Shown piece by piece: positions 1-64,000 of a stretch of DNA of 64,000 nucleotides. The stretch comes from Winogradskyella vidalii (GTDB lineage: Bacteria > Bacteroidota > Bacteroidia > Flavobacteriales > Flavobacteriaceae): positions 558,001 to 622,000 of the forward strand of contig NZ_JABFDG010000001.1 in NCBI RefSeq assembly GCF_013403955.1, in the 5' to 3' direction. A program made the position numbers and the translations under genes. The notes under the pieces are model-generated. The model did not search any database. It was not told the origin of the DNA and saw nothing but the letters and a program-made list of their open reading frames with translations. Positions within the stretch are counted from its first letter, which is position 1. Each line of letters begins with the position of its first letter.

Positions 1-3000
1 TTGTAGTACTGGCCTTGAGTTTAAAAAAGGTTAATGTATTGGCATCACGACCAGCAATAAAATCATCACCGTTACCTGTGGTTCTCATTGAGGTTTTAAA
101 TTCTAGATTGTACGAATCAACATGGTCAGCATCAGCAGCAACTAAGAATCCTTGTCCTGGTGCCATAAGTTGTCCTGAAGCATTAGTAAGGTTAATGATA
201 TTCCAACCGTCGGAGGTATCTCCATCATAACCATAAATACCAGACGTGTCACTTAATAAATCTATATTCATGATACCTGTAGCTACTTCATGTGTTAAAA
301 AGGCTTCAATATCTAGGTACGAAGGGTAAGGGTTGCCTATTAAATTCCAGTCTTCGTAACTAGAACCAGAATATTCAATATTAATATCAATATCTTCCTT
401 ATTAGCAGTACCTGTAAATATAAGTGTAGACGTGTCGTTTGTTGTTGCTCTATAACCTGTTCCTGCTTCTAATATTGTAGTAGCATTAGCTGTGGTGTTA
501 TAGTTTTCATAGTCACCTGTCGTTTTATTAAATATGGCAAATGCTTTCTCAGTAGCATCAGAAGGATTGGTAAGTAAGTTGCTGTTTGCAGTTGCGAATG
601 CTCCAAAAGTCTGACCAGATAGTGGTGGTGTTATTAAATCATTATTTCCATTAGCATTTGTGTCACCTAAACCTAAGTTGCCATTAACGTGGCGCTCATA
701 GTTAATAGTGCCTTCAATAGTCCCATCTAATATTAAGCTAGAATAATTATCTGATACCGATTCTAAAGTTATAGCCTCTGTTACGGTTAACGTCGCTTCG
801 GAACTCACAGTTAAAGCAGCACCAGGATTAACCGTTACTGAGTTAATAGATGAGTCAGATGAAATGGTAGCATTACCAGAATTAATAACAATAGCATCAT
901 TAGCAGTAGCTGTACCATTTGGATTGCTTGGTGACCATGTGCCGTTGAAGGTATAGGTGGTTGCTGTTGCACCGCACTCAGCAGTATGAGACCCTAAATT
1001 ACTAATCGTGTCTTGAGGGTAACCCGTCCACTCACTATCTAAAGTAGGGAATGTACAACTTGCAGGATCAACAGTAATGCCTCCACATATATCAATGTTT
1101 CTTATTAGAGTTTGGTCTTCAGTATTATTTTCTCCATCACTCCATTCACTTCCTGGATCACAACCTATGTTTCCAATAATATCTATAATTACACCATCTT
1201 TTTTTAATACTAAAGCATCATCTCCATTAAAATTACATACACTAGAACTGTATGCGGTACCTTCATATATTGAAGCACTAGAGTTTTCTAAAACGATGAC
1301 CTCACCATTAGCAAGTGTTGCAGGGAATCCTGAACTAAAATCTTCTGTGTTGTTCGGGCTAGAACCACCATTGGCGTATAATTCAATAGAATAATCTGTA
1401 AGGGTTACATCTGCACCTGTACCATTATATATTTCTAAATATTTATTATTGCTTGAGCCTTCAATGTACTCTGAGAAAAATAAATCTGTCGCTCCAACTA
1501 TAGGTTCAGTAATATCAAAAGAACTGCTGTCTACTGTTGCAAATACTCCGTCATCTGCAGTTAATACCAAGCCTGTACTAGCTACAGTGTGTGTGAGTGT
1601 TGCAAATGTAGCAATACCATTTACTGCGGTTGCTGTTACTGGTGTTCCGGTCAATGTTCCTGTAGACGTAATGTCTACATCTAAATTATAATCTGTATCT
1701 AAGTTACCATTGGCATCTACACCAGAAACCGTTACAGCGGGTGACATTGCAATATTAAGTTCAGTATCGGAAGGTTGTTGAGAGAAAATAAGTTCCGTAG
1801 CATCAACCTCAATAGTCATGTTATTTCCAACGATATCTCCTAAGAGGAACGGATCAGCAAGACCAGAACCCATGATATCCGTTGCAAATCCATTAGCGCT
1901 TTCGTCTATTTGTAATTGTATTACACTACCATCTATTATAGATGTTGTGTTTAAGTATAATCCTAATAAAAACTCTAAAGATGAGTTGTCCGCTACTACA
2001 ATTGGACTTCCAAAAGTTAATACAATTTCAGTATCAGTAATAGATGTTGTCGGTGTGTAAGATACAACGTTTCCGTCTAATAGCGTAACCCCTTGTATGT
2101 GGTCTGTCCAATCGGCCGTATTATTTGGTCCTGGAACAAAACGCATCGTAGTAATGTTTGTTGGTTCCGCATCGGTAGTTCCTTGATCTTCTACTTCAAA
2201 TCCAAAAGCATCAAATGAGGTTACACTTGTAGTGTTGCTAGCTGCAGTAATTGTTGCAGTAGCGACTTGAGATGTTGGTTCATACACTTCAGTGTCTGAA
2301 TCATTTGGTGCTACGCCAGCAGCAACTTCTATATCATCTAAGAACCAATTATCACCATTATCTTGTGTCATTACAAAAGCGATATAAATAGTTTGACCAT
2401 CATAAGAACTTAAATCAACTATTTCTTTAAGGTAAGTAGTTCCATACGAAGTTTTGGTTGTAATTGTGTTAAAGGATTCACGGTCAGTTTGTGAAGAAGT
2501 TGATACTCTAATTGAATAATCACTCTCATCTCCATAACCAGAATCTCTTGTGTAGAACGATAATTCAGTATTAGTAATTGATGATAAATCTAAAGCAGGA
2601 GTTACTAACCAGTCTTCGGCAAAACCGCCAGAAACATTTTCGTAGCGTACATAAGCAGCAACAGAACCTGAATATGCTGTTGTGCTAGTAGTCCAATCTT
2701 GTCCAGTTCCAGAATTATTTGTGCCTCTATAAGAAGTCCAGCATGTCGGTGGTACACCGCTTTCAAATCCTTCTGTAAATGGAAATGAAGTTATAGCTGC
2801 ACATGGTGTTGTAAAAATTCCTATAAGTTCTGTAAGATTATAACATGTGTTTATGTCATTATATTCATAGACAGCAAGGTGGTATGTTGTGCCTTGAGAT
2901 AATCCATTAACGTTAAAATCAATAAGGTCGCCACCGATTCCTGGGTTAGAGCTTTCATTGCCATTATACACAGCAAAGTTACCATTACCTAGTTCATCTG

Positions 3001-4381
3001 CGCTTAAATCTCCAAAATTACTATTTGCAGTATAGCTCGTTCCACTAGTAGGGTCTTCATCTACAGCAGAGCCTTCTTTCATTAAAACTAGAACTTTATC
3101 TCCACCACCTCTTGTGAATTCAATAGAAACATCTGTTGCTGTAAGTGATAGCGTTGTAAAAGTAGAAGCTTGTATTGCTGGAGCAGTACAAGCTAATGTC
3201 GCATCATCCGCAACTGCTGCACTCCAAGATGTAGCTTTTCTTGTAAATACTGAAAAATGGTAAGTGTTTCCGTTGGTTAAGCCTGTTACCGTTGCGGAAG
3301 TTCCAGTACCTTTATAAACAGCATATTCGCTACTTCCTACATCTGAACCAGATCCAAACTCTGTATTTGCGGTATAAGCAGAACCATTACCTGTTGGTGT
3401 AAACGTTACTGCAGATATTTCTTTGGCTATGACTAAAATTTCATCAAAACAACTACCATTAGACCATGTTAAATCTACTTCTTCGTTACCTTCACTTGCC
3501 GTAAATGCAGTAACATCTGAAGGTGTAGAACATTCTGTTGTAAAACTACCAGTTAAGGCAGGTGTTAAATAACAGTTGTCAGTAGTATTATATTCATAAA
3601 CAGCAACATGATAAGTTGTTGCTTCAGTTAAGCTAGTAATGCTTACTGAGCTCGTAGCAGATTCAGAGTGTACCACATAATTCCCAGTCCCTATTGGGTC
3701 TCCAGAAGTAAAAGTTGTATTACCTGTGTAAGTAGTTCCAACCTCAGGATCTGTATCAACAGCTGAGCCTTCTTTTACAACGACCAATACTTCATCACCA
3801 GTTCCATCAGCCCAGTTTAAGGTTGCAGATGTCGTACCTAAAGCTGTTGTGCTGTAAGCTGAAGCTTGGGTTATTGGGGCAGTACATGCTGGGGCACCAG
3901 CCGTCCATGTAATGTTGTCTACTGCAACTCGGTCTGCACCACCTCCATTAGATCCTCCAATATTATTGTCTATTCTAATATCAAAGTCACCAGAGACGTT
4001 TATTCCGTAAATTGTAGTTGCTTGAACTGATCCGCTATAAGGAACAGTTCCCAAGCTTGAACCATTAATTAAAACATCTAAATTTCCAGATCCTCCACCA
4101 TACTTTCTTTGAGTTGTAATTGTAATGTCTCCAATACCACCACTAATAGTTCCAGATTGAATGTAAGTGTTAGCTTTGTCATCATTCATAGTAATGGCTC
4201 TACTATCAATTGTTTCGTCTGTGCGGGAGTTTGTTGCTGTCCATGTAGAGCCATCATCTCCTGTCCATGATCTACTTAAGTAAGATCCATTTGAGGATAG
4301 ATCACTAAAGGTTTCAGTACCTTGGGCAAACCCCAAAATAGTCATCATTAAGGCTATTAAAAATAAGTAAACATGTTTCAT
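1..4381 (-). CDS. Giant secreted multidomain protein, T9SS cargo type (5' part, runs off window)
   Basis: The frame is open from an ATG at 4381 to the window edge, about 1460 residues, so the C-terminus is outside. A signal peptide is clear (MKHVYLFLIALMMTILGFAQ). Then come an N-terminal beta-rich domain, three fibronectin-III-like repeats with the recurring phrase KEGSAVD, a choice-of-anchor-J/cleaved-adhesin domain (begins FPFTEGFESGVPPTCW, ends DNWFLDDIEV), a lamin-tail domain (LFFSEYIEGSSNNKYLEIYN), and a module starting YTFNGTWSPSNPNG. That module and the following region (LIGNPYPSYL, APGQGFLVA) are closely matched in the neighbour at 4807-8262. A T9SS sorting domain is expected beyond the edge but is not visible. 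Probably a surface adhesin or exoprotein; no enzyme motif was seen. Confidence 0.85.
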   Translation of the reverse strand, partial: MKHVYLFLIALMMTILGFAQGTETFSDLSSNGSYLSRSWTGDDGSTWTATNSRTDETIDSRAITMNDDKANTYIQSGTISGGIGDITITTQRKYGGGSGNLDVLINGSSLGTVPYSGSVQATTIYGINVSGDFDIRIDNNIGGSNGGGADRVAVDNITWTAGAPACTAPITQASAYSTTALGTTSATLNWADGTGDEVLVVVKEGSAVDTDPEVGTTYTGNTTFTSGDPIGTGNYVVHSESATSSVSITSLTEATTYHVAVYEYNTTDNCYLTPALTGSFTTECSTPSDVTAFTASEGNEEVDLTWSNGSCFDEILVIAKEISAVTFTPTGNGSAYTANTEFGSGSDVGSSEYAVYKGTGTSATVTGLTNGNTYHFSVFTRKATSWSAAVADDATLACTAPAIQASTFTTLSLTATDVSIEFTRGGGDKVLVLMKEGSAVDEDPTSGTSYTANSNFGDLSADELGNGNFAVYNGNESSNPGIGGDLIDFNVNGLSQGTTYHLAVYEYNDINTCYNLTELIGIFTTPCAAITSFPFTEGFESGVPPTCWTSYRGTNNSGTGQDWTTSTTAYSGSVAAYVRYENVSGGFAEDWLVTPALDLSSITNTELSFYTRDSGYGDESDYSIRVSTSSQTDRESFNTITTKTSYGTTYLKEIVDLSSYDGQTIYIAFVMTQDNGDNWFLDDIEVAAGVAPNDSDTEVYEPTSQVATATITAASNTTSVTSFDAFGFEVEDQGTTDAEPTNITTMRFVPGPNNTADWTDHIQGVTLLDGNVVSYTPTTSITDTEIVLTFGSPIVVADNSSLEFLLGLYLNTTSIIDGSVIQLQIDESANGFATDIMGSGLADPFLLGDIVGNNMTIEVDATELIFSQQPSDTELNIAMSPAVTVSGVDANGNLDTDYNLDVDITSTGTLTGTPVTATAVNGIATFATLTHTVASTGLVLTADDGVFATVDSSSFDITEPIVGATDLFFSEYIEGSSNNKYLEIYNGTGADVTLTDYSIELYANGGSSPNNTEDFSSGFPATLANGEVIVLENSSASIYEGTAYSSSVCNFNGDDALVLKKDGVIIDIIGNIGCDPGSEWSDGENNTEDQTLIRNIDICGGITVDPASCTFPTLDSEWTGYPQDTISNLGSHTAECGATATTYTFNGTWSPSNPNGTATANDAIVINSGNATISSDSSINSVTVNPGAALTVSSEATLTVTEAITLESVSDNYSSLILDGTIEGTINYERHVNGNLGLGDTNANGNNDLITPPLSGQTFGAFATANSNLLTNPSDATEKAFAIFNKTTGDYENYNTTANATTILEAGTGYRATTNDTSTLIFTGTANKEDIDINIEYSGSSYEDWNLIGNPYPSYLDIEAFLTHEVATGIMNIDLLSDTSGIYGYDGDTSDGWNIINLTNASGQLMAPGQGFLVAADADHVDSYNLEFKTSMRTTGNGDDFIAGRDANTLTFFKLKASTT

Positions 4382-4538
4382 GCGTAATAGAGGGGTTTTT
4401 TTTAATAAAGCCTAGGTAATGCACCTGCATCTAATGGATTTAGGTGTATTCTTTTTAATAGACAATTATTAAAATAGATTATTAATTAATAACATATATA
4501 TTAATAGTGCTCTATTGAGCGCTAATTATTAGGGATAG

Positions 4539-4587
4539 CAAATATAGAATTAGTTGCTATGGTGAAGTGTTATATATATTAACAAAT
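4539..4587 (-). promoter_or_regulatory. Putative promoter of the left giant secreted protein
   Basis: On the minus strand 4546-4539 reads TATATTTG, matching the Bacteroidetes -7 consensus TAnnTTTG. The plus-strand 9-mer TTAACAAAT lies at 4579-4587. The same two 9-mers, CAAATATAG and TTAACAAAT, occur at exactly the same 40-nt offset upstream of the paralogous gene (8426 and 8466). No canonical -33 TTG at the usual spacing was found, so the upstream block may be an activator site. Confidence 0.5.
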
Positions 4588-4754
4588 TATTACGGTTTTG
4601 TTAGGGATATTACGAGGAATTTATAAGGGTGTGATTAAGTAGTTGGAGATTAGTTTTTTAGCTGTTTGGTGTTACTTGGAGCTGCTTTTCTAAGTGTTTG
4701 CCTATGTTAATAAGTTCTTAATATTAGGTTTGTATTTTAAGTTTTTTTGTAAAA

Positions 4755-4786
4755 AAAAAAGCGCATCGGTTAAGATGCGCTTTTTT
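4755..4786 (-). terminator. Intrinsic terminator, T-tract on both strands
   Basis: GCGCATC at 4761-4767 pairs with GATGCGC at 4774-4780 (loop GGTTAA). The stem is extended by A-run/T-run pairing on both sides. It lies 20 bp beyond the stop codon of the minus-strand gene at 4807-8262 and could work in both directions. Confidence 0.9.
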
Positions 4787-4806
4787 ATTTTTTATAAGAT
4801 TTTCAA

Positions 4807-7800
4807 TCATCTTAAAATCACTTTCTGTGTTTTTTGTTGTGAACCATCTGTTAAGGTTACTACATAAACGCCATCTTGCAAATCAGAAGCATCAATTTCA
4901 TTTATTAAGTTGCGGCTTTCTAAAGTTGTATTAGAAACCAAACGCCCTTGGATGTCATAGATTTTAGCTGTAGCGCCTTCATTAATGATACCTTGTATAA
5001 TAACTGTTTTAGGTGATTGCTGTGTGTGAATTTTAATACTGTTAAAATCTTCATCACCAACCGATAAGGTACTGTTTTCAGAAACACGCAAGTAGAAACG
5101 ACCTGTACCACTTAAATTGTTGCTTGGTGTAATTACATAATCACTTGCAGATATTAAGGTGGTGGTGTTTGTTAAGTTATCATCTAAATAAACCTCTACA
5201 GAACTCGGCAACTCCATTTCTGTAATAGAAAAAGTTAATTGTTCGCCAGCGTTAGCATTGACGCCCAATGGAATGACAACATCCATCATATCTGTAATAC
5301 TTAGCGACTGTAATGCTAATGGTAAACCAAAACCGTTTTCATCTTCAACTAATTCTGAGTAAAGAGCAAAACTAGGAGCTGCATCACCTAATATTTTACC
5401 GTCATAACCGTGGTCTAAGTCTTCACTAGACTGTTCGTTAAAATAAAACTGAGTACTATAGTTTTTAGTTGCCGTATTAGCGCTAAGCTTAAAGAACGTT
5501 AATGAGTTGGCATTACGTCCCGGAATAAAATCATCTGAGTTTCCGGTTGTCGTCATAGAATTATTGAACCTAATGTCATATGGTGGTAGTGCATTAATAG
5601 TAAGGGGTGGAAAAGTTAATACTTTAGTAAGAGACTCCTCAATAGCAATTAAAAATCCTTGACCTGGAGCCATAAGTCTATCTGTGCCTTCTAAATTTGC
5701 AAGTGTAATCATATCCCAACCATTTGAAGAATCCCCGTCATACCCATAAATACCTGACCCTGAATCAAGCAATTCCATGTTTGAGAAGCCTATTGTTCCA
5801 GATTCTCCATTTAGAAAATCAGAAATACTTATATAAGAGGGGTATGGATTACCAATGAGGTTCCAGTCTCTGTGAGGTGTTGTTAAGTCTTCGTAGCTAA
5901 CAGTCACATCAACTGTTTCTGCTGGCATAGTTCCAGTAAACGTCAGTGTAGTGCCACTATCTGTCGCGGCTCTATAACCTGTACCACTTGTTAAGGTTGG
6001 ATTATCAGCATCAGTGTAGTTTACATATTCTCCCGTAGCTTTGTCAAAAGGAGCAAAAGCATAGGTTGTTGGGCTTGTTGCACCATTATCCAATAAATCG
6101 CCTATATTTGTGTCTGAGCTTAAAAAGTCAGACCAAGTTTCTCCAGCCAATGGTGCTGAGATAAGGTCATTACCGTTGGTATTAGAATTTACGTAACGCT
6201 TGTATTTAATATCGCCGCCTGTTATGGTAGCACCATCACCGTTATATATTAAGCTTGAATAACTATTAGAGGCAGATTCTAAAGTCACGCCTCCATCTAC
6301 AGTTAAAATAGCACCACTATTAATAATTAAACCTGCACCCGGACTTACCGTAACCGTATTAATAGACGTACTAACTGTTATGGTAGCATCACCAGAAGTC
6401 ACCTCAATTGCATCACTGATGGTGGACAGGCCATTTGGGTCACTTGGAGACCATGTACCGTTAAAAGTATATATAGTTGTTAATGTAGTTGCGCTAGCTT
6501 CAGGTATAGTAATATCTGTTTTGTAATCTATAAAACTCCCTGGTGCGTTTGTATATGGATAAATTTTAAAATTATATTCTGTACCACTTGTTAACCCTGT
6601 AACATTATAGGTTTGAATTCCTGAAGCAGAAGCAGTCAAGTATATTCTTGCATTAGGAAAATTCCAAGACGCAAAATTTAAAGGGTCTCCCACTGTTCCA
6701 TCTACTGGTGAGTAAAAAGTATTTAGATTTTTTTTGCCGACAATTAAAAATCCATCTGCAGGTTGCGCACCATGATTAACATTCCAAGTTAAATCAATCT
6801 CTGAATCTGAAACTACAGTAGCAGTAAAATCTATAACATGATTTGTTGGTTCTTGTTTTGGGTTTACGGTTAATACACCAGCTTTATAGGTGCTACCATC
6901 CCAAAAATTACCATCGGAACCATCAGTTGTAATACCGCCATAAGCAAAATCACCACCTTCAACCGAAAAACGACTTACATAATAATAAGTGCCTGGTGTT
7001 TCAATTGTGGTTCCAATTTCTGTTTCATAGGTATATGTACCAACACCTGTAGCTGTATAGCTTTGGTAAGTTGCTTCTTTCCATGTCCACAATGCTGCAT
7101 CTGCAAAATCAGAAGTAGTTGTTGGGATTGTTGTACTGTAGCCAATCCATGCGCCAATATCCGAATTCGGACCTGCCGTGTCGGTTATATTTGTTTGACT
7201 AATTTCAGAAGAAACGTTGAATGTAGCACCTTGGTATATATTGCCATTATCAGGAGATTCTATGTTACAATAATCAACTAAAATTGGAGTGCTTGCATTA
7301 ATTTTTAAAGACCCTGTGGCAGTAGTGTTAGCAGAGGTTACGCCAAAATGAGTTTCGTTAACAGGATTTTCCCAAATCATGTCTCTTGCTCCAGCAGCAA
7401 CATAATAAGTTCCTGCAGCGAGACCTGATAACCAATCTTCTCGGTCAATAGCGCCTAAAGACCCTGTTCCTCCATCATCATCATATTGAAGTAAGTTGCC
7501 ATAGGCGTCATAAATACCAATTTCTGTATCAAATCCACTAGGTGAAGACCCTTCAGTGTCTACTATTAATCTTGAGCAAAGACCATCGTAAATTACTTCT
7601 ACCCATATGATAGGGTCTTCAGATGCATCGTAATCACTTACAGTATGAGTGTCAACATCGCCACAGCCTTCAATAGTTAATGTTGCTACGGTTGTTGGAA
7701 TTGAAGTTGTACTAGTGTCTAAATTCACCTCCAATTCACCAGACTCATTAGTTGTACCATCCCAAATACCACCAACTCCACCATAGAAATATGGAAGTGC

Positions 7801-8262
7801 ATCTACTCTAAAACGACTTACATAATAATAATTCCCTGGATTTAAACCGATATCTGTACCTATGTCAGCAGTATATTCGTCGTTATTTCCAGTTGCTAGA
7901 GGATTAAATGTAGCTGTAACCCATGTCCATTCATTGAAATCACCAACATTAATATCATTAATTTTTATATAACCGATTTCTGCTTCCAATAGTGGTACTT
8001 CTGTTGGCGAAATATCTGTTGCACCTGCGATGTATACTTCTGCAGAAACATTGAAAGCACTTCCTTCTGTAATTGTGCCGTTGGAGATAGTTATGTCACA
8101 ATAAGTAATTTGATCACTAAATGTGTTATTAGCTGAATTCTCATTAGAAACCAAATAGTCTTCTGTCCCATCATATGGTGCAGTATTAGGGGTTTCTGTA
8201 GTAAACCCAAAACCAGAGTATCCTATTAGTAGAGATACCAAAAATGCGTAAAAGTTTTTCAT
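4807..8262 (-). CDS. Giant secreted protein with T9SS type A C-terminal sorting domain
   Basis: 1151 residues. A signal peptide covers about residues 1-21. Two related beta-rich modules follow, each starting YC(D/N)I and each containing the phrase YYYVSRF. They flank a pre-peptidase-C-like domain (around DTEIGIYDAYGNLLQYDDDGG). A fibronectin-III domain near EIDLTWNVNHG comes next, then a module starting YTFNGTWSPSDPNG. The last ~75 residues (VIIQGIINEGATAKIYDIQG to the terminal KTQKVILR) form a typical T9SS type A sorting domain, so the protein is expected to be exported and surface-anchored or released. The 3' half is clearly paralogous to the gene at 1-4381. No catalytic motif was recognised; adhesin or binding protein is the best guess. 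Confidence 0.92.
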   Translation of the reverse strand: MKNFYAFLVSLLIGYSGFGFTTETPNTAPYDGTEDYLVSNENSANNTFSDQITYCDITISNGTITEGSAFNVSAEVYIAGATDISPTEVPLLEAEIGYIKINDINVGDFNEWTWVTATFNPLATGNNDEYTADIGTDIGLNPGNYYYVSRFRVDALPYFYGGVGGIWDGTTNESGELEVNLDTSTTSIPTTVATLTIEGCGDVDTHTVSDYDASEDPIIWVEVIYDGLCSRLIVDTEGSSPSGFDTEIGIYDAYGNLLQYDDDGGTGSLGAIDREDWLSGLAAGTYYVAAGARDMIWENPVNETHFGVTSANTTATGSLKINASTPILVDYCNIESPDNGNIYQGATFNVSSEISQTNITDTAGPNSDIGAWIGYSTTIPTTTSDFADAALWTWKEATYQSYTATGVGTYTYETEIGTTIETPGTYYYVSRFSVEGGDFAYGGITTDGSDGNFWDGSTYKAGVLTVNPKQEPTNHVIDFTATVVSDSEIDLTWNVNHGAQPADGFLIVGKKNLNTFYSPVDGTVGDPLNFASWNFPNARIYLTASASGIQTYNVTGLTSGTEYNFKIYPYTNAPGSFIDYKTDITIPEASATTLTTIYTFNGTWSPSDPNGLSTISDAIEVTSGDATITVSTSINTVTVSPGAGLIINSGAILTVDGGVTLESASNSYSSLIYNGDGATITGGDIKYKRYVNSNTNGNDLISAPLAGETWSDFLSSDTNIGDLLDNGATSPTTYAFAPFDKATGEYVNYTDADNPTLTSGTGYRAATDSGTTLTFTGTMPAETVDVTVSYEDLTTPHRDWNLIGNPYPSYISISDFLNGESGTIGFSNMELLDSGSGIYGYDGDSSNGWDMITLANLEGTDRLMAPGQGFLIAIEESLTKVLTFPPLTINALPPYDIRFNNSMTTTGNSDDFIPGRNANSLTFFKLSANTATKNYSTQFYFNEQSSEDLDHGYDGKILGDAAPSFALYSELVEDENGFGLPLALQSLSITDMMDVVIPLGVNANAGEQLTFSITEMELPSSVEVYLDDNLTNTTTLISASDYVITPSNNLSGTGRFYLRVSENSTLSVGDEDFNSIKIHTQQSPKTVIIQGIINEGATAKIYDIQGRLVSNTTLESRNLINEIDASDLQDGVYVVTLTDGSQQKTQKVILR

Positions 8263-9085
8263 AATGTAAAATTAACTTAGTTAAAGCTTAGCTTTTGTAT
8301 TAAAATTAAGATATGCCTTAATATAAGAAATACCCTAGGTTTGTCAACTCTTTATCTGTTTAAAGAACATACCTTATGCTGCTAATTTGTTGAAATTAGG
8401 CTAAGTGTGTCATATTGAGTGCGGTCAAATATAGTAAAAGTTCGTATTTAACCTACTATTTTCTTTTAACAAATCTTTGAAATTGTTTTTTTTACCGATG
8501 TAAATAGGTGACGATTATAATTTTTAAGCTCTTATTTTATAGTGTATAATGTTGATTGTAGTTTTGTTGTTTAGTGTTTGCAGTTTTTTAAGCGAACGAA
8601 AGGATTACATGTGATTAGCTTAGATGTGAGAAGGGGGGTATTTAAAAGGTGTATTTGTTGTGCTTTTAATTAGTGGTTTCATGTAAATCATGTTATGGTG
8701 TTGAAAGTTGTTGCTGTGTTTATAGTGTAATAGCTCTATTAAATTACTTGAAAATATTTTAAAAATTAGGTGAGGGTTCGGCTTTATCTTGTCAAGATAT
8801 AATTAAATGTTTGAAGTTCTGTAATATCTAGCGGTTATTAATTAATAGGGGACAATTCATTAAAAAAAAACAAATATTCTAATAGTGATAGGTTCAATAT
8901 AGATGATTCACGGCTAAGTTAAAGGAGGAGGTGTAAATAGTCATTATAATGACGTATTAAGTGCAGTTAAAAAATCTAATATCCTAAATTTGAGGTCATT
9001 TCGATGATGTGCCTTTAGCTATTATATTTTTAGACAGCTTATTTAAATTTGAGGTTGAAAGTCGTAATTTAGTGTAGAGTTTTAA
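8263..9085. other. Long non-coding gap upstream of the sulfate operon
   Basis: About 820 bp with no convincing gene on either strand. The left part is the leader and promoter of the 4807-8262 gene. A near-perfect ribosome-binding sequence, AAAGGAGGAGGTG, lies at 8921-8933 but is followed only by stop codons, perhaps a relic of a lost gene. Confidence 0.6.
8426..8474 (-). promoter_or_regulatory. Putative promoter of the 4807-8262 gene
   Basis: TATATTTG on the minus strand (8433-8426) matches the -7 consensus, and TTAACAAAT (plus strand) lies at 8466-8474. Both blocks and their 40-nt offset are identical to those upstream of the left paralogue. An ATTGAG(C/T)GC block just inside the transcript is also shared (8414-8422 here). 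Distance to the start codon is about 164 nt, against 158 nt in the paralogue. Confidence 0.5.
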
Positions 9086-9115
9086 TTGCTTAGTGTTAAG
9101 AATTAAGTATTTTTG
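9086..9115 (+). promoter_or_regulatory. Promoter of the DUF2061-cysCDN operon
   Basis: TTG at 9086-9088, a 19-nt spacer, then TATTTTTG at 9108-9115: a full match to the TTG-N19-TAnnTTTG Bacteroidetes promoter. Transcription would start near 9122, giving a leader of about 100 nt. Confidence 0.65.
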
Positions 9116-9132
9116 CTCACTTAGCAAATAAA

Positions 9133-9185
9133 TGAACAAACCATTTAAGTTATAATATAAATTTAATTGTGGTGTCGTTTGTTCA
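9133..9185 (+). promoter_or_regulatory. Leader stem upstream of the sulfate operon
   Basis: TGAACAAAC (9133-9141) and GTTTGTTCA (9177-9185) form a perfect 9-bp inverted repeat with a 35-nt AT-rich loop. It lies wholly within the predicted leader and ends 19 nt before the ribosome-binding site. Regulatory function is inferred only; it does not match a riboswitch class I know. Confidence 0.4.
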
Positions 9186-9204
9186 GTGGTCTAAAAATAA
9201 AGGT

Positions 9205-9244
9205 AAAGGAGAATGTTTTAATGGACTTAAGATTTGAAATTTAG
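9205..9244 (+). promoter_or_regulatory. Ribosome-binding site and 7-codon ORF (MDLRFEI) overlapping the DUF2061 start
   Basis: AAAGGAG at 9205-9211 is 9 nt before an ATG at 9221. That ATG opens MDLRFEI and stops at 9242-9244, out of frame with and overlapping the TTG start at 9234 of the next gene. The site is a good match to the ribosome for the ATG but too far (22 nt) from the TTG. This may be a coupled leader peptide, a frameshift, or a base error. Confidence 0.5.
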
Positions 9245-9674
9245 TAAACGTCACTTAGCTAAAACCATCACGTGGCGCCTTATAGGAACATTAGACACCT
9301 TCCTGTTGTCTTGGTTGATATCAGGTGATATGGCTGTAGGTGCTCAGATTGGTGTTTATGAATTAATTACTAAGATGGTTTTATACTACGTTCATGAAAG
9401 AGCTTGGTTTAAGTCCGCCATTAAATCGTCTAATAAGCGACATGTCTTAAAAACATTTTCATGGCGTGCTGTGGGCACTATAGATACCATAGTTTTAGGG
9501 TGGTTAGTTTCGGGTAACCCATTAACAGGTTTAAAAATTGGAAGTGCAGAGATTGTTACCAAAATGTTATTGTATTTTGGGCACGAAAAATTATGGTACC
9601 GTATCGATTTTGGTTTGGATCAAAGAAACCGAAGAAAACGCTTAGAGAAGCTTAAAAAATCTAAAAAACAATGA
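9234..9674 (+). CDS. DUF2061 tandem membrane protein
   Basis: 146 residues made of two copies of DUF2061: about residues 2-62 (SKRHLAKTITWRLIGTLDTF) and 67-125 (NKRHVLKTFSWRAVGTIDTI). Each copy has a hydrophobic hairpin and ends in a KM(V/L)LYY/F-H-E motif. The tail is very basic. Function is unknown; the family is often found beside sulfate-activation genes, and here it heads the operon and overlaps cysC by an ATGA junction, so a role in sulfate activation or uptake is a reasonable inference. The start is TTG because the in-frame upstream codon 9228-9230 is a stop; the strong ribosome-binding site serves an out-of-frame ATG at 9221 instead. Confidence 0.8.
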   Translation: MKFSKRHLAKTITWRLIGTLDTFLLSWLISGDMAVGAQIGVYELITKMVLYYVHERAWFKSAIKSSNKRHVLKTFSWRAVGTIDTIVLGWLVSGNPLTGLKIGSAEIVTKMLLYFGHEKLWYRIDFGLDQRNRRKRLEKLKKSKKQ

Positions 9675-10261
9675 GTTTAAATACCGTTAGGCATAATTAT
9701 AAAATCACAAAGTTAGACCGTGAAAAAAAACATGGTCACAAAGCTTTTTTATTGTGGTTTACAGGGTTGTCTGGCTCTGGAAAATCTACATTGGCTAATT
9801 TAGTTGAGGTAGAGCTTCATAAAAAAGGCATCTCCACTTTTAGCTTAGATGGGGATAATATTAGGCAAGGTATTAATAAGGATTTAAGTTTTGCACCTGA
9901 AGATCGCACCGAAAATATTAGACGTATTGCAGAAATTGGCCATCTAATGGTCGATGCTGGCGTGGTTACAATGGCTGCTTTTGTGTCGCCTTATATTAAA
10001 GATAGAGAAAATATAAAAACCATTGTTGGTGATGACAATTTTATAGAAATCTACATCAATACCTCATTAGAAGAGTGTGAACGTCGCGATGTTAAAGGCT
10101 TGTATAAGAAAGCACGTGCTGGTGAGATTAAAAATATGACGGGTATTTCAGCACCTTATGAAGCCCCTTTGAATCCCGATTTAGAAATTATAACCGATAA
10201 TCAGACTATTGAAACATCAGTTCAAACCATTTTAGACTTTATTATTCAAAAATTAAAATAA
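9671..10261 (+). CDS. cysC: Adenylyl-sulfate (APS) kinase
   Basis: 196 residues, the usual length. It phosphorylates APS to PAPS, the sulfate donor. The P-loop GLSGSGKST is near residues 33-41, followed by the typical LDGDNIR and the downstream RRDVKGLYKKARAGEIKNMTGISAPYE block, split here as RRDVKGLYKKARAGE and KNMTGISAPYE. The start ATG overlaps the TGA of the DUF2061 gene (ATGA), implying translational coupling, and cysD starts 5 bp after the stop. Freestanding CysC next to CysD/CysN fits PAPS production. Cytoplasmic. Confidence 0.97.
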   Translation: MSLNTVRHNYKITKLDREKKHGHKAFLLWFTGLSGSGKSTLANLVEVELHKKGISTFSLDGDNIRQGINKDLSFAPEDRTENIRRIAEIGHLMVDAGVVTMAAFVSPYIKDRENIKTIVGDDNFIEIYINTSLEECERRDVKGLYKKARAGEIKNMTGISAPYEAPLNPDLEIITDNQTIETSVQTILDFIIQKLK

Positions 10262-10266
10262 AACAC

Positions 10267-11172
10267 ATGAGTAATTACGTAATCAATCATTTAAAAGAAT
10301 TAGAATCGGAAGCGATTTTTGTCATTCGTGAAATAGCCGCACAATTTGAGAATCCTGTATTGCTATTTTCAGGAGGGAAAGATTCTATTTTGTTAACCCA
10401 TTTGGCCAAAAAAGCATTTTATCCGGCAAAAATTCCATTTCCTTTAATTCATATTGATACCGGGCATAATTTTCCTGAAACAATCGCTTTTAGAGATGAA
10501 TTGGTTGAAAAACTCGGTGTTAAATTAATTGTGGGTTCTGTACAAGAGGCGATTGACAAAGGTCGAGCTAAAGAAGAAACAGGCGCTGATGCATCTCGTA
10601 ATTCACTTCAAATAGTGTCTTTATTAGATACCCTTGAAGCTTATAAAGTAGATGCAGCCATGGGTGGCGCAAGACGTGATGAAGAAAAAGCACGAGCCAA
10701 AGAACGTTTCTTTTCGCACCGTGATGAATTTGGACAATGGGATCCAAAAAATCAAAGACCAGAATTGTGGAATCTATTTAACGGCCGTAAGAATTATGGG
10801 GAGCACTTTAGAGTTTTTCCTATTTCTAACTGGACTGAAATGGATGTTTGGGAATATATTAAATTAGAAAACATTGATTTACCATCACTTTATTTTTCAC
10901 ATCAACGCGATTGTGTAGTTAGGGATGGTGTAATTTTAGCAAATTCTGAATTTATTAAATTGAAAGAAGGCGAAGAAGTTGTAAATATGACCATTCGTTA
11001 TAGAACATGTGGCGATATGCCTATTACTGGTGCGGTAGAGTCTGAAGCAGATGATTTGGTTAAAATTATTGAAGAAATTGCAACGACAAGAACTACAGAG
11101 CGTGGTGGACGTGCCGATGATAAACGTGCCGAAACAGCAATGGAAGATCGTAAGAAGCAAGGATACTTTTAG
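10267..11172 (+). CDS. cysD: Sulfate adenylyltransferase subunit 2 (ATP sulfurylase catalytic subunit)
   Basis: 301 residues, full length. The PP-loop motif LLFSGGKDSILLTHL lies near residues 32-46, with HIDTGHNFPE downstream and GGARRDEEKARAKER as the conserved basic block. It forms APS from ATP and sulfate with CysN. It follows cysC by 5 bp; a 227-bp spacer without a gene then separates it from cysN. That spacer holds degenerate purine-rich repeats (GATGTGAGTTGAGAGATG around 11198) but no gene. Confidence 0.97.
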   Translation: MSNYVINHLKELESEAIFVIREIAAQFENPVLLFSGGKDSILLTHLAKKAFYPAKIPFPLIHIDTGHNFPETIAFRDELVEKLGVKLIVGSVQEAIDKGRAKEETGADASRNSLQIVSLLDTLEAYKVDAAMGGARRDEEKARAKERFFSHRDEFGQWDPKNQRPELWNLFNGRKNYGEHFRVFPISNWTEMDVWEYIKLENIDLPSLYFSHQRDCVVRDGVILANSEFIKLKEGEEVVNMTIRYRTCGDMPITGAVESEADDLVKIIEEIATTRTTERGGRADDKRAETAMEDRKKQGYF

Positions 11173-11399
11173 AAGAAGCATTAATAATGAGGGATTAGAT
11201 GTGAGTTGAGAGATGAAAGATGAGTCATGAATAAACAGCATTTTCCTTTTGTGTCTTTAGCGCCTTTGCGAGCTAAAAGAAGTTAAAGAACAAAGCTGAT
11301 TAAGTTACAGTATTCACTTTTTGCAACTTCGCGAATGGTGAAAGAATTAAACAAGAAATAAAGAATAAAGCTAAAAGCGAACAATAAAAAATTAAATAA

Positions 11400-12656
11400 A
11401 TGGATTATCAAGACATAGAATTATTGCGTTTTACAACCGCCGGAAGTGTAGATGATGGAAAAAGTACATTAATAGGACGTTTGTTATACGATAGTAAATC
11501 AATTTTTCAAGATCAATTAGATGCCGTTGAGGAGTCTAGTAAGTCTAAAGGGTTTGACTATGTAGATTTGTCATTGCTAACGGATGGATTAAAATCAGAA
11601 CGTGAACAAGGTATTACCATCGATGTAGCCTACCGTTATTTTGCGACGCCAAGACGTAAATTTATAATTGCAGATACACCAGGTCATATTCAGTATACCC
11701 GAAATATGGTAACAGGTGCATCAACAGCTAATTTAGCGATTATACTAATTGACGCCCGTAAGGGGATGTTAGAGCAAACCCATCGTCATGCATTTATTGC
11801 GTCACTATTACGAATTCCTCATGCTATTGTTTGTGTTAATAAAATGGATTTAGTGGATTACAGTGAGGAAGTTTACGACACTATTGTTTCCGACTTTAAA
11901 GCGTTTTCTTCAAAATTAGGGATTAAGGATATTCAGTTTATTCCTATTTCAGCTTTAAACGGCGATAATGTGGTTAACCGTTCAGAAAAGATGGATTGGT
12001 ATCAGGGCAGTACGTTAATGTATCATTTGGAAACAGTTCATATTTCTAGTGATCATAATTTAGTGGATTGTCGTTTTCCTATTCAGTCTGTTATTCGTCC
12101 ACATACATTAGAAAATCAAGATTACCGAGGGTTTGCTGGTCGAGTTGATGGTGGTGTATTTAAACCAGGTGATAAGGTAAAATCATTGCCTTCAGGATTT
12201 GTGTCTACGATTAAAACCATAGAGTTAAACGGCGAGCAAATTACAGAAGCTTTTGCACCAATGTCGGTAACCATGACTTTAGAAGATGAAATAGATAACA
12301 GTCGTGGTGATATGATTGTTCGTGAGAATAATGTACCAGAAGTGAGTCAAGATTTAGAGGTGTTGGTGACTTGGATGAGTGCAAGTCCTATTCAGGCACG
12401 CACTAAAGTGGTGGTTAAACATACCACAAATGAAACCGTTGGTATGGTAAAAGAATTAAAATACAAAATAGATATTAATACTTTACACCGTATTGAAGCT
12501 ATTGATAAAGTAGAAATGAACGATATCGCACGTTTGTCTATTAGAACAGCCAAGCCATTATTTTTTGATGCTTATAAGAAGAATCGCCAAACAGGAAGTG
12601 TAATTATTATCGATGAGCAAACCAATGAAACTATTGGTGCGGGAATGATTATTTAA
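11400..12656 (+). CDS. cysN: Sulfate adenylyltransferase subunit 1 (GTPase subunit)
   Basis: 418 residues, an EF-Tu-type GTPase. G1 is GSVDDGKST (about residues 15-23), G3 is DTPGH and G4 is NKMD. Two beta-barrel domains follow. GTP hydrolysis drives APS formation by CysD. The protein lacks a fused CysC domain, consistent with the separate cysC gene upstream. It is a little shorter than the E. coli protein, mainly at the ends. The start ATG at 11400 lies in an A-rich context without a strong ribosome-binding site, as is normal here. Confidence 0.97.
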   Translation: MDYQDIELLRFTTAGSVDDGKSTLIGRLLYDSKSIFQDQLDAVEESSKSKGFDYVDLSLLTDGLKSEREQGITIDVAYRYFATPRRKFIIADTPGHIQYTRNMVTGASTANLAIILIDARKGMLEQTHRHAFIASLLRIPHAIVCVNKMDLVDYSEEVYDTIVSDFKAFSSKLGIKDIQFIPISALNGDNVVNRSEKMDWYQGSTLMYHLETVHISSDHNLVDCRFPIQSVIRPHTLENQDYRGFAGRVDGGVFKPGDKVKSLPSGFVSTIKTIELNGEQITEAFAPMSVTMTLEDEIDNSRGDMIVRENNVPEVSQDLEVLVTWMSASPIQARTKVVVKHTTNETVGMVKELKYKIDINTLHRIEAIDKVEMNDIARLSIRTAKPLFFDAYKKNRQTGSVIIIDEQTNETIGAGMII

Positions 12657-12664
12657 GTTTAAAA

Positions 12665-12812
12665 ACGTGATGCGTGATTAAAGAAGCGTTTTGGGGTTGG
12701 TGAAGCGTTAAGTGTAACGTGTGTAGTTTAAAGAAACAAGAGCGTATTAAGTATTGTAAGCCCCCCATCACAAACCACGAATCACAAACCACGAATCACC
12801 AATCACAAAAAA
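12665..12812. repeat. Degenerate short-repeat spacer between cysN and cysQ
   Basis: The right half contains ATCACAAACCACGA twice in tandem (12767-12780, 12781-12794) and then ATCACCAATCACA, ending a few bases before the cysQ ATG. The left half has the opposite orientation (GTGATGCGTGATT near 12667). The same sequence family flanks the four-helix-bundle gene at 17084-17434. Confidence 0.7.
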
Positions 12813-13604
12813 ATGACTAAAAATTTAAAAATAGCAATTACCGCAGCCTTAGAAGCCGGAAAGGCCATTTTAGAAATCTATCATTCTAATGATTTTGAAA
12901 TAGAGTTAAAAGGTGATAATTCACCGTTGACTAAAGCTGATTTGGCTTCACATCATGTGATTATGTCGCACTTAAAAACGACTGAAATCCCTGTGCTTTC
13001 AGAAGAAGGCAAGTCGATTCCTTACGATGAAAGAAAAGACTGGAGTCAATTATGGATTGTAGATCCTATTGATGGTACTAAAGAGTTTATTAAACGCAAT
13101 GGTGAATTTACGGTTAATATTGCCTTAATTGAAAACCAGAAAACAACCATAGGTGTTATTTATGTCCCTGTTTTAGGCGATTTGTATTTTTCATCTAAAA
13201 CTTTGGGGGCTTTTAAAGTCAAAGTAGATTTAGACGATTATAGTATAGAGAATTTAATTCGTAGTGCAAGTCAATTACCGTTAGAACGCGAAGATAAAAC
13301 CTTTACGGTGGTAGCGAGTCGTTCGCATATGTCGCCAGAAACAGAAACTTACGTTGGTGATATGCGCCAAAAGCACGGTGAGGTAAATTTAATATCTAAA
13401 GGCAGTTCATTAAAATTGTGTATGGTAGCAGAAGGCACCGCTGATTGTTACCCAAGATTTGCACCAACCATGGAGTGGGATACAGCTGCAGGTCAGGCCA
13501 TTTGTGAACATGCAGGTTTTGAAGTCATCGATTGGAATACTAAAAAGCCGATGCTTTATAATAGAGCAGAATTATTGAATGCTTGGTTTTTGGTGAGAAA
13601 ATAG
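12813..13604 (+). CDS. cysQ: 3'(2'),5'-bisphosphate nucleotidase (PAP phosphatase)
   Basis: 263 residues, an inositol-monophosphatase-fold enzyme. Metal-binding motifs are visible: SEEGKSIPYDER near residues 68-79, WIVDPIDGTKEF near 86-97, and the C-terminal MEWDTAAGQA. It hydrolyses PAP, the by-product of PAPS-using sulfotransferases, to AMP and phosphate. Its position after cysC/D/N and before a polysaccharide locus with a sulfotransferase suggests PAP recycling for sulfation. The start ATG directly follows a short-repeat tract. Confidence 0.95.
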   Translation: MTKNLKIAITAALEAGKAILEIYHSNDFEIELKGDNSPLTKADLASHHVIMSHLKTTEIPVLSEEGKSIPYDERKDWSQLWIVDPIDGTKEFIKRNGEFTVNIALIENQKTTIGVIYVPVLGDLYFSSKTLGAFKVKVDLDDYSIENLIRSASQLPLEREDKTFTVVASRSHMSPETETYVGDMRQKHGEVNLISKGSSLKLCMVAEGTADCYPRFAPTMEWDTAAGQAICEHAGFEVIDWNTKKPMLYNRAELLNAWFLVRK

Positions 13605-13731
13605 TTTATTAGACTTGAAGTCTTCTTTATATTTATAGCTCAAATTAGAGTAATTACTTATTTAGGAGCTCAAATTTAAAAACTGTACACTTTCGAGTTT
13701 GAGGTTAAAAAGTAACATTGTCTTATAAAAT

Positions 13732-14796
13732 ATGACCAATCAAAAAAACATACTTATCACTGGTGGTGCAGGATTTATTGGGTCTCATGTTGTGCGCTTA
13801 TTTGTACAAAATTATCCAGAGTTTAAAATCTATAATTTAGATAGTTTAACTTATGCTGGTAATCTTGAAAATTTAAAAGATGTTGAAGATTACAAAAATT
13901 ATCATTTTCTAAAAATAGATATTACGGATGCTGAAGCTGTTAATCAGGCGTTTGAACAGTATAAATTTAATAAGGTGATTCATTTGGCGGCCGAATCTCA
14001 TGTGGATCGTTCTATAACCGATCCCTTAGCTTTTGCTAGAACCAATATTATGGGAACCTTGAATCTTTTACAAGCTGCTTTAAATCTTTGGAAAGGTGAC
14101 TTTAAAGATAAATTATTCTATCATATCAGTACTGATGAGGTGTATGGGGCGCTAGGTGAAACAGGCTTGTTTACAGAAACGACAGCCTACGACCCTAATT
14201 CACCTTATTCGGCTTCAAAAGCAAGTAGTGATCACTTTGTTAGAGCTTATGGTGAAACCTATGGCTTGCCATTTATAATTTCAAACTGTTCTAATAATTA
14301 TGGCCCTAATCAGTTTCCTGAAAAATTAATTCCGCTGTTTATTAATAACATTATTTCAGGAAAAGCACTTCCAGTATACGGGGATGGTAATTATACCAGA
14401 GATTGGTTATTTGTGATTGATCATGCAAAGGCCATTGATTTGATTTTTAGAGAAGGTGAACTTAAAGCAACCTACAATATCGGTGGTTTTAACGAATGGA
14501 AGAATATCGATTTGGTAAAATTGCTTTGTCAACAGATGGATGAAAAGCTCAATAAACCTTCAGGAACCAGTGAACAATTAATCACTTATGTTAAAGATCG
14601 TCCGGGTCACGATTTAAGATATGCAATTGATGCTACTAAAATTAATAAAGAACTTAACTGGAGCCCTTCGGTAACGTTTGAAGAAGGTTTAAGTATAACC
14701 ATCGATTGGTATTTAGATAACACCGAATGGATGGAGAAAGTAACCAGTGGTGATTATTTAAAGTATTATCAAGAGCAATATAGTAGTGCCGAATAA
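13732..14796 (+). CDS. rfbB: dTDP-glucose 4,6-dehydratase
   Basis: 354 residues, an extended SDR. The NAD-binding motif is GGAGFIGS (about residues 11-18), the catalytic segment is STDEVYG, and the active-site motif YSASKAS follows. It converts dTDP-glucose to dTDP-4-keto-6-deoxyglucose. It starts the nucleotide-sugar part of the locus; rfbA follows after 20 bp. No rfbC or rfbD is present in the window, so the final sugar is not known (rhamnose, or an amino-deoxy sugar made by enzymes elsewhere). Confidence 0.96.
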   Translation: MTNQKNILITGGAGFIGSHVVRLFVQNYPEFKIYNLDSLTYAGNLENLKDVEDYKNYHFLKIDITDAEAVNQAFEQYKFNKVIHLAAESHVDRSITDPLAFARTNIMGTLNLLQAALNLWKGDFKDKLFYHISTDEVYGALGETGLFTETTAYDPNSPYSASKASSDHFVRAYGETYGLPFIISNCSNNYGPNQFPEKLIPLFINNIISGKALPVYGDGNYTRDWLFVIDHAKAIDLIFREGELKATYNIGGFNEWKNIDLVKLLCQQMDEKLNKPSGTSEQLITYVKDRPGHDLRYAIDATKINKELNWSPSVTFEEGLSITIDWYLDNTEWMEKVTSGDYLKYYQEQYSSAE

Positions 14797-14816
14797 TTAA
14801 GATAAATTAAAAAGCA

Positions 14817-15689
14817 ATGAAAGGAATTATTTTAGCAGGCGGCTCGGGTACAAGACTACACCCCTTAACTTTAGCGGTAAGCAAACAGTTATTGCCTATT
14901 TATGATAAACCGATGATTTATTATCCGCTGTCGGTTTTATTGCTAGCAGGTATAAAGGACATTCTAATTATATCTACACCACACGATTTGCCTAATTTTA
15001 AACAACTTTTAGGTGATGGAAGTCAACTGGGTATTCAATTGAGTTATATAGAACAGCCGAGTCCCGATGGTTTAGCACAAGCGTTTATTTTAGGAGAAGA
15101 TTTTATTGGTGACGACGATGTGTGTTTGGTTTTAGGTGATAATATTTTCCATGGCGCAGGACTTCAAAACATCTTATTAGATGCCGTAAAAACTGTAGAA
15201 AAAGAGCAAAAAGCTGTAATTTTCGGGAACTATGTTAAAGACCCCGAGCGCTACGGTGTAGCAGAGTTTGATGATCAAAAAAATGTCATTAGTATTGTTG
15301 AAAAGCCTAAAGTACCAAAATCTAATTATGCTGTTGTTGGTTTGTATTTTTATCCGAATTCAGTGGTGAAAATTGCTAAAAATGTAAAACCATCCAATCG
15401 AGGGGAATTAGAAATAACCTCAGTAAATCAAACCTATCTCAATCAGCAGCAATTAAAATTACAAGTGTTAAGTCGTGGGTTTGCCTGGTTAGACACCGGA
15501 ACACACGAAGCATTGACAGAAGCTACAGAATTTGTGAAAGCTGTTGAAAAACGAACGGGACTTAAAATTGCCTGTTTAGAAGAAATTGCGTTAGCCAGTT
15601 CTTGGGTATCAAAAGCAAGTGTAGCAGAACGTATTCAAAATCTTAAAGGTGATTATTACGATTATTTAAAGCAAATTGTCTCTAAGTAA
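14817..15689 (+). CDS. rfbA: Glucose-1-phosphate thymidylyltransferase
   Basis: 290 residues, typical length. The nucleotidyltransferase signature [11 protein letters not shown] lies at residues 8-18, with [17 protein letters not shown] following and the metal-binding GDNIFHG in mid-protein. It makes dTDP-glucose for RfbB. Transcribed together with rfbB (20-bp gap). A GCAAAG/CTTTGC inverted repeat and a TAGCTTTG box (15736-15743) in the next gap suggest a separate promoter for gmd. Confidence 0.97.
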
Positions 15690-15790
15690 TTTTTATTTTA
15701 AAACTTTAAAAAGAAAGCAAAGTCTGATATTTTTTTAGCTTTGCAAGCGCATAAATATTTAATTTAAAAAGGTTTATTTTCTAAAATATT

Positions 15791-16906
15791 ATGAATAAAG
15801 TTGCATTTATAACAGGGGTTACAGGGCAAGATGGTGCTTACTTAAGTGAGTTTTTACTGAAAAAAGGTTACGAAGTACATGGCTTAAAACGCCGCTCGTC
15901 ATTATTTAACACTGACCGTATAGATCATTTATATCAGGATCCGCACGTCGATCATAAGAATTTTTTCTTGCATTATGGCGATATGACGGATAGTACCAAT
16001 CTTATCCGTTTAATTAAAGAAATCCAACCCGATGAAATTTACAACTTAGCGGCTATGAGTCATGTAGCAGTTTCGTTTGAAATCCCAGAATATACAGGGA
16101 ATGCCGATGGATTAGGAACACTACGTATTTTAGATGCGGTTCGTTTATTAGGTTTAGAAAAAAAGACACGTATTTACCAAGCGTCAACGTCCGAACTATA
16201 TGGAAAGGTTCAAGAAGTGCCTCAGTCAGAAACCACACCATTTTATCCACGGTCACCTTATGCTGTTGCTAAAATGTATGCCTATTGGATTACCGTGAAT
16301 TACCGTGAAGCTTATAATATGTATGCCTGTAATGGTATTTTGTTTAATCACGAATCGCCTATTAGAGGGGAAACCTTTGTAACTCGAAAAATCACGAGAG
16401 CGGTATCTAGAATTGCATTAGGATTACAAGATAAATTTTATTTAGGAAATTTAGACGCACAACGCGATTGGGGACACGCCAAAGATTATGTGCGTATGAT
16501 GTGGATGATTCTTCAAGCTGAAGAAGCTGAAGATTGGGTGATTGCCACCGGAAAAACGACAAGAATTCGTGACTTTGTTAAAATGAGTTTTGACGAAGTA
16601 GGTATTGAATTAGAATTCAAAGGCGAAGGTGAAGATGAAAAGGCTTATGTTACTAAATGTAATGACCCTGAATACCAATTAGAAATCGGAAAAGAAGTCT
16701 TAGCTGTAGATCCTCGTTATTTTAGGCCAACAGAAGTGGAGTTGCTAATCGGTGATGCCTCTAAAGCAAAACAGAAATTAGGTTGGGAATGTCAATATGA
16801 TTTAAACGACCTTGTTAAGGATATGATGCAAAGTGATATTAAATTGATGCAACAACAACAGTACCTTGAAGCTGGGGGCTATAAAACCATGAATTATTTT
16901 GAGTAA
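15791..16906 (+). CDS. gmd: GDP-mannose 4,6-dehydratase
   Basis: 371 residues. The NADP-binding motif is [10 protein letters not shown] (residues 9-18); the catalytic region contains [11 protein letters not shown] and [10 protein letters not shown]. It converts GDP-mannose to GDP-4-keto-6-deoxymannose, the precursor of GDP-L-fucose made by Fcl downstream. The gmd-fcl pair is normally adjacent; here it is split by a repeat-flanked four-helix-bundle gene. No manC or manB for GDP-mannose supply is present in the window. Confidence 0.97.
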
Positions 16907-16915
16907 TTAGGGGAC

Positions 16916-17083
16916 GTGATTGGTGATTGGTGAATAGTGATTGGAGATTGGAGATTGGTGATGGGTGCTTGGTGATTGGTGAAGTGTATATTCTGTATTA
17001 CGAACCCCGAATAACGAATCACAAATAGCGAACAACGAGTAACGAATAACGAATAACGAATCACAAACAACAAACAACGAACA
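16916..17083. repeat. Left repeat flank of the four-helix-bundle unit
   Basis: Starts 9 bp after the gmd stop. The outer part is built of GTGATTGG-type units (16916-16982). Its first 18 bases, GTGATTGGTGATTGGTGA (16916-16933), are the exact reverse complement of 17522-17539. The inner part (about 17000-17083) is built of ACGAATAACGAATCACAAA-type units in the other orientation and runs into the GTG start at 17084. Confidence 0.85.
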
Positions 17084-17434
17084 GTGAAAACCCACAAAGA
17101 TTTAGACGCTTGGAAAAAAGCAATGGATTTGGTCGAAGACATTTACAAATGTTCTCAATCGTTTCCATCTAATGAAGTTTATGGTTTGACGTCTCAAGTA
17201 AGAAGAGCAGCGGTTTCCATTCCGAGTAATATAGCAGAAGGTGCGGGGAGAAAAGGGGATAAAGAATTTATTCAGTTTTTATATATAGCTTTAGGGTCAT
17301 TAGCAGAGGTGGAAACACAAGTGCTTATCGCAAAACGGTTAAATTATATAGATGATACCCAGAAGATGACACACGCTATAGAACGATTAACAAAGTTAAT
17401 TTATGGACTCATACGCTACATAAAAACAAAATAG
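17084..17434 (+). CDS. Four-helix-bundle protein of the S23/TIGR02436 family
   Basis: 116 residues, normal length for the family. The family hallmarks are clear: DLDAWKKAMDLVEDIY at the start, YGLTSQVRRAAVSIPSNIAE near residues 34-53, and EFIQFLYIALGSLAEVETQ. Related proteins are encoded in 23S rRNA intervening sequences, as stand-alone genes of unknown role, and as Avd of diversity-generating retroelements. No reverse transcriptase is nearby. The GTG start lies at the edge of a repeat tract. The gene is enclosed by an 18-bp perfect inverted repeat, which suggests it moves or spreads with the repeats. Cellular role unknown. Confidence 0.9.
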   Translation: MKTHKDLDAWKKAMDLVEDIYKCSQSFPSNEVYGLTSQVRRAAVSIPSNIAEGAGRKGDKEFIQFLYIALGSLAEVETQVLIAKRLNYIDDTQKMTHAIERLTKLIYGLIRYIKTK

Positions 17435-17543
17435 GCCAAAACAACAACGAACCACAAGTAACGCAACACAAATCACGAATCACGAACAACGAACAACAAA
17501 TGACGTATCCCGAATCACGAATCACCAATCACCAATCACGAAT
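17435..17543. repeat. Right repeat flank, reading into fcl
   Basis: Made of CACGAATCAC/ACGAACAACGAAC-type units. The segment TCACCAATCACCAATCAC (17522-17539) is the exact inverted partner of 16916-16933. The tract from 17500 is inside the fcl reading frame and encodes its first ~14 residues. Confidence 0.85.
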
Positions 17544-18468
17544 CTACATCGCTGGTCATCGTGGAATGGTAGGCTCCGCAATTTGGAGAGCACTAACTGC
17601 TAAAGGTTATACCAATTTAATAGGAAAAACCAGCAAGGAACTCGACTTAAGAAACCAGCAAGCGGTTAACTATTTCATAGCTAAAGAGCAACCAGACGTT
17701 ATCATCGATGCTGCGGCTAAGGTAGGCGGAATACTTGCTAATAACAGTTATCCTTATCCATTTTTAATGGAGAATTTACAGATTCAGAATAACCTTATTG
17801 ATGCCGCGCACAAGTTAAACGTTAGTAAATTTATTTTTTTAGGCAGTTCTTGCATTTATCCTAAGTTTGCACCACAGCCACTTAAAGAAGCGTATTTATT
17901 AACCGATAGTTTAGAGCCAACTAACGAATGGTATGCTATTGCAAAAATTGCCGGTGTTAAAGCTTGTGAAGCCATCAGGAAACAATTTGGTAAAGATTTT
18001 GTAAGCCTTATGCCTACTAATTTATATGGTCCTCACGATAATTTCGATTTAGAAAGTTCGCACGTGATGCCAGCGATGATTCGGAAATTTCATGAAGCCA
18101 AAGAAAATAATCATGCCACAGTCACCTTATGGGGAAGTGGCACACCAATGCGTGAGTTTTTATACGTTGAAGATTTAGCCGAAGCCACTATATTTGCAGT
18201 CGAAAATGTGTTGCCAGAACACTTATATAATGTAGGCACCGGAACCGATGTCACTATTAAAGCTTTAGCCGAAACCATTCAAAATAGTGTAGGTCATAAA
18301 GGCGACATCATTTGGGACCGTACAAAACCCGATGGCACACCACGTAAATTAATGGACAGTTCTAAATTGCGAAGCTTAAACTGGGCGCCTAAAGTAGCTT
18401 TAGAAGACGGTATTAAACTAGCTTATCAGTGGTATTTAGAAAATAGCAATACGGCTAGAACGAATTAA
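17500..18468 (+). CDS. fcl: GDP-L-fucose synthase (epimerase/reductase)
   Basis: 322 residues. The NADP-binding motif GHRGMVGSA starts near residue 18; SSCIYPKFAPQP and the active-site YAIAK follow. It turns GDP-4-keto-6-deoxymannose into GDP-L-fucose. The first ~14 residues (MTYPESRITNHQSR) are encoded by the right repeat flank, and no ATG exists between them and the dinucleotide-binding motif. The start at 17500 is therefore forced, unless a weak non-ATG codon is used. The core enzyme is complete, so the extension is probably tolerated. Confidence 0.95.
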   Translation: MTYPESRITNHQSRIYIAGHRGMVGSAIWRALTAKGYTNLIGKTSKELDLRNQQAVNYFIAKEQPDVIIDAAAKVGGILANNSYPYPFLMENLQIQNNLIDAAHKLNVSKFIFLGSSCIYPKFAPQPLKEAYLLTDSLEPTNEWYAIAKIAGVKACEAIRKQFGKDFVSLMPTNLYGPHDNFDLESSHVMPAMIRKFHEAKENNHATVTLWGSGTPMREFLYVEDLAEATIFAVENVLPEHLYNVGTGTDVTIKALAETIQNSVGHKGDIIWDRTKPDGTPRKLMDSSKLRSLNWAPKVALEDGIKLAYQWYLENSNTARTN

Positions 18469-18480
18469 AGAGATTTGAAT

Positions 18481-19590
18481 ATGAAACGATTGCTACTTGT
18501 GGTTGGTACAAGACCAAACTATATAAAGGTTACACAATTTAAAAAAGTAGCGGCACAAAAATTCAGTGGTAAATTTGAAATTAAAATTGTGCATACGGGG
18601 CAGCATTTTGATAAAGCCATGGCCGATGACTTTTTTAGACAATTAGACATCTATCCCGATTTTGCGTTAAACATTCCAAGAAGCACGGCAAACAAACAAA
18701 TTGGAGAAATAATGATTCGTTTAGAAGACGTTATCAATCAATTTAAACCCCATATGCTATTGGTGCCTGGCGATGTTAATTCTACGCTTGCAGCGGCAAT
18801 TACGGCTAATAAAATGAATATTCCTCTAGGGCATTTAGAAAGTGGCTTACGAAGTCTTGATCGTTCCATGCCAGAAGAAATTAACCGCCTCCTAGTAGAT
18901 GAAATAACTGACCATTATTTTGTAACCGAACAAAGTGGTATCGATAACTTAATTAAAGAAGGCAAACCAAAGGAACAGATTCATTTTGTGGGCAATACCA
19001 TGATTGATACTTTGGTGGCTTTTGAAGCAGATATTAAAGCCCAGACGGTTTTAGAAGACTATCAACTTACACCTAAGGCATTTATTTTAATGACGATTCA
19101 TCGGCCAGCCACCGTAGATCATAAAGCAGGTTTAGAGCAATTATTAAGGTTGCTTAGTAAGTTGACTAAAGATCATCAGATGGTATTTCCAATGCACCCA
19201 AGAACATTAAATCATATAGAAAAGTTTGGTTTGCAAGCTGACTTTGAGAACTTAAAGCAGTTAACTATTACAGGACCATTAGATTATTTTAGCTTTCAAA
19301 ACCTTATTCATAACTGCAAAATGGTATTAACGGATAGTGGCGGCATACAAGAGGAAACCACCTTTAAGCTAAAGCCTTGTTTAACACTGCGCCCCAATAC
19401 AGAGCGGCCTAGTACTATTACAGAAGGTTCAAATACCTTATTAGATTTTGATATTCTAAAAATTATGGAACAGGTGGACGCTATTGCAACTGGAAACTAT
19501 AAAAAAGGAAAAATTCCAGAATATTGGGATGGGAAAGCTACAGAGCGTATTTTAGAAGTGATAGAAGGCATACAGAACAGCAATAACTAA
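18481..19590 (+). CDS. wecB: UDP-N-acetylglucosamine 2-epimerase (non-hydrolysing)
   Basis: 369 residues from the ATG at 18481. I prefer this to an in-frame TTG at 18475, because AAAGAG at 18467-18472 has good spacing and the protein then starts MKRLLLVVGTRPNYIK, the family N-terminus. Other signatures are GDVNSTLAAA, HLESGLRS and the late DSGGIQEE. It interconverts UDP-GlcNAc and UDP-ManNAc. No wecC-type dehydrogenase is present in the window, so ManNAc itself, or a derivative made elsewhere, would enter the polymer. Confidence 0.95.
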   Translation: MKRLLLVVGTRPNYIKVTQFKKVAAQKFSGKFEIKIVHTGQHFDKAMADDFFRQLDIYPDFALNIPRSTANKQIGEIMIRLEDVINQFKPHMLLVPGDVNSTLAAAITANKMNIPLGHLESGLRSLDRSMPEEINRLLVDEITDHYFVTEQSGIDNLIKEGKPKEQIHFVGNTMIDTLVAFEADIKAQTVLEDYQLTPKAFILMTIHRPATVDHKAGLEQLLRLLSKLTKDHQMVFPMHPRTLNHIEKFGLQADFENLKQLTITGPLDYFSFQNLIHNCKMVLTDSGGIQEETTFKLKPCLTLRPNTERPSTITEGSNTLLDFDILKIMEQVDAIATGNYKKGKIPEYWDGKATERILEVIEGIQNSNN

Positions 19591-19822
19591 TAGAATTTCA
19601 ACCAGATTCGCCATATTATGCTTCTAATAAGAATAGGCTTTAAATTTGCTTTTAGTAGAATAAAAATGTAAAGTTGCAAATTCTGTATAAATTGCTTTTA
19701 TAGAAAGAATTAGACCTTAGTTAAAGTTAAATGAAGCTTAGTATTGACTTTTAATATAGACCTGAAATATTAATTTTAAAAATGACCTACAGTTTTTTTA
19801 ATAATAAAAACAAATACATATA

Positions 19823-21295
19823 ATGCTTGTAACCAAATCCTTAATTTCTGGTGCTAAATGGACCACATTTGACTCTGCGTTTAGTGCCGTAATTCAGATT
19901 ATCAGAGTATTTGTTTTAACCAAACTATTAACGGCAACTGATTTTGGTCTCATGGCTTTGGTGCTTATCGTTACTGGATTTAGTCAGTTATTTGTGGATT
20001 TTGGGATTAGTAGTGCTATCATTTATAAGGCTAAAAATACAGATAGAGAGCTGTCTACATTATATTGGCTCAATGTTATATTAGGGGCTTCGACGTGTTT
20101 GATTCTTCTGGTCTTTAGTCAACCTATAGCGATATATATATTTAGCGACGAGAAGTTAAATATGATTCTGAAGATTATCTCTTTTACTTTTTTGTTTAAT
20201 GGGTTCGCTATTCAATACAAAGCGTTGTTAACAAAAAAATTAATGTTTAAAAACCTAGCTAAAATAAATATAATAACACCATTTGTAGGTTTTGTAGTCA
20301 CAATAATACTTGCTTTTCAGGGTTTTGGCGTGTATTCGTTGGTGTTTGGGTATATGGTAGAGAATTTTTCTCGTGGTAGTATGTTTATTTTAAGAGGTGT
20401 AAAATTCCACAAACCTAATTGGTACTTTAATTTAAATGAGGTAAAAGCCTATCTTAATTTTGGAGGGTATCAAATGTCAGAACGAATTATTACTTATTTT
20501 AGACAACAAGGCGATAACTTATTAATAGGTGCTTTTCTAAGTACAGAAACATTAGGATTTTATAATTTAGCCAAGATTCTAGTAATGAAACCAGTTCAGT
20601 TAATTAGGAGTGTATTTAATAAAATGGCATTTCCGGTCTATAGTACTATACAAAACGATGATCAGCTAAAAACAATGGCATTGACTATTAATAAAGTAGT
20701 GTATTTAGCTATTATCCCTGTAATGTTATTGCTTATTGTGTTTCCAGATGCTGTTATATTTTATTTTTATGGCGAAAAATGGATGTCAAGCGTACCTTAT
20801 TTAAGCTTAACGGCTATTCTCTTTTCTGTCCGTATATTACGAGCCACTTTTGGGCCTTTATTATTGGCAAGAGGTAAGGCTAAACAATCCTTTTATTTTA
20901 ACCTTTGGTTTTCAGTTATTGTATTAATTGCGCTTTCAATAACGTTACAGTTTAATATTATCTACGCTTTGTATGCCTTAATTTTTATTGAATTATTTGT
21001 GCTTCAGGCTATGAATTTGGTATATGTGTTAAAACCGATACTGGGATTTACTATTAAGGATTATATTATTCTTGCAATGGAGAGTTTTATCCCACTAATG
21101 TGTTCTTGTTTATTGGCCTTTATACTGTATGCTAACTATAGCAATAAGGCAGATGTATTTAATAATATTTGTATTTATACCATAAGTTTAAGTTTAGGTT
21201 TAATAGTATACTATTTATTTAACAAAGAGAGTATTAAATTTGTTATGGGAAAGTTTAAAGGTTTAAAAGGTGATAAAAAAAATAATAATGAATAA
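19823..21295 (+). CDS. Wzx-type lipopolysaccharide/polysaccharide flippase
   Basis: 490 residues, highly hydrophobic with about 12-14 predicted membrane segments; the MOP/PST (polysaccharide transporter) family. The N-terminus SLISGAKWTTFDSAF and the internal FGDNL-like segment RQQGDNLLIGAFLSTETLGFY are typical of WzxC-like proteins. It would flip undecaprenyl-linked repeat units across the inner membrane. A 232-bp gap precedes it, with a possible -7 box TAAATTTG at 19641-19648 but no clear -33. The 3' end overlaps the sulfotransferase start by 8 bp. Confidence 0.9.
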   Translation: MLVTKSLISGAKWTTFDSAFSAVIQIIRVFVLTKLLTATDFGLMALVLIVTGFSQLFVDFGISSAIIYKAKNTDRELSTLYWLNVILGASTCLILLVFSQPIAIYIFSDEKLNMILKIISFTFLFNGFAIQYKALLTKKLMFKNLAKINIITPFVGFVVTIILAFQGFGVYSLVFGYMVENFSRGSMFILRGVKFHKPNWYFNLNEVKAYLNFGGYQMSERIITYFRQQGDNLLIGAFLSTETLGFYNLAKILVMKPVQLIRSVFNKMAFPVYSTIQNDDQLKTMALTINKVVYLAIIPVMLLLIVFPDAVIFYFYGEKWMSSVPYLSLTAILFSVRILRATFGPLLLARGKAKQSFYFNLWFSVIVLIALSITLQFNIIYALYALIFIELFVLQAMNLVYVLKPILGFTIKDYIILAMESFIPLMCSCLLAFILYANYSNKADVFNNICIYTISLSLGLIVYYLFNKESIKFVMGKFKGLKGDKKNNNE

Positions 21296-22292
21296 AATAT
21301 CGAAAATAAAATATAATTTTTCAATATCACCGTTAGGTGTAAAGACTCTATTCTATTTGTATCGTTTAAAAGTGATTTTGTTTAAAATAGTAAATTTTGG
21401 TAATAGTAAAGTAATTCCAATTAGATCAAAAGATCAAACTAATATTCCTATAATATTTTTTATAGTTGGCTCTGGAAGATCAGGAAATACGTTATTACGT
21501 GCCATTTTAAATTCTAATAACAATATTGTTATTCCTCCTGAACTATATTCGTTCCGACAAATCATAGTTACGACCTTAAAAAATAGACATTTGTCATGGG
21601 AACAATTGTGCATGTTAGTCGTTGATTTATTTTTTAGTACACCTGATATAGATGTTTGGAAAATTAACAAATCGGAATTACTCCAAGACTTACATCTTTA
21701 TGATAAAGACTCACAAACAGCATCAAATTTAATACTAGCATTTCATGAATATTATGTTAAGAAGCATGCAAATAATAACAATATCATTATTGGAGATAAA
21801 ACACCACTAAACGCTTATAGTGTGTGGTGGATAACAGAACTTTTTCCACAAGCAAAATTTATACATATGCATAGAGACGGAAGGGATGTGGCATTATCAT
21901 ATGTTAAATCTGGTCTTTATAATTCATATGTTAAAGCGGCTTATAGATGGAATAGAAGTGTATCACACGTTTTGAAATTTGAGAGAAAATTGGGTTCAAC
22001 CTCAAAAATAGTTAAGTGTAGTTATGAGAACTTAGTGCTTCAACCTAAACTTATGGTTCAGAAACTATGTGTTTTTTTACAAGTTGAATTTTCTGAAGAA
22101 ATGCTTACTTCTCATCAAAAGCAATATGCATCCATGGGGGATACGACAAAATTTTCTCATCATGATAATGTGCAGAAGTCTGTTTTTACCTCATCTATTG
22201 GTAAGTGGAATAAAATGGAAGAAGATGATATAAAATTGATTACTCCTATTTTAAATGAAAATTTGAAGGCATTAAAATATATAAATTATTAA
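21288..22292 (+). CDS. PAPS-dependent sulfotransferase
   Basis: 334 residues from the ATG at 21288; an in-frame GTG at 21270 is possible but less likely. The 5'-phosphosulfate-binding loop GSGRSGNT lies at about residues 61-68, and the 3'-phosphate-binding segment HRDGRDVALSYVKSG lies near 192-206. These define the Sulfotransfer_1/3 superfamily. It would transfer sulfate from PAPS to a sugar of the repeat unit. The protein has no membrane segment, so sulfation would be cytoplasmic. Supply of PAPS and removal of PAP are encoded 8-12 kb upstream. The acceptor is unknown. This gene looks AT-richer than the rfb genes. Confidence 0.88.
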   Translation: MNKISKIKYNFSISPLGVKTLFYLYRLKVILFKIVNFGNSKVIPIRSKDQTNIPIIFFIVGSGRSGNTLLRAILNSNNNIVIPPELYSFRQIIVTTLKNRHLSWEQLCMLVVDLFFSTPDIDVWKINKSELLQDLHLYDKDSQTASNLILAFHEYYVKKHANNNNIIIGDKTPLNAYSVWWITELFPQAKFIHMHRDGRDVALSYVKSGLYNSYVKAAYRWNRSVSHVLKFERKLGSTSKIVKCSYENLVLQPKLMVQKLCVFLQVEFSEEMLTSHQKQYASMGDTTKFSHHDNVQKSVFTSSIGKWNKMEEDDIKLITPILNENLKALKYINY

Positions 22293-22304
22293 GTTTTAAT
22301 TAAG

Positions 22305-22982
22305 ATGAGTAATTCGTTAGAAACAAATGAGTCGATTATAATTGAAAGGCATAGCAATAGTGAAGTTATTATTGTAGCTTTTGGTGGTATCCAAAATAAT
22401 ATTGGAATGCCCATTTTTGAATTCTTTAATATAATGAAGGACAAGCCTTATACGAAGGTGTTTGTCAAAGATAATCAACAATCTTGGTATCATAAAGGTA
22501 TTGAAGGTTCTGACGATATAAATACTACCGTGATTTTATTAAAAAAAATTTTAACATCATTAGATTATTTAAATAAAAAAGTAGTTTTTGTTGGAAATTC
22601 AGCAGGTGGTTATGCTGCTATTGTTTTTGGAGTTTTACTTGAAGCTGATAAGGTGCTTGCATTTGCGCCTCAAACATTCCTTGGGAAGTGGAAACGTTTT
22701 GTTAATAGAGAAAAACGATGGAAGAATGAATCAAATTATATGTTAAAAGGTAATACAAACCCTAATTATTTTTTGGATTTAGCATCTTTTTTTAAAAACA
22801 ACTCTTTAGAAGTTGTGGATATTGAAGTCTATTATGCAATGGATAGTGTGTCGGATATGAAGCATTATAAAAATATTAAAGATTTATCAATGACTTTTCA
22901 TTTGTACCCAAAAGGTGGGCATTCCCTAATAAAAGAACTAAAACTTAAAGGTATTTTGAATAATTCTTTAAATTATATATAA
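22305..22982 (+). CDS. Alpha/beta-hydrolase-fold protein in polysaccharide locus
   Basis: 225 residues. The nucleophile elbow GNSAGG places a candidate catalytic Ser at residue 99, preceded by the hydrophobic strand KKVVFV. A candidate catalytic His is in KGGHSL near residue 209, and an acid may be in the DSVSDMKH region. No signal peptide, so cytoplasmic. It could deacylate or acylate a sugar intermediate, or act on a lipid carrier. It is translationally coupled to the next gene (TAATG overlap at 22980-22984). Function not recognised beyond the fold. Confidence 0.75.
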   Translation: MSNSLETNESIIIERHSNSEVIIVAFGGIQNNIGMPIFEFFNIMKDKPYTKVFVKDNQQSWYHKGIEGSDDINTTVILLKKILTSLDYLNKKVVFVGNSAGGYAAIVFGVLLEADKVLAFAPQTFLGKWKRFVNREKRWKNESNYMLKGNTNPNYFLDLASFFKNNSLEVVDIEVYYAMDSVSDMKHYKNIKDLSMTFHLYPKGGHSLIKELKLKGILNNSLNYI

Positions 22983-24163
22983 TGCACATCCTAATAATCC
23001 CTTCGTGGTACAAAACACCTAATAATCCTATTGTAGGTACTTTTTTTGAAGAACAAGCACGCATGTTTCTAAAACGTGGACACCAGGTTGGTATTCTATT
23101 TCCGAAGCATAATTTACGTTTTAAGGATGCTATAAGGTTAGAAAAAATTAAAACCCCTGATAGTTATTTAGATGAAGGTATTCCAACGGTATATGCATTC
23201 TCTCAATCTTTTATTCCTAAAGTAGTGGCACCCACAAAGATAGATGTTTTTCAGTGTTGTGCTGTGGCTTACAAGAAGTATAAAATTTATGTAGAGCGAT
23301 ATGGTAAACCAGACGTTATTCATGCACATTCGATGCTATGGGGGGGGGTAGTTGGAAGTTATATTTCAAAAAAGGAAAGTATTCCTCTATATTTTACAAA
23401 ACATGCTACAGGATGGATACTCGATAAAAAAAGATTGACTTCAAATACTTATAAGGATCTTCTAGCTAAAACAATAAATCAAAGTAAAAAAACCTTTGTG
23501 GTTAGCTCGTTTTATAAAAATGAATTACTCGAACACTATGAGGTTGATAAGCATAAAATGAGTGTTATTCATAATATAGTGAGTTCACTTTTTTTTGCAA
23601 CGCCTCAAACTATACAGAAATCAAAACCGATTAAGTTAATAGTTATCGCTTATTTGATTGAGCGTAAAAATCATCTAACTCTTTTTAAGGCAATTAAGCT
23701 TTTGAAAAACGAAGGAGTGTCAATAGTTTTAACAGTCATTGGTAGTGGGCCATATATGGGGGTGTTAAAAGATTTTGTTAAAGAGGAGGAGTTGGTGGAT
23801 AACATACAATTTTTAGGTTTGCTTGATAGACATAATATAGTAGATGAAATTAAAAAATCACATATTGTAGTTTCTTCCAGTATTTTTGAAACTTTTGGTG
23901 TTAATATTATTGAAGGTTTGGCTTGTGGACGTCCATGTGTTGTCTTAGATTCAGGGGGCCCGAGAGATATTGTGAGGAAAAATGACGGCATACTATTTAA
24001 GGATAATACTCCTATAGCGTTTGCTAAGGCGATAAAAACAGTAATTGATAATTACAATAGTTATGATCAAATGGAGATAATTAATTCATGTAGAAAACGT
24101 TTTGGAGAAGATCAAATCTACCAAGAGTTATTGACAAAATATGAGATGAATGCTACAATTTAG
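22982..24163 (+). CDS. Glycosyltransferase family 4 (GT-B)
   Basis: 393 residues. The N-terminal domain begins MHILIIPSWYKTPNNPIVGTFF, with HAHSMLWGG as the acceptor-side motif. The C-terminal nucleotide-sugar domain shows SSSIFETFGVNIIEGLACGRP, the EX7E-type signature. It adds a sugar to the growing lipid-linked repeat unit in the cytoplasm. Donor and acceptor cannot be read from sequence. The start ATG overlaps the preceding stop codon. A 190-bp AT-rich gap follows it. Confidence 0.9.
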   Translation: MHILIIPSWYKTPNNPIVGTFFEEQARMFLKRGHQVGILFPKHNLRFKDAIRLEKIKTPDSYLDEGIPTVYAFSQSFIPKVVAPTKIDVFQCCAVAYKKYKIYVERYGKPDVIHAHSMLWGGVVGSYISKKESIPLYFTKHATGWILDKKRLTSNTYKDLLAKTINQSKKTFVVSSFYKNELLEHYEVDKHKMSVIHNIVSSLFFATPQTIQKSKPIKLIVIAYLIERKNHLTLFKAIKLLKNEGVSIVLTVIGSGPYMGVLKDFVKEEELVDNIQFLGLLDRHNIVDEIKKSHIVVSSSIFETFGVNIIEGLACGRPCVVLDSGGPRDIVRKNDGILFKDNTPIAFAKAIKTVIDNYNSYDQMEIINSCRKRFGEDQIYQELLTKYEMNATI

Positions 24164-24380
24164 AATAATTTCGTTGGAATTATATGAAAACTTTCCTTTC
24201 AGTGTATATTCATTCGTATTTGAAAGGATTTTAATATTAATTGAGAACTTGTTAATGTCTTTATGTTGAACGTAAATACTTATATTTAGCAATTTAAATC
24301 TTGATATTATAAGAGATGGTAGCCGTACATTATTGTTATAAAAAAAAATAAATAATGTGAAAAATTTTAATAAAAAAGAT

Positions 24381-25355
24381 ATGATGGATTTCTCCATAAT
24401 TATTCCAAGTTTTAATAAGGCTGATTTTATTTCAGAAACTATAACCTCTGTTCTTAATCAAAGTTATCCTCATTGGGAATTAGTTATTGTAGATGATGGT
24501 TCAACAGATAATTCTATTCAAATCATTGAGGATTACTGTAATATAGATCAGAGAATACACTTATATCAAAGGGGAAAATTACCTAAAGGAGGTTCTGTCT
24601 GTAGAAACTTAGGGCTAAAAAAAGCTAAAGGAAAGTTTGTGTTGTTTTTAGATGCTGACGATTTGTTAGAAGTAACCTGCCTAGAACATCGGTTATTGAA
24701 AATTCAAGAAAATAATACGAGTAACCTTTGGGTATTCCCTATCGGTACATTTTACAAAAGTATTGGAGATAGTAAATCTGTTTGGAGTCCTAAAGGAACT
24801 AACTTTTTAATTCGATTTTTAAAACATGATTTACCATGGCACACCATGTCGGTGATATGGCACATAGATTTTATTAAAAATTTAAAAGGTTTTGATATTG
24901 ATTACCCTAGGTTACAAGATGTAGAATTACATACAAGAGCCTTACTACATCCTAGTGTAAAACTAAAAACATTCCCAGAAGTTAAAAGTGATGCGTTTTA
25001 TAGGATTGATGATAAGAGAACCAATCAAAATGTAGTGCAGCAGTTAGATAGGCAGAAATTAGGTGTTTTTATGTATATGGAACGAATTTCAATATTACTA
25101 AAAAGCAAAAAAAATCAGTGTGCCATAAAGAAAACGTTGTTTTCTTTTATGACCATGGTTAATTATAGATGCTTAGTAGAGAATAAATTGAAGGAATTTC
25201 ATATAGATTTAAATACCAAAATTATTGATTTTATGAAGAACCATAGTAGATTCAATACTGTTGACATTATATATATACGAGCATATACTTTTTTTTACAA
25301 GTTAGGCTTTTGGAAAATAAAAGGTTATAATTTTTTAATGAAACTATTTTTTTAA
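24381..25355 (+). CDS. Glycosyltransferase family 2
   Basis: 324 residues from ATG 24381 (MMDFSIIIPSFNKADF); a GTG at 24357 would add eight residues. The GT-A fold is shown by SIIIPSFNKADFI, VDDGSTDNS and the DxD-type motif FLDADD near residue 90. It transfers a sugar from a nucleotide donor, probably in the cytoplasm; no C-terminal membrane segments are obvious. Followed after 11 bp by the next glycosyltransferase, so the genes are likely cotranscribed. Confidence 0.88.
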   Translation: MMDFSIIIPSFNKADFISETITSVLNQSYPHWELVIVDDGSTDNSIQIIEDYCNIDQRIHLYQRGKLPKGGSVCRNLGLKKAKGKFVLFLDADDLLEVTCLEHRLLKIQENNTSNLWVFPIGTFYKSIGDSKSVWSPKGTNFLIRFLKHDLPWHTMSVIWHIDFIKNLKGFDIDYPRLQDVELHTRALLHPSVKLKTFPEVKSDAFYRIDDKRTNQNVVQQLDRQKLGVFMYMERISILLKSKKNQCAIKKTLFSFMTMVNYRCLVENKLKEFHIDLNTKIIDFMKNHSRFNTVDIIYIRAYTFFYKLGFWKIKGYNFLMKLFF

Positions 25356-25366
25356 TAATCACTAGA

Positions 25367-26287
25367 ATGAAAATAAATGCAATTTATCAAATTTCTGAGT
25401 ATCCGTTAATTTGGGCGAGTACTGGATCAAAAAATTGGGAAACTTTAATTAATAATACGGATAAAGAAGCTTATCTGTTAGTTCACCCAATGTGGGAGTT
25501 TAGTTGGACTAGTTTAAAATTATATTATAGTGAGAAAATTTCTTTGAAAAAAAGAAACATAACTTTAATTCTTTTACATAATTCTAAAAGTGAATTTCGT
25601 TTTGCTAGATTTTTTCAATTTAAATCTTATTTAATAAATCAAAATATTCATTGCTGTGAACATTTTTTTAAGATTGATAACTCTGTTCCTAAAAAATATG
25701 ATGCAATATATACAGCAGCAGCTAAAAAGTATAAACGTCTTGAATTAGCTTCAAGAATAAGTAATCTCTTTGTATTGACTTATTTTTGGCCAGATATTAG
25801 AAATGAGAAAGGCGAGTGGGACTTACACTCTTATGAACCAAAGCTTAGACATGCTGATTTTAATAAGTTTAGAATAGGTAGTGAGGAGATATGTAAAAAA
25901 ATTAATGAAAGTAGATGTGGTCTAGCCTTATCAAAAAAAGAGGGTGCGATGTGGGCCACGATGGAATATCTTTTTTGTGGGATTCCTATTGTTTCAACAC
26001 AATCTACAGGTGGTCGTGATTTTTTCTTTAGAGATAATAATAGTATTATTACTTCAGATCGAGCTACTGAAGTTGCTAAAGGTGTTCAGGAAATTATTCA
26101 AAGAAATATCGACCCCAATGAGATTAGAGAAAACACATTACAGTTGATAGAACCTTATAGATTAAAATATTTGAATCTTGTTTTAGAATTAATTAAAGGT
26201 CAAGGGGGAGAAGTTCCAAATAAAGAGGATATGTATTTTCGAATTTGGGGGAATGAAAAAGGTATTCTAAACCTTAGAATTCTATAG
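25367..26287 (+). CDS. Divergent GT-B-type glycosyltransferase
   Basis: 306 residues. The N-terminal half has no motif I recognise. The C-terminal half carries GLALSKKEGAMWATMEYLFCGIP, split as GLALSKKEGAMWATMEY and LFCGIP, then STGGRDFFF. This matches the donor-binding part of GT4-like enzymes (EGxxxxxxE then GxP). It is probably a sugar transferase acting on the same repeat unit. Base composition is very AT-rich, like its upstream neighbours. The exact family is uncertain. Confidence 0.65.
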   Translation: MKINAIYQISEYPLIWASTGSKNWETLINNTDKEAYLLVHPMWEFSWTSLKLYYSEKISLKKRNITLILLHNSKSEFRFARFFQFKSYLINQNIHCCEHFFKIDNSVPKKYDAIYTAAAKKYKRLELASRISNLFVLTYFWPDIRNEKGEWDLHSYEPKLRHADFNKFRIGSEEICKKINESRCGLALSKKEGAMWATMEYLFCGIPIVSTQSTGGRDFFFRDNNSIITSDRATEVAKGVQEIIQRNIDPNEIRENTLQLIEPYRLKYLNLVLELIKGQGGEVPNKEDMYFRIWGNEKGILNLRIL

Positions 26288-26294
26288 CAAAGTT

Positions 26295-27440
26295 ATGGGG
26301 GTAACTAAAATAGCATTATTAACGTCTGGTATTTTTCCATTTCAAATAGGAGGTATTCAAAAGCACTCCTATTATTTGGCGAAACATTATGCTAGACATA
26401 AAATAACGGTAGATATTTATACTTGTGCTATTAGCAACAAAGCTATACTAAAAGAGTTTTTTAGTGCTGATGAATTAGCGTATTTAAATTTTATTGAAAT
26501 AGAATTTCCGCTGACAAAAAAAATACCAGGGCATTATATTTACGCCTCTTATTTATTCTCTAAAGCCTTTTATAAAGCGGTTTCAAAAAACAACTATGAT
26601 GTAATTTATGCTCAGGGTTTTACATCATGGTATTTTCTTAGAAAAGAGGCGTTTCAATCAAATTTGGTTTCTAATTTACATGGTTTAGAGATGTTTCAAA
26701 CCTCAATAAATTTAAAAAATAAATTAGAGCAATTTTTATTGAAAATTCCAGCTAAAGAAATCATAAAAAAATCGAGATATAATATATCTTTAGGGGGGAA
26801 GCTTACGTCAATTTTATATACGCATGGTGCTTCTAAAAATTCGGTTATAGAACTGCCAAATGCAATAGATAAATCTTGGCTTATAGAGGAAAGTGAAATT
26901 TTACAATCAGAAAATAAAGCGTTACATCTATTATTTGTGGGTAGATATGAACGTAGAAAAGGTATTGAAGAATTTACAGATGTTATAAAACGAACAATTG
27001 ATAAAGTTAATTATAAGGTTACTTTTATTGGGCCAATACCAGAGCATCAGCAAATTAGTCATCCAAGAGTGACCTATAGAGGACTAGTTAAGGAGACCGA
27101 TCTTATAAAACAAGAGTTTTTAAATGCGGATATTTTAGTCTGTCCTAGTTATTCTGAAGGTATGCCAACCGTTATTTTAGAGGCGATGGCTTCTGGTTGT
27201 GCCATTATAGCTACAGATGTGGGCGCAGTTAATACGATGGTAAATAATCAAAATGGTTGGTTAATTAAAGGAGATATTGTATCAGGTTTAGAAAAGGCTA
27301 TCAATGGAGCACTTCAAATGGATATAGCTACCTTGAATCATAAAAAGCGAGAATCTTTAAATCGTGTAAAATTAAATTTCACCTGGGAACATGTGGTGAA
27401 TAATACCCTTTCAGCTATCATTAAAATTAAAAACAACTAG
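26295..27440 (+). CDS. Glycosyltransferase family 4
   Basis: 381 residues. The N-terminal glycine-rich acceptor-domain motif is GIFPFQIGGIQKHSYYLAKH. In the C-terminal domain, FVGRYERRKGIEEF and SYSEGMPTVILEAMASG carry the lysine and EX7E signature of GT4. The stop overlaps the GTG start of the polymerase gene (27438-27442), so translation is coupled. Specific linkage not predictable. Confidence 0.92.
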   Translation: MGVTKIALLTSGIFPFQIGGIQKHSYYLAKHYARHKITVDIYTCAISNKAILKEFFSADELAYLNFIEIEFPLTKKIPGHYIYASYLFSKAFYKAVSKNNYDVIYAQGFTSWYFLRKEAFQSNLVSNLHGLEMFQTSINLKNKLEQFLLKIPAKEIIKKSRYNISLGGKLTSILYTHGASKNSVIELPNAIDKSWLIEESEILQSENKALHLLFVGRYERRKGIEEFTDVIKRTIDKVNYKVTFIGPIPEHQQISHPRVTYRGLVKETDLIKQEFLNADILVCPSYSEGMPTVILEAMASGCAIIATDVGAVNTMVNNQNGWLIKGDIVSGLEKAINGALQMDIATLNHKKRESLNRVKLNFTWEHVVNNTLSAIIKIKNN

Positions 27441-28744
27441 TGCTTCAATTAATAGCCAGTATAAAAACTTATAAATTTACCTTGCTTTGGCTTTTTATTG
27501 TCATTTTAGGAGGTATAGGTGGGGGCTTTATCGGCGCAGCAGTACTTATCCTTCCATTATTATTTCTTGGTAATAAGGTTTTAAAAGTAGAAACCCTATT
27601 TACATTATTTATCTTTACTTTTTTTTTAGGCGATAACTTTAAAGGGCTTTTAAGTTTTGCTCCCAATTTACGTTTTGTAATTTTAGGTATAGGGCTTGTC
27701 ATTCTTATTAAGTTTCAACTGCTTAAAGCAAATGAAGCTAAATATATTTTACCGTTTAGTATTGTAGCTACATTGATAACTTTCGCTTTATCTCCTATGG
27801 GAGTCGAAGCTGTATTGCGTGGTGTTAGCTATTTTTTAGTAGCCTTAGTTGTTTTTAAATTGGTACAGTTATTAGTAGAACATAATGCACAGCGTTTTTA
27901 TAATCTAATTATAACCGTTTTGTCCGTGTATTTTTTCTTAACAGTAGTGGTCTTTTTTGTTCCCTTTTTAGGCGAAACCTATATTAAAGGGCGTTTTATG
28001 GGGTTAATGGCAAATCCTAATGGCTTGGCAATGATTTCTTTATTTTCTTATGCTATTATATATGTCATAAAGCGATTAAATCAATCGTCCTTTAGTCCGC
28101 TTTTTTTTAGAGGCTTTAAAATTCTATTGATTGGATTAATTATTTTAACAGGGTCACGCTCAGCCTTATTTAGTTTGTTAGCTTTTGAATTAATTATTCG
28201 ACTTTTAAAATATAAATTTTTGTTGGCGGTGGTACTTTTGTTGGTGACTTATGTGTACGGTGTAAGTGCCACTTTAAGTCCACAGTCTGTAGTTGAATCT
28301 TTGGGTCTGTCTTCGTATTTAAGAGTAGAATCCTTAGAGGATGCTAGTGGGAGAACCGAAGTTTGGGTTGTCGCCGTGGAAGAAATAAAAAAACAACCTT
28401 GGTTAGGTAAAGGGATGTTGTATGATAATTATTTTATTAACTATTATGGCGAACGTTTTATTGGAGAAAATAGAGCACGCCATTGGGGAGGGATTTGGAA
28501 TTCCTATTTAAGTTTGTTGCTCAATGTTGGGATTATTGGTATGTTAGCCTTTGCCTTTTTTTGGTATAAAATGTTTGTGCATAGCCAGATGAAAGTGATA
28601 CGTTTAGCGTTTTTAATATTGTGTTTGTTTTCTGCGATTTCTGAATCTTGGATGGCAGCGTCCATGAATGCCTTTATGCCCTTAGTGCTTTTATGCTGGG
28701 GCTTACAAATCTATACCCCTAAACCTAATACGGAAGTTTTATGA
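27440..28744 (+). CDS. O-antigen ligase/Wzy-type polymerase family protein
   Basis: 434 residues with about 10-12 membrane segments and one large periplasmic loop near the C-terminal third (SATLSPQSVVESLGLSSYLR to GENRARHWGGIWNSYLSLL), as in the Wzy_C/O-antigen ligase family. The short motif TGSRSALFS is typical. With the Wzx-type flippase and Wza/Wzc in the same locus, polymerisation of repeat units is more likely than ligation to lipid A. GTG start overlapping the previous stop; its own stop overlaps the next ATG (ATGA). Confidence 0.85.
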   Translation: MLQLIASIKTYKFTLLWLFIVILGGIGGGFIGAAVLILPLLFLGNKVLKVETLFTLFIFTFFLGDNFKGLLSFAPNLRFVILGIGLVILIKFQLLKANEAKYILPFSIVATLITFALSPMGVEAVLRGVSYFLVALVVFKLVQLLVEHNAQRFYNLIITVLSVYFFLTVVVFFVPFLGETYIKGRFMGLMANPNGLAMISLFSYAIIYVIKRLNQSSFSPLFFRGFKILLIGLIILTGSRSALFSLLAFELIIRLLKYKFLLAVVLLLVTYVYGVSATLSPQSVVESLGLSSYLRVESLEDASGRTEVWVVAVEEIKKQPWLGKGMLYDNYFINYYGERFIGENRARHWGGIWNSYLSLLLNVGIIGMLAFAFFWYKMFVHSQMKVIRLAFLILCLFSAISESWMAASMNAFMPLVLLCWGLQIYTPKPNTEVL

Positions 28745-29778
28745 ATATATTAGTACTCTATACCCGTTTAACAGGCTATTGGATAGCTTGTATGCGAAAA
28801 GATGTGGCGCTAAACAACAATACGTATTTGGTGTACCGTACAGCGCCAAGCCCAGATGCACCATTTCAACTTAAAAGTGAACCAGGTATTACACTTTGCG
28901 ATTATACTGAGGCAACATTTACGACGATGCAAGCTGAAATAAATACTTTTCAACCTAACTTAATTTATTGTGCAGGTTGGGTGAATAAAAACTATTTAAA
29001 AATTGCTAAAACGTATAAAGCTAAAGGTATTCCGGTAATTACAGGGATGGATAATCAATGGCTAGGAACGCTGAAACAACATATAGCTAGTATTTTTAGT
29101 CAGTTTTTAGTGCGTCAGTATTTTACACATATATGGGTGGCAGGTAAACCACAGTATTATTATGCCCGTAAATTAGGTTTTCAACCCCAGCAAATTTTAA
29201 CAGGTTTATATTGCGCCGATGAAGCTATTTTTAACAGCGTAAAGCAAACAGAACACCAGGCTCAATTAGTTTTTGTGGGACGTATTGTAGCGCATAAAGG
29301 GGTTCAGGTGTTGTTTGAAGTGGTAGATGCCTTATTAAAGTCTAAAACCTTTGATTTCAAATTACATGTGGTAGGCAGTGGTCCTTTAGAACATTTAATT
29401 CCTAACCATCCTAATGTACAACATACGCCTTTTGTAGACCCAGAAGAAATTCCGAATTTGTTAACCAATGCAGGGACGTTTATACTACCCAGTTATTATG
29501 AAGCTTGGGGCGTAGTCGTACATGAAGCTGCTTTAGCAGGGTTACCAATTATAGCGACGCAACAATGTGGTGCTGCCACAGAATTGTTAATTGATGGGTT
29601 TAACGGTTATAAATATGAAGCTAATGATAAGGAAGCACTTTCCAAAATCATAAAAAAGATGATGACACAAAATAAAGAGGACTACTTTAAAATGGCTGAA
29701 AATAGTAAAAGTTTAGCATCGACTATTAATTTAACCCGTTGGACTGCTCTTATTAATTCAGTCTCTTTGAATAAATAA
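28741..29778 (+). CDS. Glycosyltransferase family 4
   Basis: 345 residues. Typical features are FVGRIVAHKGVQVLFEVVDA (donor-domain start), SYYEAWGVVVHEAALAGLP (EX7E signature) and DGFNGYKY near the end. The N-terminal domain is short, beginning MNILVLYTRLTGYW. ATGA overlap with the polymerase gene implies coupled translation. A compact hairpin just after the stop may end this part of the operon. Confidence 0.9.
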   Translation: MNILVLYTRLTGYWIACMRKDVALNNNTYLVYRTAPSPDAPFQLKSEPGITLCDYTEATFTTMQAEINTFQPNLIYCAGWVNKNYLKIAKTYKAKGIPVITGMDNQWLGTLKQHIASIFSQFLVRQYFTHIWVAGKPQYYYARKLGFQPQQILTGLYCADEAIFNSVKQTEHQAQLVFVGRIVAHKGVQVLFEVVDALLKSKTFDFKLHVVGSGPLEHLIPNHPNVQHTPFVDPEEIPNLLTNAGTFILPSYYEAWGVVVHEAALAGLPIIATQQCGAATELLIDGFNGYKYEANDKEALSKIIKKMMTQNKEDYFKMAENSKSLASTINLTRWTALINSVSLNK

Positions 29779-29780
29779 AT

Positions 29781-29797
29781 TTGTTGCTATGCAACAA
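29781..29797 (+). terminator. Short hairpin after the glycosyltransferase gene
   Basis: TTGTTGC, loop TAT, GCAACAA: a perfect 7-bp stem 2 bp after the stop codon. The following sequence is only weakly T-rich (GTGTTTAAAA), so this may be a weak terminator or an mRNA-protecting hairpin. Confidence 0.4.
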
Positions 29798-29920
29798 GTG
29801 TTTAAAAGAATAAATACTTAAAAGAAAAGTATTAATACATTGTTTGGTTTCTTTTTGCTTTTAAAATAATAGATTCTATACAATCTAATTATTAATTGAA
29901 TTATATGAAATTTTATAAAT

Positions 29921-30943
29921 ATGACTGATAAAAAAATAGCTTTCATACCAGTGATAACATTGCTAAGAGGTTTGGCTGCGTTAATGGTATGTTTATATCA
30001 TTTTGTTTGTAAAACTACGGGGTACGTGGATGATGAATTTATTTTAAGTATCTTTCATTTTGGAGGATTAGGTGTGCCTATGTTTTTTGTAATTTCAGGA
30101 ATAGTATTGCCTTTGGCTATGATAAATGGTAATTATAAAACATCATCATGGAAGAGTTTTTTGTTAAAAAGAATTATTAGAATTGAACCCCCCTATATAT
30201 TCGCAGTTGTGTTAGCTATTGTATATATGTATTTACGTTCATTTATACCAAATACAGTAAGTGTTAATATGATACCTAGTTTACAAAATATCTTATTGCA
30301 TATTGGGTATTTGATTCCTTTTTTTGAAAATGAAGAATGGTTGAATGGTGCTTTTTGGACATTAGCAATTGAATTTCAATATTATTTATTGTTAATTGTT
30401 ATTTTTCCTTTGATGGTGCATAAAAAATATTTTTATCGAATATTATTCTATGTAATATTATTGTTACCTGGTTTTTTTATAGATAAAGTAAATTTTTTCA
30501 CACATTATGCAAGTCTTTTTTTAATTGGTATTTTGTTTATTTTGAGAAAAGCAAACAAAATACCTAAGGTTGAATATGTAATAATGTCAATTATTTCAAT
30601 GGCTGTTATTTATTACCTATTGGGGTTTGAAATTTTATTAGTAGTGTTTTTTACACTATTAATAATAAAATATTTCCCTAATTTTAAACAAAAACAATTT
30701 CTTTTTTTAGGAACAATTTCTTATTCTCTTTATTTAATTCATGGACTTACAGGTTCGGCTCTAATCAATATTCTTTCTCATCATTTTAAAGAGCCTTATC
30801 AAAAATTTATAGTAATTCTTCTAGGGTTTATTTTCAGTGTTATAATGGCTTATTTCATGTATTTATTAGTTGAAAAGCCTTCGCAAAAAAAAGCATCATT
30901 AATTAATTACAATGAGAAGTTAAAAAAGCAATTAGATAACTAA
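29921..30943 (+). CDS. Acyltransferase family 3 membrane protein (OafA/WecH-like)
   Basis: 340 residues with about 10 membrane segments. The family signature is RGLAALMVCLYHF near residues 16-28, with the catalytic-type His in YHF, and the ...GVPMFFVISG segment follows. It would O-acetylate (or otherwise acylate) a polysaccharide residue on the periplasmic face. It is preceded by a 142-bp gap and followed 1 bp later by a glycosyltransferase. Strongly AT-rich compared with the nearby nucleotide-sugar genes. Confidence 0.92.
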   Translation: MTDKKIAFIPVITLLRGLAALMVCLYHFVCKTTGYVDDEFILSIFHFGGLGVPMFFVISGIVLPLAMINGNYKTSSWKSFLLKRIIRIEPPYIFAVVLAIVYMYLRSFIPNTVSVNMIPSLQNILLHIGYLIPFFENEEWLNGAFWTLAIEFQYYLLLIVIFPLMVHKKYFYRILFYVILLLPGFFIDKVNFFTHYASLFLIGILFILRKANKIPKVEYVIMSIISMAVIYYLLGFEILLVVFFTLLIIKYFPNFKQKQFLFLGTISYSLYLIHGLTGSALINILSHHFKEPYQKFIVILLGFIFSVIMAYFMYLLVEKPSQKKASLINYNEKLKKQLDN

Positions 30944-30944
30944 T

Positions 30945-32096
30945 ATGAAAAAGAAAGTATTAATTTGTATCGATTGGTTTTTGCCGGCTTATAAAGCTGG
31001 TGGGCCAATACAATCTATTGCTAATTTAGTAAATCATACTAAAAATGATTTTGATTACCACATCGCTACTTCTAATGCCGATTTGTATGAATCTTTAGAT
31101 TTACCAGAGACGTCGTTAAATATCTGGATGACTAAAGCAGACTATAAAATTATTTATCTCAATCCAGAACATCAAAATCGTAGTTTTTATAAGAAAATAT
31201 TCTTAGCCGAAAATTTTGAAGTGGTGTATTTTAACTCACTATTCTCTAAAAACTTCACCTTATTGCCGCTTTTAGTCTTTAGAAATATGCCCATACGGAA
31301 AGTATTAGCACCTAGAGGGATGTTAGGACAAGGGGCTTTAGCGATAAAACCTCTAAAGAAAAAATTGTTTTTAAAGGTGTTTAATATGTTTAATTTTCAT
31401 AAAAAAGTAATTTGGCATGCCACAGCTGAGAGTGAGGCTCTTGAGGTACATAAACATTTTGGTAAGCAAGTTAAGGTATTGTTAGCACCCAATTTGTCTG
31501 CAAAAACAAAAGAAAAAACATTTTCAAAGCCTAAAGCTATAAATTCGGTCAATTTATTCTTTTTATCACGTATTGCAGTTAAAAAGAATTTGTTGACAGC
31601 CCTCAGTTATTTAGCTGAGGTAGATAAGAAGTACCATGTTAATTTTACGATTATAGGCCCTATAGATGAACCCGATTACTGGGCTAATTGTCAATCTAAA
31701 ATAGCACAATTACCAAAGCATATTAAGGTGAGCTATGTAGGTGCTATTCCTCATTTTAAATTAGATGAAATTTTGAATACGAAACACGTATTATTATTAC
31801 CGACGCAACATGAGAATTTCGGACATGTGATTATGGAGGCTTGGCAGAGCGCTTGCCCTGTAATTATATCCGATCAAACACCATGGCGTTCACTTTTAAA
31901 TCAATATTTAGGATTTGATATTCCACTATCAAAAAAGGACGAATTTATTAAAGCCATTGAGAAATTTGCAGCAATGGATACTAATGAATTTCAATCGTGG
32001 TCAGAAGCGACCGTTAAATTTGCGAAAGCATTTACTGAAAATCCAAAGCTCATAGAACAAAATAAAGCCTTATTTTTGAACACAATAAATAATTAG
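30945..32096 (+). CDS. Glycosyltransferase family 4
   Basis: 383 residues. The N-terminus [20 protein letters not shown] with GPIQSIANL is typical of Bacteroidota GT4 enzymes of capsule loci; [11 protein letters not shown] lies in mid-protein. [11 protein letters not shown] starts the donor domain, and [20 protein letters not shown] is the EX7E signature. Starts 1 bp after the acyltransferase stop and ends 4 bp before the UDP-glucuronate decarboxylase gene, so it belongs to one transcript. Confidence 0.92.
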
Positions 32097-32100
32097 TAAA

Positions 32101-33045
32101 ATGAAAAGAATTTTAATCACCGGTGGTGCTGGTTTTGTAGGATCACACTTATGTGAACGCTTATTAAATGAAGGAAATGAAATTATTTGCTTAGATAACT
32201 ATTTTACAGGTAGTAAAAAGAATATAGAGCATTTAATGGATCATCATTATTTTGAATTGGTACGTCATGATGTTACACAACCGTTTATGATTGAAGTCGA
32301 TGAAATCTATAATATGGCTTGTCCGGCATCTCCTGTTCATTACCAATATAATCCTATAAAAACGATTAAAACATCGGTTATGGGCGCTATAAATATGTTA
32401 GGATTAGCAAAACGCGTAAAAGCAAAAATTTTACAAGCCTCTACAAGTGAGGTTTATGGAGATCCTGCAGTACATCCACAACCAGAATCGTATTGGGGAA
32501 ATGTAAACCCTATTGGTTTGCGCTCATGTTATGATGAAGGGAAACGTTGTGCAGAAACCTTGTTTATGGACTACCATTTACAGAATGAAGTGGATGTTAA
32601 AATCATTAGAATTTTTAATACCTACGGTCCTAATATGAACCCTAATGATGGGCGTGTCGTTTCTAATTTTATTGTACAAGCCTTAAAAGGCGAAGATATT
32701 ACCATGTTCGGCGATGGAAGTCAAACCCGTTCGTTTCAGTATGTTGATGATTTAGTGGAAGGTACTATTCGTATGATGGGGAGTCGTGATGGTTTTACAG
32801 GGCCTGTAAATATTGGTAACCCTGTAGAATTTACCATGATGGAGTTAGCGAGTAAGGTGATAGAATTAACCAATTCTACATCTAAAATAATTCATATGCC
32901 ATTGCCTCAAGATGATCCTTTACAACGTAAGCCTGTCATTGACTTAGCTAAAAAGGAATTAAAGGGATGGGAACCTAAAATTCATTTAGAAGAAGGTTTG
33001 GTGAAAACCATTGGCTATTTCGATAATTTACTTAAAGAAAAATAA
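32101..33045 (+). CDS. UDP-glucuronate decarboxylase (UDP-xylose synthase)
   Basis: 314 residues, an extended [12 protein letters not shown] is the NAD-binding motif; [19 protein letters not shown] and [11 protein letters not shown] (active-site Tyr-Lys) are strongly diagnostic for the UXS family, as is [10 protein letters not shown]. It oxidises and decarboxylates UDP-glucuronate to UDP-xylose, or to the 4-keto-pentose. A UDP-glucose dehydrogenase to supply the substrate is not present in the window. Suggests a pentose in the polymer. Confidence 0.93.
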
Positions 33046-33049
33046 GCCA

Positions 33050-33601
33050 TTGAAAACGGATTTAGCAACGTATAATAATAATTGGTACCAGCCTGGTAGT
33101 CGTATTAAACTTTTATGCTGGTACGTTGTTAATATTTTATTTTTTATAAATCCATTAAACCCTTCGTCTAGCTTAAAAATCCATTTATTACGATTGTTTG
33201 GTGCTAAAATAGGAGCAGGAGTGGTTATAAAACCTGGCGTAAATATTAAGTATCCTTGGTTTCTAACGATAGGAAATAATTGCTGGATTGGAGAATCGGT
33301 GTGGATCGATAATTTAGATAAGGTGAGCTTAGAGGATAACGTTTGTATTTCGCAAGGTGCTTTATTATTATGCGGCAATCACAATTATAAAAAACCAAGT
33401 TTCGATTTAATGGTGGCGCCAATCTGTCTTAAAGAAGGCAGTTGGGTGGGGGCAAAGTCGAGTGTGGCTCCAGGGGTTACACTTCAAAGCCATGCCGTCT
33501 TAAGTATGGGGTCTGTAGCAACATCAAGTTTAGAAGCTTATGGTATCTATAGCGGGAATCCTGCAGTAAAAGTTAAAGAAAGAATATTTAAAATGTCTTA
33601 A
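33050..33601 (+). CDS. Left-handed beta-helix acetyltransferase (WcaF-like)
   Basis: 183 residues from a TTG at 33050 (LKTDLATYNNNWYQPGS), the family's usual N-terminus, 4 bp after the upstream stop. An in-frame TTG at 33011 would overlap the previous gene and add 13 atypical residues. Hexapeptide-repeat segments (IGNNCWIGESVWID, VSLEDNVCISQGALL, VGAKSSVAPGVTL) define the fold, and the CGNHNY segment carries the likely catalytic His. It would acetylate a sugar precursor or intermediate from acetyl-CoA in the cytoplasm. Confidence 0.88.
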   Translation: MKTDLATYNNNWYQPGSRIKLLCWYVVNILFFINPLNPSSSLKIHLLRLFGAKIGAGVVIKPGVNIKYPWFLTIGNNCWIGESVWIDNLDKVSLEDNVCISQGALLLCGNHNYKKPSFDLMVAPICLKEGSWVGAKSSVAPGVTLQSHAVLSMGSVATSSLEAYGIYSGNPAVKVKERIFKMS

Positions 33602-34351
33602 ATGAAAGTGTCTATAATAACAGCCGTTTACAATAGCTCAAAAACTATTGAGGCTTGTATGGATTCTGTGCTGAATCAAACTTATGAGGATATAGAGTAT
33701 ATCATTGTCGATGGAGGTTCTAATACGGAGACTTTAGATTTGTTGAATGCTGCGGCTAAAAAACATCAGAATATTACGTTAAGCTCAGAACCCGATAAAG
33801 GGATTTATGATGCTTTAAATAAAGGGGTGGCAAAAGCAACAGGTGCTATTGTTGGGTTTGTACACTCAGATGATTTCTTAGCTGATCATACTATAATAGC
33901 AGCTGTTGTTGAAGCGTTCAAGACCCAAAATGCTGATGGTGTATATGGAGATTTGCATTATGTAGCTTTAGAAAACACCGATAAAATCATCCGTAATTGG
34001 GTGAGTAACCCTTTCAGTTCTAAGTTGCTTAAACAAGGTTGGATGCCTGCTCACCCTACTTTATATTTAAAAAAAGAGGTGTATAATACCTATGGAGGGT
34101 TTGATTTAAGTTTTAAAATTGCTGCCGATTACGATTTTATTTTACGAATTTTTAAACAGAAAGATTTAAACTTTTACTATTTGCCAAAAACTATTGTTAA
34201 AATGCGTGTGGGTGGTGCAAGTAATAAAAGTTTAAAAAACATACTTCAAAAGTCTAAAGAAGATTACCGTGCCATAAAAAATAATAAAACAGGGAATTGG
34301 TTAACGATTTTGCAAAAAAATGTAAGTAAACTCAAACAGTTTAAAGCCTAG
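33602..34351 (+). CDS. Glycosyltransferase family 2 (WcaA-like)
   Basis: 249 residues. GT-A motifs: MKVSIITAVYNSSKTIEACM, VDGGSNTETLDLL, the segment EPDKGIYDALNKGVAKATG, and the DxD equivalent HSDDF near residue 97. Matches the small GT2 enzymes of colanic-acid-like clusters. Starts directly after the acetyltransferase stop. Followed by a 90-bp gap with a mismatched stem (about 34358-34389), perhaps a weak transcript boundary. Confidence 0.9.
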   Translation: MKVSIITAVYNSSKTIEACMDSVLNQTYEDIEYIIVDGGSNTETLDLLNAAAKKHQNITLSSEPDKGIYDALNKGVAKATGAIVGFVHSDDFLADHTIIAAVVEAFKTQNADGVYGDLHYVALENTDKIIRNWVSNPFSSKLLKQGWMPAHPTLYLKKEVYNTYGGFDLSFKIAADYDFILRIFKQKDLNFYYLPKTIVKMRVGGASNKSLKNILQKSKEDYRAIKNNKTGNWLTILQKNVSKLKQFKA

Positions 34352-34441
34352 TTATAAATGCTTGTATTTCATGTGAATTAAAATGCAAGAGTTTGAATTA
34401 TTTAACAGATATTTGCCTTCAATTAAGTAGAACTATCAATA

Positions 34442-35542
34442 ATGGTAAAAGAATTACTAGAAAATTTTAATCCGCAAGACTATGTCGTTTGGCTTTTTAT
34501 TTTGGCTGTATGTATCTCATTTTTAGTGTCAAGCCTCAGTTATCCTGCGATTATTAATGTCGCAAAATCTAAAAATTTAATGGATACACCAGGTGGTAGA
34601 AGTAGCCACTCGGTGAGTGTACCTAATCTCGGCGGAATAGGAATGTTTCTCAGTATTGTAGTGACTATTACTTTAATAGGAGCGGTATTAGATACCAAGA
34701 TTTTATTGTTGATTTTAGGTGGTATTACCTTTTTGTTTTTTTTAGGTTTAAAAGATGATATCCTTATTTTATCACCGCGTAAAAAGTTCACAGGCCAACT
34801 ACTAGCGGTATTATTACTCATAGTATTTACAGATACACGAATTATAGGCTTTTCAGATATTTTAGGAATTACCTTAATGCCCTATTGGTTATCTGTAATT
34901 TTTACACTTTTTGTATATGTACTCATCATAAATGCTTTTAATTTAATCGATGGTATTGATGGTCTGGCAGGAAGCTTAGCCTTAATGGCGATAGTGGCTT
35001 TTGCCTTTGTGTTTTTTAGATATCAAGATATTTCAATGGTGGTCTTAGCTGCTGCAGTTATAGGGGCATTGTTACCATTTTTATATTTGAATTTTTCGAG
35101 GAGTAAAAAGATGTTTATGGGCGATACGGGTTCTATGATTTTAGGGTTTTTAATTGCGGTGTTTGCCATACGCTTTATCAATAATTCTGAATTAACACCA
35201 AATGCCATCTATCATAATTCGTCACCTGTTTTGGTACTAGCATTTTTATTCTTCCCCTTATTAGATACCTTACGTATTTTCTTTATTCGATTATTTATTT
35301 TAAAAACAAGTCCATTCGCTGCAGATAAAAATCACTTGCACCATCGCTTTTTAAGTTTAGGGTTTTCACACTGGCAAACCACAGCAATTATTGTTATTAT
35401 AAATAGTGTACTAGTGGTCATCACATTTTTAATCAGACATCTAGATATTAATTTACAAATGATTATATTATTGGTTGCGGGGACGATATTATACTCTTTA
35501 TATTTTATTTATAATTGGATAAAAAAATTAAATAAAAATTAA
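34442..35542 (+). CDS. Undecaprenyl-phosphate sugar-1-phosphate transferase (WecA/TagO type)
   Basis: 366 residues with about 11 membrane segments; MraY/WecA family. Diagnostic loops are DTPGGRSSHS near residues 45-54, GLKDD, NLIDGIDGLAGS and MFMGDTGSM, followed by the HHRFLSLG region that binds the nucleotide. It would start repeat-unit synthesis by moving GlcNAc-1-P (or a related sugar phosphate) onto undecaprenyl phosphate. No WbaP/WcaJ-type initiator is present in the window, so this is the likely starter enzyme. Confidence 0.92.
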   Translation: MVKELLENFNPQDYVVWLFILAVCISFLVSSLSYPAIINVAKSKNLMDTPGGRSSHSVSVPNLGGIGMFLSIVVTITLIGAVLDTKILLLILGGITFLFFLGLKDDILILSPRKKFTGQLLAVLLLIVFTDTRIIGFSDILGITLMPYWLSVIFTLFVYVLIINAFNLIDGIDGLAGSLALMAIVAFAFVFFRYQDISMVVLAAAVIGALLPFLYLNFSRSKKMFMGDTGSMILGFLIAVFAIRFINNSELTPNAIYHNSSPVLVLAFLFFPLLDTLRIFFIRLFILKTSPFAADKNHLHHRFLSLGFSHWQTTAIIVIINSVLVVITFLIRHLDINLQMIILLVAGTILYSLYFIYNWIKKLNKN

Positions 35543-35582
35543 ATTTTGCCGTTTCGTATAGGCTGGTAGTAACGCCATTACT

Positions 35583-35612
35583 TTGTGTATTCTTTAATAG
35601 CACTTATATTTG
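35583..35612 (+). promoter_or_regulatory. Promoter of wza-wzc
   Basis: TTG at 35583-35585, 19-nt spacer, TATATTTG at 35605-35612: a full match to the Bacteroidetes consensus. The start site would be near 35618, only about 12 nt before the ATG at 35630. The export genes can therefore be transcribed independently of the sugar genes. Confidence 0.65.
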
Positions 35613-35629
35613 GCTTTTTATAAAAAATT

Positions 35630-36391
35630 ATGATGTTCCGAAATCTATTGTTTGTTTGCTTATTAATTGTGGTCTGTTCTTGTGCTTCCAAAAAAGATAT
35701 TTTATATATGCAAGATGCGGAGCAGTATGATAACAAAGAGATTACTTATGCTAACGCGCCTATTTTACCCAATGATGTATTACGTATTAATGTGAATGCT
35801 TTAATTCCTGAATCAACGATTCCTTATAATAAAGTGTCGAGCAACACAGGAAATGCTAACATAGATGTCATGCAATTAGACGGGTATTTAGTTTCCGAAA
35901 ACTTAACCATTAACTTCCCTGTGCTAGGACTGTTGTCGGTAGCAGAAATGACCACTCAAGAATTTGCAATGTTTCTTAAAAATAAATTAGAGTCCGAAGG
36001 GCATTTAAAGAACCCGTCTGTTGATGTGCGTCTTGTTAATGCTAAGATTACAGTTTTAGGAGAAGTAAATCAACCCGGGACGTTTAATTTTACAGAACAA
36101 AATATTACACTGTTACAAGCCCTAGGTTATGCGGGTGATTTAACCATAAACGGTAAACGTGAAGATGTACTAATCATGAGAGATGATAACGGTATTCGTA
36201 AAATCACTCATATCGATTTAACGGCGTCCGACTGGTTAGAAGGTGATTTTTATTATCTAAAACCTAATGACATGATTGTGGTGAACCAAAATGGGCCTAA
36301 AGTAAAAAGTGCTGGTTTTGTAGGTAATGTTGGGACCTTTTTATCCGTGTTTTCTATTATATTAACGACAGTGGTTTTAATTACGAAATAA
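35630..36391 (+). CDS. wza: Polysaccharide export lipoprotein (Wza/OPX family)
   Basis: 253 residues. The signal peptide ends in a lipobox (VCSC, Cys near residue 19). The polysaccharide-export (Poly_export) domain follows (PNDVLRINV...), then a SLBB domain (VTVLGEV-like: KITVLGEVNQPGTFNF). A C-terminal hydrophobic segment of about 20 residues (VGTFLSVFSIILTTVVLITK) could span the outer membrane. It forms the export channel with Wzc, whose gene starts 1 bp later. Confidence 0.92.
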   Translation: MMFRNLLFVCLLIVVCSCASKKDILYMQDAEQYDNKEITYANAPILPNDVLRINVNALIPESTIPYNKVSSNTGNANIDVMQLDGYLVSENLTINFPVLGLLSVAEMTTQEFAMFLKNKLESEGHLKNPSVDVRLVNAKITVLGEVNQPGTFNFTEQNITLLQALGYAGDLTINGKREDVLIMRDDNGIRKITHIDLTASDWLEGDFYYLKPNDMIVVNQNGPKVKSAGFVGNVGTFLSVFSIILTTVVLITK

Positions 36392-36392
36392 T

Positions 36393-38732
36393 ATGAGTCA
36401 ATTACAAGACAGCTTTTACCAAAAACCAAGTGACCAAGGCGAAGCTATAAAAGTGGAGATTCGTAAGTACTTAAGTTATTGGTATTGGTTTGCATTAGGT
36501 TTAATTTTGGCAATGATTGGTGCTTTTATTTATTTAAGATATACCCCTAAAGTCTATAAGTCTAATGCTAAGATTAAAATTTTAAATAAAACAAAAGGTT
36601 TAGAACTACCTTCTGCGGCATTTGTGTTTAACCGGTCTAATATCAACCTTGAAAATGAGATAGAGATTATTAAATCCTATCGCATTATGGAGGATGTGGT
36701 GGATAAACTCGATTTAACGACACGATTTTATGAAGAAGGCAATGTAGTGACAACTGAAATAGGGGAACTCCCCTTTAACCTGCTTAAAACGGTTAGTAAT
36801 GATAGTATTTATAGCAATTCATCGTATAGAATAGTGGTTAAGCCGAAGGCTTTTGAAATCACGCCTTCAAATTCAAATGAAGTTCTAGTAGTTCCTAATT
36901 TTGACACGACTAAAATAAACCACAACCTGCCATTTGAGTTAAGTAAGTCTGAACATATAGACATGAATAAAAATGTAGATAAGGTTTATATCGTACAATT
37001 AACCCCTTTAACAGCTATAGCTAGAGGACTAAAAAGTGCTGTTGAAGTTAATATTTTAGGACAGACGAGTGATTTGTTAGAGTTGAATTATACCAGCCAA
37101 AGTAAATTAAAAAATGAACGTATACTTAATACCTTAATCGAAGTTTTTAATCAAGATGGTATTAATGACCGCCAAGACATATCGAGCCGTACTATCGATT
37201 TTATTGATGAACGTTTTGACTTGTTAGCTAATGAATTAGATTCTATTGAATCGGGAATAAAAGATTACAAGCAAAAAAATGATATCATTACTATTGAGAC
37301 AGATGCAGAACTAGGGATCACTCAACGAACCCTCTCCGAACAGGAATTATTTGAATTAGAAAAGCAGACTATGCTTTCGGATTTGCTAAATGAAACATTA
37401 CGAGAAACCAATACAACTTCAGATTTATTACCTGCCAATATCGGGCTCTCTAGTACCAGTATCAATGGTTTAGTAGATAATTTTAATACTTTGGTATTAC
37501 AACGTGATAATTTAATTACTAGTGCCGGTGAAAATAATCCTAATGTAGTCCTGCTAAATGCACAATTAGAGGATCTAAAAGCTAATATATTTGCGTCTAT
37601 TGAATCATACACAAAGCAGTTGGAAGCGTCCAAAGCTCAATTAGTACGTAAGAACCAAAAATTTGCATCAAAAGTGTATAGCTTACCAGCCAAAGAGAAA
37701 GTGATCACCGATATTACAAGACAGCGGGAAATTAAACAAAGTTTATATTTGTTCTTGCTTCAAAAAAGAGAAGAAGCAGCTATAAATTTAGCGATTACAG
37801 AGCCATCTATAAAAGTCGTAGAGTTTGCAATCTCTCAAGGAAGTCCAATTTTTCCTAATACTAAAAGTACGTATTTAGTAGCTATGTTAGGCGGTTTAAT
37901 TATACCTTTTGGTATACTATACCTTTTATTTCTTTTAGACACTAAAATCAAAGGAAGAGAAGATTTAACACTTGTAAATCCTAAGACGCCTATTGTAGGC
38001 GAAATTCCTAGAATTAAATCAGGGAAACATATTTTTAATGATCCAGATGATCGATCCGTACAAGCCGAAGCATTCCGAATTCTAAGTTCTAATGTAAATT
38101 ATATCATCCCAGTAAAAGAAGGGGATGCCGCAAAAATTATCTATAGTACATCCACCATTAAAGGCGAAGGTAAAACCTATGTGAGTCTCAACTTATCTTT
38201 AGCGCTTTCTAGTATTAATAAAAAGGTATTATTAATTGGTGCCGATTTAAGAAATCCACAGATTCACACCCATATTAATGCTGATAAAAATGCACCAGGT
38301 TTAACAACTTATTTACATGATGCTAACTTTAACTGGGAAGATGCCATAATAAAAGGCTTTGAAAAACACCCTAATCACGATACTATTTTATCAGGAAGTA
38401 TACCGCCTAATCCAGCACATTTATTAACCAATGGGCGTTTTAAAAAGTTAATTGAAGAAGCAAAACTTAAATACGATTACATTATTGTAGATACAGCGCC
38501 AACTATTTTAGTCACCGATACCATGCTTATTTCTCAGTTAGCCGATGTTACTATTTATTTGGCACGTGCTAACTATACAGAAAAGAAACTATTAAATTAT
38601 TCTAAGGATTTATTTGAGTCAGGTAAGCTCAATAATGTAGCCTATGTACTTAATGATGTCGATACTAAGAAATCCTATGGATATGGTTATAACTACGGAT
38701 ACAACTATGGCTATGGAGACGATAAAGGCTAA
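36393..38732 (+). CDS. wzc: Wzc-type chain-length determinant with tyrosine autokinase domain
   Basis: 779 residues. An N-terminal Wzz domain has a membrane segment near residues 30-50; a long periplasmic coiled-coil part follows, with a second membrane segment near 495-515. The cytoplasmic BY-kinase domain has Walker A (STIKGEGKT, GEGKT at about 591-595), Walker A' (IGADLRNP) and Walker B (YIIVDTAPT). The tail is tyrosine-rich (SYGYGYNYGYNYGYGDDKG, seven Tyr), the usual autophosphorylation cluster. It controls polymer length and export. No cognate phosphatase gene is adjacent. Confidence 0.95.
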   Translation: MSQLQDSFYQKPSDQGEAIKVEIRKYLSYWYWFALGLILAMIGAFIYLRYTPKVYKSNAKIKILNKTKGLELPSAAFVFNRSNINLENEIEIIKSYRIMEDVVDKLDLTTRFYEEGNVVTTEIGELPFNLLKTVSNDSIYSNSSYRIVVKPKAFEITPSNSNEVLVVPNFDTTKINHNLPFELSKSEHIDMNKNVDKVYIVQLTPLTAIARGLKSAVEVNILGQTSDLLELNYTSQSKLKNERILNTLIEVFNQDGINDRQDISSRTIDFIDERFDLLANELDSIESGIKDYKQKNDIITIETDAELGITQRTLSEQELFELEKQTMLSDLLNETLRETNTTSDLLPANIGLSSTSINGLVDNFNTLVLQRDNLITSAGENNPNVVLLNAQLEDLKANIFASIESYTKQLEASKAQLVRKNQKFASKVYSLPAKEKVITDITRQREIKQSLYLFLLQKREEAAINLAITEPSIKVVEFAISQGSPIFPNTKSTYLVAMLGGLIIPFGILYLLFLLDTKIKGREDLTLVNPKTPIVGEIPRIKSGKHIFNDPDDRSVQAEAFRILSSNVNYIIPVKEGDAAKIIYSTSTIKGEGKTYVSLNLSLALSSINKKVLLIGADLRNPQIHTHINADKNAPGLTTYLHDANFNWEDAIIKGFEKHPNHDTILSGSIPPNPAHLLTNGRFKKLIEEAKLKYDYIIVDTAPTILVTDTMLISQLADVTIYLARANYTEKKLLNYSKDLFESGKLNNVAYVLNDVDTKKSYGYGYNYGYNYGYGDDKG

Positions 38733-38756
38733 TTAACAGAATAATAGTTAGTGATT

Positions 38757-38785
38757 CGTTAGTAAAACTATTAGTTTTTCTAACG
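38757..38785 (+). terminator. Hairpin downstream of wzc
   Basis: CGTTAG (38757-38762) pairs with CTAACG (38780-38785), with an inner AAACT/AGTTT stem and a short loop. It lies 25 bp after the wzc stop. No T-tract follows, so termination is not certain. Confidence 0.4.
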
Positions 38786-38935
38786 TTAATAAATAACAAT
38801 AACAACTAATTAGCAGTTAGAAAATAACCACACAGTTTAGATATAAACGATAAAATCACCTTTTTAAACACACTTAAAAGGAGCTAATAAATTTTTGTTT
38901 TAATCTGATTTGCTTCTCAGTTAATAATATTAGTT

Positions 38936-38977
38936 TTCTAACTTCTAACTTCTAACTTCTAACTTCTAACTTCTAAC
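38936..38977. repeat. Six tandem copies of a 7-bp unit
   Basis: TTCTAAC repeated six times without change, then a partial TTTCTA. Lies 87 bp before the CBS-domain gene. No spacers, so not a CRISPR. Confidence 0.95.
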
Positions 38978-39063
38978 TTTCTATTTTTCGTAACGTGATA
39001 ATTGTCATGCTTTTTATAAGTTAATTACGGTATTTTTAGTTACGAATTATAAAATTAGGTGTC

Positions 39064-39483
39064 ATGGAAAAAGGGGTATCAATATCAACAGTAATGTCAA
39101 CTAATATCATAGCACTTAATAGGGCTGATGATTTAGAACGAGCAGAATTATTATTTAAAAGACATAAAATAAGACATATTCCTGTAGTCAATGAAGGGGT
39201 TGTTATCGGGATGTTGAGTTATACGGATTTGTTGCGAATTAGCTTTGCAGATGCTGTAGATGAAACCGAAACGGAAATTGAATCTTTGGTTTATAATATG
39301 TTTACTATTGATCAAGTGATGGTTAAAAATGTAGTAACTATCACTTCAAATAGTACCATAAAAGAGGTTGCTGAAATCTTAGCTAAAAATGAATTTCATG
39401 CCTTACCTGTAGTAGATAATGGCCGTTTGGTGGGCATTGTAACCACTACCGATTTAATCAACTATTTGTTGAAGCAATTGTAA
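39064..39483 (+). CDS. Two-CBS-domain protein
   Basis: 139 residues made of a CBS pair and nothing else: the first about residues 5-60 (VMSTNIIALNRADDLERAE, HIPVVNEG), the second about 77-139 (VMVKNVVTITSNSTIKEVAE, ALPVVDNGRLVGIVTTTDL). CBS pairs bind adenine nucleotides or related ligands and regulate partner proteins. It stands alone between the polysaccharide locus and rpe, so the partner is unknown. Cytoplasmic. Confidence 0.9.
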   Translation: MEKGVSISTVMSTNIIALNRADDLERAELLFKRHKIRHIPVVNEGVVIGMLSYTDLLRISFADAVDETETEIESLVYNMFTIDQVMVKNVVTITSNSTIKEVAEILAKNEFHALPVVDNGRLVGIVTTTDLINYLLKQL

Positions 39484-39970
39484 AACTAAGATGCTTTAAA
39501 AAGTTAAGAAAAGAGTCAGTTTGTGAGCAGTCTAAAACCTTTTGTAAAGTGATTTTTTAATGCTATCTATGTCAATAATATGATAACCTTACATAATACC
39601 TATAGAGTAGAGAATGGCTATTAGCGTTAATTAGACCCCCTATTCAAAATAGCATATGGATTGTGGCAGTGTATAGATTATGTATTGATGGTGTATGGAT
39701 AGTGTATGAATAAAGTATGAAAGCTGTAGGCGTTAAAGTTAAGACAATGCTAACTGCTGATGCCTAAGGTGTCAAACGCTAATAACAACACCTGACCTTA
39801 ACAGTCGCAGCGTGATACAAATATACTCAAGTGCTTAAAGTACGATAGCTATGGTGTGAAAACTCTCTCTTTTCAACCGCTTTTATAGTGGGAAAAAACC
39901 TTTTAGATTAAAAAGAAATTAAGTTTTAAGTAATTTGTAAGTGGTAATATAAAACCACTGCATAGCTTTC
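39484..39970. other. Intergenic region between the CBS gene and rpe
   Basis: No gene or tRNA found. The segment 39668-39722 is a loose tandem of GTGTATG(G/A)AT-like units, and the stretch to the right leads into the perfect ACTAGAC array. Confidence 0.6.
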
Positions 39971-40045
39971 ACTAGACACTAGACACTAGACACTAGACAC
40001 TAGACACTAGACACTAGACACTAGACACTAGACACTAGACACTAG
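39971..40045. repeat. Tandem 7-bp repeat array (ACTAGAC, ten full copies)
   Basis: Seventy-five bases of uninterrupted ACTAGAC units (10 copies plus 5 bases), ending 5 bp before the rpe stop codon on the opposite strand. Perfect identity suggests recent slippage expansion. It may act in the rpe 3' UTR. Confidence 0.95.
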
Positions 40046-40050
40046 CCCCC

Positions 40051-40713
40051 TTAGTTATTAGCCAAATCCTTCAAAGTTTTGATAGTCGCTGTTGGGTCGT
40101 CACTTTTAAACACGTGACTTCCAGCAACAAAAGTATCTGCGCCAGCTTCAACTAATTTTTTAATGTTTTTATCAGTAACACCACCATCTATTTCAATACG
40201 TGTCTCTAAGCCTTGCTCATCAATCATTTTGCGAAGATTTTTGACACGCTTATAGGTGATATCCTCAAACTTTTGACCTCCAAAGCCAGGGTTAATGGAC
40301 ATTAATAAAATCATATAGCATTCAGGAAGAATGTCTTCTAAAACGGTGAGTGGTGTAGTGATATTAAGAACAATACCAGCTTTACAGCCTGCATCTTTAA
40401 TTTGTCTTAAGGTTCTATGTAAATGCACAGTAGACTCATAATGCACAGTAATGATATCAGCGCCAACCTTTGCAAATTCTTCAATATACCGTTCTGGCTG
40501 TTCAATCATTAAATGAACATCTAATGGCTTAGTAGCATGTTTTTTAATTGCTGCTATTACTGGCATACCATAAGATATATTAGGTACAAAGTGTCCGTCC
40601 ATAACATCTATATGAAACCAGTCCGCATCACTATTGTTAACTAGTTCTGTGTCGCGTTGAAGATTGCCAAAATCGGCAGCAAGCATTGAAGGGGCAATTA
40701 ATTTAGAAGCCAT
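40051..40713 (-). CDS. rpe: Ribulose-phosphate 3-epimerase
   Basis: 220 residues, full-length TIM barrel. Motifs: IAPSMLAADFGNL at the start, WFHIDVMDGHFVPNIS, HLMIEQPE, and MSINPGFGGQ with IDGGVT near the end; metal-binding His and Asp residues are kept. It interconverts ribulose-5-P and xylulose-5-P in the pentose phosphate pathway. It is transcribed after rpoD on the same strand, but a strong terminator lies between. A perfect 7-bp repeat array begins 5 bp beyond its stop. Confidence 0.97.
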   Translation of the reverse strand: MASKLIAPSMLAADFGNLQRDTELVNNSDADWFHIDVMDGHFVPNISYGMPVIAAIKKHATKPLDVHLMIEQPERYIEEFAKVGADIITVHYESTVHLHRTLRQIKDAGCKAGIVLNITTPLTVLEDILPECYMILLMSINPGFGGQKFEDITYKRVKNLRKMIDEQGLETRIEIDGGVTDKNIKKLVEAGADTFVAGSHVFKSDDPTATIKTLKDLANN

Positions 40714-40863
40714 TGATAGGGTTGTGTTTTATTTTTTGTAAAGGTAATTAAATTAAGAAATTTTTTAGTCAAAGTCATGTAAAGGTTTTTTACTCTTTAA
40801 TCACAATGCAGAGTTTTACTAGATAACCTTACTTTAGTATGACTATAATGGATTAAAAAAAGT

Positions 40864-40890
40864 GAACCCACGGTAATCAGCCGTGGGTTC
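40864..40890 (-). terminator. Intrinsic terminator of rpoD
   Basis: GAACCCACGG (40864-40873), loop TAATCAG, CCGTGGGTTC (40881-40890): a perfect 10-bp stem. On the minus strand it is followed by ACTTTTTTT. It is 117 bp past the rpoD stop. Confidence 0.85.
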
Positions 40891-41006
40891 TTTCATCAAT
40901 CAAAAAACGAACAGTTATGTTTGTAACTGTTGTTACCTTAATTTGGTTAGTCGATAAGACGACTCAGTACTTACATTTTAAATAGATAAGCTGAGCGTAG
41001 TCAAAA

Positions 41007-41870
41007 TTAACCCAAATAAGTTTTTAATATTTTACTTCTAGACGTGTGTTTTAAACGTCTAATGGCTTTTTCTTTAATTTGTCTTACACGTTCACGAGTT
41101 AAATCGAAAGTCTCACCAATTTCTTCAAGTGTCATTGGATGTTGGTTTCCTAATCCAAAATACAAACGAATAACATCTGCTTCACGAGGTGTTAAGGTTT
41201 CTAGCGCACGTTCAATCTCCGTACGTAAAGATTCATGTAATAAATCTTTATCTGGATTTGGAGATTCTCCACTTCGTAATACATCGTATAAGTTAGAATC
41301 TTCACCTTCAACTAGAGGAGCATCCATACTAACGTGACGCCCCGAATTTTTCATAGACTCCTTAACATCGTTAATCGTCATGTCTAATTCTTTCGCGATT
41401 TCTTCCGCAGAAGGTGGACGCTCATGGCTTTGCTCTAAAAATGCAAAAGTCTTGTTGATTTTATTAATTGAGCCAATCTTATTTAACGGTAAACGTACAA
41501 TACGAGATTGTTCTGCTAAGGCTTGTAAGATAGACTGTCTAATCCACCATACGGCATAGGAAATAAATTTAAAACCACGTGTTTCATCAAAACGTTGTGC
41601 AGCTTTAATTAAACCTAAATTACCTTCATTAATTAAATCTGGTAATGTTAAACCCTGATTTTGGTATTGCTTAGCTACAGAAACAACAAAACGTAAATTA
41701 GCTTTTGTTAACTTCTCTAAAGCGACTTGGTCACCAGCTTTAATACGTTGAGCTAATTCTACCTCCTCGTCAGCGGTAATAAGATCTACCTTACCAATTT
41801 CTTGTAAATATTTGTCTAACGACGCAGTTTCCCTGTTGGTTACCTGCTTGGTAATTTTAAGTTGTCTCAT
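41007..41870 (-). CDS. rpoD: Primary RNA polymerase sigma factor (sigma-70/SigA)
   Basis: 287 residues, the short form typical of Bacteroidota, without the long region 1.1 and non-conserved domain. Region 1.2 is at [14 protein letters not shown]; region 2 at [35 protein letters not shown] and [10 protein letters not shown]; region 4 at [15 protein letters not shown] and [20 protein letters not shown]. It recognises the TTG/TAnnTTTG promoters seen in this window. Confidence 0.97.
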
Positions 41871-41964
41871 TTAATTTTAAGATTTGTGCAATTAATTACA
41901 ACAACGTGTTGCTTTTATTATACGTACAAAAGCCACAAAATGTTACACAATAATAATAAAATTT

Positions 41965-42339
41965 TTAAATTTTCAGTAGTTTAACGGTATCTAGATTAAT
42001 TGCGTCAATGGTTTCATTAGTAAATTTGTAATGACCACGTGTGGTAATTAACCGAAAACGATAGGATTTTATTTGGCTTAAAGTGTTTAAAAAAAGCCAT
42101 TTAGATTTTAGTAATCTAGGTTTTTGTGACTTCAAACTTAAATCAAAAATATGTTTTCGGCCTTCCTTCTCCGCTACAATGTCGGGGGTAACATCAATAT
42201 CACTCCCTTTCTTATGATACGATTTTGGAGAATCGTATCCTTCAATATCTGCCTTGATATTTGAATATCCTAAATTTTCGAGATACGAAATGGACAGATT
42301 TAGCTCTACTACGTATTTCTCTTTGTCTTGTGTTATCAT
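41965..42339 (-). CDS. Hypothetical protein, possibly nuclease-like fold
   Basis: About 124 residues from the ATG at 42339 (MITQDKEKYVVELNLSISYL); an upstream in-frame ATG at 42375 adds a hydrophobic stretch that looks untranslated. I do not recognise a family. The segment DIDVTPDIVAEKEGRKHIFD, then LSLKSQK, resembles the PD...(D/E)xK core of restriction-endonuclease-like proteins, but the acidic-x-Lys triad is not exact (DLSLK). Single gene between proA and rpoD on the same strand. Confidence 0.6.
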   Translation of the reverse strand: MITQDKEKYVVELNLSISYLENLGYSNIKADIEGYDSPKSYHKKGSDIDVTPDIVAEKEGRKHIFDLSLKSQKPRLLKSKWLFLNTLSQIKSYRFRLITTRGHYKFTNETIDAINLDTVKLLKI

Positions 42340-42472
42340 AACCAATATTATAGCGATTTTTATTGTAAAATCCAAATTTTATTAATGTAAACTAATTAAA
42401 TAGAGTCTATTAGTAATAATTTAATGTGATTTTAACACTATATATTAGTGGGGCATTATTAACTGAAACGAC

Positions 42473-43672
42473 TTAGACACGCACCTGTCCATCACCATAA
42501 ACATAATATTTATTGGTTACCAACTGATTTAGGCCTAAAGGCCCACGATGGTGTAATTTGTCTGTACTAATAGCTAACTCTGCTCCAACACCCATTTGAC
42601 CACCGTCAGTGAATCGGGTAGAGGCATTATGATAAACCGCAGCACAATCTACATTATGCATAAAAGTCATAGCTTCATCATTAGTTTCTGTAATAATAGC
42701 TGCCGAATGTTTACCTGAATAGGTGTTAATAATCTCTATGGCTTCATTTAAAGAATCAACTTCTGCGATTAAGAGTTTTAAGGCTAAAAATTCTTCATAC
42801 CATATATCTGTATTCGAAATTGTTTCTTTATTTGGTAAGATATTAGCCATTTTTTTATCGACGAGGATTTCAACCTTATGCTGTTCGAGTTTTTCCTGAA
42901 GCATTTTCACCTTGGTTTCATACTCTGGAAGATTTTTGTTGATTAATACTTTATCTAAAGCATTACATCCTGAAATCTTATGCGTTTTAGCATTGATGAT
43001 AACATTTACGGCTTTACTCCAGTCCGCATGTTCTGAAACATACAAAAAGTTATTACCTCGTCCACTGATTAAAACAGCACAAGTAGCGTGTGTTTTTACA
43101 AAATTAATTAAGCGCTCGCCACCACGAGGAACGATTAAATCTAATGGTTCAGTTGGATTTTTAAGAAATTCTTGAGTCTCTTCGCGCTTTAAATGAAGGA
43201 GTCTAATCCAATCTTTTGAAAGGCCATTTTCTTCTAATGCTTGATGCCAACATTGTTCTAAAACAAGGTTGCTATTTAGAGCTTCTTTTCCACCTTTTAA
43301 TAAGATTTTATTGTTGGCTTTAAATGCTAACACAGCAGCTTCAATTGTAACATCTGGTCGAGATTCATAGATGATAAGAATAGTGCCAAATGGGGCTGTA
43401 GTATTAACGATGTTCAAACCATTTTGTAATGTTCTATTCGAGATTTCTTTACCTACAGGGTCGTTTTGTTGCATTACGGCATCAACAGCAGCAATCATTT
43501 CATCTACTTTTTTGTCGTTTACAATTAAACGGTCATATAGTGCTTGGTCTTCTCTATTAAAGGCTTCCAAATCTTTTTTGTTCGCCTCAATAATAGTTTG
43601 TCTTTCATCGCCTAAAATCTTTATCATAGATTTTAGAACGTTGTTTTTTATAGCTGTATTTAATAATTTCAT
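42473..43672 (-). CDS. proA: Gamma-glutamyl phosphate reductase
   Basis: 399 residues from the ATG at 43672 (MKLLNTAIKNNVL). An in-frame GTG at 43693 would overlap proB by 8 bp and is less likely. Aldehyde-dehydrogenase-like fold with IYESRPDVTIEAA, KGGKEAL, PRGGERLI and the HKISGCNALDK segment containing the catalytic Cys. Second step of proline synthesis. Third gene of a proC-proB-proA transcript. Confidence 0.96.
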   Translation of the reverse strand: MKLLNTAIKNNVLKSMIKILGDERQTIIEANKKDLEAFNREDQALYDRLIVNDKKVDEMIAAVDAVMQQNDPVGKEISNRTLQNGLNIVNTTAPFGTILIIYESRPDVTIEAAVLAFKANNKILLKGGKEALNSNLVLEQCWHQALEENGLSKDWIRLLHLKREETQEFLKNPTEPLDLIVPRGGERLINFVKTHATCAVLISGRGNNFLYVSEHADWSKAVNVIINAKTHKISGCNALDKVLINKNLPEYETKVKMLQEKLEQHKVEILVDKKMANILPNKETISNTDIWYEEFLALKLLIAEVDSLNEAIEIINTYSGKHSAAIITETNDEAMTFMHNVDCAAVYHNASTRFTDGGQMGVGAELAISTDKLHHRGPLGLNQLVTNKYYVYGDGQVRV

Positions 43673-43685
43673 TTGTTGTGTTTTT

Positions 43686-44465
43686 TTAAGCACTAATAAA
43701 TTTCGTGCCTATTTTTTTGTTGTTGATAATATCCACTATTACATTTTTACGCTTACCGTTAGCAATGTAAGTTGGGATATCTTTATTCGCTGTGCCTTTG
43801 GCTATCTTTAATTTTGAAGCCATGCCACCACGTCCTTCACCTTCTTTTTTATCGGAAGCTTGGACGTATTTTTCAACATTTTGATTCGTAATTACGGTAT
43901 TTAAAATTTTTGAATCATCATCGTCGGGATGACCATCGTAGAGGCCATCGGTATCTGAAAGTATAATTAAACGGTCTGCATCAATAAGCTCGGCAATTAA
44001 GCTCGCCAACTCGTCATTGTCAGAAAACATAGACATTGTAAGTGATACGGCATCATCTTCATTAGCAATAGGAATAACGCCTTCCTCAAGTAAACCTTCG
44101 TAACAATTGATCATGTTTTCGCGGTGTTTCCCAATGTCAAAATCACGTTTAGTGGCTAGTACTTGCGCACATCGCATACCGTAGTCATTAAAGAAACTAT
44201 AATAATGTCTCATCATTCTCGGTTGTCCTACGGCGGAGTACACTTGTCGTCTTATAGATTTGTCTTTAATTTTTGTTTGTCCTAAAATCTCCATTCCAGC
44301 CATTGCTGAACCAGATGATACTAGGATGACCATAATATCTTCCTCATATAATACAGCAATTTGCCGAACAAGTTCTCGTAATACGGGTCCTAAAATTCTA
44401 TTGTCTTTGTTTGTTAATACGTTGGTTCCTACTTTTACGACCACACGTTTTATATTATTATCCAT
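43686..44465 (-). CDS. proB: Glutamate 5-kinase (without PUA domain)
   Basis: 259 residues, an amino-acid-kinase fold: VVVKVGTNVLTN at residues 8-19, VSSGSAMAGME, and later LSDTDGLYDG and GGMASKLKIAKG. It phosphorylates glutamate in the first step of proline synthesis. The C-terminal PUA domain of the E. coli enzyme is missing, which shortens it by about 100 residues; this is common in Bacteroidota. proC is 124 bp upstream and proA follows at once. Confidence 0.96.
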   Translation of the reverse strand: MDNNIKRVVVKVGTNVLTNKDNRILGPVLRELVRQIAVLYEEDIMVILVSSGSAMAGMEILGQTKIKDKSIRRQVYSAVGQPRMMRHYYSFFNDYGMRCAQVLATKRDFDIGKHRENMINCYEGLLEEGVIPIANEDDAVSLTMSMFSDNDELASLIAELIDADRLIILSDTDGLYDGHPDDDDSKILNTVITNQNVEKYVQASDKKEGEGRGGMASKLKIAKGTANKDIPTYIANGKRKNVIVDIINNKKIGTKFISA

Positions 44466-44589
44466 ATGTTTAATTGTAAGTTGTAGTTGAAATCTTAAAA
44501 TTTTAGTACTACAACTTTAGTTTTAATTTGAATTATTGTTTTGAATTGCATTCTTCAACACAAATTCATCAGACTTAAAAAAATAATGA

Positions 44590-45396
44590 TTAATCCTCTT
44601 CTCCTAATTCTACAGCACGATCAAAAGCAGCATAAGCAGCATCTTGAATCAATTGCTTAACATTATTATCTTCCATAGAATCTATGGCAGCTTGAGTTGT
44701 TCCACCTTTAGAAGCCACTTTATCTATCCAAGATTTTGGAGAAATGTTATTTTGATTAAAGAGCTCAATAGCACCTTCAAACGTACTGCTAACTAAAATT
44801 TTAGAATCGTATTCTGAAAAGCCCATTTTTAAAGCGGCTTCAAGCATAGATTGCATAAAGTAAAATACATATGCCGGACCACTACCAGAAATTCCTGTTG
44901 AGGCATCGATAAAGTTTTCAGTATTAACATGTATCGAAGTTCCTGTAGTGTCTAATAGGTTTCTAACCATAATAAGTTCTACTTTAGAAACGGTTTTAGA
45001 TTCGGTGTAAGAGGTAACGCCTTTACCAACCTGTGCTGGTAAGTTAGGCATGGTTCTTATAACTTTGTTGGCACCAAGCTTTTGTTGAATGGTGTCAATA
45101 GTAACGCCAGCCATTAACGATACAAATATCTGGCTGTCGTTTAGCATTGGTTTCATTTTTTCAAACAAATCATCACTATGATAAGGTTTTACAGCAATAA
45201 AAACAATGTCTGCTTTTGGTAGACAATCGTCTAAATTGTCAAAAACATTAAATCGTGAGTCTTCTCTTAGAGTCTTAATTTTTTTTGGATCGGTATCATA
45301 TATTCTGAGTTTGTGTTTACTGAGTAGTGGCGATGCTGCCATACCTTCAGAATAAGTTAAACCCATGTTGCCTGCTCCAATTACTAATACTTTCAT
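44590..45396 (-). CDS. proC: Pyrroline-5-carboxylate reductase
   Basis: 268 residues. Rossmann motif VIGAGNMGLTYSEGM at residues 4-18, then VFIAVKPYH, RTMPNLPAQVGKG, and the dimerisation/active-site region TGISGSGPAYVFYFM, ASKGGTTQAAID. It reduces P5C to proline with NAD(P)H. First gene of the proC-proB-proA cluster. Complete proline pathway from glutamate is thus encoded here. Confidence 0.97.
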   Translation of the reverse strand: MKVLVIGAGNMGLTYSEGMAASPLLSKHKLRIYDTDPKKIKTLREDSRFNVFDNLDDCLPKADIVFIAVKPYHSDDLFEKMKPMLNDSQIFVSLMAGVTIDTIQQKLGANKVIRTMPNLPAQVGKGVTSYTESKTVSKVELIMVRNLLDTTGTSIHVNTENFIDASTGISGSGPAYVFYFMQSMLEAALKMGFSEYDSKILVSSTFEGAIELFNQNNISPKSWIDKVASKGGTTQAAIDSMEDNNVKQLIQDAAYAAFDRAVELGEED

Positions 45397-45676
45397 TTTT
45401 ATATTGAATTATTTTCAACTTAATACCCACAAGGACTGTACGGAAGTGCCAAAAAGAAATATTGATTTTAAGAATTGTGATATTCTGAAGTATTCTTGTT
45501 TAATTTTGGGATATTGTGAAGTTTTGTAATGTAAAACTAAAGAAATGTAAAGTTTGAAAATTTAATTTTATGGCTAAACTGACAGTATGTCGGTGACAAA
45601 TGATGTAAAATGAATAAAAAAAGACCTCAAAGGATTGAAATACCTTTGAGGTCTGAGTCTTAAATTATCAATTAAT
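45397..45676. other. Intergenic region between proC and the GT2 gene
   Basis: 280 bp. It holds the terminator of the GT2 gene and presumably the proC promoter, but no clear consensus promoter was found. Confidence 0.5.
45615..45654 (-). terminator. Strong intrinsic terminator of the GT2 gene
   Basis: AGACCTCAAAGG (45622-45633) pairs perfectly with CCTTTGAGGTCT (45643-45654); 9-nt loop. On the minus strand seven T residues follow. The stop of the upstream gene is 23 bp away. Confidence 0.95.
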
Positions 45677-47101
45677 TTAGGCTTGTTTTACTGCTAAATC
45701 TCGAGTTAACCATCCTCTTCGACTTGCTGTAGCAATAGCGTAAGGGGTTATCCAGAAGAGTGCAAACGTATAGACAATACTATAGGTATAGGCCCAAATA
45801 GATTCTTTTATTTCGTAACGATAGCCAAAGAATAATGCTGAAAATGTTGAAAGTACTAAGATACTCAATAATGTCGATCCAATAAATAATAGTGGATGCG
45901 CTAATACAAAAAATAACATGAATAATACAAATGGATAACTCATTAATATTCTAGAAGCTTGACTAATAAAAAGTACTCGACTACCAAATTTACTCCCCTT
46001 TTTAAAGTTTGTAAAAACATATTGAGACATGGCGATGTTTTCTCTTACGTTACTTCGACCCCATCTAATAAACATTTTATATAAACCTAAATATTGATCA
46101 GGTACGTTAGTATAAGCAACAGCATTTTTTTGAAATAATACATGTTGCCCTTGTTTTAAAATCATATTGGTCATGGCACGATCTTCACCAATATCAGACG
46201 GTTGTCCCATGAAAGTTTGGTTAATCCACTCATCTAAACAGTTAAAAACTGCGGATCTTCGGTAAGCAGCTAAAGCACCAGGTGTACATAGCACAGAATT
46301 AAGATTGCTTTCTGCAGAACGCACAAATTCAAAACTCATTACAAAACTAACATCCAACATTTTCGGAAGCATTTCTTTTTTGTTGTTTAATACTCTGATG
46401 TTTCCTGCAACAGCACCACATTTTTCATCTTTTGTAAATGGGCTTACTAAATTTCTAAGCGTATCTTCAGTAACAATTGAATCACTATCTACTGTTACAA
46501 ATACATCACCAGTACCAAGATTAAAACCTCTATAAAGTGCATGACGTTTACCTTGATTTTCGGGTTGTTGAAAAATATCTAAACGCGACCCTAATTTTTC
46601 TTTGGCATCTTGCATCCATGTCCAAGTGTCATCTACACTACCATCATCAATAGATAATATTTGTATTTTTTCTTTAGGATAATTGCTTTCTGCTAGACTC
46701 ATTAAAGTATCCCATACTTGTTTACCCTCATTATAGGCGGGTACAATAACAGTAACCGTAGGTAATTCTTTATCTGACACAGAAGCAACAGGCTTGTATC
46801 TAAAATAATTATAAGCCGTATATAAAAAAAATAAAGCTTTGTATACAAACAGTACTAATGCGATAGCCATAAAAGTAAATCCTAATGTTGTACTTCTACG
46901 GTCAGCGTTAAATTGTTCGAAATCACTATGAAAAACATAGAAGAAATATAAGCCCATACTAATTAATAAAAATGTACTAAATAGCACGACTCTGTTATGG
47001 AAGTGTTGCGTTTTTGGTTTACTGCTGAAAAGCAAACTTAAACTATTACGTAATTTTTTAGCTTTCGATATCTTAGGTGAAGGTAATTCTTTTGTTTTCA
47101 T
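45677..47101 (-). CDS. Membrane glycosyltransferase family 2, hyaluronan-synthase-like
   Basis: 474 residues. Two N-terminal membrane segments (about 40-60 and 75-95), a GT-A catalytic domain, then several C-terminal segments. Motifs: TVTVIVPAYNEGKQVWDTL, SIDDGSVDDTW, TVDSDSIV (DxD) and the acceptor-base region GEDRAMTN. At the usual QxxRW site the sequence is MFIRWGRSN: Arg-Trp is kept, but Gln is Met. It probably makes and extrudes a processive beta-linked polymer or a glycolipid. Single-gene unit with its own terminator. Confidence 0.88.
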   Translation of the reverse strand: MKTKELPSPKISKAKKLRNSLSLLFSSKPKTQHFHNRVVLFSTFLLISMGLYFFYVFHSDFEQFNADRRSTTLGFTFMAIALVLFVYKALFFLYTAYNYFRYKPVASVSDKELPTVTVIVPAYNEGKQVWDTLMSLAESNYPKEKIQILSIDDGSVDDTWTWMQDAKEKLGSRLDIFQQPENQGKRHALYRGFNLGTGDVFVTVDSDSIVTEDTLRNLVSPFTKDEKCGAVAGNIRVLNNKKEMLPKMLDVSFVMSFEFVRSAESNLNSVLCTPGALAAYRRSAVFNCLDEWINQTFMGQPSDIGEDRAMTNMILKQGQHVLFQKNAVAYTNVPDQYLGLYKMFIRWGRSNVRENIAMSQYVFTNFKKGSKFGSRVLFISQASRILMSYPFVLFMLFFVLAHPLLFIGSTLLSILVLSTFSALFFGYRYEIKESIWAYTYSIVYTFALFWITPYAIATASRRGWLTRDLAVKQA

Positions 47102-47836
47102 AAATCTTTGTATAGTTGGATTAACTGATATAGGATTTACGTTGATTTTTAGCTTTTAGATGGAATTTGAGTTTTATTTAACATTTTTAAATAGGATTTT
47201 AACTCCACGTTATGATGTAAAGAGGTGTTTAATAATTTGATATATAATGTGTTATTTTTGCTTTTTAACAAAAATTTTAAACCTAGCTTATTATCTAGTT
47301 TTAACACTAGAGATGTAGTGATTATCTTTTACAACTTAATTTTTTTTTAATTAATACGTTTCTCTATTAGCGGATAATACTTGTAAATTATTTATGAAAC
47401 AGATATTATTTGGGAAATAACGAACTACGTTTTGGCCTTTCTTAATAAAGTTTTATTATAACTATTTATTTAAGCTTTAGTTCTTGTTGTTATATGTTTT
47501 AAGGGTTTATTTGTTAAAAATGAATCTTGTCTCTATTATATTTTTAAAATTATGTACATAGAAAACCTGCTGTTCTATATATTTTAAAGCTATGGCCATT
47601 ATTAATAGTCACGTCCAAATTAATGACACTTGTTTATTAAAAGAATGTGTTCCTGTGTTTTTGATGTTTGAATTTATCGTAGTATGTTATACAGTATTTG
47701 TTTTGTTAAATAAAGAGCTTATATCAAGCGTATAAATATGTCTATAACTAGAAGTGTTATGTTGAATGCGTTTACGAAATTTTGAAAGGGATAACAGTAG
47801 GAGGCTTATGAAGTTAGTAAAAGGATTTTAAGGCAT
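47102..47836. other. Non-coding gap between the GT2 gene and pnp
   Basis: About 735 AT-rich bases. No plausible gene, RNA gene or strong promoter was found on either strand; the GT2 promoter must lie here. Function not visible. Confidence 0.5.
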
Positions 47837-47873
47837 AAAAAAAGTCCATTGAATTAACTCAATGGACTTTTTA
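47837..47873 (-). terminator. Intrinsic terminator of pnp
   Basis: AAAGTCCATTGA (47841-47852), loop ATTAAC, TCAATGGACTTT (47859-47870): a perfect 12-bp stem with A- and T-runs outside. It is 25 bp past the pnp stop. Confidence 0.95.
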
Positions 47874-47897
47874 TTTCTTGATATTATATACGAAGAA

Positions 47898-50150
47898 TTA
47901 ATCTTCTTTCTTATCATGTCTAGGTTTGCGATCATCACGTCTGTTATCACGTCCACGATTATCTCTTCCTCTGTTGTCTCTTCCTCCACGACTGTTGTTG
48001 TCTCTTGGGGGTCTTTCTTTAAATCCTTCAGGTTTTGGTAAAATAGCCTTACGAGATACTTTTTCTTTACGCGTTCTAGAATCGACTCCGAAATATTTGA
48101 CATCAAATACATCACCCATGTTTACCACATCAGATACGTTTTCTGTACGTTCCCAAGCTAATTCAGATACGTGTAATAACACTTCGTTTCCAGGGGCTTC
48201 TGTATATTCTACAACGGCTCCAAAATCTAACATTTTAATAACCTTTACTTCGTAAATACTACCAACTTGAGGTTTAAATAATATAGCATCGATTTTTGCC
48301 ATAACAGCATCAATACCTGTATTACCAACACCTAAAATTTCAACAATACCTTCTTCAGTAACAGGATCCTCATTAATAACGATAGTTGTATCGGTTTCTT
48401 TTTGCATTTCTTGAATCACTTTTCCTCCAGGACCAATTAAGGCACCAATGAATTCGTTAGGGATTCTACGCGAAATCATTTTTGGAGAATGTTCTTTAAC
48501 GTCTGCATTAGGCGTTTCAATAGTTTCTGTGATTTTACCTAAGATATGTAAACGCCCTTCACGTGCTTGTTTAAGCGCGTTAACAAGAATTTCATAAGAC
48601 AAGCCTTTTACTTTAATGTCCATTTGGCAAGCAGTAATTCCGTCGGCAGTACCAGTAACTTTAAAGTCCATATCACCTAAGTGATCTTCATCACCTAAAA
48701 TATCAGAAAGTACAGCATATTTTCCAGAATCTGCATCAGAAATTAATCCCATTGCAATACCAGAAACTGGCTTCTTTAATTGTACACCAGCATCCATCAT
48801 TGCCATAGTACCAGCACAAACAGTAGCCATAGAAGACGAACCGTTAGATTCTAAAATCTCAGAGACTACACGTACCGTATAAGGGCAATCTTCAGGAACC
48901 ATACCTTTTAAAGCACGCTGGGCTAAGTTTCCATGGCCTACCTCACGACGTGATGTTCCACGGATTGGTCTTGCTTCACCTGTTGAAAAAGGCGGGAAAT
49001 TATAGTGTAAGTAAAAACGTTCTTCACCTTCGTAAGACGGCATATCAATTTGATTAGCTTCTCTACTTGTACCTAAAGTTACAGTTGCTAAAGCTTGAGT
49101 TTCCCCACGTGTAAAAATTGATGATCCGTGTGTAGATGGTAAATAATCTACCTCACACCAGATAGGTCTAATTTCGTCAGTTTTACGACCATCTAATCGT
49201 AAACCTTCATTTAAAGTTAAATCTCTAACCGCTGCTTTTTCAGCTTTAGAGTAATATTTTGAAATTAAACCACCAAAATCAGCTAATTCTTCTTCCGAAA
49301 AAGTCGCTTTAATGTCTTCTTTTATTTCTGCAAACGAAGCACTTCTTTCATGTTTAGCAGATGCAGATTTTGCTACAGCATAGACTTTATCGTATGCCAT
49401 ATCATAAACTTTTTTCTCTAAATCTTCATCGGTTCTTTCTGGTTCATACTCGCGGACTTCTTTTTTACCGAATGCTTCAGCTAATTTTACTTGAGCAGCA
49501 CATTGTACTTTAATGGCATCGTGAGCAAATTTGATAGCTTCAGTCATTTCTTCTTCAGAAATCTCATCCATTTCACCTTCTACCATCATTACTGAATCAG
49601 CAGAAGCACCAATCATCATATCAATGTCAGACTCTTCTAACTGTGCACGTGTTGGGTTAATAATGAATTCACCATTAACACGACCAACTCTAGCTTCAGA
49701 AATTGGACACTCAAATGGGAAATCTGATAATTGAATGGCAGCAGATGCTGCTAAACCTGCCATAGCATCAGGCATAACATCTTCGTCATGAGACATTAAC
49801 TGAATCATCACTTGAGTTTCTGAGTGGTAATCTTTTGGGAACAATGGACGTAAAACACGATCCACTAAACGCATTGTTAATACTTCGCCATCACTAGGTC
49901 TTGCTTCTCTCTTGAAGAAACCACCAGGGTAACGCCCTGCGGCAGCAAACTTTTCACGGTAATCTACCGTTAATGGTAAAAAGTCTACATCGGCTTGTTT
50001 GTAGTTAGAAACAACTGTACATAATAACATACATTTTCCTGACTGTACAACAACAGAACCATGGGCCTGTTTTGCTAATTTTCCGGTTTCAATAGAGATT
50101 TCTCTACCGTCCCCTAGGTCAATGACCTCTTTAAAAACTTGTGGAATCAT
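47898..50150 (-). CDS. pnp: Polyribonucleotide nucleotidyltransferase (PNPase)
   Basis: 750 residues. Two RNase PH domains (KCMLLCTVV... near the N-terminus; [20 protein letters not shown] in mid-protein, with [19 protein letters not shown]), then a KH domain ([16 protein letters not shown] near 565) and an S1 domain ([20 protein letters not shown]). The last ~40 residues form an Arg/Asp/Asn/Gly-rich tail with repeated RGRDN units, beyond the usual end. It degrades RNA 3'-to-5' using phosphate. Adjacent to rpsO, as in most bacteria. Confidence 0.97.
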
Positions 50151-50203
50151 AAATTTTTTAATTCTAATACTGACGCGTTATTGCTCGCCAGAATAATGTT
50201 AAA

Positions 50204-50272
50204 CAATGGTCGTTGTGTTGTTGTGTGCTGAAACAATTTCAGCGTAAATAGTTGTTGTTTGCGTGACCAATG
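50204..50272 (-). promoter_or_regulatory. Hairpin in the pnp leader
   Basis: An inner perfect stem GCTGAAA-CAA-TTTCAGC (50227-50243) is enclosed by CAATGGTC (50204-50211) and GACCAATG (50265-50272), which pair with one mismatch. It lies between the rpsO terminator and the pnp start. In E. coli a leader stem-loop cut by RNase III mediates pnp autoregulation; a similar role here is inferred from position only. Confidence 0.4.
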
Positions 50273-50361
50273 AAAAACCGCGAACTCCAAAATAACTTTA
50301 GAGTTTTTATGCTATTTTTTTTACGATTGTTATACTCTTACGTTTGAGTTATATAGTAAAC

Positions 50362-50386
50362 AAAAAACCACGCTAAAAAGCGTGGT
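50362..50386 (-). terminator. Intrinsic terminator of rpsO
   Basis: ACCACGCT (50367-50374), loop AAAA, AGCGTGGT (50379-50386), followed on the minus strand by six T. It is 16 bp beyond the rpsO stop. Confidence 0.95.
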
Positions 50387-50401
50387 CTCGGTATGTTTAG
50401 A

Positions 50402-50671
50402 TTATTTTCTTAAACCTAATTCCTTAATGATAGCACGATATCTTAAGATATCTTTCTTCGTTAAGTAGTCTAGTAAAGCACGACGCTTACCGACTAACTT
50501 TACTAGCGAACGCTCAGTGTTAAAATCTTTGCGATTATTTTTTAAGTGTGCTGTTAAGTGATTAATTCTTGCTGTGAATAAAGCAATTTGTCCTTCTGCA
50601 GAACCAGTGTCTTTTGCACTTTTACCGTGCTTAGCGAAAAGTTCTTCTTTTCCTTTTTGATCTAAATACAT
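50402..50671 (-). CDS. rpsO: 30S ribosomal protein S15
   Basis: 89 residues from the ATG at 50671 (MYLDQKGKEELFAKHGKSA), the normal S15 size. An upstream in-frame ATG at 50728 is rejected: a -7 box (TATATTTG, minus strand 50733-50726) places the transcript start near 50719. The S15 core TGSAEGQIALFTARINHLTAH and LVGKRRALLDYL is intact. It binds 16S rRNA in the platform of the small subunit. pnp follows, after a terminator. Confidence 0.97.
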   Translation of the reverse strand: MYLDQKGKEELFAKHGKSAKDTGSAEGQIALFTARINHLTAHLKNNRKDFNTERSLVKLVGKRRALLDYLTKKDILRYRAIIKELGLRK

Positions 50672-50725
50672 GCTAATATTATTGTAAATGATTTTTATGT
50701 ACACGAAAGCCTCTCTTTCGAGCGG

Positions 50726-50733
50726 CAAATATA
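50726..50733 (-). promoter_or_regulatory. -7 box of rpsO
   Basis: Minus-strand TATATTTG, an exact TAnnTTTG match, about 55 bp upstream of the rpsO ATG. No clear -33 TTG at standard spacing. Confidence 0.5.
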
Positions 50734-50871
50734 CTACTTTTTTGTGATTTGAGTTTTTTTTCGTAACTTTTATGAGGTCTAATATCTATTTTAACGCCAT
50801 ACACCCTAACTACTCAACCCTTTTTTAATTGATAATAGCTTTCAGTCAATAATATTTATTAAACGATAATT

Positions 50872-51987
50872 ATGAAAGTTTCAAATAATCGACAGAGCTT
50901 CTCTGCTGCTAATGATGTCTTAGAGCGCACATTTAATAATACATATAACGGTATTGCTATAGTGAACTTAGAAGGCAACTGGTTAAAAGTTAACCAAAGT
51001 GTATGTGATCTTATTGGGTATTCTCGATCGGAACTCTTTAATATGGACATTGATAGTATTGTTTATGCTGAAGACCTTGGTGTTCATGAAAAAAAGTTTG
51101 ATAATCTCATTAATGGTAAAATTGATAAATACCGTGTAAAACAGCGTTATTTTCATAAGGATGGTACTATTGTTTGGCTTCACATTTCTGTGTCTTTAGT
51201 TTATTTTAAGCAGGGAAGACCTCATTTAATTTGGCAATTTACAGATATTACCAAGCGTCAAAAGAATCATGGGAAATTAAAAGCGATGCTTAATGTTGCT
51301 GAAGAACAAAATGAGCGTTTAACTTCATTTGCTTCTATTGTAACTCATAATTTGCGGTCGCACTCTGCAAATTTAATGTCGTTAACTAATTTTTTGGAGG
51401 ATGATTTTTCTAAATTAAATCAAAATGAAAACTTTCAACTTTTAAAACAGGCTGTTGAAAACTTAGAAGACACGGTGTCTCACTTAACCCAAGTTGCTAA
51501 AATCAGAGAAATTGAGGATTCTAAAATGAAAGCTCTTAATTTATATGATTTTGTTAAAAAAGGGATTTATAATATTGTTGCCTTAGCTCAAAATGCCAAT
51601 GCAACTATACTTAACCATATAGGTGAAGATGTTTCTGTTAAAGGTATAGCGGCCTATCTCGATAGTATTATTCTCAATTTTCTTACCAATGCCATCAAAT
51701 ATAGATCTGATGAAAGAGCTCTTATTATAGAATTAAATTCTGAAATACTAGGTGATTTTATAGTATTAAAAGTTAAAGACAATGGTCAGGGTATTAATTT
51801 AGAAAAGTTTGGTGATTCACTTTTTCAGATGTATAAAACTTTTCATTACAATGAAGATGCTATTGGGATAGGGCTTTTCATTACTAAAAATCATATTGAG
51901 TCTTTAGGCGGAAAGGTAACTGTTGAAAGTGAGGTGGGAGTGGGTACCGAATTTTCTATTTATTTAAAGCGTGTGCCCAATATATAA
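50872..51987 (+). CDS. PAS-domain sensor histidine kinase (orphan)
   Basis: 371 residues. A PAS domain with PAC motif covers about residues 12-130 (YNGIAIVNLEGNWLKVNQSVCD, HKDGTIVWLHISVSLV). A short coiled linker leads to the dimerisation/H-box (IVTHNLRSHSANL, His near 162), N-box (LNFLTNAIKYRSDE) and G-boxes (VKDNGQGINLEKFG, GIGLFITKNHIES). No membrane segment, so a cytoplasmic sensor. No response regulator is adjacent. Ends in its own terminator. Confidence 0.92.
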   Translation: MKVSNNRQSFSAANDVLERTFNNTYNGIAIVNLEGNWLKVNQSVCDLIGYSRSELFNMDIDSIVYAEDLGVHEKKFDNLINGKIDKYRVKQRYFHKDGTIVWLHISVSLVYFKQGRPHLIWQFTDITKRQKNHGKLKAMLNVAEEQNERLTSFASIVTHNLRSHSANLMSLTNFLEDDFSKLNQNENFQLLKQAVENLEDTVSHLTQVAKIREIEDSKMKALNLYDFVKKGIYNIVALAQNANATILNHIGEDVSVKGIAAYLDSIILNFLTNAIKYRSDERALIIELNSEILGDFIVLKVKDNGQGINLEKFGDSLFQMYKTFHYNEDAIGIGLFITKNHIESLGGKVTVESEVGVGTEFSIYLKRVPNI

Positions 51988-51988
51988 T

Positions 51989-52028
51989 AAAAGCGTTTCT
52001 CAAATTAGTTATGAAAAACGCTTTTTTT
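51989..52028 (+). terminator. Terminator of the histidine kinase gene
   Basis: AAAAGCGTTT (51989-51998) pairs with AAACGCTTT (52016-52024), followed by T residues. The opposing lipoprotein gene ends 27 bp further on. Confidence 0.8.
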
Positions 52029-52054
52029 AGTTGATGTTTATCAATGAGGAAGAA

Positions 52055-52591
52055 TTAGATAATATCTATCGTTACTGTTACATCTAAATTAATCAAAACA
52101 TCGAATGTTACAGGTGTCGCATTAACGGTTCCTGAGATAGAGGCATTAATCGTTGTATCAGTTTCTAAATCATTTGCAATAGCATTAATAACATCTATTT
52201 CATTTATTGTATATACAGTATTGTTACTATCAGATTGTTGAAGATTGATATTAGGTAGTGTAATACTAGTAGTGTTAAAAGTTAATGTGCCCTCTGTTAA
52301 TGTTGCATCTTCAACACCTGAAAAATCACTAATTTCGTAAGTCAGTGAATTTAATGTGACATCTTGAATTAAATCTAAGTTGTTTTGTATGTCTTCATTA
52401 GAGGAAATATCTAAGGTGGTAGACTGAGAAATTTCTTGAGGTTCGCCTTCTGAATCTTCAGGAGCAGAAATGATAACGGAGGTTGTGAAATTTTCGGTAA
52501 CGTCGAATTCAGTTAGCTCATCGAGTTCATCACATGAGTAAGCTGTAATCACCATAAGTAATAAGAGGGTGATTTTTGTTTTAATTGTCAT
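52055..52591 (-). CDS. Small hypothetical lipoprotein
   Basis: 178 residues. The signal peptide (TKITLLLLMVITAYSC) ends in a lipobox with Cys at residue 20. The mature part is acidic and rich in Thr, Ile, Asn and Asp, with a predicted all-beta character; no family recognised. Probably attached to the outer membrane. It stands as a single gene, convergent with the histidine kinase gene, and a T-rich terminator of accD lies upstream of it. Confidence 0.8.
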   Translation of the reverse strand: MTIKTKITLLLLMVITAYSCDELDELTEFDVTENFTTSVIISAPEDSEGEPQEISQSTTLDISSNEDIQNNLDLIQDVTLNSLTYEISDFSGVEDATLTEGTLTFNTTSITLPNINLQQSDSNNTVYTINEIDVINAIANDLETDTTINASISGTVNATPVTFDVLINLDVTVTIDII

Positions 52592-52688
52592 AATAGATTA
52601 GTTTTTTAGTGTCATGTTTTGGTGTGTTTAGACACACTAAAATAAAACAGGTTTGAAACGCAATATATGATTTTTCAATATAAAACAC

Positions 52689-52719
52689 TAAAAAAGAGGT
52701 TTTTAAACCTCTTTTTTTT
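52689..52719 (-). terminator. Intrinsic terminator of accD
   Basis: AAAAAGAGGTT (52691-52701) pairs with AACCTCTTTTT across a 4-nt loop, and T-runs flank it. It lies 28 bp past the accD stop. Confidence 0.9.
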
Positions 52720-52746
52720 GATGTATGTAAAATAGCTATGTCTTAA

Positions 52747-53604
52747 TTATTCTCTTACGGGTTGATTCTTGATTAAATCAATATATAGGTTGACTTGTTT
52801 TTTTAAATCTCTACGATGCGTAATAAAATCTAGAAAACCATGTTCTAATAAAAATTCTGAAGTTTGAAAACCTTCTGGTAGTTCTTTTCCTGTAGTATCT
52901 CTTACAATTCTTGGTCCAGCAAAACCAATTAAAGCACCTGGTTCTGCAATATTAATATCGCCTAGCATCGCAAAAGAAGCTGTTGTACCTCCTGTTGTTG
53001 GATCGGTACATAATGAAATATAAGGAATACCTGCATCTGCTAATTGCGCTAATTTTACAGAAGTTTTAGCTAATTGCATTAATGATAAGGCTGCTTCCAT
53101 CATACGTGCACCACCAGATTTACTAATAATCATTAATGGTTTTTTCTTTTTTATGGCGTAATCTGCTGCTCTAGCTATTTTTTCGCCAACTACAGAACCC
53201 ATTGAGCCTCCAATAAAACTAAAGTCCATACAGGCAATCACTAAATCTTCGCCATTAGATTTACCAACGGCAGTACGTACTGCATCTTTAAGTTGGGTTT
53301 TTTCTTGTGCAGCTTTTAAACGGTCTGGGTATTTTTTTGTGTCTTCAAACTTAAGTGGATCTTTTGATGTTAAACCAGGATCTAATTCTTTGTATTTGTT
53401 ATCATCAAACAAAATTTGAAAATACTCATTACTACCAATTCTTACATGATACCCATCTTCTGGACTCACATAAAAGTTTTGTTCTAGCTCTTTAGTATCT
53501 ATAATTTTACCCGTTGGAGATTTGTACCAAAGCCCTTTAGGGGTGTCTTTTTTTTCTTGTGTTGAGGTGTGAATACCTTTATCTTTTCTTTTAAACCAAG
53601 CCAT
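52747..53604 (-). CDS. accD: Acetyl-CoA carboxylase carboxyltransferase subunit beta
   Basis: 285 residues. The carboxyltransferase core is intact: [54 protein letters not shown] and [16 protein letters not shown]. It transfers CO2 from carboxybiotin to acetyl-CoA in fatty acid synthesis. The four Cys of the N-terminal zinc ribbon in E. coli AccD are absent: the matching segments read [10 protein letters not shown] and [10 protein letters not shown]. The fold of that region is otherwise alignable, so the gene is not broken. accA is not in the window. Confidence 0.96.
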
Positions 53605-53719
53605 ATTTAGGTTACGATTTTGAATCCTTAGACTGTGCTTAGGACAGGTTTACGATTTACGATTATAAAAATCTTTAATCGGTATTTTAATTTAGTTGTT
53701 AGTTGCTAAACTAAGTGTG

Positions 53720-53750
53720 CAAAATTACTATTTTATTAAATATAACTCAA
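53720..53750 (-). promoter_or_regulatory. Promoter of accD
   Basis: Minus-strand TTG at 53750-53748, a 20-nt spacer and TAATTTTG at 53727-53720, matching the consensus. The transcript would start near 53713, leaving a leader of about 109 nt. Confidence 0.6.
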
Positions 53751-53794
53751 AAATAGCTAAAGTTATCTCTAATAAAGGGAAATCTATATAGATA

Positions 53795-53831
53795 AAAACC
53801 CATTAAAACTCTGGTTTTGAGTTCTAATGGG
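53795..53831 (-). terminator. Intrinsic terminator of fbaA
   Basis: CCCATTAAAACTC (53799-53811) pairs with GAGTTCTAATGGG (53819-53831) with one mismatch; on the minus strand a run of five T follows. It is 26 bp beyond the fbaA stop. Confidence 0.85.
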
Positions 53832-53856
53832 CTCTAGTAAGTTTGAAAAAAAAATG

Positions 53857-54924
53857 TTACAAGGTGTCTACATTGTTTAAATCTTCGAATGCTTTTTTCA
53901 ATCTGGCAACAAAAGCATCTTCACCTTTACGCAACCAAACACGTGGGTCGTAGTATTTTTTGTTAGGAACATCAGAACCTTCAGGGTTACCAATTTGAGT
54001 TTGTAAATATTCCTTATTATCTTGTACATAATCTCTAACACCTGTTAAAAAGGCATACTGCATATCGGTATCAATATTCATTTTTATAACACCGTAACCA
54101 ATTGCTTCCTTAATTTCTTCAACAGTAGAACCTGAACCACCATGGAATACAAAATCGATATGATTTTCTGGTAAATTGTGTTTTTTAGATAAATACTCTT
54201 GAGAGTTTTTTAAGATTTTTGGAGTTAATTTTACATTACCAGGTTTGTAAACCCCGTGCACATTACCAAAGGCAGCAGCAATAGTAAATTGGTCACTTAC
54301 TTTGCTTAATTCTTCATAAGCATAAGCAACTTCTTCTGGTTGTGTGTAAAGTTTAGAATCATCAACATCTGTATTGTCAACACCATCTTCTTCACCTCCT
54401 GTAATACCTAATTCAATTTCTAAAGTCATTCCTATTTTGCTCATGCGCTCAAGGTATGTTTTACAAATAGCAATGTTTTCTTCAATTGGCTCTTCAGAAA
54501 GGTCAATCATATGAGAGCTATACAAAGATTTTCCTGTTTCTTTAAAATGTTGTTCACTCGCATCTAATAAACCATCAATCCAAGGTAATAGTTTTTTAGC
54601 ACAGTGATCCGTGTGTAAGATTACAGGTACACCATAAGCTTCAGCCATAAGGTGAATGTGTTTTGCACCTGCAATAGAACCAGCGATAGCCGCTTTTTGA
54701 TCTTCGTTACTTAAGCTTTTACCAGCATTAAATTGTGCACCTCCATTTGAAAATTGAATAATAACAGGAGCATTTAATGATTTTGCTGTTTCTAATACCG
54801 CATTAATAGTATTTGAACCGATGACATTTACCGCTGGTAAAGCATAGCCTTTTTCTTTTGCGTGATTGAAAATATTCTGAACTTCTTTTCCTGTAGCAAC
54901 GCCAGGTTTAATATTATGACTCAT
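53857..54924 (-). CDS. fbaA: Class II fructose-bisphosphate aldolase
   Basis: 355 residues from the ATG at 54924 (MSHNIKPGVATGKEVQNIF). An in-frame ATG at 54954 is upstream of the probable transcript start, given a TACTTTTG -7 box at 54959-54952. Zinc and substrate motifs are present: LHTDHCAKK, EIELGITGGEEDG, AAFGNVHGVYKPGNV and FHGGSGSTVEEI. Cleaves fructose-1,6-bisphosphate, or forms it in gluconeogenesis. Single-gene unit with its own terminator. Confidence 0.97.
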   Translation of the reverse strand: MSHNIKPGVATGKEVQNIFNHAKEKGYALPAVNVIGSNTINAVLETAKSLNAPVIIQFSNGGAQFNAGKSLSNEDQKAAIAGSIAGAKHIHLMAEAYGVPVILHTDHCAKKLLPWIDGLLDASEQHFKETGKSLYSSHMIDLSEEPIEENIAICKTYLERMSKIGMTLEIELGITGGEEDGVDNTDVDDSKLYTQPEEVAYAYEELSKVSDQFTIAAAFGNVHGVYKPGNVKLTPKILKNSQEYLSKKHNLPENHIDFVFHGGSGSTVEEIKEAIGYGVIKMNIDTDMQYAFLTGVRDYVQDNKEYLQTQIGNPEGSDVPNKKYYDPRVWLRKGEDAFVARLKKAFEDLNNVDTL

Positions 54925-54951
54925 AATTTGTGAATTGAAAATTTCTATTCT

Positions 54952-54959
54952 CAAAAGTA
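54952..54959 (-). promoter_or_regulatory. -7 box of fbaA
   Basis: Minus-strand TACTTTTG matches TAnnTTTG and would start transcription near 54945, about 20 nt before the chosen ATG. Confidence 0.45.
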
Positions 54960-55114
54960 CATAAATTTTAAGAATTTATGGAGGTTGAACGACTATAATA
55001 TAACGAAAACGATGTAGGTTTGAGTGTGTTAAAAGTTTAAATTTATATTCTATAATCTAATTGCTGTGTGGTTTTTAAAATAAAATTTAAAAAAATGAAA
55101 AGGAATTTGAAAAG

Positions 55115-57697
55115 TTAAAATGGATAGTTGATACCAATATTATAAGCGGCATTTTTAAAGTTGTAATCTCTAAACCAGCGTTTACTTTCATTTTGTGCCG
55201 GATCATAGGTTTTGAAACCAATATCGAAACGAAGTACAAAGAAATCAAAATCGTAACGTAAACCAAATCCAGAACCTATTGCAATATCTTTTAAAGATTT
55301 AAAATTGGTTAGTGTTGCGGAATCATCAGTAACGTTATCGAGAACATTCCAAATATTACCGGCATCTACAAAAACAGCGCCTTGAAAGGATCCAAATAAG
55401 CTAAAACGTTGTTCCGCACTTAGGTGAAGTTTAAAATTAGCTTCATTAAATTCATTGGTGCTTTTTGAACTTCCTGGGCCTAAATTATAAGCGGTCCAAG
55501 CTCTATTGTCATTAGGTCCGCCAGCAAAAAAACTTTCAGTAAAAGGAATACTATTAGAGTTTCCGTAGGGAATAGCAATCCCAGCATAACTCCGAAAGGC
55601 CAATACGTTTTTTCTTCCTAAATCAACATATTTTACATAATCGACTTCTGTTTTGACATATTGAGAAAACGTCACCCCAAAAACTTCGTAATTACCAGCA
55701 TCGTTTTTAGATAAGCCTATAATGCTAGATAGGTTAGAGAGTAGGTTGCCACCCAATTCTATACGCCATTTAAAAACGGAGAAGTCATTGTCAAAGATAT
55801 TATTACGTTTATCTTTTTTATAGTCGAAACTTGTTGAAATAATGAGGTTGTTTTCGGTGAGGCGTTCTTTACGTTCTTCTATGTTGTTTACGGTTACAAA
55901 ATCTGCATCACTAGGGTTTAAGCTTGTTTCTCCATTTAAAACAGTATCTATAAACACGTCAGCAGGTCCATATTGTGGCGATTCTGTACTTTCTAAGTTT
56001 TCGTCAGCAGCAATATAGCCGATGCTACGAGCAATAGCGTTAAGGCTAGAAAACGAATTGGTATATACACCAAAATAGTTACTCGTATTTAAGTTTTTTA
56101 CATAGTTAACGTTAAATAGTTCTAAGGTGTTGGTAACAGTCTCTGAAGGATACCAATTGAAACTAAAGACACCGGAAAGTGCTTGTTTATCTAGTCCAAT
56201 ATTCTGTTGGCTTGTTGCCGACAGGTTTATTATGGTACTAGGCGACATATATTTTGGAATAATTCTATCGGTATTAAAAGGTGAAAATAACCTAGGGATC
56301 GTTAAGCGAATATTACCACCAAACTCATTAATATCAAAGAAATCTGTTTCTTGACTACTTCTACTCTTTGAGGCGCCAATAGCTGCAACACCAGATATTT
56401 CAAGGGATTCTGCACCTCTAAAAATATTTCTAATTTTTAAACCCGTACCAAATGAAAATCCGATGGTCTGTATATTACTCGTATTAATTTCTGGGTCAAA
56501 ATTAAGGCTGTATTTTTTTTTAGGTTCTAAAAATATATTGGCAGTTAGTGTGGTGTCTTCTGGGTTTTCAACAAAATCAATATTAGGATATCTAAACATT
56601 TGTAAATCGTTTAGGTAGCGTGATGTTCTGCTTCTGGCCAAATCTGTATAATTATCACCTTCAGAAATAAAAACAGCATCAGTTAGCGCTTTCGGTCTAA
56701 ACCTTAATTTTTCTTTGCTGTAGAGGGTCACATTTTTGTATGTGGTTGTATCAGTGATTGGGGCATTTCGATTTTCAAAATTATCGTCTGTAAAGATATT
56801 AACCGCCTTTATTTTATAGATTTTAAAAGGTGTGGTGGTTGTAGAGTCGTCGCCCCTTATGGTTCTGTTGGCTATAATTATATCGGTATTTACTTTGTTG
56901 TTGGTGTTAATGGTATCCATTTCGAACCGAATATAATCTTGCGCAAAATAGTAAAAGCCAGCGTTTCTCAAGTAACTATTAATACGTTCACGTTCGCGCT
57001 CATAGTTTTGTTCGTCGTATTGTTCTCCTTTTCTTAATAAGGTGTTTTTGCTGAACTTAGGATATAACGAATCAATTGCAGGACTGCTGATATGGGGATT
57101 TAAAGAATCTAAAATATAAGGTTTGTTTTTCTGAACGTTATAAGTGACTTCGGCTAATTTATTGCTGTCTTTTTTTACGTCGAAAGTAATGTCATTATTA
57201 AACCAACCTTTACTATAATAGTATTTTCTTAAATTACTGATTGTTTTGATGCTTTTGCTCTCATCGTAAATTACAGGAGCTTCCCCCGTACGCTTTAACC
57301 AAGCATTAAAATTGCGTCGCGATTCTGTAAGCTTATCAAATTGCTTTTTAGAAAGTAGAGCTGTTCTGCGTTTTACTTTTGAGGAATCACTTAAAACATT
57401 AGCGTTTAAGATGGAATCTATATTGGGTCTTGCAAGATTATATATGTATAGTTTTAACGGAAAACCTAAAAATTTGCGCATTCCTGAATTGGTGCGTTGA
57501 ACAATTATATTGTTTATTTGTTCATCAGTAACTTTATTTCCGTTTTCAAGGATGGTATTATTGGTAATAAGATGCTCATTAGATTTTACTCGTTTAGCAA
57601 CGTTACAAGAGCTTAATATCAATACAGACGAAAGCAGAAGTATGTAACGATACAGCGATTTTGTATTGGTAAATGATATTAACGTGGCGTGTTGCAA
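55115..57697 (-). CDS. tamL: TamA/BamA-family outer-membrane lipoprotein (TamL type)
   Basis: 860 residues. The signal sequence ends in a lipobox (LSSC, Cys 31). POTRA-like segments follow (about 100-400), then a C-terminal 16-strand barrel of the Omp85 type, with the late signatures FFAGGPNDNRAW, GFGLRYDFDFFVLRFDIGFK and a C-terminal aromatic residue. Lipid-anchored TamA homologues are a Bacteroidota feature; they work with TamB in lipid or protein transport to the outer membrane. No tamB gene is next to it here. The next genes downstream are fbaA and accD, which have their own promoters. Confidence 0.9.
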   Translation of the reverse strand: MQHATLISFTNTKSLYRYILLLSSVLILSSCNVAKRVKSNEHLITNNTILENGNKVTDEQINNIIVQRTNSGMRKFLGFPLKLYIYNLARPNIDSILNANVLSDSSKVKRRTALLSKKQFDKLTESRRNFNAWLKRTGEAPVIYDESKSIKTISNLRKYYYSKGWFNNDITFDVKKDSNKLAEVTYNVQKNKPYILDSLNPHISSPAIDSLYPKFSKNTLLRKGEQYDEQNYERERERINSYLRNAGFYYFAQDYIRFEMDTINTNNKVNTDIIIANRTIRGDDSTTTTPFKIYKIKAVNIFTDDNFENRNAPITDTTTYKNVTLYSKEKLRFRPKALTDAVFISEGDNYTDLARSRTSRYLNDLQMFRYPNIDFVENPEDTTLTANIFLEPKKKYSLNFDPEINTSNIQTIGFSFGTGLKIRNIFRGAESLEISGVAAIGASKSRSSQETDFFDINEFGGNIRLTIPRLFSPFNTDRIIPKYMSPSTIINLSATSQQNIGLDKQALSGVFSFNWYPSETVTNTLELFNVNYVKNLNTSNYFGVYTNSFSSLNAIARSIGYIAADENLESTESPQYGPADVFIDTVLNGETSLNPSDADFVTVNNIEERKERLTENNLIISTSFDYKKDKRNNIFDNDFSVFKWRIELGGNLLSNLSSIIGLSKNDAGNYEVFGVTFSQYVKTEVDYVKYVDLGRKNVLAFRSYAGIAIPYGNSNSIPFTESFFAGGPNDNRAWTAYNLGPGSSKSTNEFNEANFKLHLSAEQRFSLFGSFQGAVFVDAGNIWNVLDNVTDDSATLTNFKSLKDIAIGSGFGLRYDFDFFVLRFDIGFKTYDPAQNESKRWFRDYNFKNAAYNIGINYPF

Positions 57698-58016
57698 ATT
57701 TAAAAGAGGTATCTTATTTTAATACTGTTTATATGAAACAAAAATAATACCATTTCTACTTAAGAAATAGTATCGTGATTTTAATTTTAAAGCAGTTTTA
57801 AACCAAAAAAGGTTTACTTTGTAGCTTTAGGTCTATTATGTAACAAATGTAAAGACATTTTAATGAACCCTTCTCAACTTTTTTTTATTTAAGTAAAAAA
57901 TGAAGTTTTTAAATTCAGGTAAATCCTTTTTTAGTCAAAACGTTATTTCAAAGTCATAATAGAGTTGATGTAAAAGGGTGAAATAATTATGTTGCAGTAA
58001 ACCAATAAACAATTTA
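57698..58016. other. Divergent intergenic region between tamL and the RNA methyltransferase gene
   Basis: No gene. It contains the candidate tamL -7 box and an adjacent palindrome (57739-57773). The methyltransferase promoter is not obvious. Confidence 0.5.
57739..57773 (-). promoter_or_regulatory. Candidate tamL promoter with palindrome
   Basis: Minus-strand TATTTTTG at 57746-57739 matches the -7 consensus. Immediately upstream, ATACCATTTCT (57747-57757) and AGAAATAGTAT (57763-57773) form an 11-bp inverted repeat with one mismatch. It covers the -33 region, so it could be an operator. Confidence 0.35.
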
Positions 58017-58763
58017 ATGAATTCGATGTTATCTAAGAATCAAATTAAGCTAATTAAAAGTTTAGAACAAAAAAAAGGCAGAGTGCAAAATGCTCTGTTT
58101 ATTGTAGAGGGAATAAAAGGGGTTTCAGAATTTCTAAAATCTAATTATAAGCTGAGACATGTATATACAACCCAATTGATTTTTAATGTCCCAATTGATT
58201 TAGTTTCTGAGATCTCTGAGGCAGAATTAAAAAAAATATCAGCGCTTAAAAATCCCAATACAGCTTTAGCTATTTTTGAAATACCCGAAGAGAAAACTTC
58301 TGAAGAAGAAGGTTTAATTGTCGCTCTAGATGCTATTAGAGATCCAGGTAATTTAGGGACAATTATTAGACTTTGCGATTGGTATGGTATTAAGACTTTG
58401 GTTTGCGGAAACAATACGGTAGATTGTTATAATACCAAAGTAGTACAAGCTACTATGGGGTCTCTAACACGAGTTAATGTGCAGTATTTAGATTTAGAAG
58501 CTTATTTAGATTCTAAAAAAACGGAAGTTTTTGGGACGTTTTTAGCCGGTGAAAATATTTATCATACCGATTTACCGACGAATGGTGTTATTGTGTTAGG
58601 TAATGAGGCTAATGGAATTTCTGAAGCTATTGCGACTAAAGTAAACAGAAAGCTTACTATTCCTCAATTTGGTGAAATAAAAGCCACAGAAAGTCTAAAT
58701 GTAGCTAATGCTACAGCAATTGTGTTAAGCGAATTTAAAAGGCGTACTATTATTGAAAAGTAA
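58017..58763 (+). CDS. SpoU/TrmH-family RNA 2'-O-methyltransferase
   Basis: 248 residues. An N-terminal substrate-binding domain (KNQIKLIKSLEQKKGRVQNA, FIVEGIKGVSEFL) precedes the SPOUT knot domain with motifs LDAIRDPGNLGTIIRLCDW, VLGNEANGIS and IPQFGEIKATESLNVANA. It methylates ribose in rRNA or tRNA using SAM; the exact target cannot be told. An internal ATG at 58026 is an alternative start. The 3' end overlaps the end of the convergent porT gene by 14 bp. Confidence 0.92.
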   Translation: MNSMLSKNQIKLIKSLEQKKGRVQNALFIVEGIKGVSEFLKSNYKLRHVYTTQLIFNVPIDLVSEISEAELKKISALKNPNTALAIFEIPEEKTSEEEGLIVALDAIRDPGNLGTIIRLCDWYGIKTLVCGNNTVDCYNTKVVQATMGSLTRVNVQYLDLEAYLDSKKTEVFGTFLAGENIYHTDLPTNGVIVLGNEANGISEAIATKVNRKLTIPQFGEIKATESLNVANATAIVLSEFKRRTIIEK

Positions 58764-59466
58764 AATTGATAAAAAGCCCTCTGGTTTGCATTTTTGAAAC
58801 ATTACCAGTCCATGGGCTATTAGGATCTACATCTTTTATGATCTCATCGTTTAAAGCAAAAATACCCCGAATAGAAGGTGTGAATTTGAAATAAAGGAGG
58901 TAAATATCAATTCCGAATCCAAGTTCGTAGAAATAAGTGTTTTTAGTCATTCTAAATTCACCTGAACTATTGTCATTAGGATTATCTTGATTACTAGAAA
59001 GGTTTAAAGCTGCCGAAAAGCCACCAACAATAAAGGGTTTAATATTATTAATACGTTTAGTAGAGGCTTTTAATAATAAAGGAACATGCACATAAGTTGA
59101 CTTTACTTCTCTCAACAAATCGGCGTCATTAAATTCCATACCTTGAAAATGGCTTTCATCATAGCGTAAATTTCTTGTAGTGAAGAACACGCCTGGTTCT
59201 AATCTTAAATTTAAGAAATTATTAATACGCATATCTCCAACAAGCCCCAAATGAAATCCAAATGATTTGTCTACTTGGATGTCTTCTAAATCTTCATAGT
59301 AATCAAAATTAAAATCATATTGGTTAAATCCTAAAAAGTAACCCCACGATAAAAATTTCTCATCAATGTTATCTGGATTATTAGCGACTTTTTCTTTAGT
59401 AAAAAGCTGAGCAGAGCCATTCTGAAATGCTAATAAAAATACTAAAAGGACTAAGATTTGCTTCAT
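58750..59466 (-). CDS. porT: Type IX secretion/gliding protein PorT (SprT)
   Basis: 238 residues. Signal peptide (about 1-19, ending GSAQ), then an 8-strand outer-membrane-barrel-like body (GYFLGFNQYDFNFDYYEDLE, FGFHLGLVGDMRINNFLNLRL cut here as FGFHLGLVGDMR and NFLNLRLEPGVFF) and a C-terminal aromatic-rich strand. This order and the position next to ubiE match PorT/SprT of Bacteroidota, needed for type IX secretion. It links to the T9SS cargo proteins at the left of the window. Starts 1 bp after the ubiE stop. Confidence 0.88.
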   Translation of the reverse strand: MKQILVLLVFLLAFQNGSAQLFTKEKVANNPDNIDEKFLSWGYFLGFNQYDFNFDYYEDLEDIQVDKSFGFHLGLVGDMRINNFLNLRLEPGVFFTTRNLRYDESHFQGMEFNDADLLREVKSTYVHVPLLLKASTKRINNIKPFIVGGFSAALNLSSNQDNPNDNSSGEFRMTKNTYFYELGFGIDIYLLYFKFTPSIRGIFALNDEIIKDVDPNSPWTGNVSKMQTRGLFINFTFQ

Positions 59467-59467
59467 A

Positions 59468-60199
59468 TTATGCTTTAGATGCGGAGTATATTGTTGCTAC
59501 TCCCATGGTTTGTGGATTATGTTCCACTTTTATAAACCCAATTTTTCTTAAAATATTGTTTAACGCTTCACCATAAGGAAAAACAGAAGCCGATTCGCTG
59601 AGGTAATTATAGGCGACTTTATCTTTAGAGAAAATCTTTCCTATGGTTGGCATAATTAATTTTGTATGAAAATTATAACCTGCTTTATAGATTGGGTTTG
59701 TAGGTACAGATGTTTCAAGAATTACAAAGATACCATTAGGTTTTAGGACTCTTAAAATTTCGGCAAGTCCTTTTTCTAAATGTTCAAAATTACGAACACC
59801 AAAGGCTACTGTTATGGCATCGAAGGTATTGTCCTCAAAAGGTAAATCTTCAGAATCACCAATAACCATTGAGATAATCCCATTTAAATTTTTAGAACTA
59901 ATTTTTTTACGACCAACCTCTAGCATGCCATCACTAATATCTAAACCAATAATCTCCTTGGCATTGGTTGAAGCCAAACTAATGGCTAAATCACCAGTTC
60001 CTGTAGCGATATCTAAAATGTTTTCAGGCTGCTTTTCGGCAACCATTTTTACAACTTTATTTCGCCACTTTACGTCAATTCCGAAAGAAATGACACGGTT
60101 TAAACCATCGTATTCATTAGAAATGGTATCGAACATCTTAGTAACCTGAACCTTTTTTGATTGGTCACTATCCTTATATGGGTTTACTTTTTCAGCCAT
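59468..60199 (-). CDS. ubiE: Demethylmenaquinone methyltransferase
   Basis: 243 residues from the ATG at 60199 ([19 protein letters not shown]). An upstream in-frame ATG at 60385 would add 62 atypical residues and lies before a -7 box at 60219-60212, so it is rejected. SAM-binding motifs: [44 protein letters not shown] and [10 protein letters not shown]. It makes menaquinone from demethylmenaquinone. Cotranscribed with porT. Confidence 0.95.
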
Positions 60200-60438
60200 A
60201 AAAATTTTTGGCAAATATACTAAAGAAGTTATTAAGTACTTGAAGTTATACCTATTTAAAGTTACGGATATTTGAAGTTCTAAGTATTCAAAGTTGTAAG
60301 TTCTAAAAGTGAATTGTACAAATAAGTATAAGTCAATAAAGACAATATTCAATAAGTGAAAACCTAAAGAAATAGAGGAAGTCATGCGTATTCTAACCGT
60401 AAAAAAATATAAAATAGCTAATAAACCGCAACTTTTAG
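60200..60438. other. Divergent intergenic region between ubiE and trkA, left part
   Basis: AT-rich. The ubiE -7 box TATATTTG (minus strand 60219-60212) is the only signal seen in this part; the right part contains the trkA promoter and leader. Confidence 0.5.
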
Positions 60439-60466
60439 TTGTAATTAGAAGTTCTTAGTATATTTG
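60439..60466 (+). promoter_or_regulatory. Promoter of trkA-trkH
   Basis: TTG at 60439-60441, a 17-nt spacer, and TATATTTG at 60459-60466. The transcript should begin near 60472, exactly where the nested leader hairpin starts. Confidence 0.65.
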
Positions 60467-60471
60467 TTTGT

Positions 60472-60587
60472 CTATTTCAGAGAAACATGATGAAGCGTAC
60501 CTGTTCAAAATTTTATCAGTCAAATAACTGATAAATTTCGAACAGCTTGCTATATTAAGTAAAGTCATCATAAGACTTTTGAAATAG
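60472..60587 (+). promoter_or_regulatory. Nested structured 5' leader of trkA-trkH
   Basis: Four nested inverted repeats share one axis. CTATTTCA (60472-60479) pairs with TGAAATAG (60580-60587). ATGATGA (60487-60493) pairs with TCATCAT (60565-60571). CTGTTC (60501-60506) pairs with GAACAG (60540-60545). TTATCAGT (60513-60520) pairs with ACTGATAA (60527-60534) across a CAAATA loop. The AAATT/AATTT bases between the inner two also pair. The structure ends 15 nt before the trkA ATG. Role inferred: cis-acting leader RNA, class unknown. Confidence 0.6.
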
Positions 60588-60602
60588 CATAAATGAAAAT
60601 AC

Positions 60603-61952
60603 ATGAAAATAATAATTGCTGGTGCAGGTGAAGTAGGGTTTCATTTAGCAAAACTGTTATCTTACGAATCGCAAGAGATTACTTTAATAGATACAAAGAA
60701 AGATAGTTTAGCGTATGCCGGTGAACACTTAGATATTAGGACGATACGAGGTGACGCCACTTCTATAGCAATTTTAAAAGATGCTCGTATAGATACTGCG
60801 GCACTATTTATCGCCGTAACGTCATCAGAAACGACTAATATTACGGCTTGTGTTTTAGCAAAACAACTCGGTGCCAAACGAACCATTGCACGTATTTCTA
60901 ACACTGAATTTATTGAGCACAAAGAAACTGTAGGATTCTCGCAATTTGGGATTGATGAGTTAATTTCACCAGAATCACTAGCGGCTTCTGAAATAGAATT
61001 GCTTTTAAATCAGTACGGATTTAATGATACTTATGAGTTTGAAGGTGGTGAGTTAACGATGTTGGGTTTACGCTTATCTAGGACGGCTACCTTTGTTGAT
61101 AAATCGGTTAAGGAAGCAGCGGCCATTTATCCAGAATTAAATTTTATTCCTATTGCAATTCAGCGTTTAGGAACACAATATACTATAATTCCACGCGGTG
61201 ATACCATTTTTAAGGAGGGTGATAAAGTGGTGTTTATGACCTCTAAAGGTGGTGATGATGAGTTGTTTAAACTATCAGGGAAAGTAAAGGTTTTTATTAA
61301 GAATGTGATGGTGCTTGGTGGCAGTCAAATTGGTTATAAGACGGCTAAGGATTTGTGTTCTAGTAAATTTAATGTAAAATTGGTAGAGAGTAAAAGAGGG
61401 AAGGCAGAAGAATTAGCAGAAGATATTCCTAATGCTTTGGTTATTTGTGGTGATGGTAGAAACGTAGATATATTAGATGAAGAGAATATCTCTGATATGG
61501 ATGCTTTTATTGCTGTCACAGGTAATTCTGAAACTAATATTATGTCCTGTCTTTTAGCGAAATCTAAAGGAGTGAAAAAAACCATTGCGTTAGTTGAAAA
61601 TATGGATTATTACCAATTATCACAATCTATTGGGATCGATACTCTAATTAATAAAAAACTATTAGCTGCCAATAATATCTTTAGGTATATTAGGAAAGGC
61701 GAAGTCGTGGCCATGACGAAGTTAACGAATATGAATGCTGAACTTTTGGAGTTTGTGGTTAAGCCAAAAACCAAAATAACAAACAAGCTCATTAAAGATA
61801 TCAAATTTCCAAAATCAGCTATTATAGGGGGTGTCATTAGAGACGGAAAGGGATCTATTCCACTAGGTAGTTTTAATATTGAAGCAGGAGATCGCGTTGT
61901 GGTTTGTTGTTTACCACGTTCTATATCTGAAGTAGAACGGTTTTTCTCATAA
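60603..61952 (+). CDS. trkA: Trk potassium uptake regulatory subunit TrkA
   Basis: 449 residues: two RCK halves. The N-half has IIAGAGEVGFHLAKLL (1-17) and the second half VLGGSQIGYKTAKDL near 240, each a Rossmann NAD(H)/ATP-binding unit, each followed by a TrkA_C regulatory domain. It is a cytoplasmic gate for the TrkH channel. trkH follows after 5 bp, so the two are cotranscribed. The leader upstream is strongly structured. Confidence 0.96.
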   Translation: MKIIIAGAGEVGFHLAKLLSYESQEITLIDTKKDSLAYAGEHLDIRTIRGDATSIAILKDARIDTAALFIAVTSSETTNITACVLAKQLGAKRTIARISNTEFIEHKETVGFSQFGIDELISPESLAASEIELLLNQYGFNDTYEFEGGELTMLGLRLSRTATFVDKSVKEAAAIYPELNFIPIAIQRLGTQYTIIPRGDTIFKEGDKVVFMTSKGGDDELFKLSGKVKVFIKNVMVLGGSQIGYKTAKDLCSSKFNVKLVESKRGKAEELAEDIPNALVICGDGRNVDILDEENISDMDAFIAVTGNSETNIMSCLLAKSKGVKKTIALVENMDYYQLSQSIGIDTLINKKLLAANNIFRYIRKGEVVAMTKLTNMNAELLEFVVKPKTKITNKLIKDIKFPKSAIIGGVIRDGKGSIPLGSFNIEAGDRVVVCCLPRSISEVERFFS

Positions 61953-61957
61953 TAATT

Positions 61958-63460
61958 ATGTCGCGTATAAAACTCAATTATAAAATAATCTTTCATTTTT
62001 TGGGCTTGCTGCTATTGTTTAATGGTGGCTTTATGCTTACAGCAACTTTAATTAGTTTAATCTATAAAGATGGTGTTACCTTAAGATTGTTTTTAGCTGG
62101 TGTTGTAACCCTTTTAATAGGGGTTATGGTGATGTATAGAACAAAAGACCATCGCAAGGAAATGAACAAGCGCGAAGGGTATATAGTGGTTGCTTTTGGT
62201 TGGATAGTGATGTCGCTCTCCGGAGCACTACCTTATGTAGCAACAGAAGCTATTCCTTCTTTCACCGATGCGTTTTTTGAAACCATGTCTGGTTATACGA
62301 CTACAGGGGCGAGTATTTTAAATGATATCGAGGTGATTCCTGAAGGGGTTTTGTTCTGGCGAAGTATGACGCATTGGATAGGTGGGATGGGAATTATTGT
62401 TCTAGCTATTGCTATATTGCCTTTACTTGGAGTAGGAGGTATGCAGTTATTTGCAGCTGAAGCTCCTGGCCCAAGTGGCGATAAATTACACCCTAGAATT
62501 ACTGATACCGCTAAACGCTTGTGGTTAATTTATGTCGGTTATACAGCTGCAGAAACGATACTTTTACAAGTTGCGGGCATGTCTTTTTTCGACGCCATAA
62601 ACCATGCATTAAGCACTTTATCAACAGGAGGATTCTCTACCAAAAACGCGAGTGTAGCGTATTGGAATGATAATCCAGCGATACAATACATTATTATATT
62701 CTTTATGTTTTTAGCAGGGACTAACTTTGTCTTAAGTTACTACCTCTTTAAAGGTAAGGTTTCAAAGATTCTGCATGACGAAGAGTTTAGACTCTACTTT
62801 AAATTTATAGTTGGCTTTACACTTGTTGCAGCACTTTTAATCTACTTTAAAGCTGATATGTCGCTTTCCTCTATAGATCACCCAATGGTGTTAGGTAAAG
62901 CAGAAAGTGCGCTAAGACATAGTTTGTTTCAGGTGTTAACTGTGGTTACAACAACAGGTTTTGTTTCTGCAGATTATACGATGTGGACCCCTTTTTTAAC
63001 TGTTTTCTTTTTTGGAATGATGTTTCTGGGCGGTTCAGCTGGGAGTACTTCTGGAGGTGTAAAGGTAATACGTCAATTGATTTTAGTTAAGAATAGCTTT
63101 TTAGAATTTAAGCGCGCCTTACATCCTAATGCTATTATTCCTGTGCGTTACAATGGAAAATCGGTATCTAAAGATATTGTGTTTAATGTGTTAGGGTTCT
63201 TTATCCTTTACATGTTATCGTTTATTGTTGGTGCTCTAGTGTTCTCTATGTTTAATATGGATTTTGCTTCTGCTATTGGATTATCGGCATCGAGCCTAGG
63301 TAATGTGGGGCCTGCTTTAGGAGATTTTGGTCCTGTAAATAATTATGCTGCCTTACCAGCTTTAGGAAAGTGGTGGGCCTCTTTTTTAATGCTTATTGGT
63401 CGATTAGAATTGTTTACCGTTCTGATTTTATTAACCCCTTTCTTTTGGAGAAATCGTTAA
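61958..63460 (+). CDS. trkH: Trk potassium channel subunit TrkH
   Basis: 500 residues, about 10-12 membrane segments in four pore-loop repeats. Selectivity-filter segments are visible: SGYTTTGASIL, STLSTGGFST, VVTTTGFVSAD and ASSLGNVGPALG. It carries K+ inward, gated by TrkA. After the stop, CAGTACT (63478-63484) and AGTACTG (63503-63509) with an intervening T8 run might form a weak terminator. Confidence 0.96.
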   Translation: MSRIKLNYKIIFHFLGLLLLFNGGFMLTATLISLIYKDGVTLRLFLAGVVTLLIGVMVMYRTKDHRKEMNKREGYIVVAFGWIVMSLSGALPYVATEAIPSFTDAFFETMSGYTTTGASILNDIEVIPEGVLFWRSMTHWIGGMGIIVLAIAILPLLGVGGMQLFAAEAPGPSGDKLHPRITDTAKRLWLIYVGYTAAETILLQVAGMSFFDAINHALSTLSTGGFSTKNASVAYWNDNPAIQYIIIFFMFLAGTNFVLSYYLFKGKVSKILHDEEFRLYFKFIVGFTLVAALLIYFKADMSLSSIDHPMVLGKAESALRHSLFQVLTVVTTTGFVSADYTMWTPFLTVFFFGMMFLGGSAGSTSGGVKVIRQLILVKNSFLEFKRALHPNAIIPVRYNGKSVSKDIVFNVLGFFILYMLSFIVGALVFSMFNMDFASAIGLSASSLGNVGPALGDFGPVNNYAALPALGKWWASFLMLIGRLELFTVLILLTPFFWRNR

Positions 63461-63652
63461 TTGCTTATAAGTTGTTTCAGTACTTAAGTATGACTTTTTT
63501 TTAGTACTGATTACTTATTCGTCTAATGATAATTGCTTAGTTTTTCTGTTGTAATTCAGGGTTATATTTAAAATTCAGGGATATAATTTAGTATTTGTTA
63601 ATTATTATCCGTATTTTTTCAAAAAGAATAATCCCTCATAATATTATAAATC

Positions 63653-63907
63653 ATGAAATCAATAATAGCACAACGTTTAAAAAACAGGGCTCTAAGTTCT
63701 AAAAGATTTCATTTTACAACAAAAGGTTTATTAAATTCAAACTACAAACGTATTGTAAAATACAGTTTTAAAAAGGCACGTAAAAAATCAATATTCGGAA
63801 TTAGACAACGTATTAAATCACGACAATTGAGCAAGGAAAGCCTTAGAGCTTCTTTGGTATTGAAATTGTCTGTTTTTGTGGGTGTTGCTATTATAATTTT
63901 GTTTTAA
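63653..63907 (+). CDS. Small basic protein with C-terminal membrane segment
   Basis: 84 residues, not recognised. The first ~65 residues are very basic (many Lys and Arg: KSIIAQRLKNRALSSKRFHF, YSFKKARKKSIFGIRQRIKS), without acidic clusters. The last ~18 residues are hydrophobic (LVLKLSVFVGVAIIILF) and could be a tail anchor. The ATG is in a plausible A-rich context. Downstream to the window edge nothing is seen. Might bind nucleic acid or anionic lipid at the membrane, but this is a guess. Confidence 0.6.
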   Translation: MKSIIAQRLKNRALSSKRFHFTTKGLLNSNYKRIVKYSFKKARKKSIFGIRQRIKSRQLSKESLRASLVLKLSVFVGVAIIILF

Positions 63908-64000
63908 TAATTACAGCCCCTAAGAATTCTATTTAGACGATTTTGTCAATCTTAAAATTACAATCAATTCATAAAAAAAAGTTGCAACATTAACTGCTGC

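Follow-up and report, generated by a model that had tools for sequence, protein, structure and literature searches.

The nested hairpin ahead of trkA in Winogradskyella vidalii is probably a decayed copy of a small mobile element that inserts at start codons

The trkA leader and its nested stems

The window analysed here is a 64,000-nt stretch of the Winogradskyella vidalii contig NZ_JABFDG010000001.1 (positions 558,001 to 622,000), near the end of which the potassium uptake genes trkA and trkH follow a leader rich in inverted repeats. The features of this locus, in window coordinates, are as follows.

60439..60466, + strand: trkA promoter, TTG (60439-60441) and TATATTTG (60459-60466), from the sequence and from a TAnnTTTG box present ahead of trkA in all 65 genomes examined
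60467..60489, + strand: original short host leader of trkA, matching the 22-26 nt box-to-ATG spacing of 56 genomes without an insert
60472..60587, + strand: outer stem, host leader 60472-60479 with element 60580-60587 (arm check, folding)
60490..60602, + strand: putative diverged copy of a start-codon element, type II stem, abutting the trkA ATG (covariance model R1; alignment with eight other trkA inserts)
60501..60545, + strand: element stem-loop CTGTTC...GAACAG with inner TTATCAG/CTGATAA (arm check, folding, trkA-insert alignment)
60547..60572, + strand, ends approximate: REP-like insert, decayed, of the CTGAGCnAAGTCGAAG type, inside the CATGTGACC motif (better kept at the same place in genomes G016 and G028)
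60603..61952, + strand: trkA (NCBIfam TrkA equivalog NF007038, E 3e-195, above cut-off)
61958..63460, + strand: trkH (NCBIfam TrkH models, best E 7e-117, below curated cut-offs)

The initial annotation had reported four nested inverted repeats behind a promoter, and a check of arm positions in the sequence located all four at 60439-60603 as claimed. The outer arms CTATTTCA/TGAAATAG pair 60472-60479 with 60580-60587 (8 bp), joining the old host leader to inserted sequence; the second arms (ATGATGA/TCATCAT) pair 60487-60493 with 60565-60571, the third (CTGTTC.../...GAACAG) 60501-60513 with 60533-60545, and the innermost AATTTTATCAGT/ACTGATAAATTT, lying within the CTGTTC/GAACAG stem, 60509-60520 with 60527-60538. 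Folded as RNA, positions 60474-60602 reach -30.0 kcal/mol against -16.0 +/- 2.95 for shuffled sequences (z -4.74), a value equalled by none of 200 shuffles. TTG and TATATTTG, separated by 17 nt, fit the consensus of a Bacteroidetes-type promoter, from which the transcript would start at the first base of the stems.

Upstream regions of trkA could be oriented in 65 of the 68 genomes of the genus (G045, G048 and G051 had no usable full trkA). In 56 of these, 22-26 nt separate the end of the TAnnTTTG box from the trkA ATG, leaving a leader of about 20 nt; in the other nine, the window genome included, this distance is 111-138 nt, the leader being followed by a unit of about 90-115 nt that parts it from the start codon. 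Close relatives differ in this, with the unit present in some species and missing from others. A clean insertion is seen in G035, which reads ...AAGACATAG^ATGAAACC...AAACAC^ATGAAAATAATT (carets mark junctions), where its relative G023 reads ...AAAACTTTAG^ATGAAAATAATT. Seven Fitch gain or loss changes are required to place the nine carriers on a maximum-likelihood trkA tree, a number inside the range of 5-9 (mean 8.6) obtained with shuffled carrier labels, so that carriers cluster little; the single carriers G049, G035 and G066 lie far apart on this tree.

These observations bear on the function first proposed for the structure, a new potassium-responsive leader RNA specific to trkA-trkH. The strong fold and the conserved promoter would suit such an RNA, but the insert is absent from the 56 short trkA leaders of the genus and its relatives precede unrelated genes. 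The strong fold is not common to the other trkA inserts either: the seven of eight that were folded gave z values from +0.84 to -2.51, so that the very strong nesting is peculiar to the window copy among those folded. Classes of riboswitch such as ydaO/yuaA, which senses c-di-AMP, can precede potassium transport genes. The initial annotation had judged the leader unlike that class, rightly as it appears, for the region 60200-60800 has no match to any Rfam family up to E 5, and, unlike ydaO/yuaA, the insert is facultative and stands ahead of many unrelated genes. An Rfam search of 20 related loci returned as its sole match a miRNA model at 25 bits (cut-off 95), outside the inserted unit. We therefore rejected a trkA riboswitch, and consider a potassium-dedicated leader RNA highly improbable.

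A dispersed family of elements in the Bacteroidia

When one trkA insert was used as a blastn query, it matched the 3' part of many sequences lying ahead of other genes. Their consensus, about 90 nt long, reads ATGAAAC, a stem with variable loop, (C)CATGTGACC, an A-rich stretch and AACAC, followed in most copies by a second ATGAAA, so that the gene behind keeps its ATG in the right place. By eye, the stems sort into three types: I (AACATCC/GGATGTT), II (GCATGTTC/GAACAGC and similar, to which the window copy belongs) and III (AACC/GGTT, with a longer loop). A covariance model, R1, was built from 21 copies, excluding the window copy, with the structure supplied by hand, and the alignment A4 was fitted to it.

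Searched with R1, the window gave a single significant match, 60488-60605 (36.9 bits, E 8.9e-5; next best E 0.89). Matches occur in 59 of the 68 genus genomes, with up to 50 copies each (E <= 1e-3), in 146 of 397 Flavobacteriaceae genomes from 105 of 237 genera (E <= 1e-4), and in 51 of 395 genomes sampled over the Bacteroidia; in the latter two surveys no more than 10 copies per genome were counted. Forty-four of these 51 genomes lie outside the order. We read five loci beyond the family, and all five have the same ends, then ATGAAA and an ORF, with pheT behind L309 and rpmJ behind L312; many of the other matches outside the order have weak E-values near 1e-5. The element occurs in many families of the class, where it lengthens the leaders of core genes. 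Neither plasmids and phages, searched by blastn with one 98-nt query, nor IMG/VR, searched with one exact pattern, gave a match. Locus L130 (NVVN01000001.1), from a MAG labelled Sulfurovum, and L138 (NVVE01000020.1), from a Lutibacter MAG of the same survey, have very similar genes behind their copies, and the L130 contig is for this reason probably misbinned Flavobacteriaceae DNA.

The second choice of the initial annotation, a MITE-like insertion, comes much closer to this picture than its first, in that a small, dispersed and apparently mobile unit is what we find. Like MITEs, the elements are small, non-autonomous and present in many copies, but their ends (ATGAAAC... and ...AAACAC), read in the sequences, are not inverted copies of each other. 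The copy search it had recommended returned no second copy of the window sequence in its own genome by DNA similarity, and R1 finds seven matches there (E <= 1e-3), which may or may not include the window copy. The window sequence has diverged, and the family comes to light only with the help of related copies and the covariance model. The window copy is best read as a decayed member of this dispersed family, judging by its match to R1: it lacks the CATGTG:CACATG pairing described below, and about 26 nt of it (60547-60572) correspond to a REP-like insert, CTGAGCnAAGTCGAAG, that is better preserved in G016 and G028. A REP-like insert similar to that of the window splits the CATG^TG motif of a copy in G073 (G073:C23:189593-189712); REP-like CTGAGCnnAGTCGAAG sequences thus lie inside this motif at at least two sites, trkA and the one in G073.

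Start codons as target and conserved pairing over them

To describe the insertion sites, we compiled 103 of them from 108 matches, setting aside L080, L076 and L093 as duplicates of other loci and the incomplete L075 and L094. Because the model ends with ATG, this triplet is built into the sites; R1 contains both ATGs, and the AAA on the 3' side and the ORF behind lie outside it. ATGAAA stands on the 3' side of 96 of the 103 sites, the exceptions being ATGAAT and ATGAAC (two each) and ATGACT, ATGTAT and AGGAAA (one each), and the 5' side reads ATGAAA in 95. As background, 12 of 43 window genes start with ATGAAA (p 2e-15 against the 96 of 103). The sites are not independent, since they are top-scoring matches and include orthologous insertions in several species, for example before a gene that by eye is FixH-like.

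For the count of ORF starts we used 96 of these 103 sites, excluding seven tandem units, and 28 of a further 31 matches (L252 repeats L160; two units of L297 were excluded), and five of 154 sites were dropped for flanks that were too short. The remaining 149 comprise 125 at ORF starts (ORF of at least 50 aa), one inside an ORF and 23 elsewhere, one of the latter being rpmJ, too short for the 50-aa cut. In this count start codons took priority for element sites and coding interiors for the window background, so that only a test within G073 compares like with like: there, an ORF starts at 21 of the best 30 of 38 element sites, but at only 14 of the 146 other ATGAAA words in the same loci (p 2e-11). 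With coding interiors removed the ratios are 21:8 and 14:24 (p 0.006). From these counts the element appears to target a word that is common at starts, with hardly any insertions inside genes and with a residual preference, or selection, for starts; the excess of start codons even over non-coding ATGAAA leaves room for selection for a function. Genes verified behind copies are pyrH, serC, argG, hisB, tgt, xth, pheT and rpmJ, and an aldehyde dehydrogenase lies behind L196.

The terminal words may be a target duplication or the element's own end, as the element itself begins with ATGAAA. Sites with ATGAAT, ATGAAC or ATGTAT as 3' flank keep ATGAAA on the 5' side. At L088 (G027:C32:6271-6367), the sole copy with an ATGACA left end also has an ATGACT right flank, a hint that ATGA(A/C) may be duplicated.

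Two pairings within the element show compensatory changes. In the type I helix, 83 alignment cells are changed on both sides, against 28 +/- 6 in shuffles and with none of 500 as high (103 distinct copies), and the covariation score is 0.177 against 0.080, slid versions of the helix scoring lower (nearest 0.118). Counted as pairs with changes on both sides, the signal does not exceed shuffles (5 against 4.1; 182 of 500 as high), and in a smaller copy set 26 of 500 shuffles were as high. Most double changes in the 5' stem are C-G against G-C at one pair between types I and II, and up to 46 of 103 rows fail some pairs of this stem because type II copies pair differently. Unconstrained RNAalifold recovered the 3' hairpin and not the 5' stem. 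The second pairing, CATGTG:CACATG, is exact in 107 of 141 distinct copies, the partner being taken as the best 6-mer within a 26-nt stretch, and CACATG contains the start codon. Five copies carry compensatory versions (CATCTG/CAGATG in three, CATGTA/TACATG and CATATG/CATATG in one each), and the pairing is imperfect in 29, the window copy included. Taken together, the compensatory changes speak for both helices, that of the 5' stem as well as the one that covers the start codon. The element is also a warning that covarying hairpins ahead of genes need not be riboswitches.

As CAUGUG would pair with CACAUG in the RNA and so cover the start codon, a translational effect of the element is plausible, if predicted, and the element might be kept as a mobile translational switch whose RNA controls initiation. 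Besides the exact and compensated pairings, two observations speak for such a switch: the CATG of type II and III copies could alternatively pair with the 5' arm (GCAUG, ACAUGG), as folding predicts for type II, and copies stand at core-gene start codons in several families of the class. Yet exact pairing is missing from the 29 imperfect copies, no evident regulon emerges from the genes behind the copies, and the same pairings could serve DNA transposition. Nor is a switch forced in type I, where only CAT can pair with the left ATG and the 5' stem and start hairpin coexist in the predicted folds. We regard retention for control of initiation as unlikely, and give similarly low credence to its wider form, in which a selfish element landing on start codons would bring a new start region and, by way of the CAUGUG:CACAUG pairing, would have put host genes, essential ones included, under common initiation control across the class. 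What the element supplies to a host gene is an A-rich leader and an intact ATG, with C at position -3 in the consensus. For Flavobacterium johnsoniae an A at -3 is reported to favour initiation, and additional AUGs close to start codons are reported to be under-represented in the phylum (PMC6847099), so the element is not simply an optimal start.

Mobility and candidate mobilisers

Recent copies were found in two of five genomes compared. G073 has 38 matches, among them nine identical ones of 98 nt and 23 with an identity of 97% or more; mean pairwise identity is 0.97 over 22 chosen of 38 full-length copies in G073 and 0.95 over 17 chosen of 50 copies in G041. Such near-identical sequences at different sites point to recent multiplication in these two genomes. 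In G031, G027 and G062, for which 8, 8 and 7 of 30-34 copies were compared, mean identity is 0.71-0.74 and no pair reaches 0.95; these copies are, by their divergence, old, which counts against the mobile reading. Tandem copies share the ATGAAAC junction, and some insertions are inherited, as before xth, where flank and element are common to G024, G027 and G062 (xth verified for the G062 copy). Longer, autonomous copies were sought in G073 and rejected: its partial matches are either remnants of decayed 3' ends, copies altered by insertion or deletion, or possible chance hits.

We conclude, with a probability of roughly 80%, that the window hairpin is a copy of a family of non-autonomous mobile elements of about 90 nt that insert in sense orientation at ATGAAA, mostly at start codons. 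The unit would move as a folded single strand or small circle, mobilised in trans by an enzyme encoded outside it. Pairing of the internal (GTTC)CATGTG with the CACATG on the right and, in type I copies, with the ATG on the left as well may choose cutting and target sites, much as the guide sequences of IS200/IS605 elements do. Since the unit leaves behind an ATG and a ready leader, insertions at start codons would survive selection and those inside genes would be lost. The window copy would then have decayed, taken up a REP-like insert and come to pair with the host leader, by chance or by selection. Most mobile elements harm the genes they hit, whereas this one leaves the gene readable, and landing on start codons would be a way to insert beside essential genes without obvious penalty.

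Among the element's closest parallels are non-autonomous IS200/IS605 derivatives, with which it shares predicted single-strand hairpins, a short fixed target word at both ends and a pairing internal segment. In IS608 the guide lies in the element's own DNA. Recognition of the IS608 target tetranucleotide is described as operating by base pairing and as re-programmable (PMC5934647). A fixed target of 4-5 nt, as in IS200/IS605 elements, is found here too, ATGAA standing 3' of 100 of the 103 sites (ATG being part of the search model and AA not), but the guide-like pairings are mostly constant, which counts against guide-paired mobility, and no IS encoding TnpA with the element's ends was found, either in an end-to-end comparison with one IS type or in an R1 search of 54 Y1 loci. 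REP sequences moved by TnpA_REP (RAYT) are likewise short, hairpin-forming, dispersed, mostly non-coding and without a gene of their own. Their defining feature is a palindrome of 20-40 nt with a GT[AG]G foot (PMC6006769, PMC3733652); the element consensus lacks this foot, and the element differs further in its length of about 90 nt, in its ATGAAA target at start codons and in having no RAYT beside the copies examined. As a small non-autonomous repeat it is of a known kind, and its start-codon target and anatomy are new to us; we found no description of the family in the open-licence PMC literature, a weak negative.

The six-base target word raises a testable question about the mobilising enzyme, none having been found among the Y1 transposases and the one IS110 examined. 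A Y1 (IS200/RAYT-type) transposase acting in trans is a tentative candidate, and on balance a doubtful one. Both genomes with recent copies are rich in matches to PF01797, searched in 18 chosen and the 68 genus genomes (14 in G073 and 7 in G041, fragments included; set against element copy number by eye from two tables), and hairpin anatomy with a fixed short target fits single-strand transposition. However, only two of 54 Y1 loci have a significant R1 match in the fetched flanks of up to 1.5 kb, so copies do not flank a RAYT gene there, and the ends of one common IS200 type are unlike those of the element. With its 30 copies, G031 lacks any Y1 match at E <= 1e-3, though RAYT-type domains score near this limit, and in G061 three Y1 matches stand against none to the element. 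As a carrier of the element, Y1/IS200 was rejected, no shared ends being seen when Y1 ORFs, flanks and ends were read and the 54 loci scanned with R1.

A recombinase of the IS110 family, of which the small unit would be a derivative using the same ATGAAA core, is improbable. The left end of one IS110 was found at seven places in G041 (L255-L261), each time directly behind a small element, the right junction appears as CAC^ATGAAAC as well in the single complete copy (most others run into contig ends), and the protein has the Pfam domains DEDD_Tnp_IS110 and Transposase_20. Yet within the genus this protein occurs in one of 68 genomes (E <= 1e-20), against 59 of 68 for the element, and it was rejected as carrier on that count. 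The association is better explained by a use of REP-type repeats as targets: IS621, an IS110 element that the G041 one resembles, is described as inserting into REP elements (PMC11208160), and the G041 IS110 is accordingly best read as a parasite of repeats.

A further objection to Y1 in trans comes from RAYT-hemF loci, which carry a different repeat. In 20 genomes, including that of the window (L225, G000:C44:322985-323323, ORF of 509 aa), PF01797 matches lie in ORFs of about 490-530 aa. At the 15 loci that were inspected, an in-frame fusion joins a RAYT-type Y1 domain to coproporphyrinogen III oxidase (HemF), with Pfam support for L225 and with the fusion point apparently at hemF's own start, and a CCTGCAAGGTTT...AAACCTTG(T/C)AGG-like palindrome lies just upstream of many of these ORFs.
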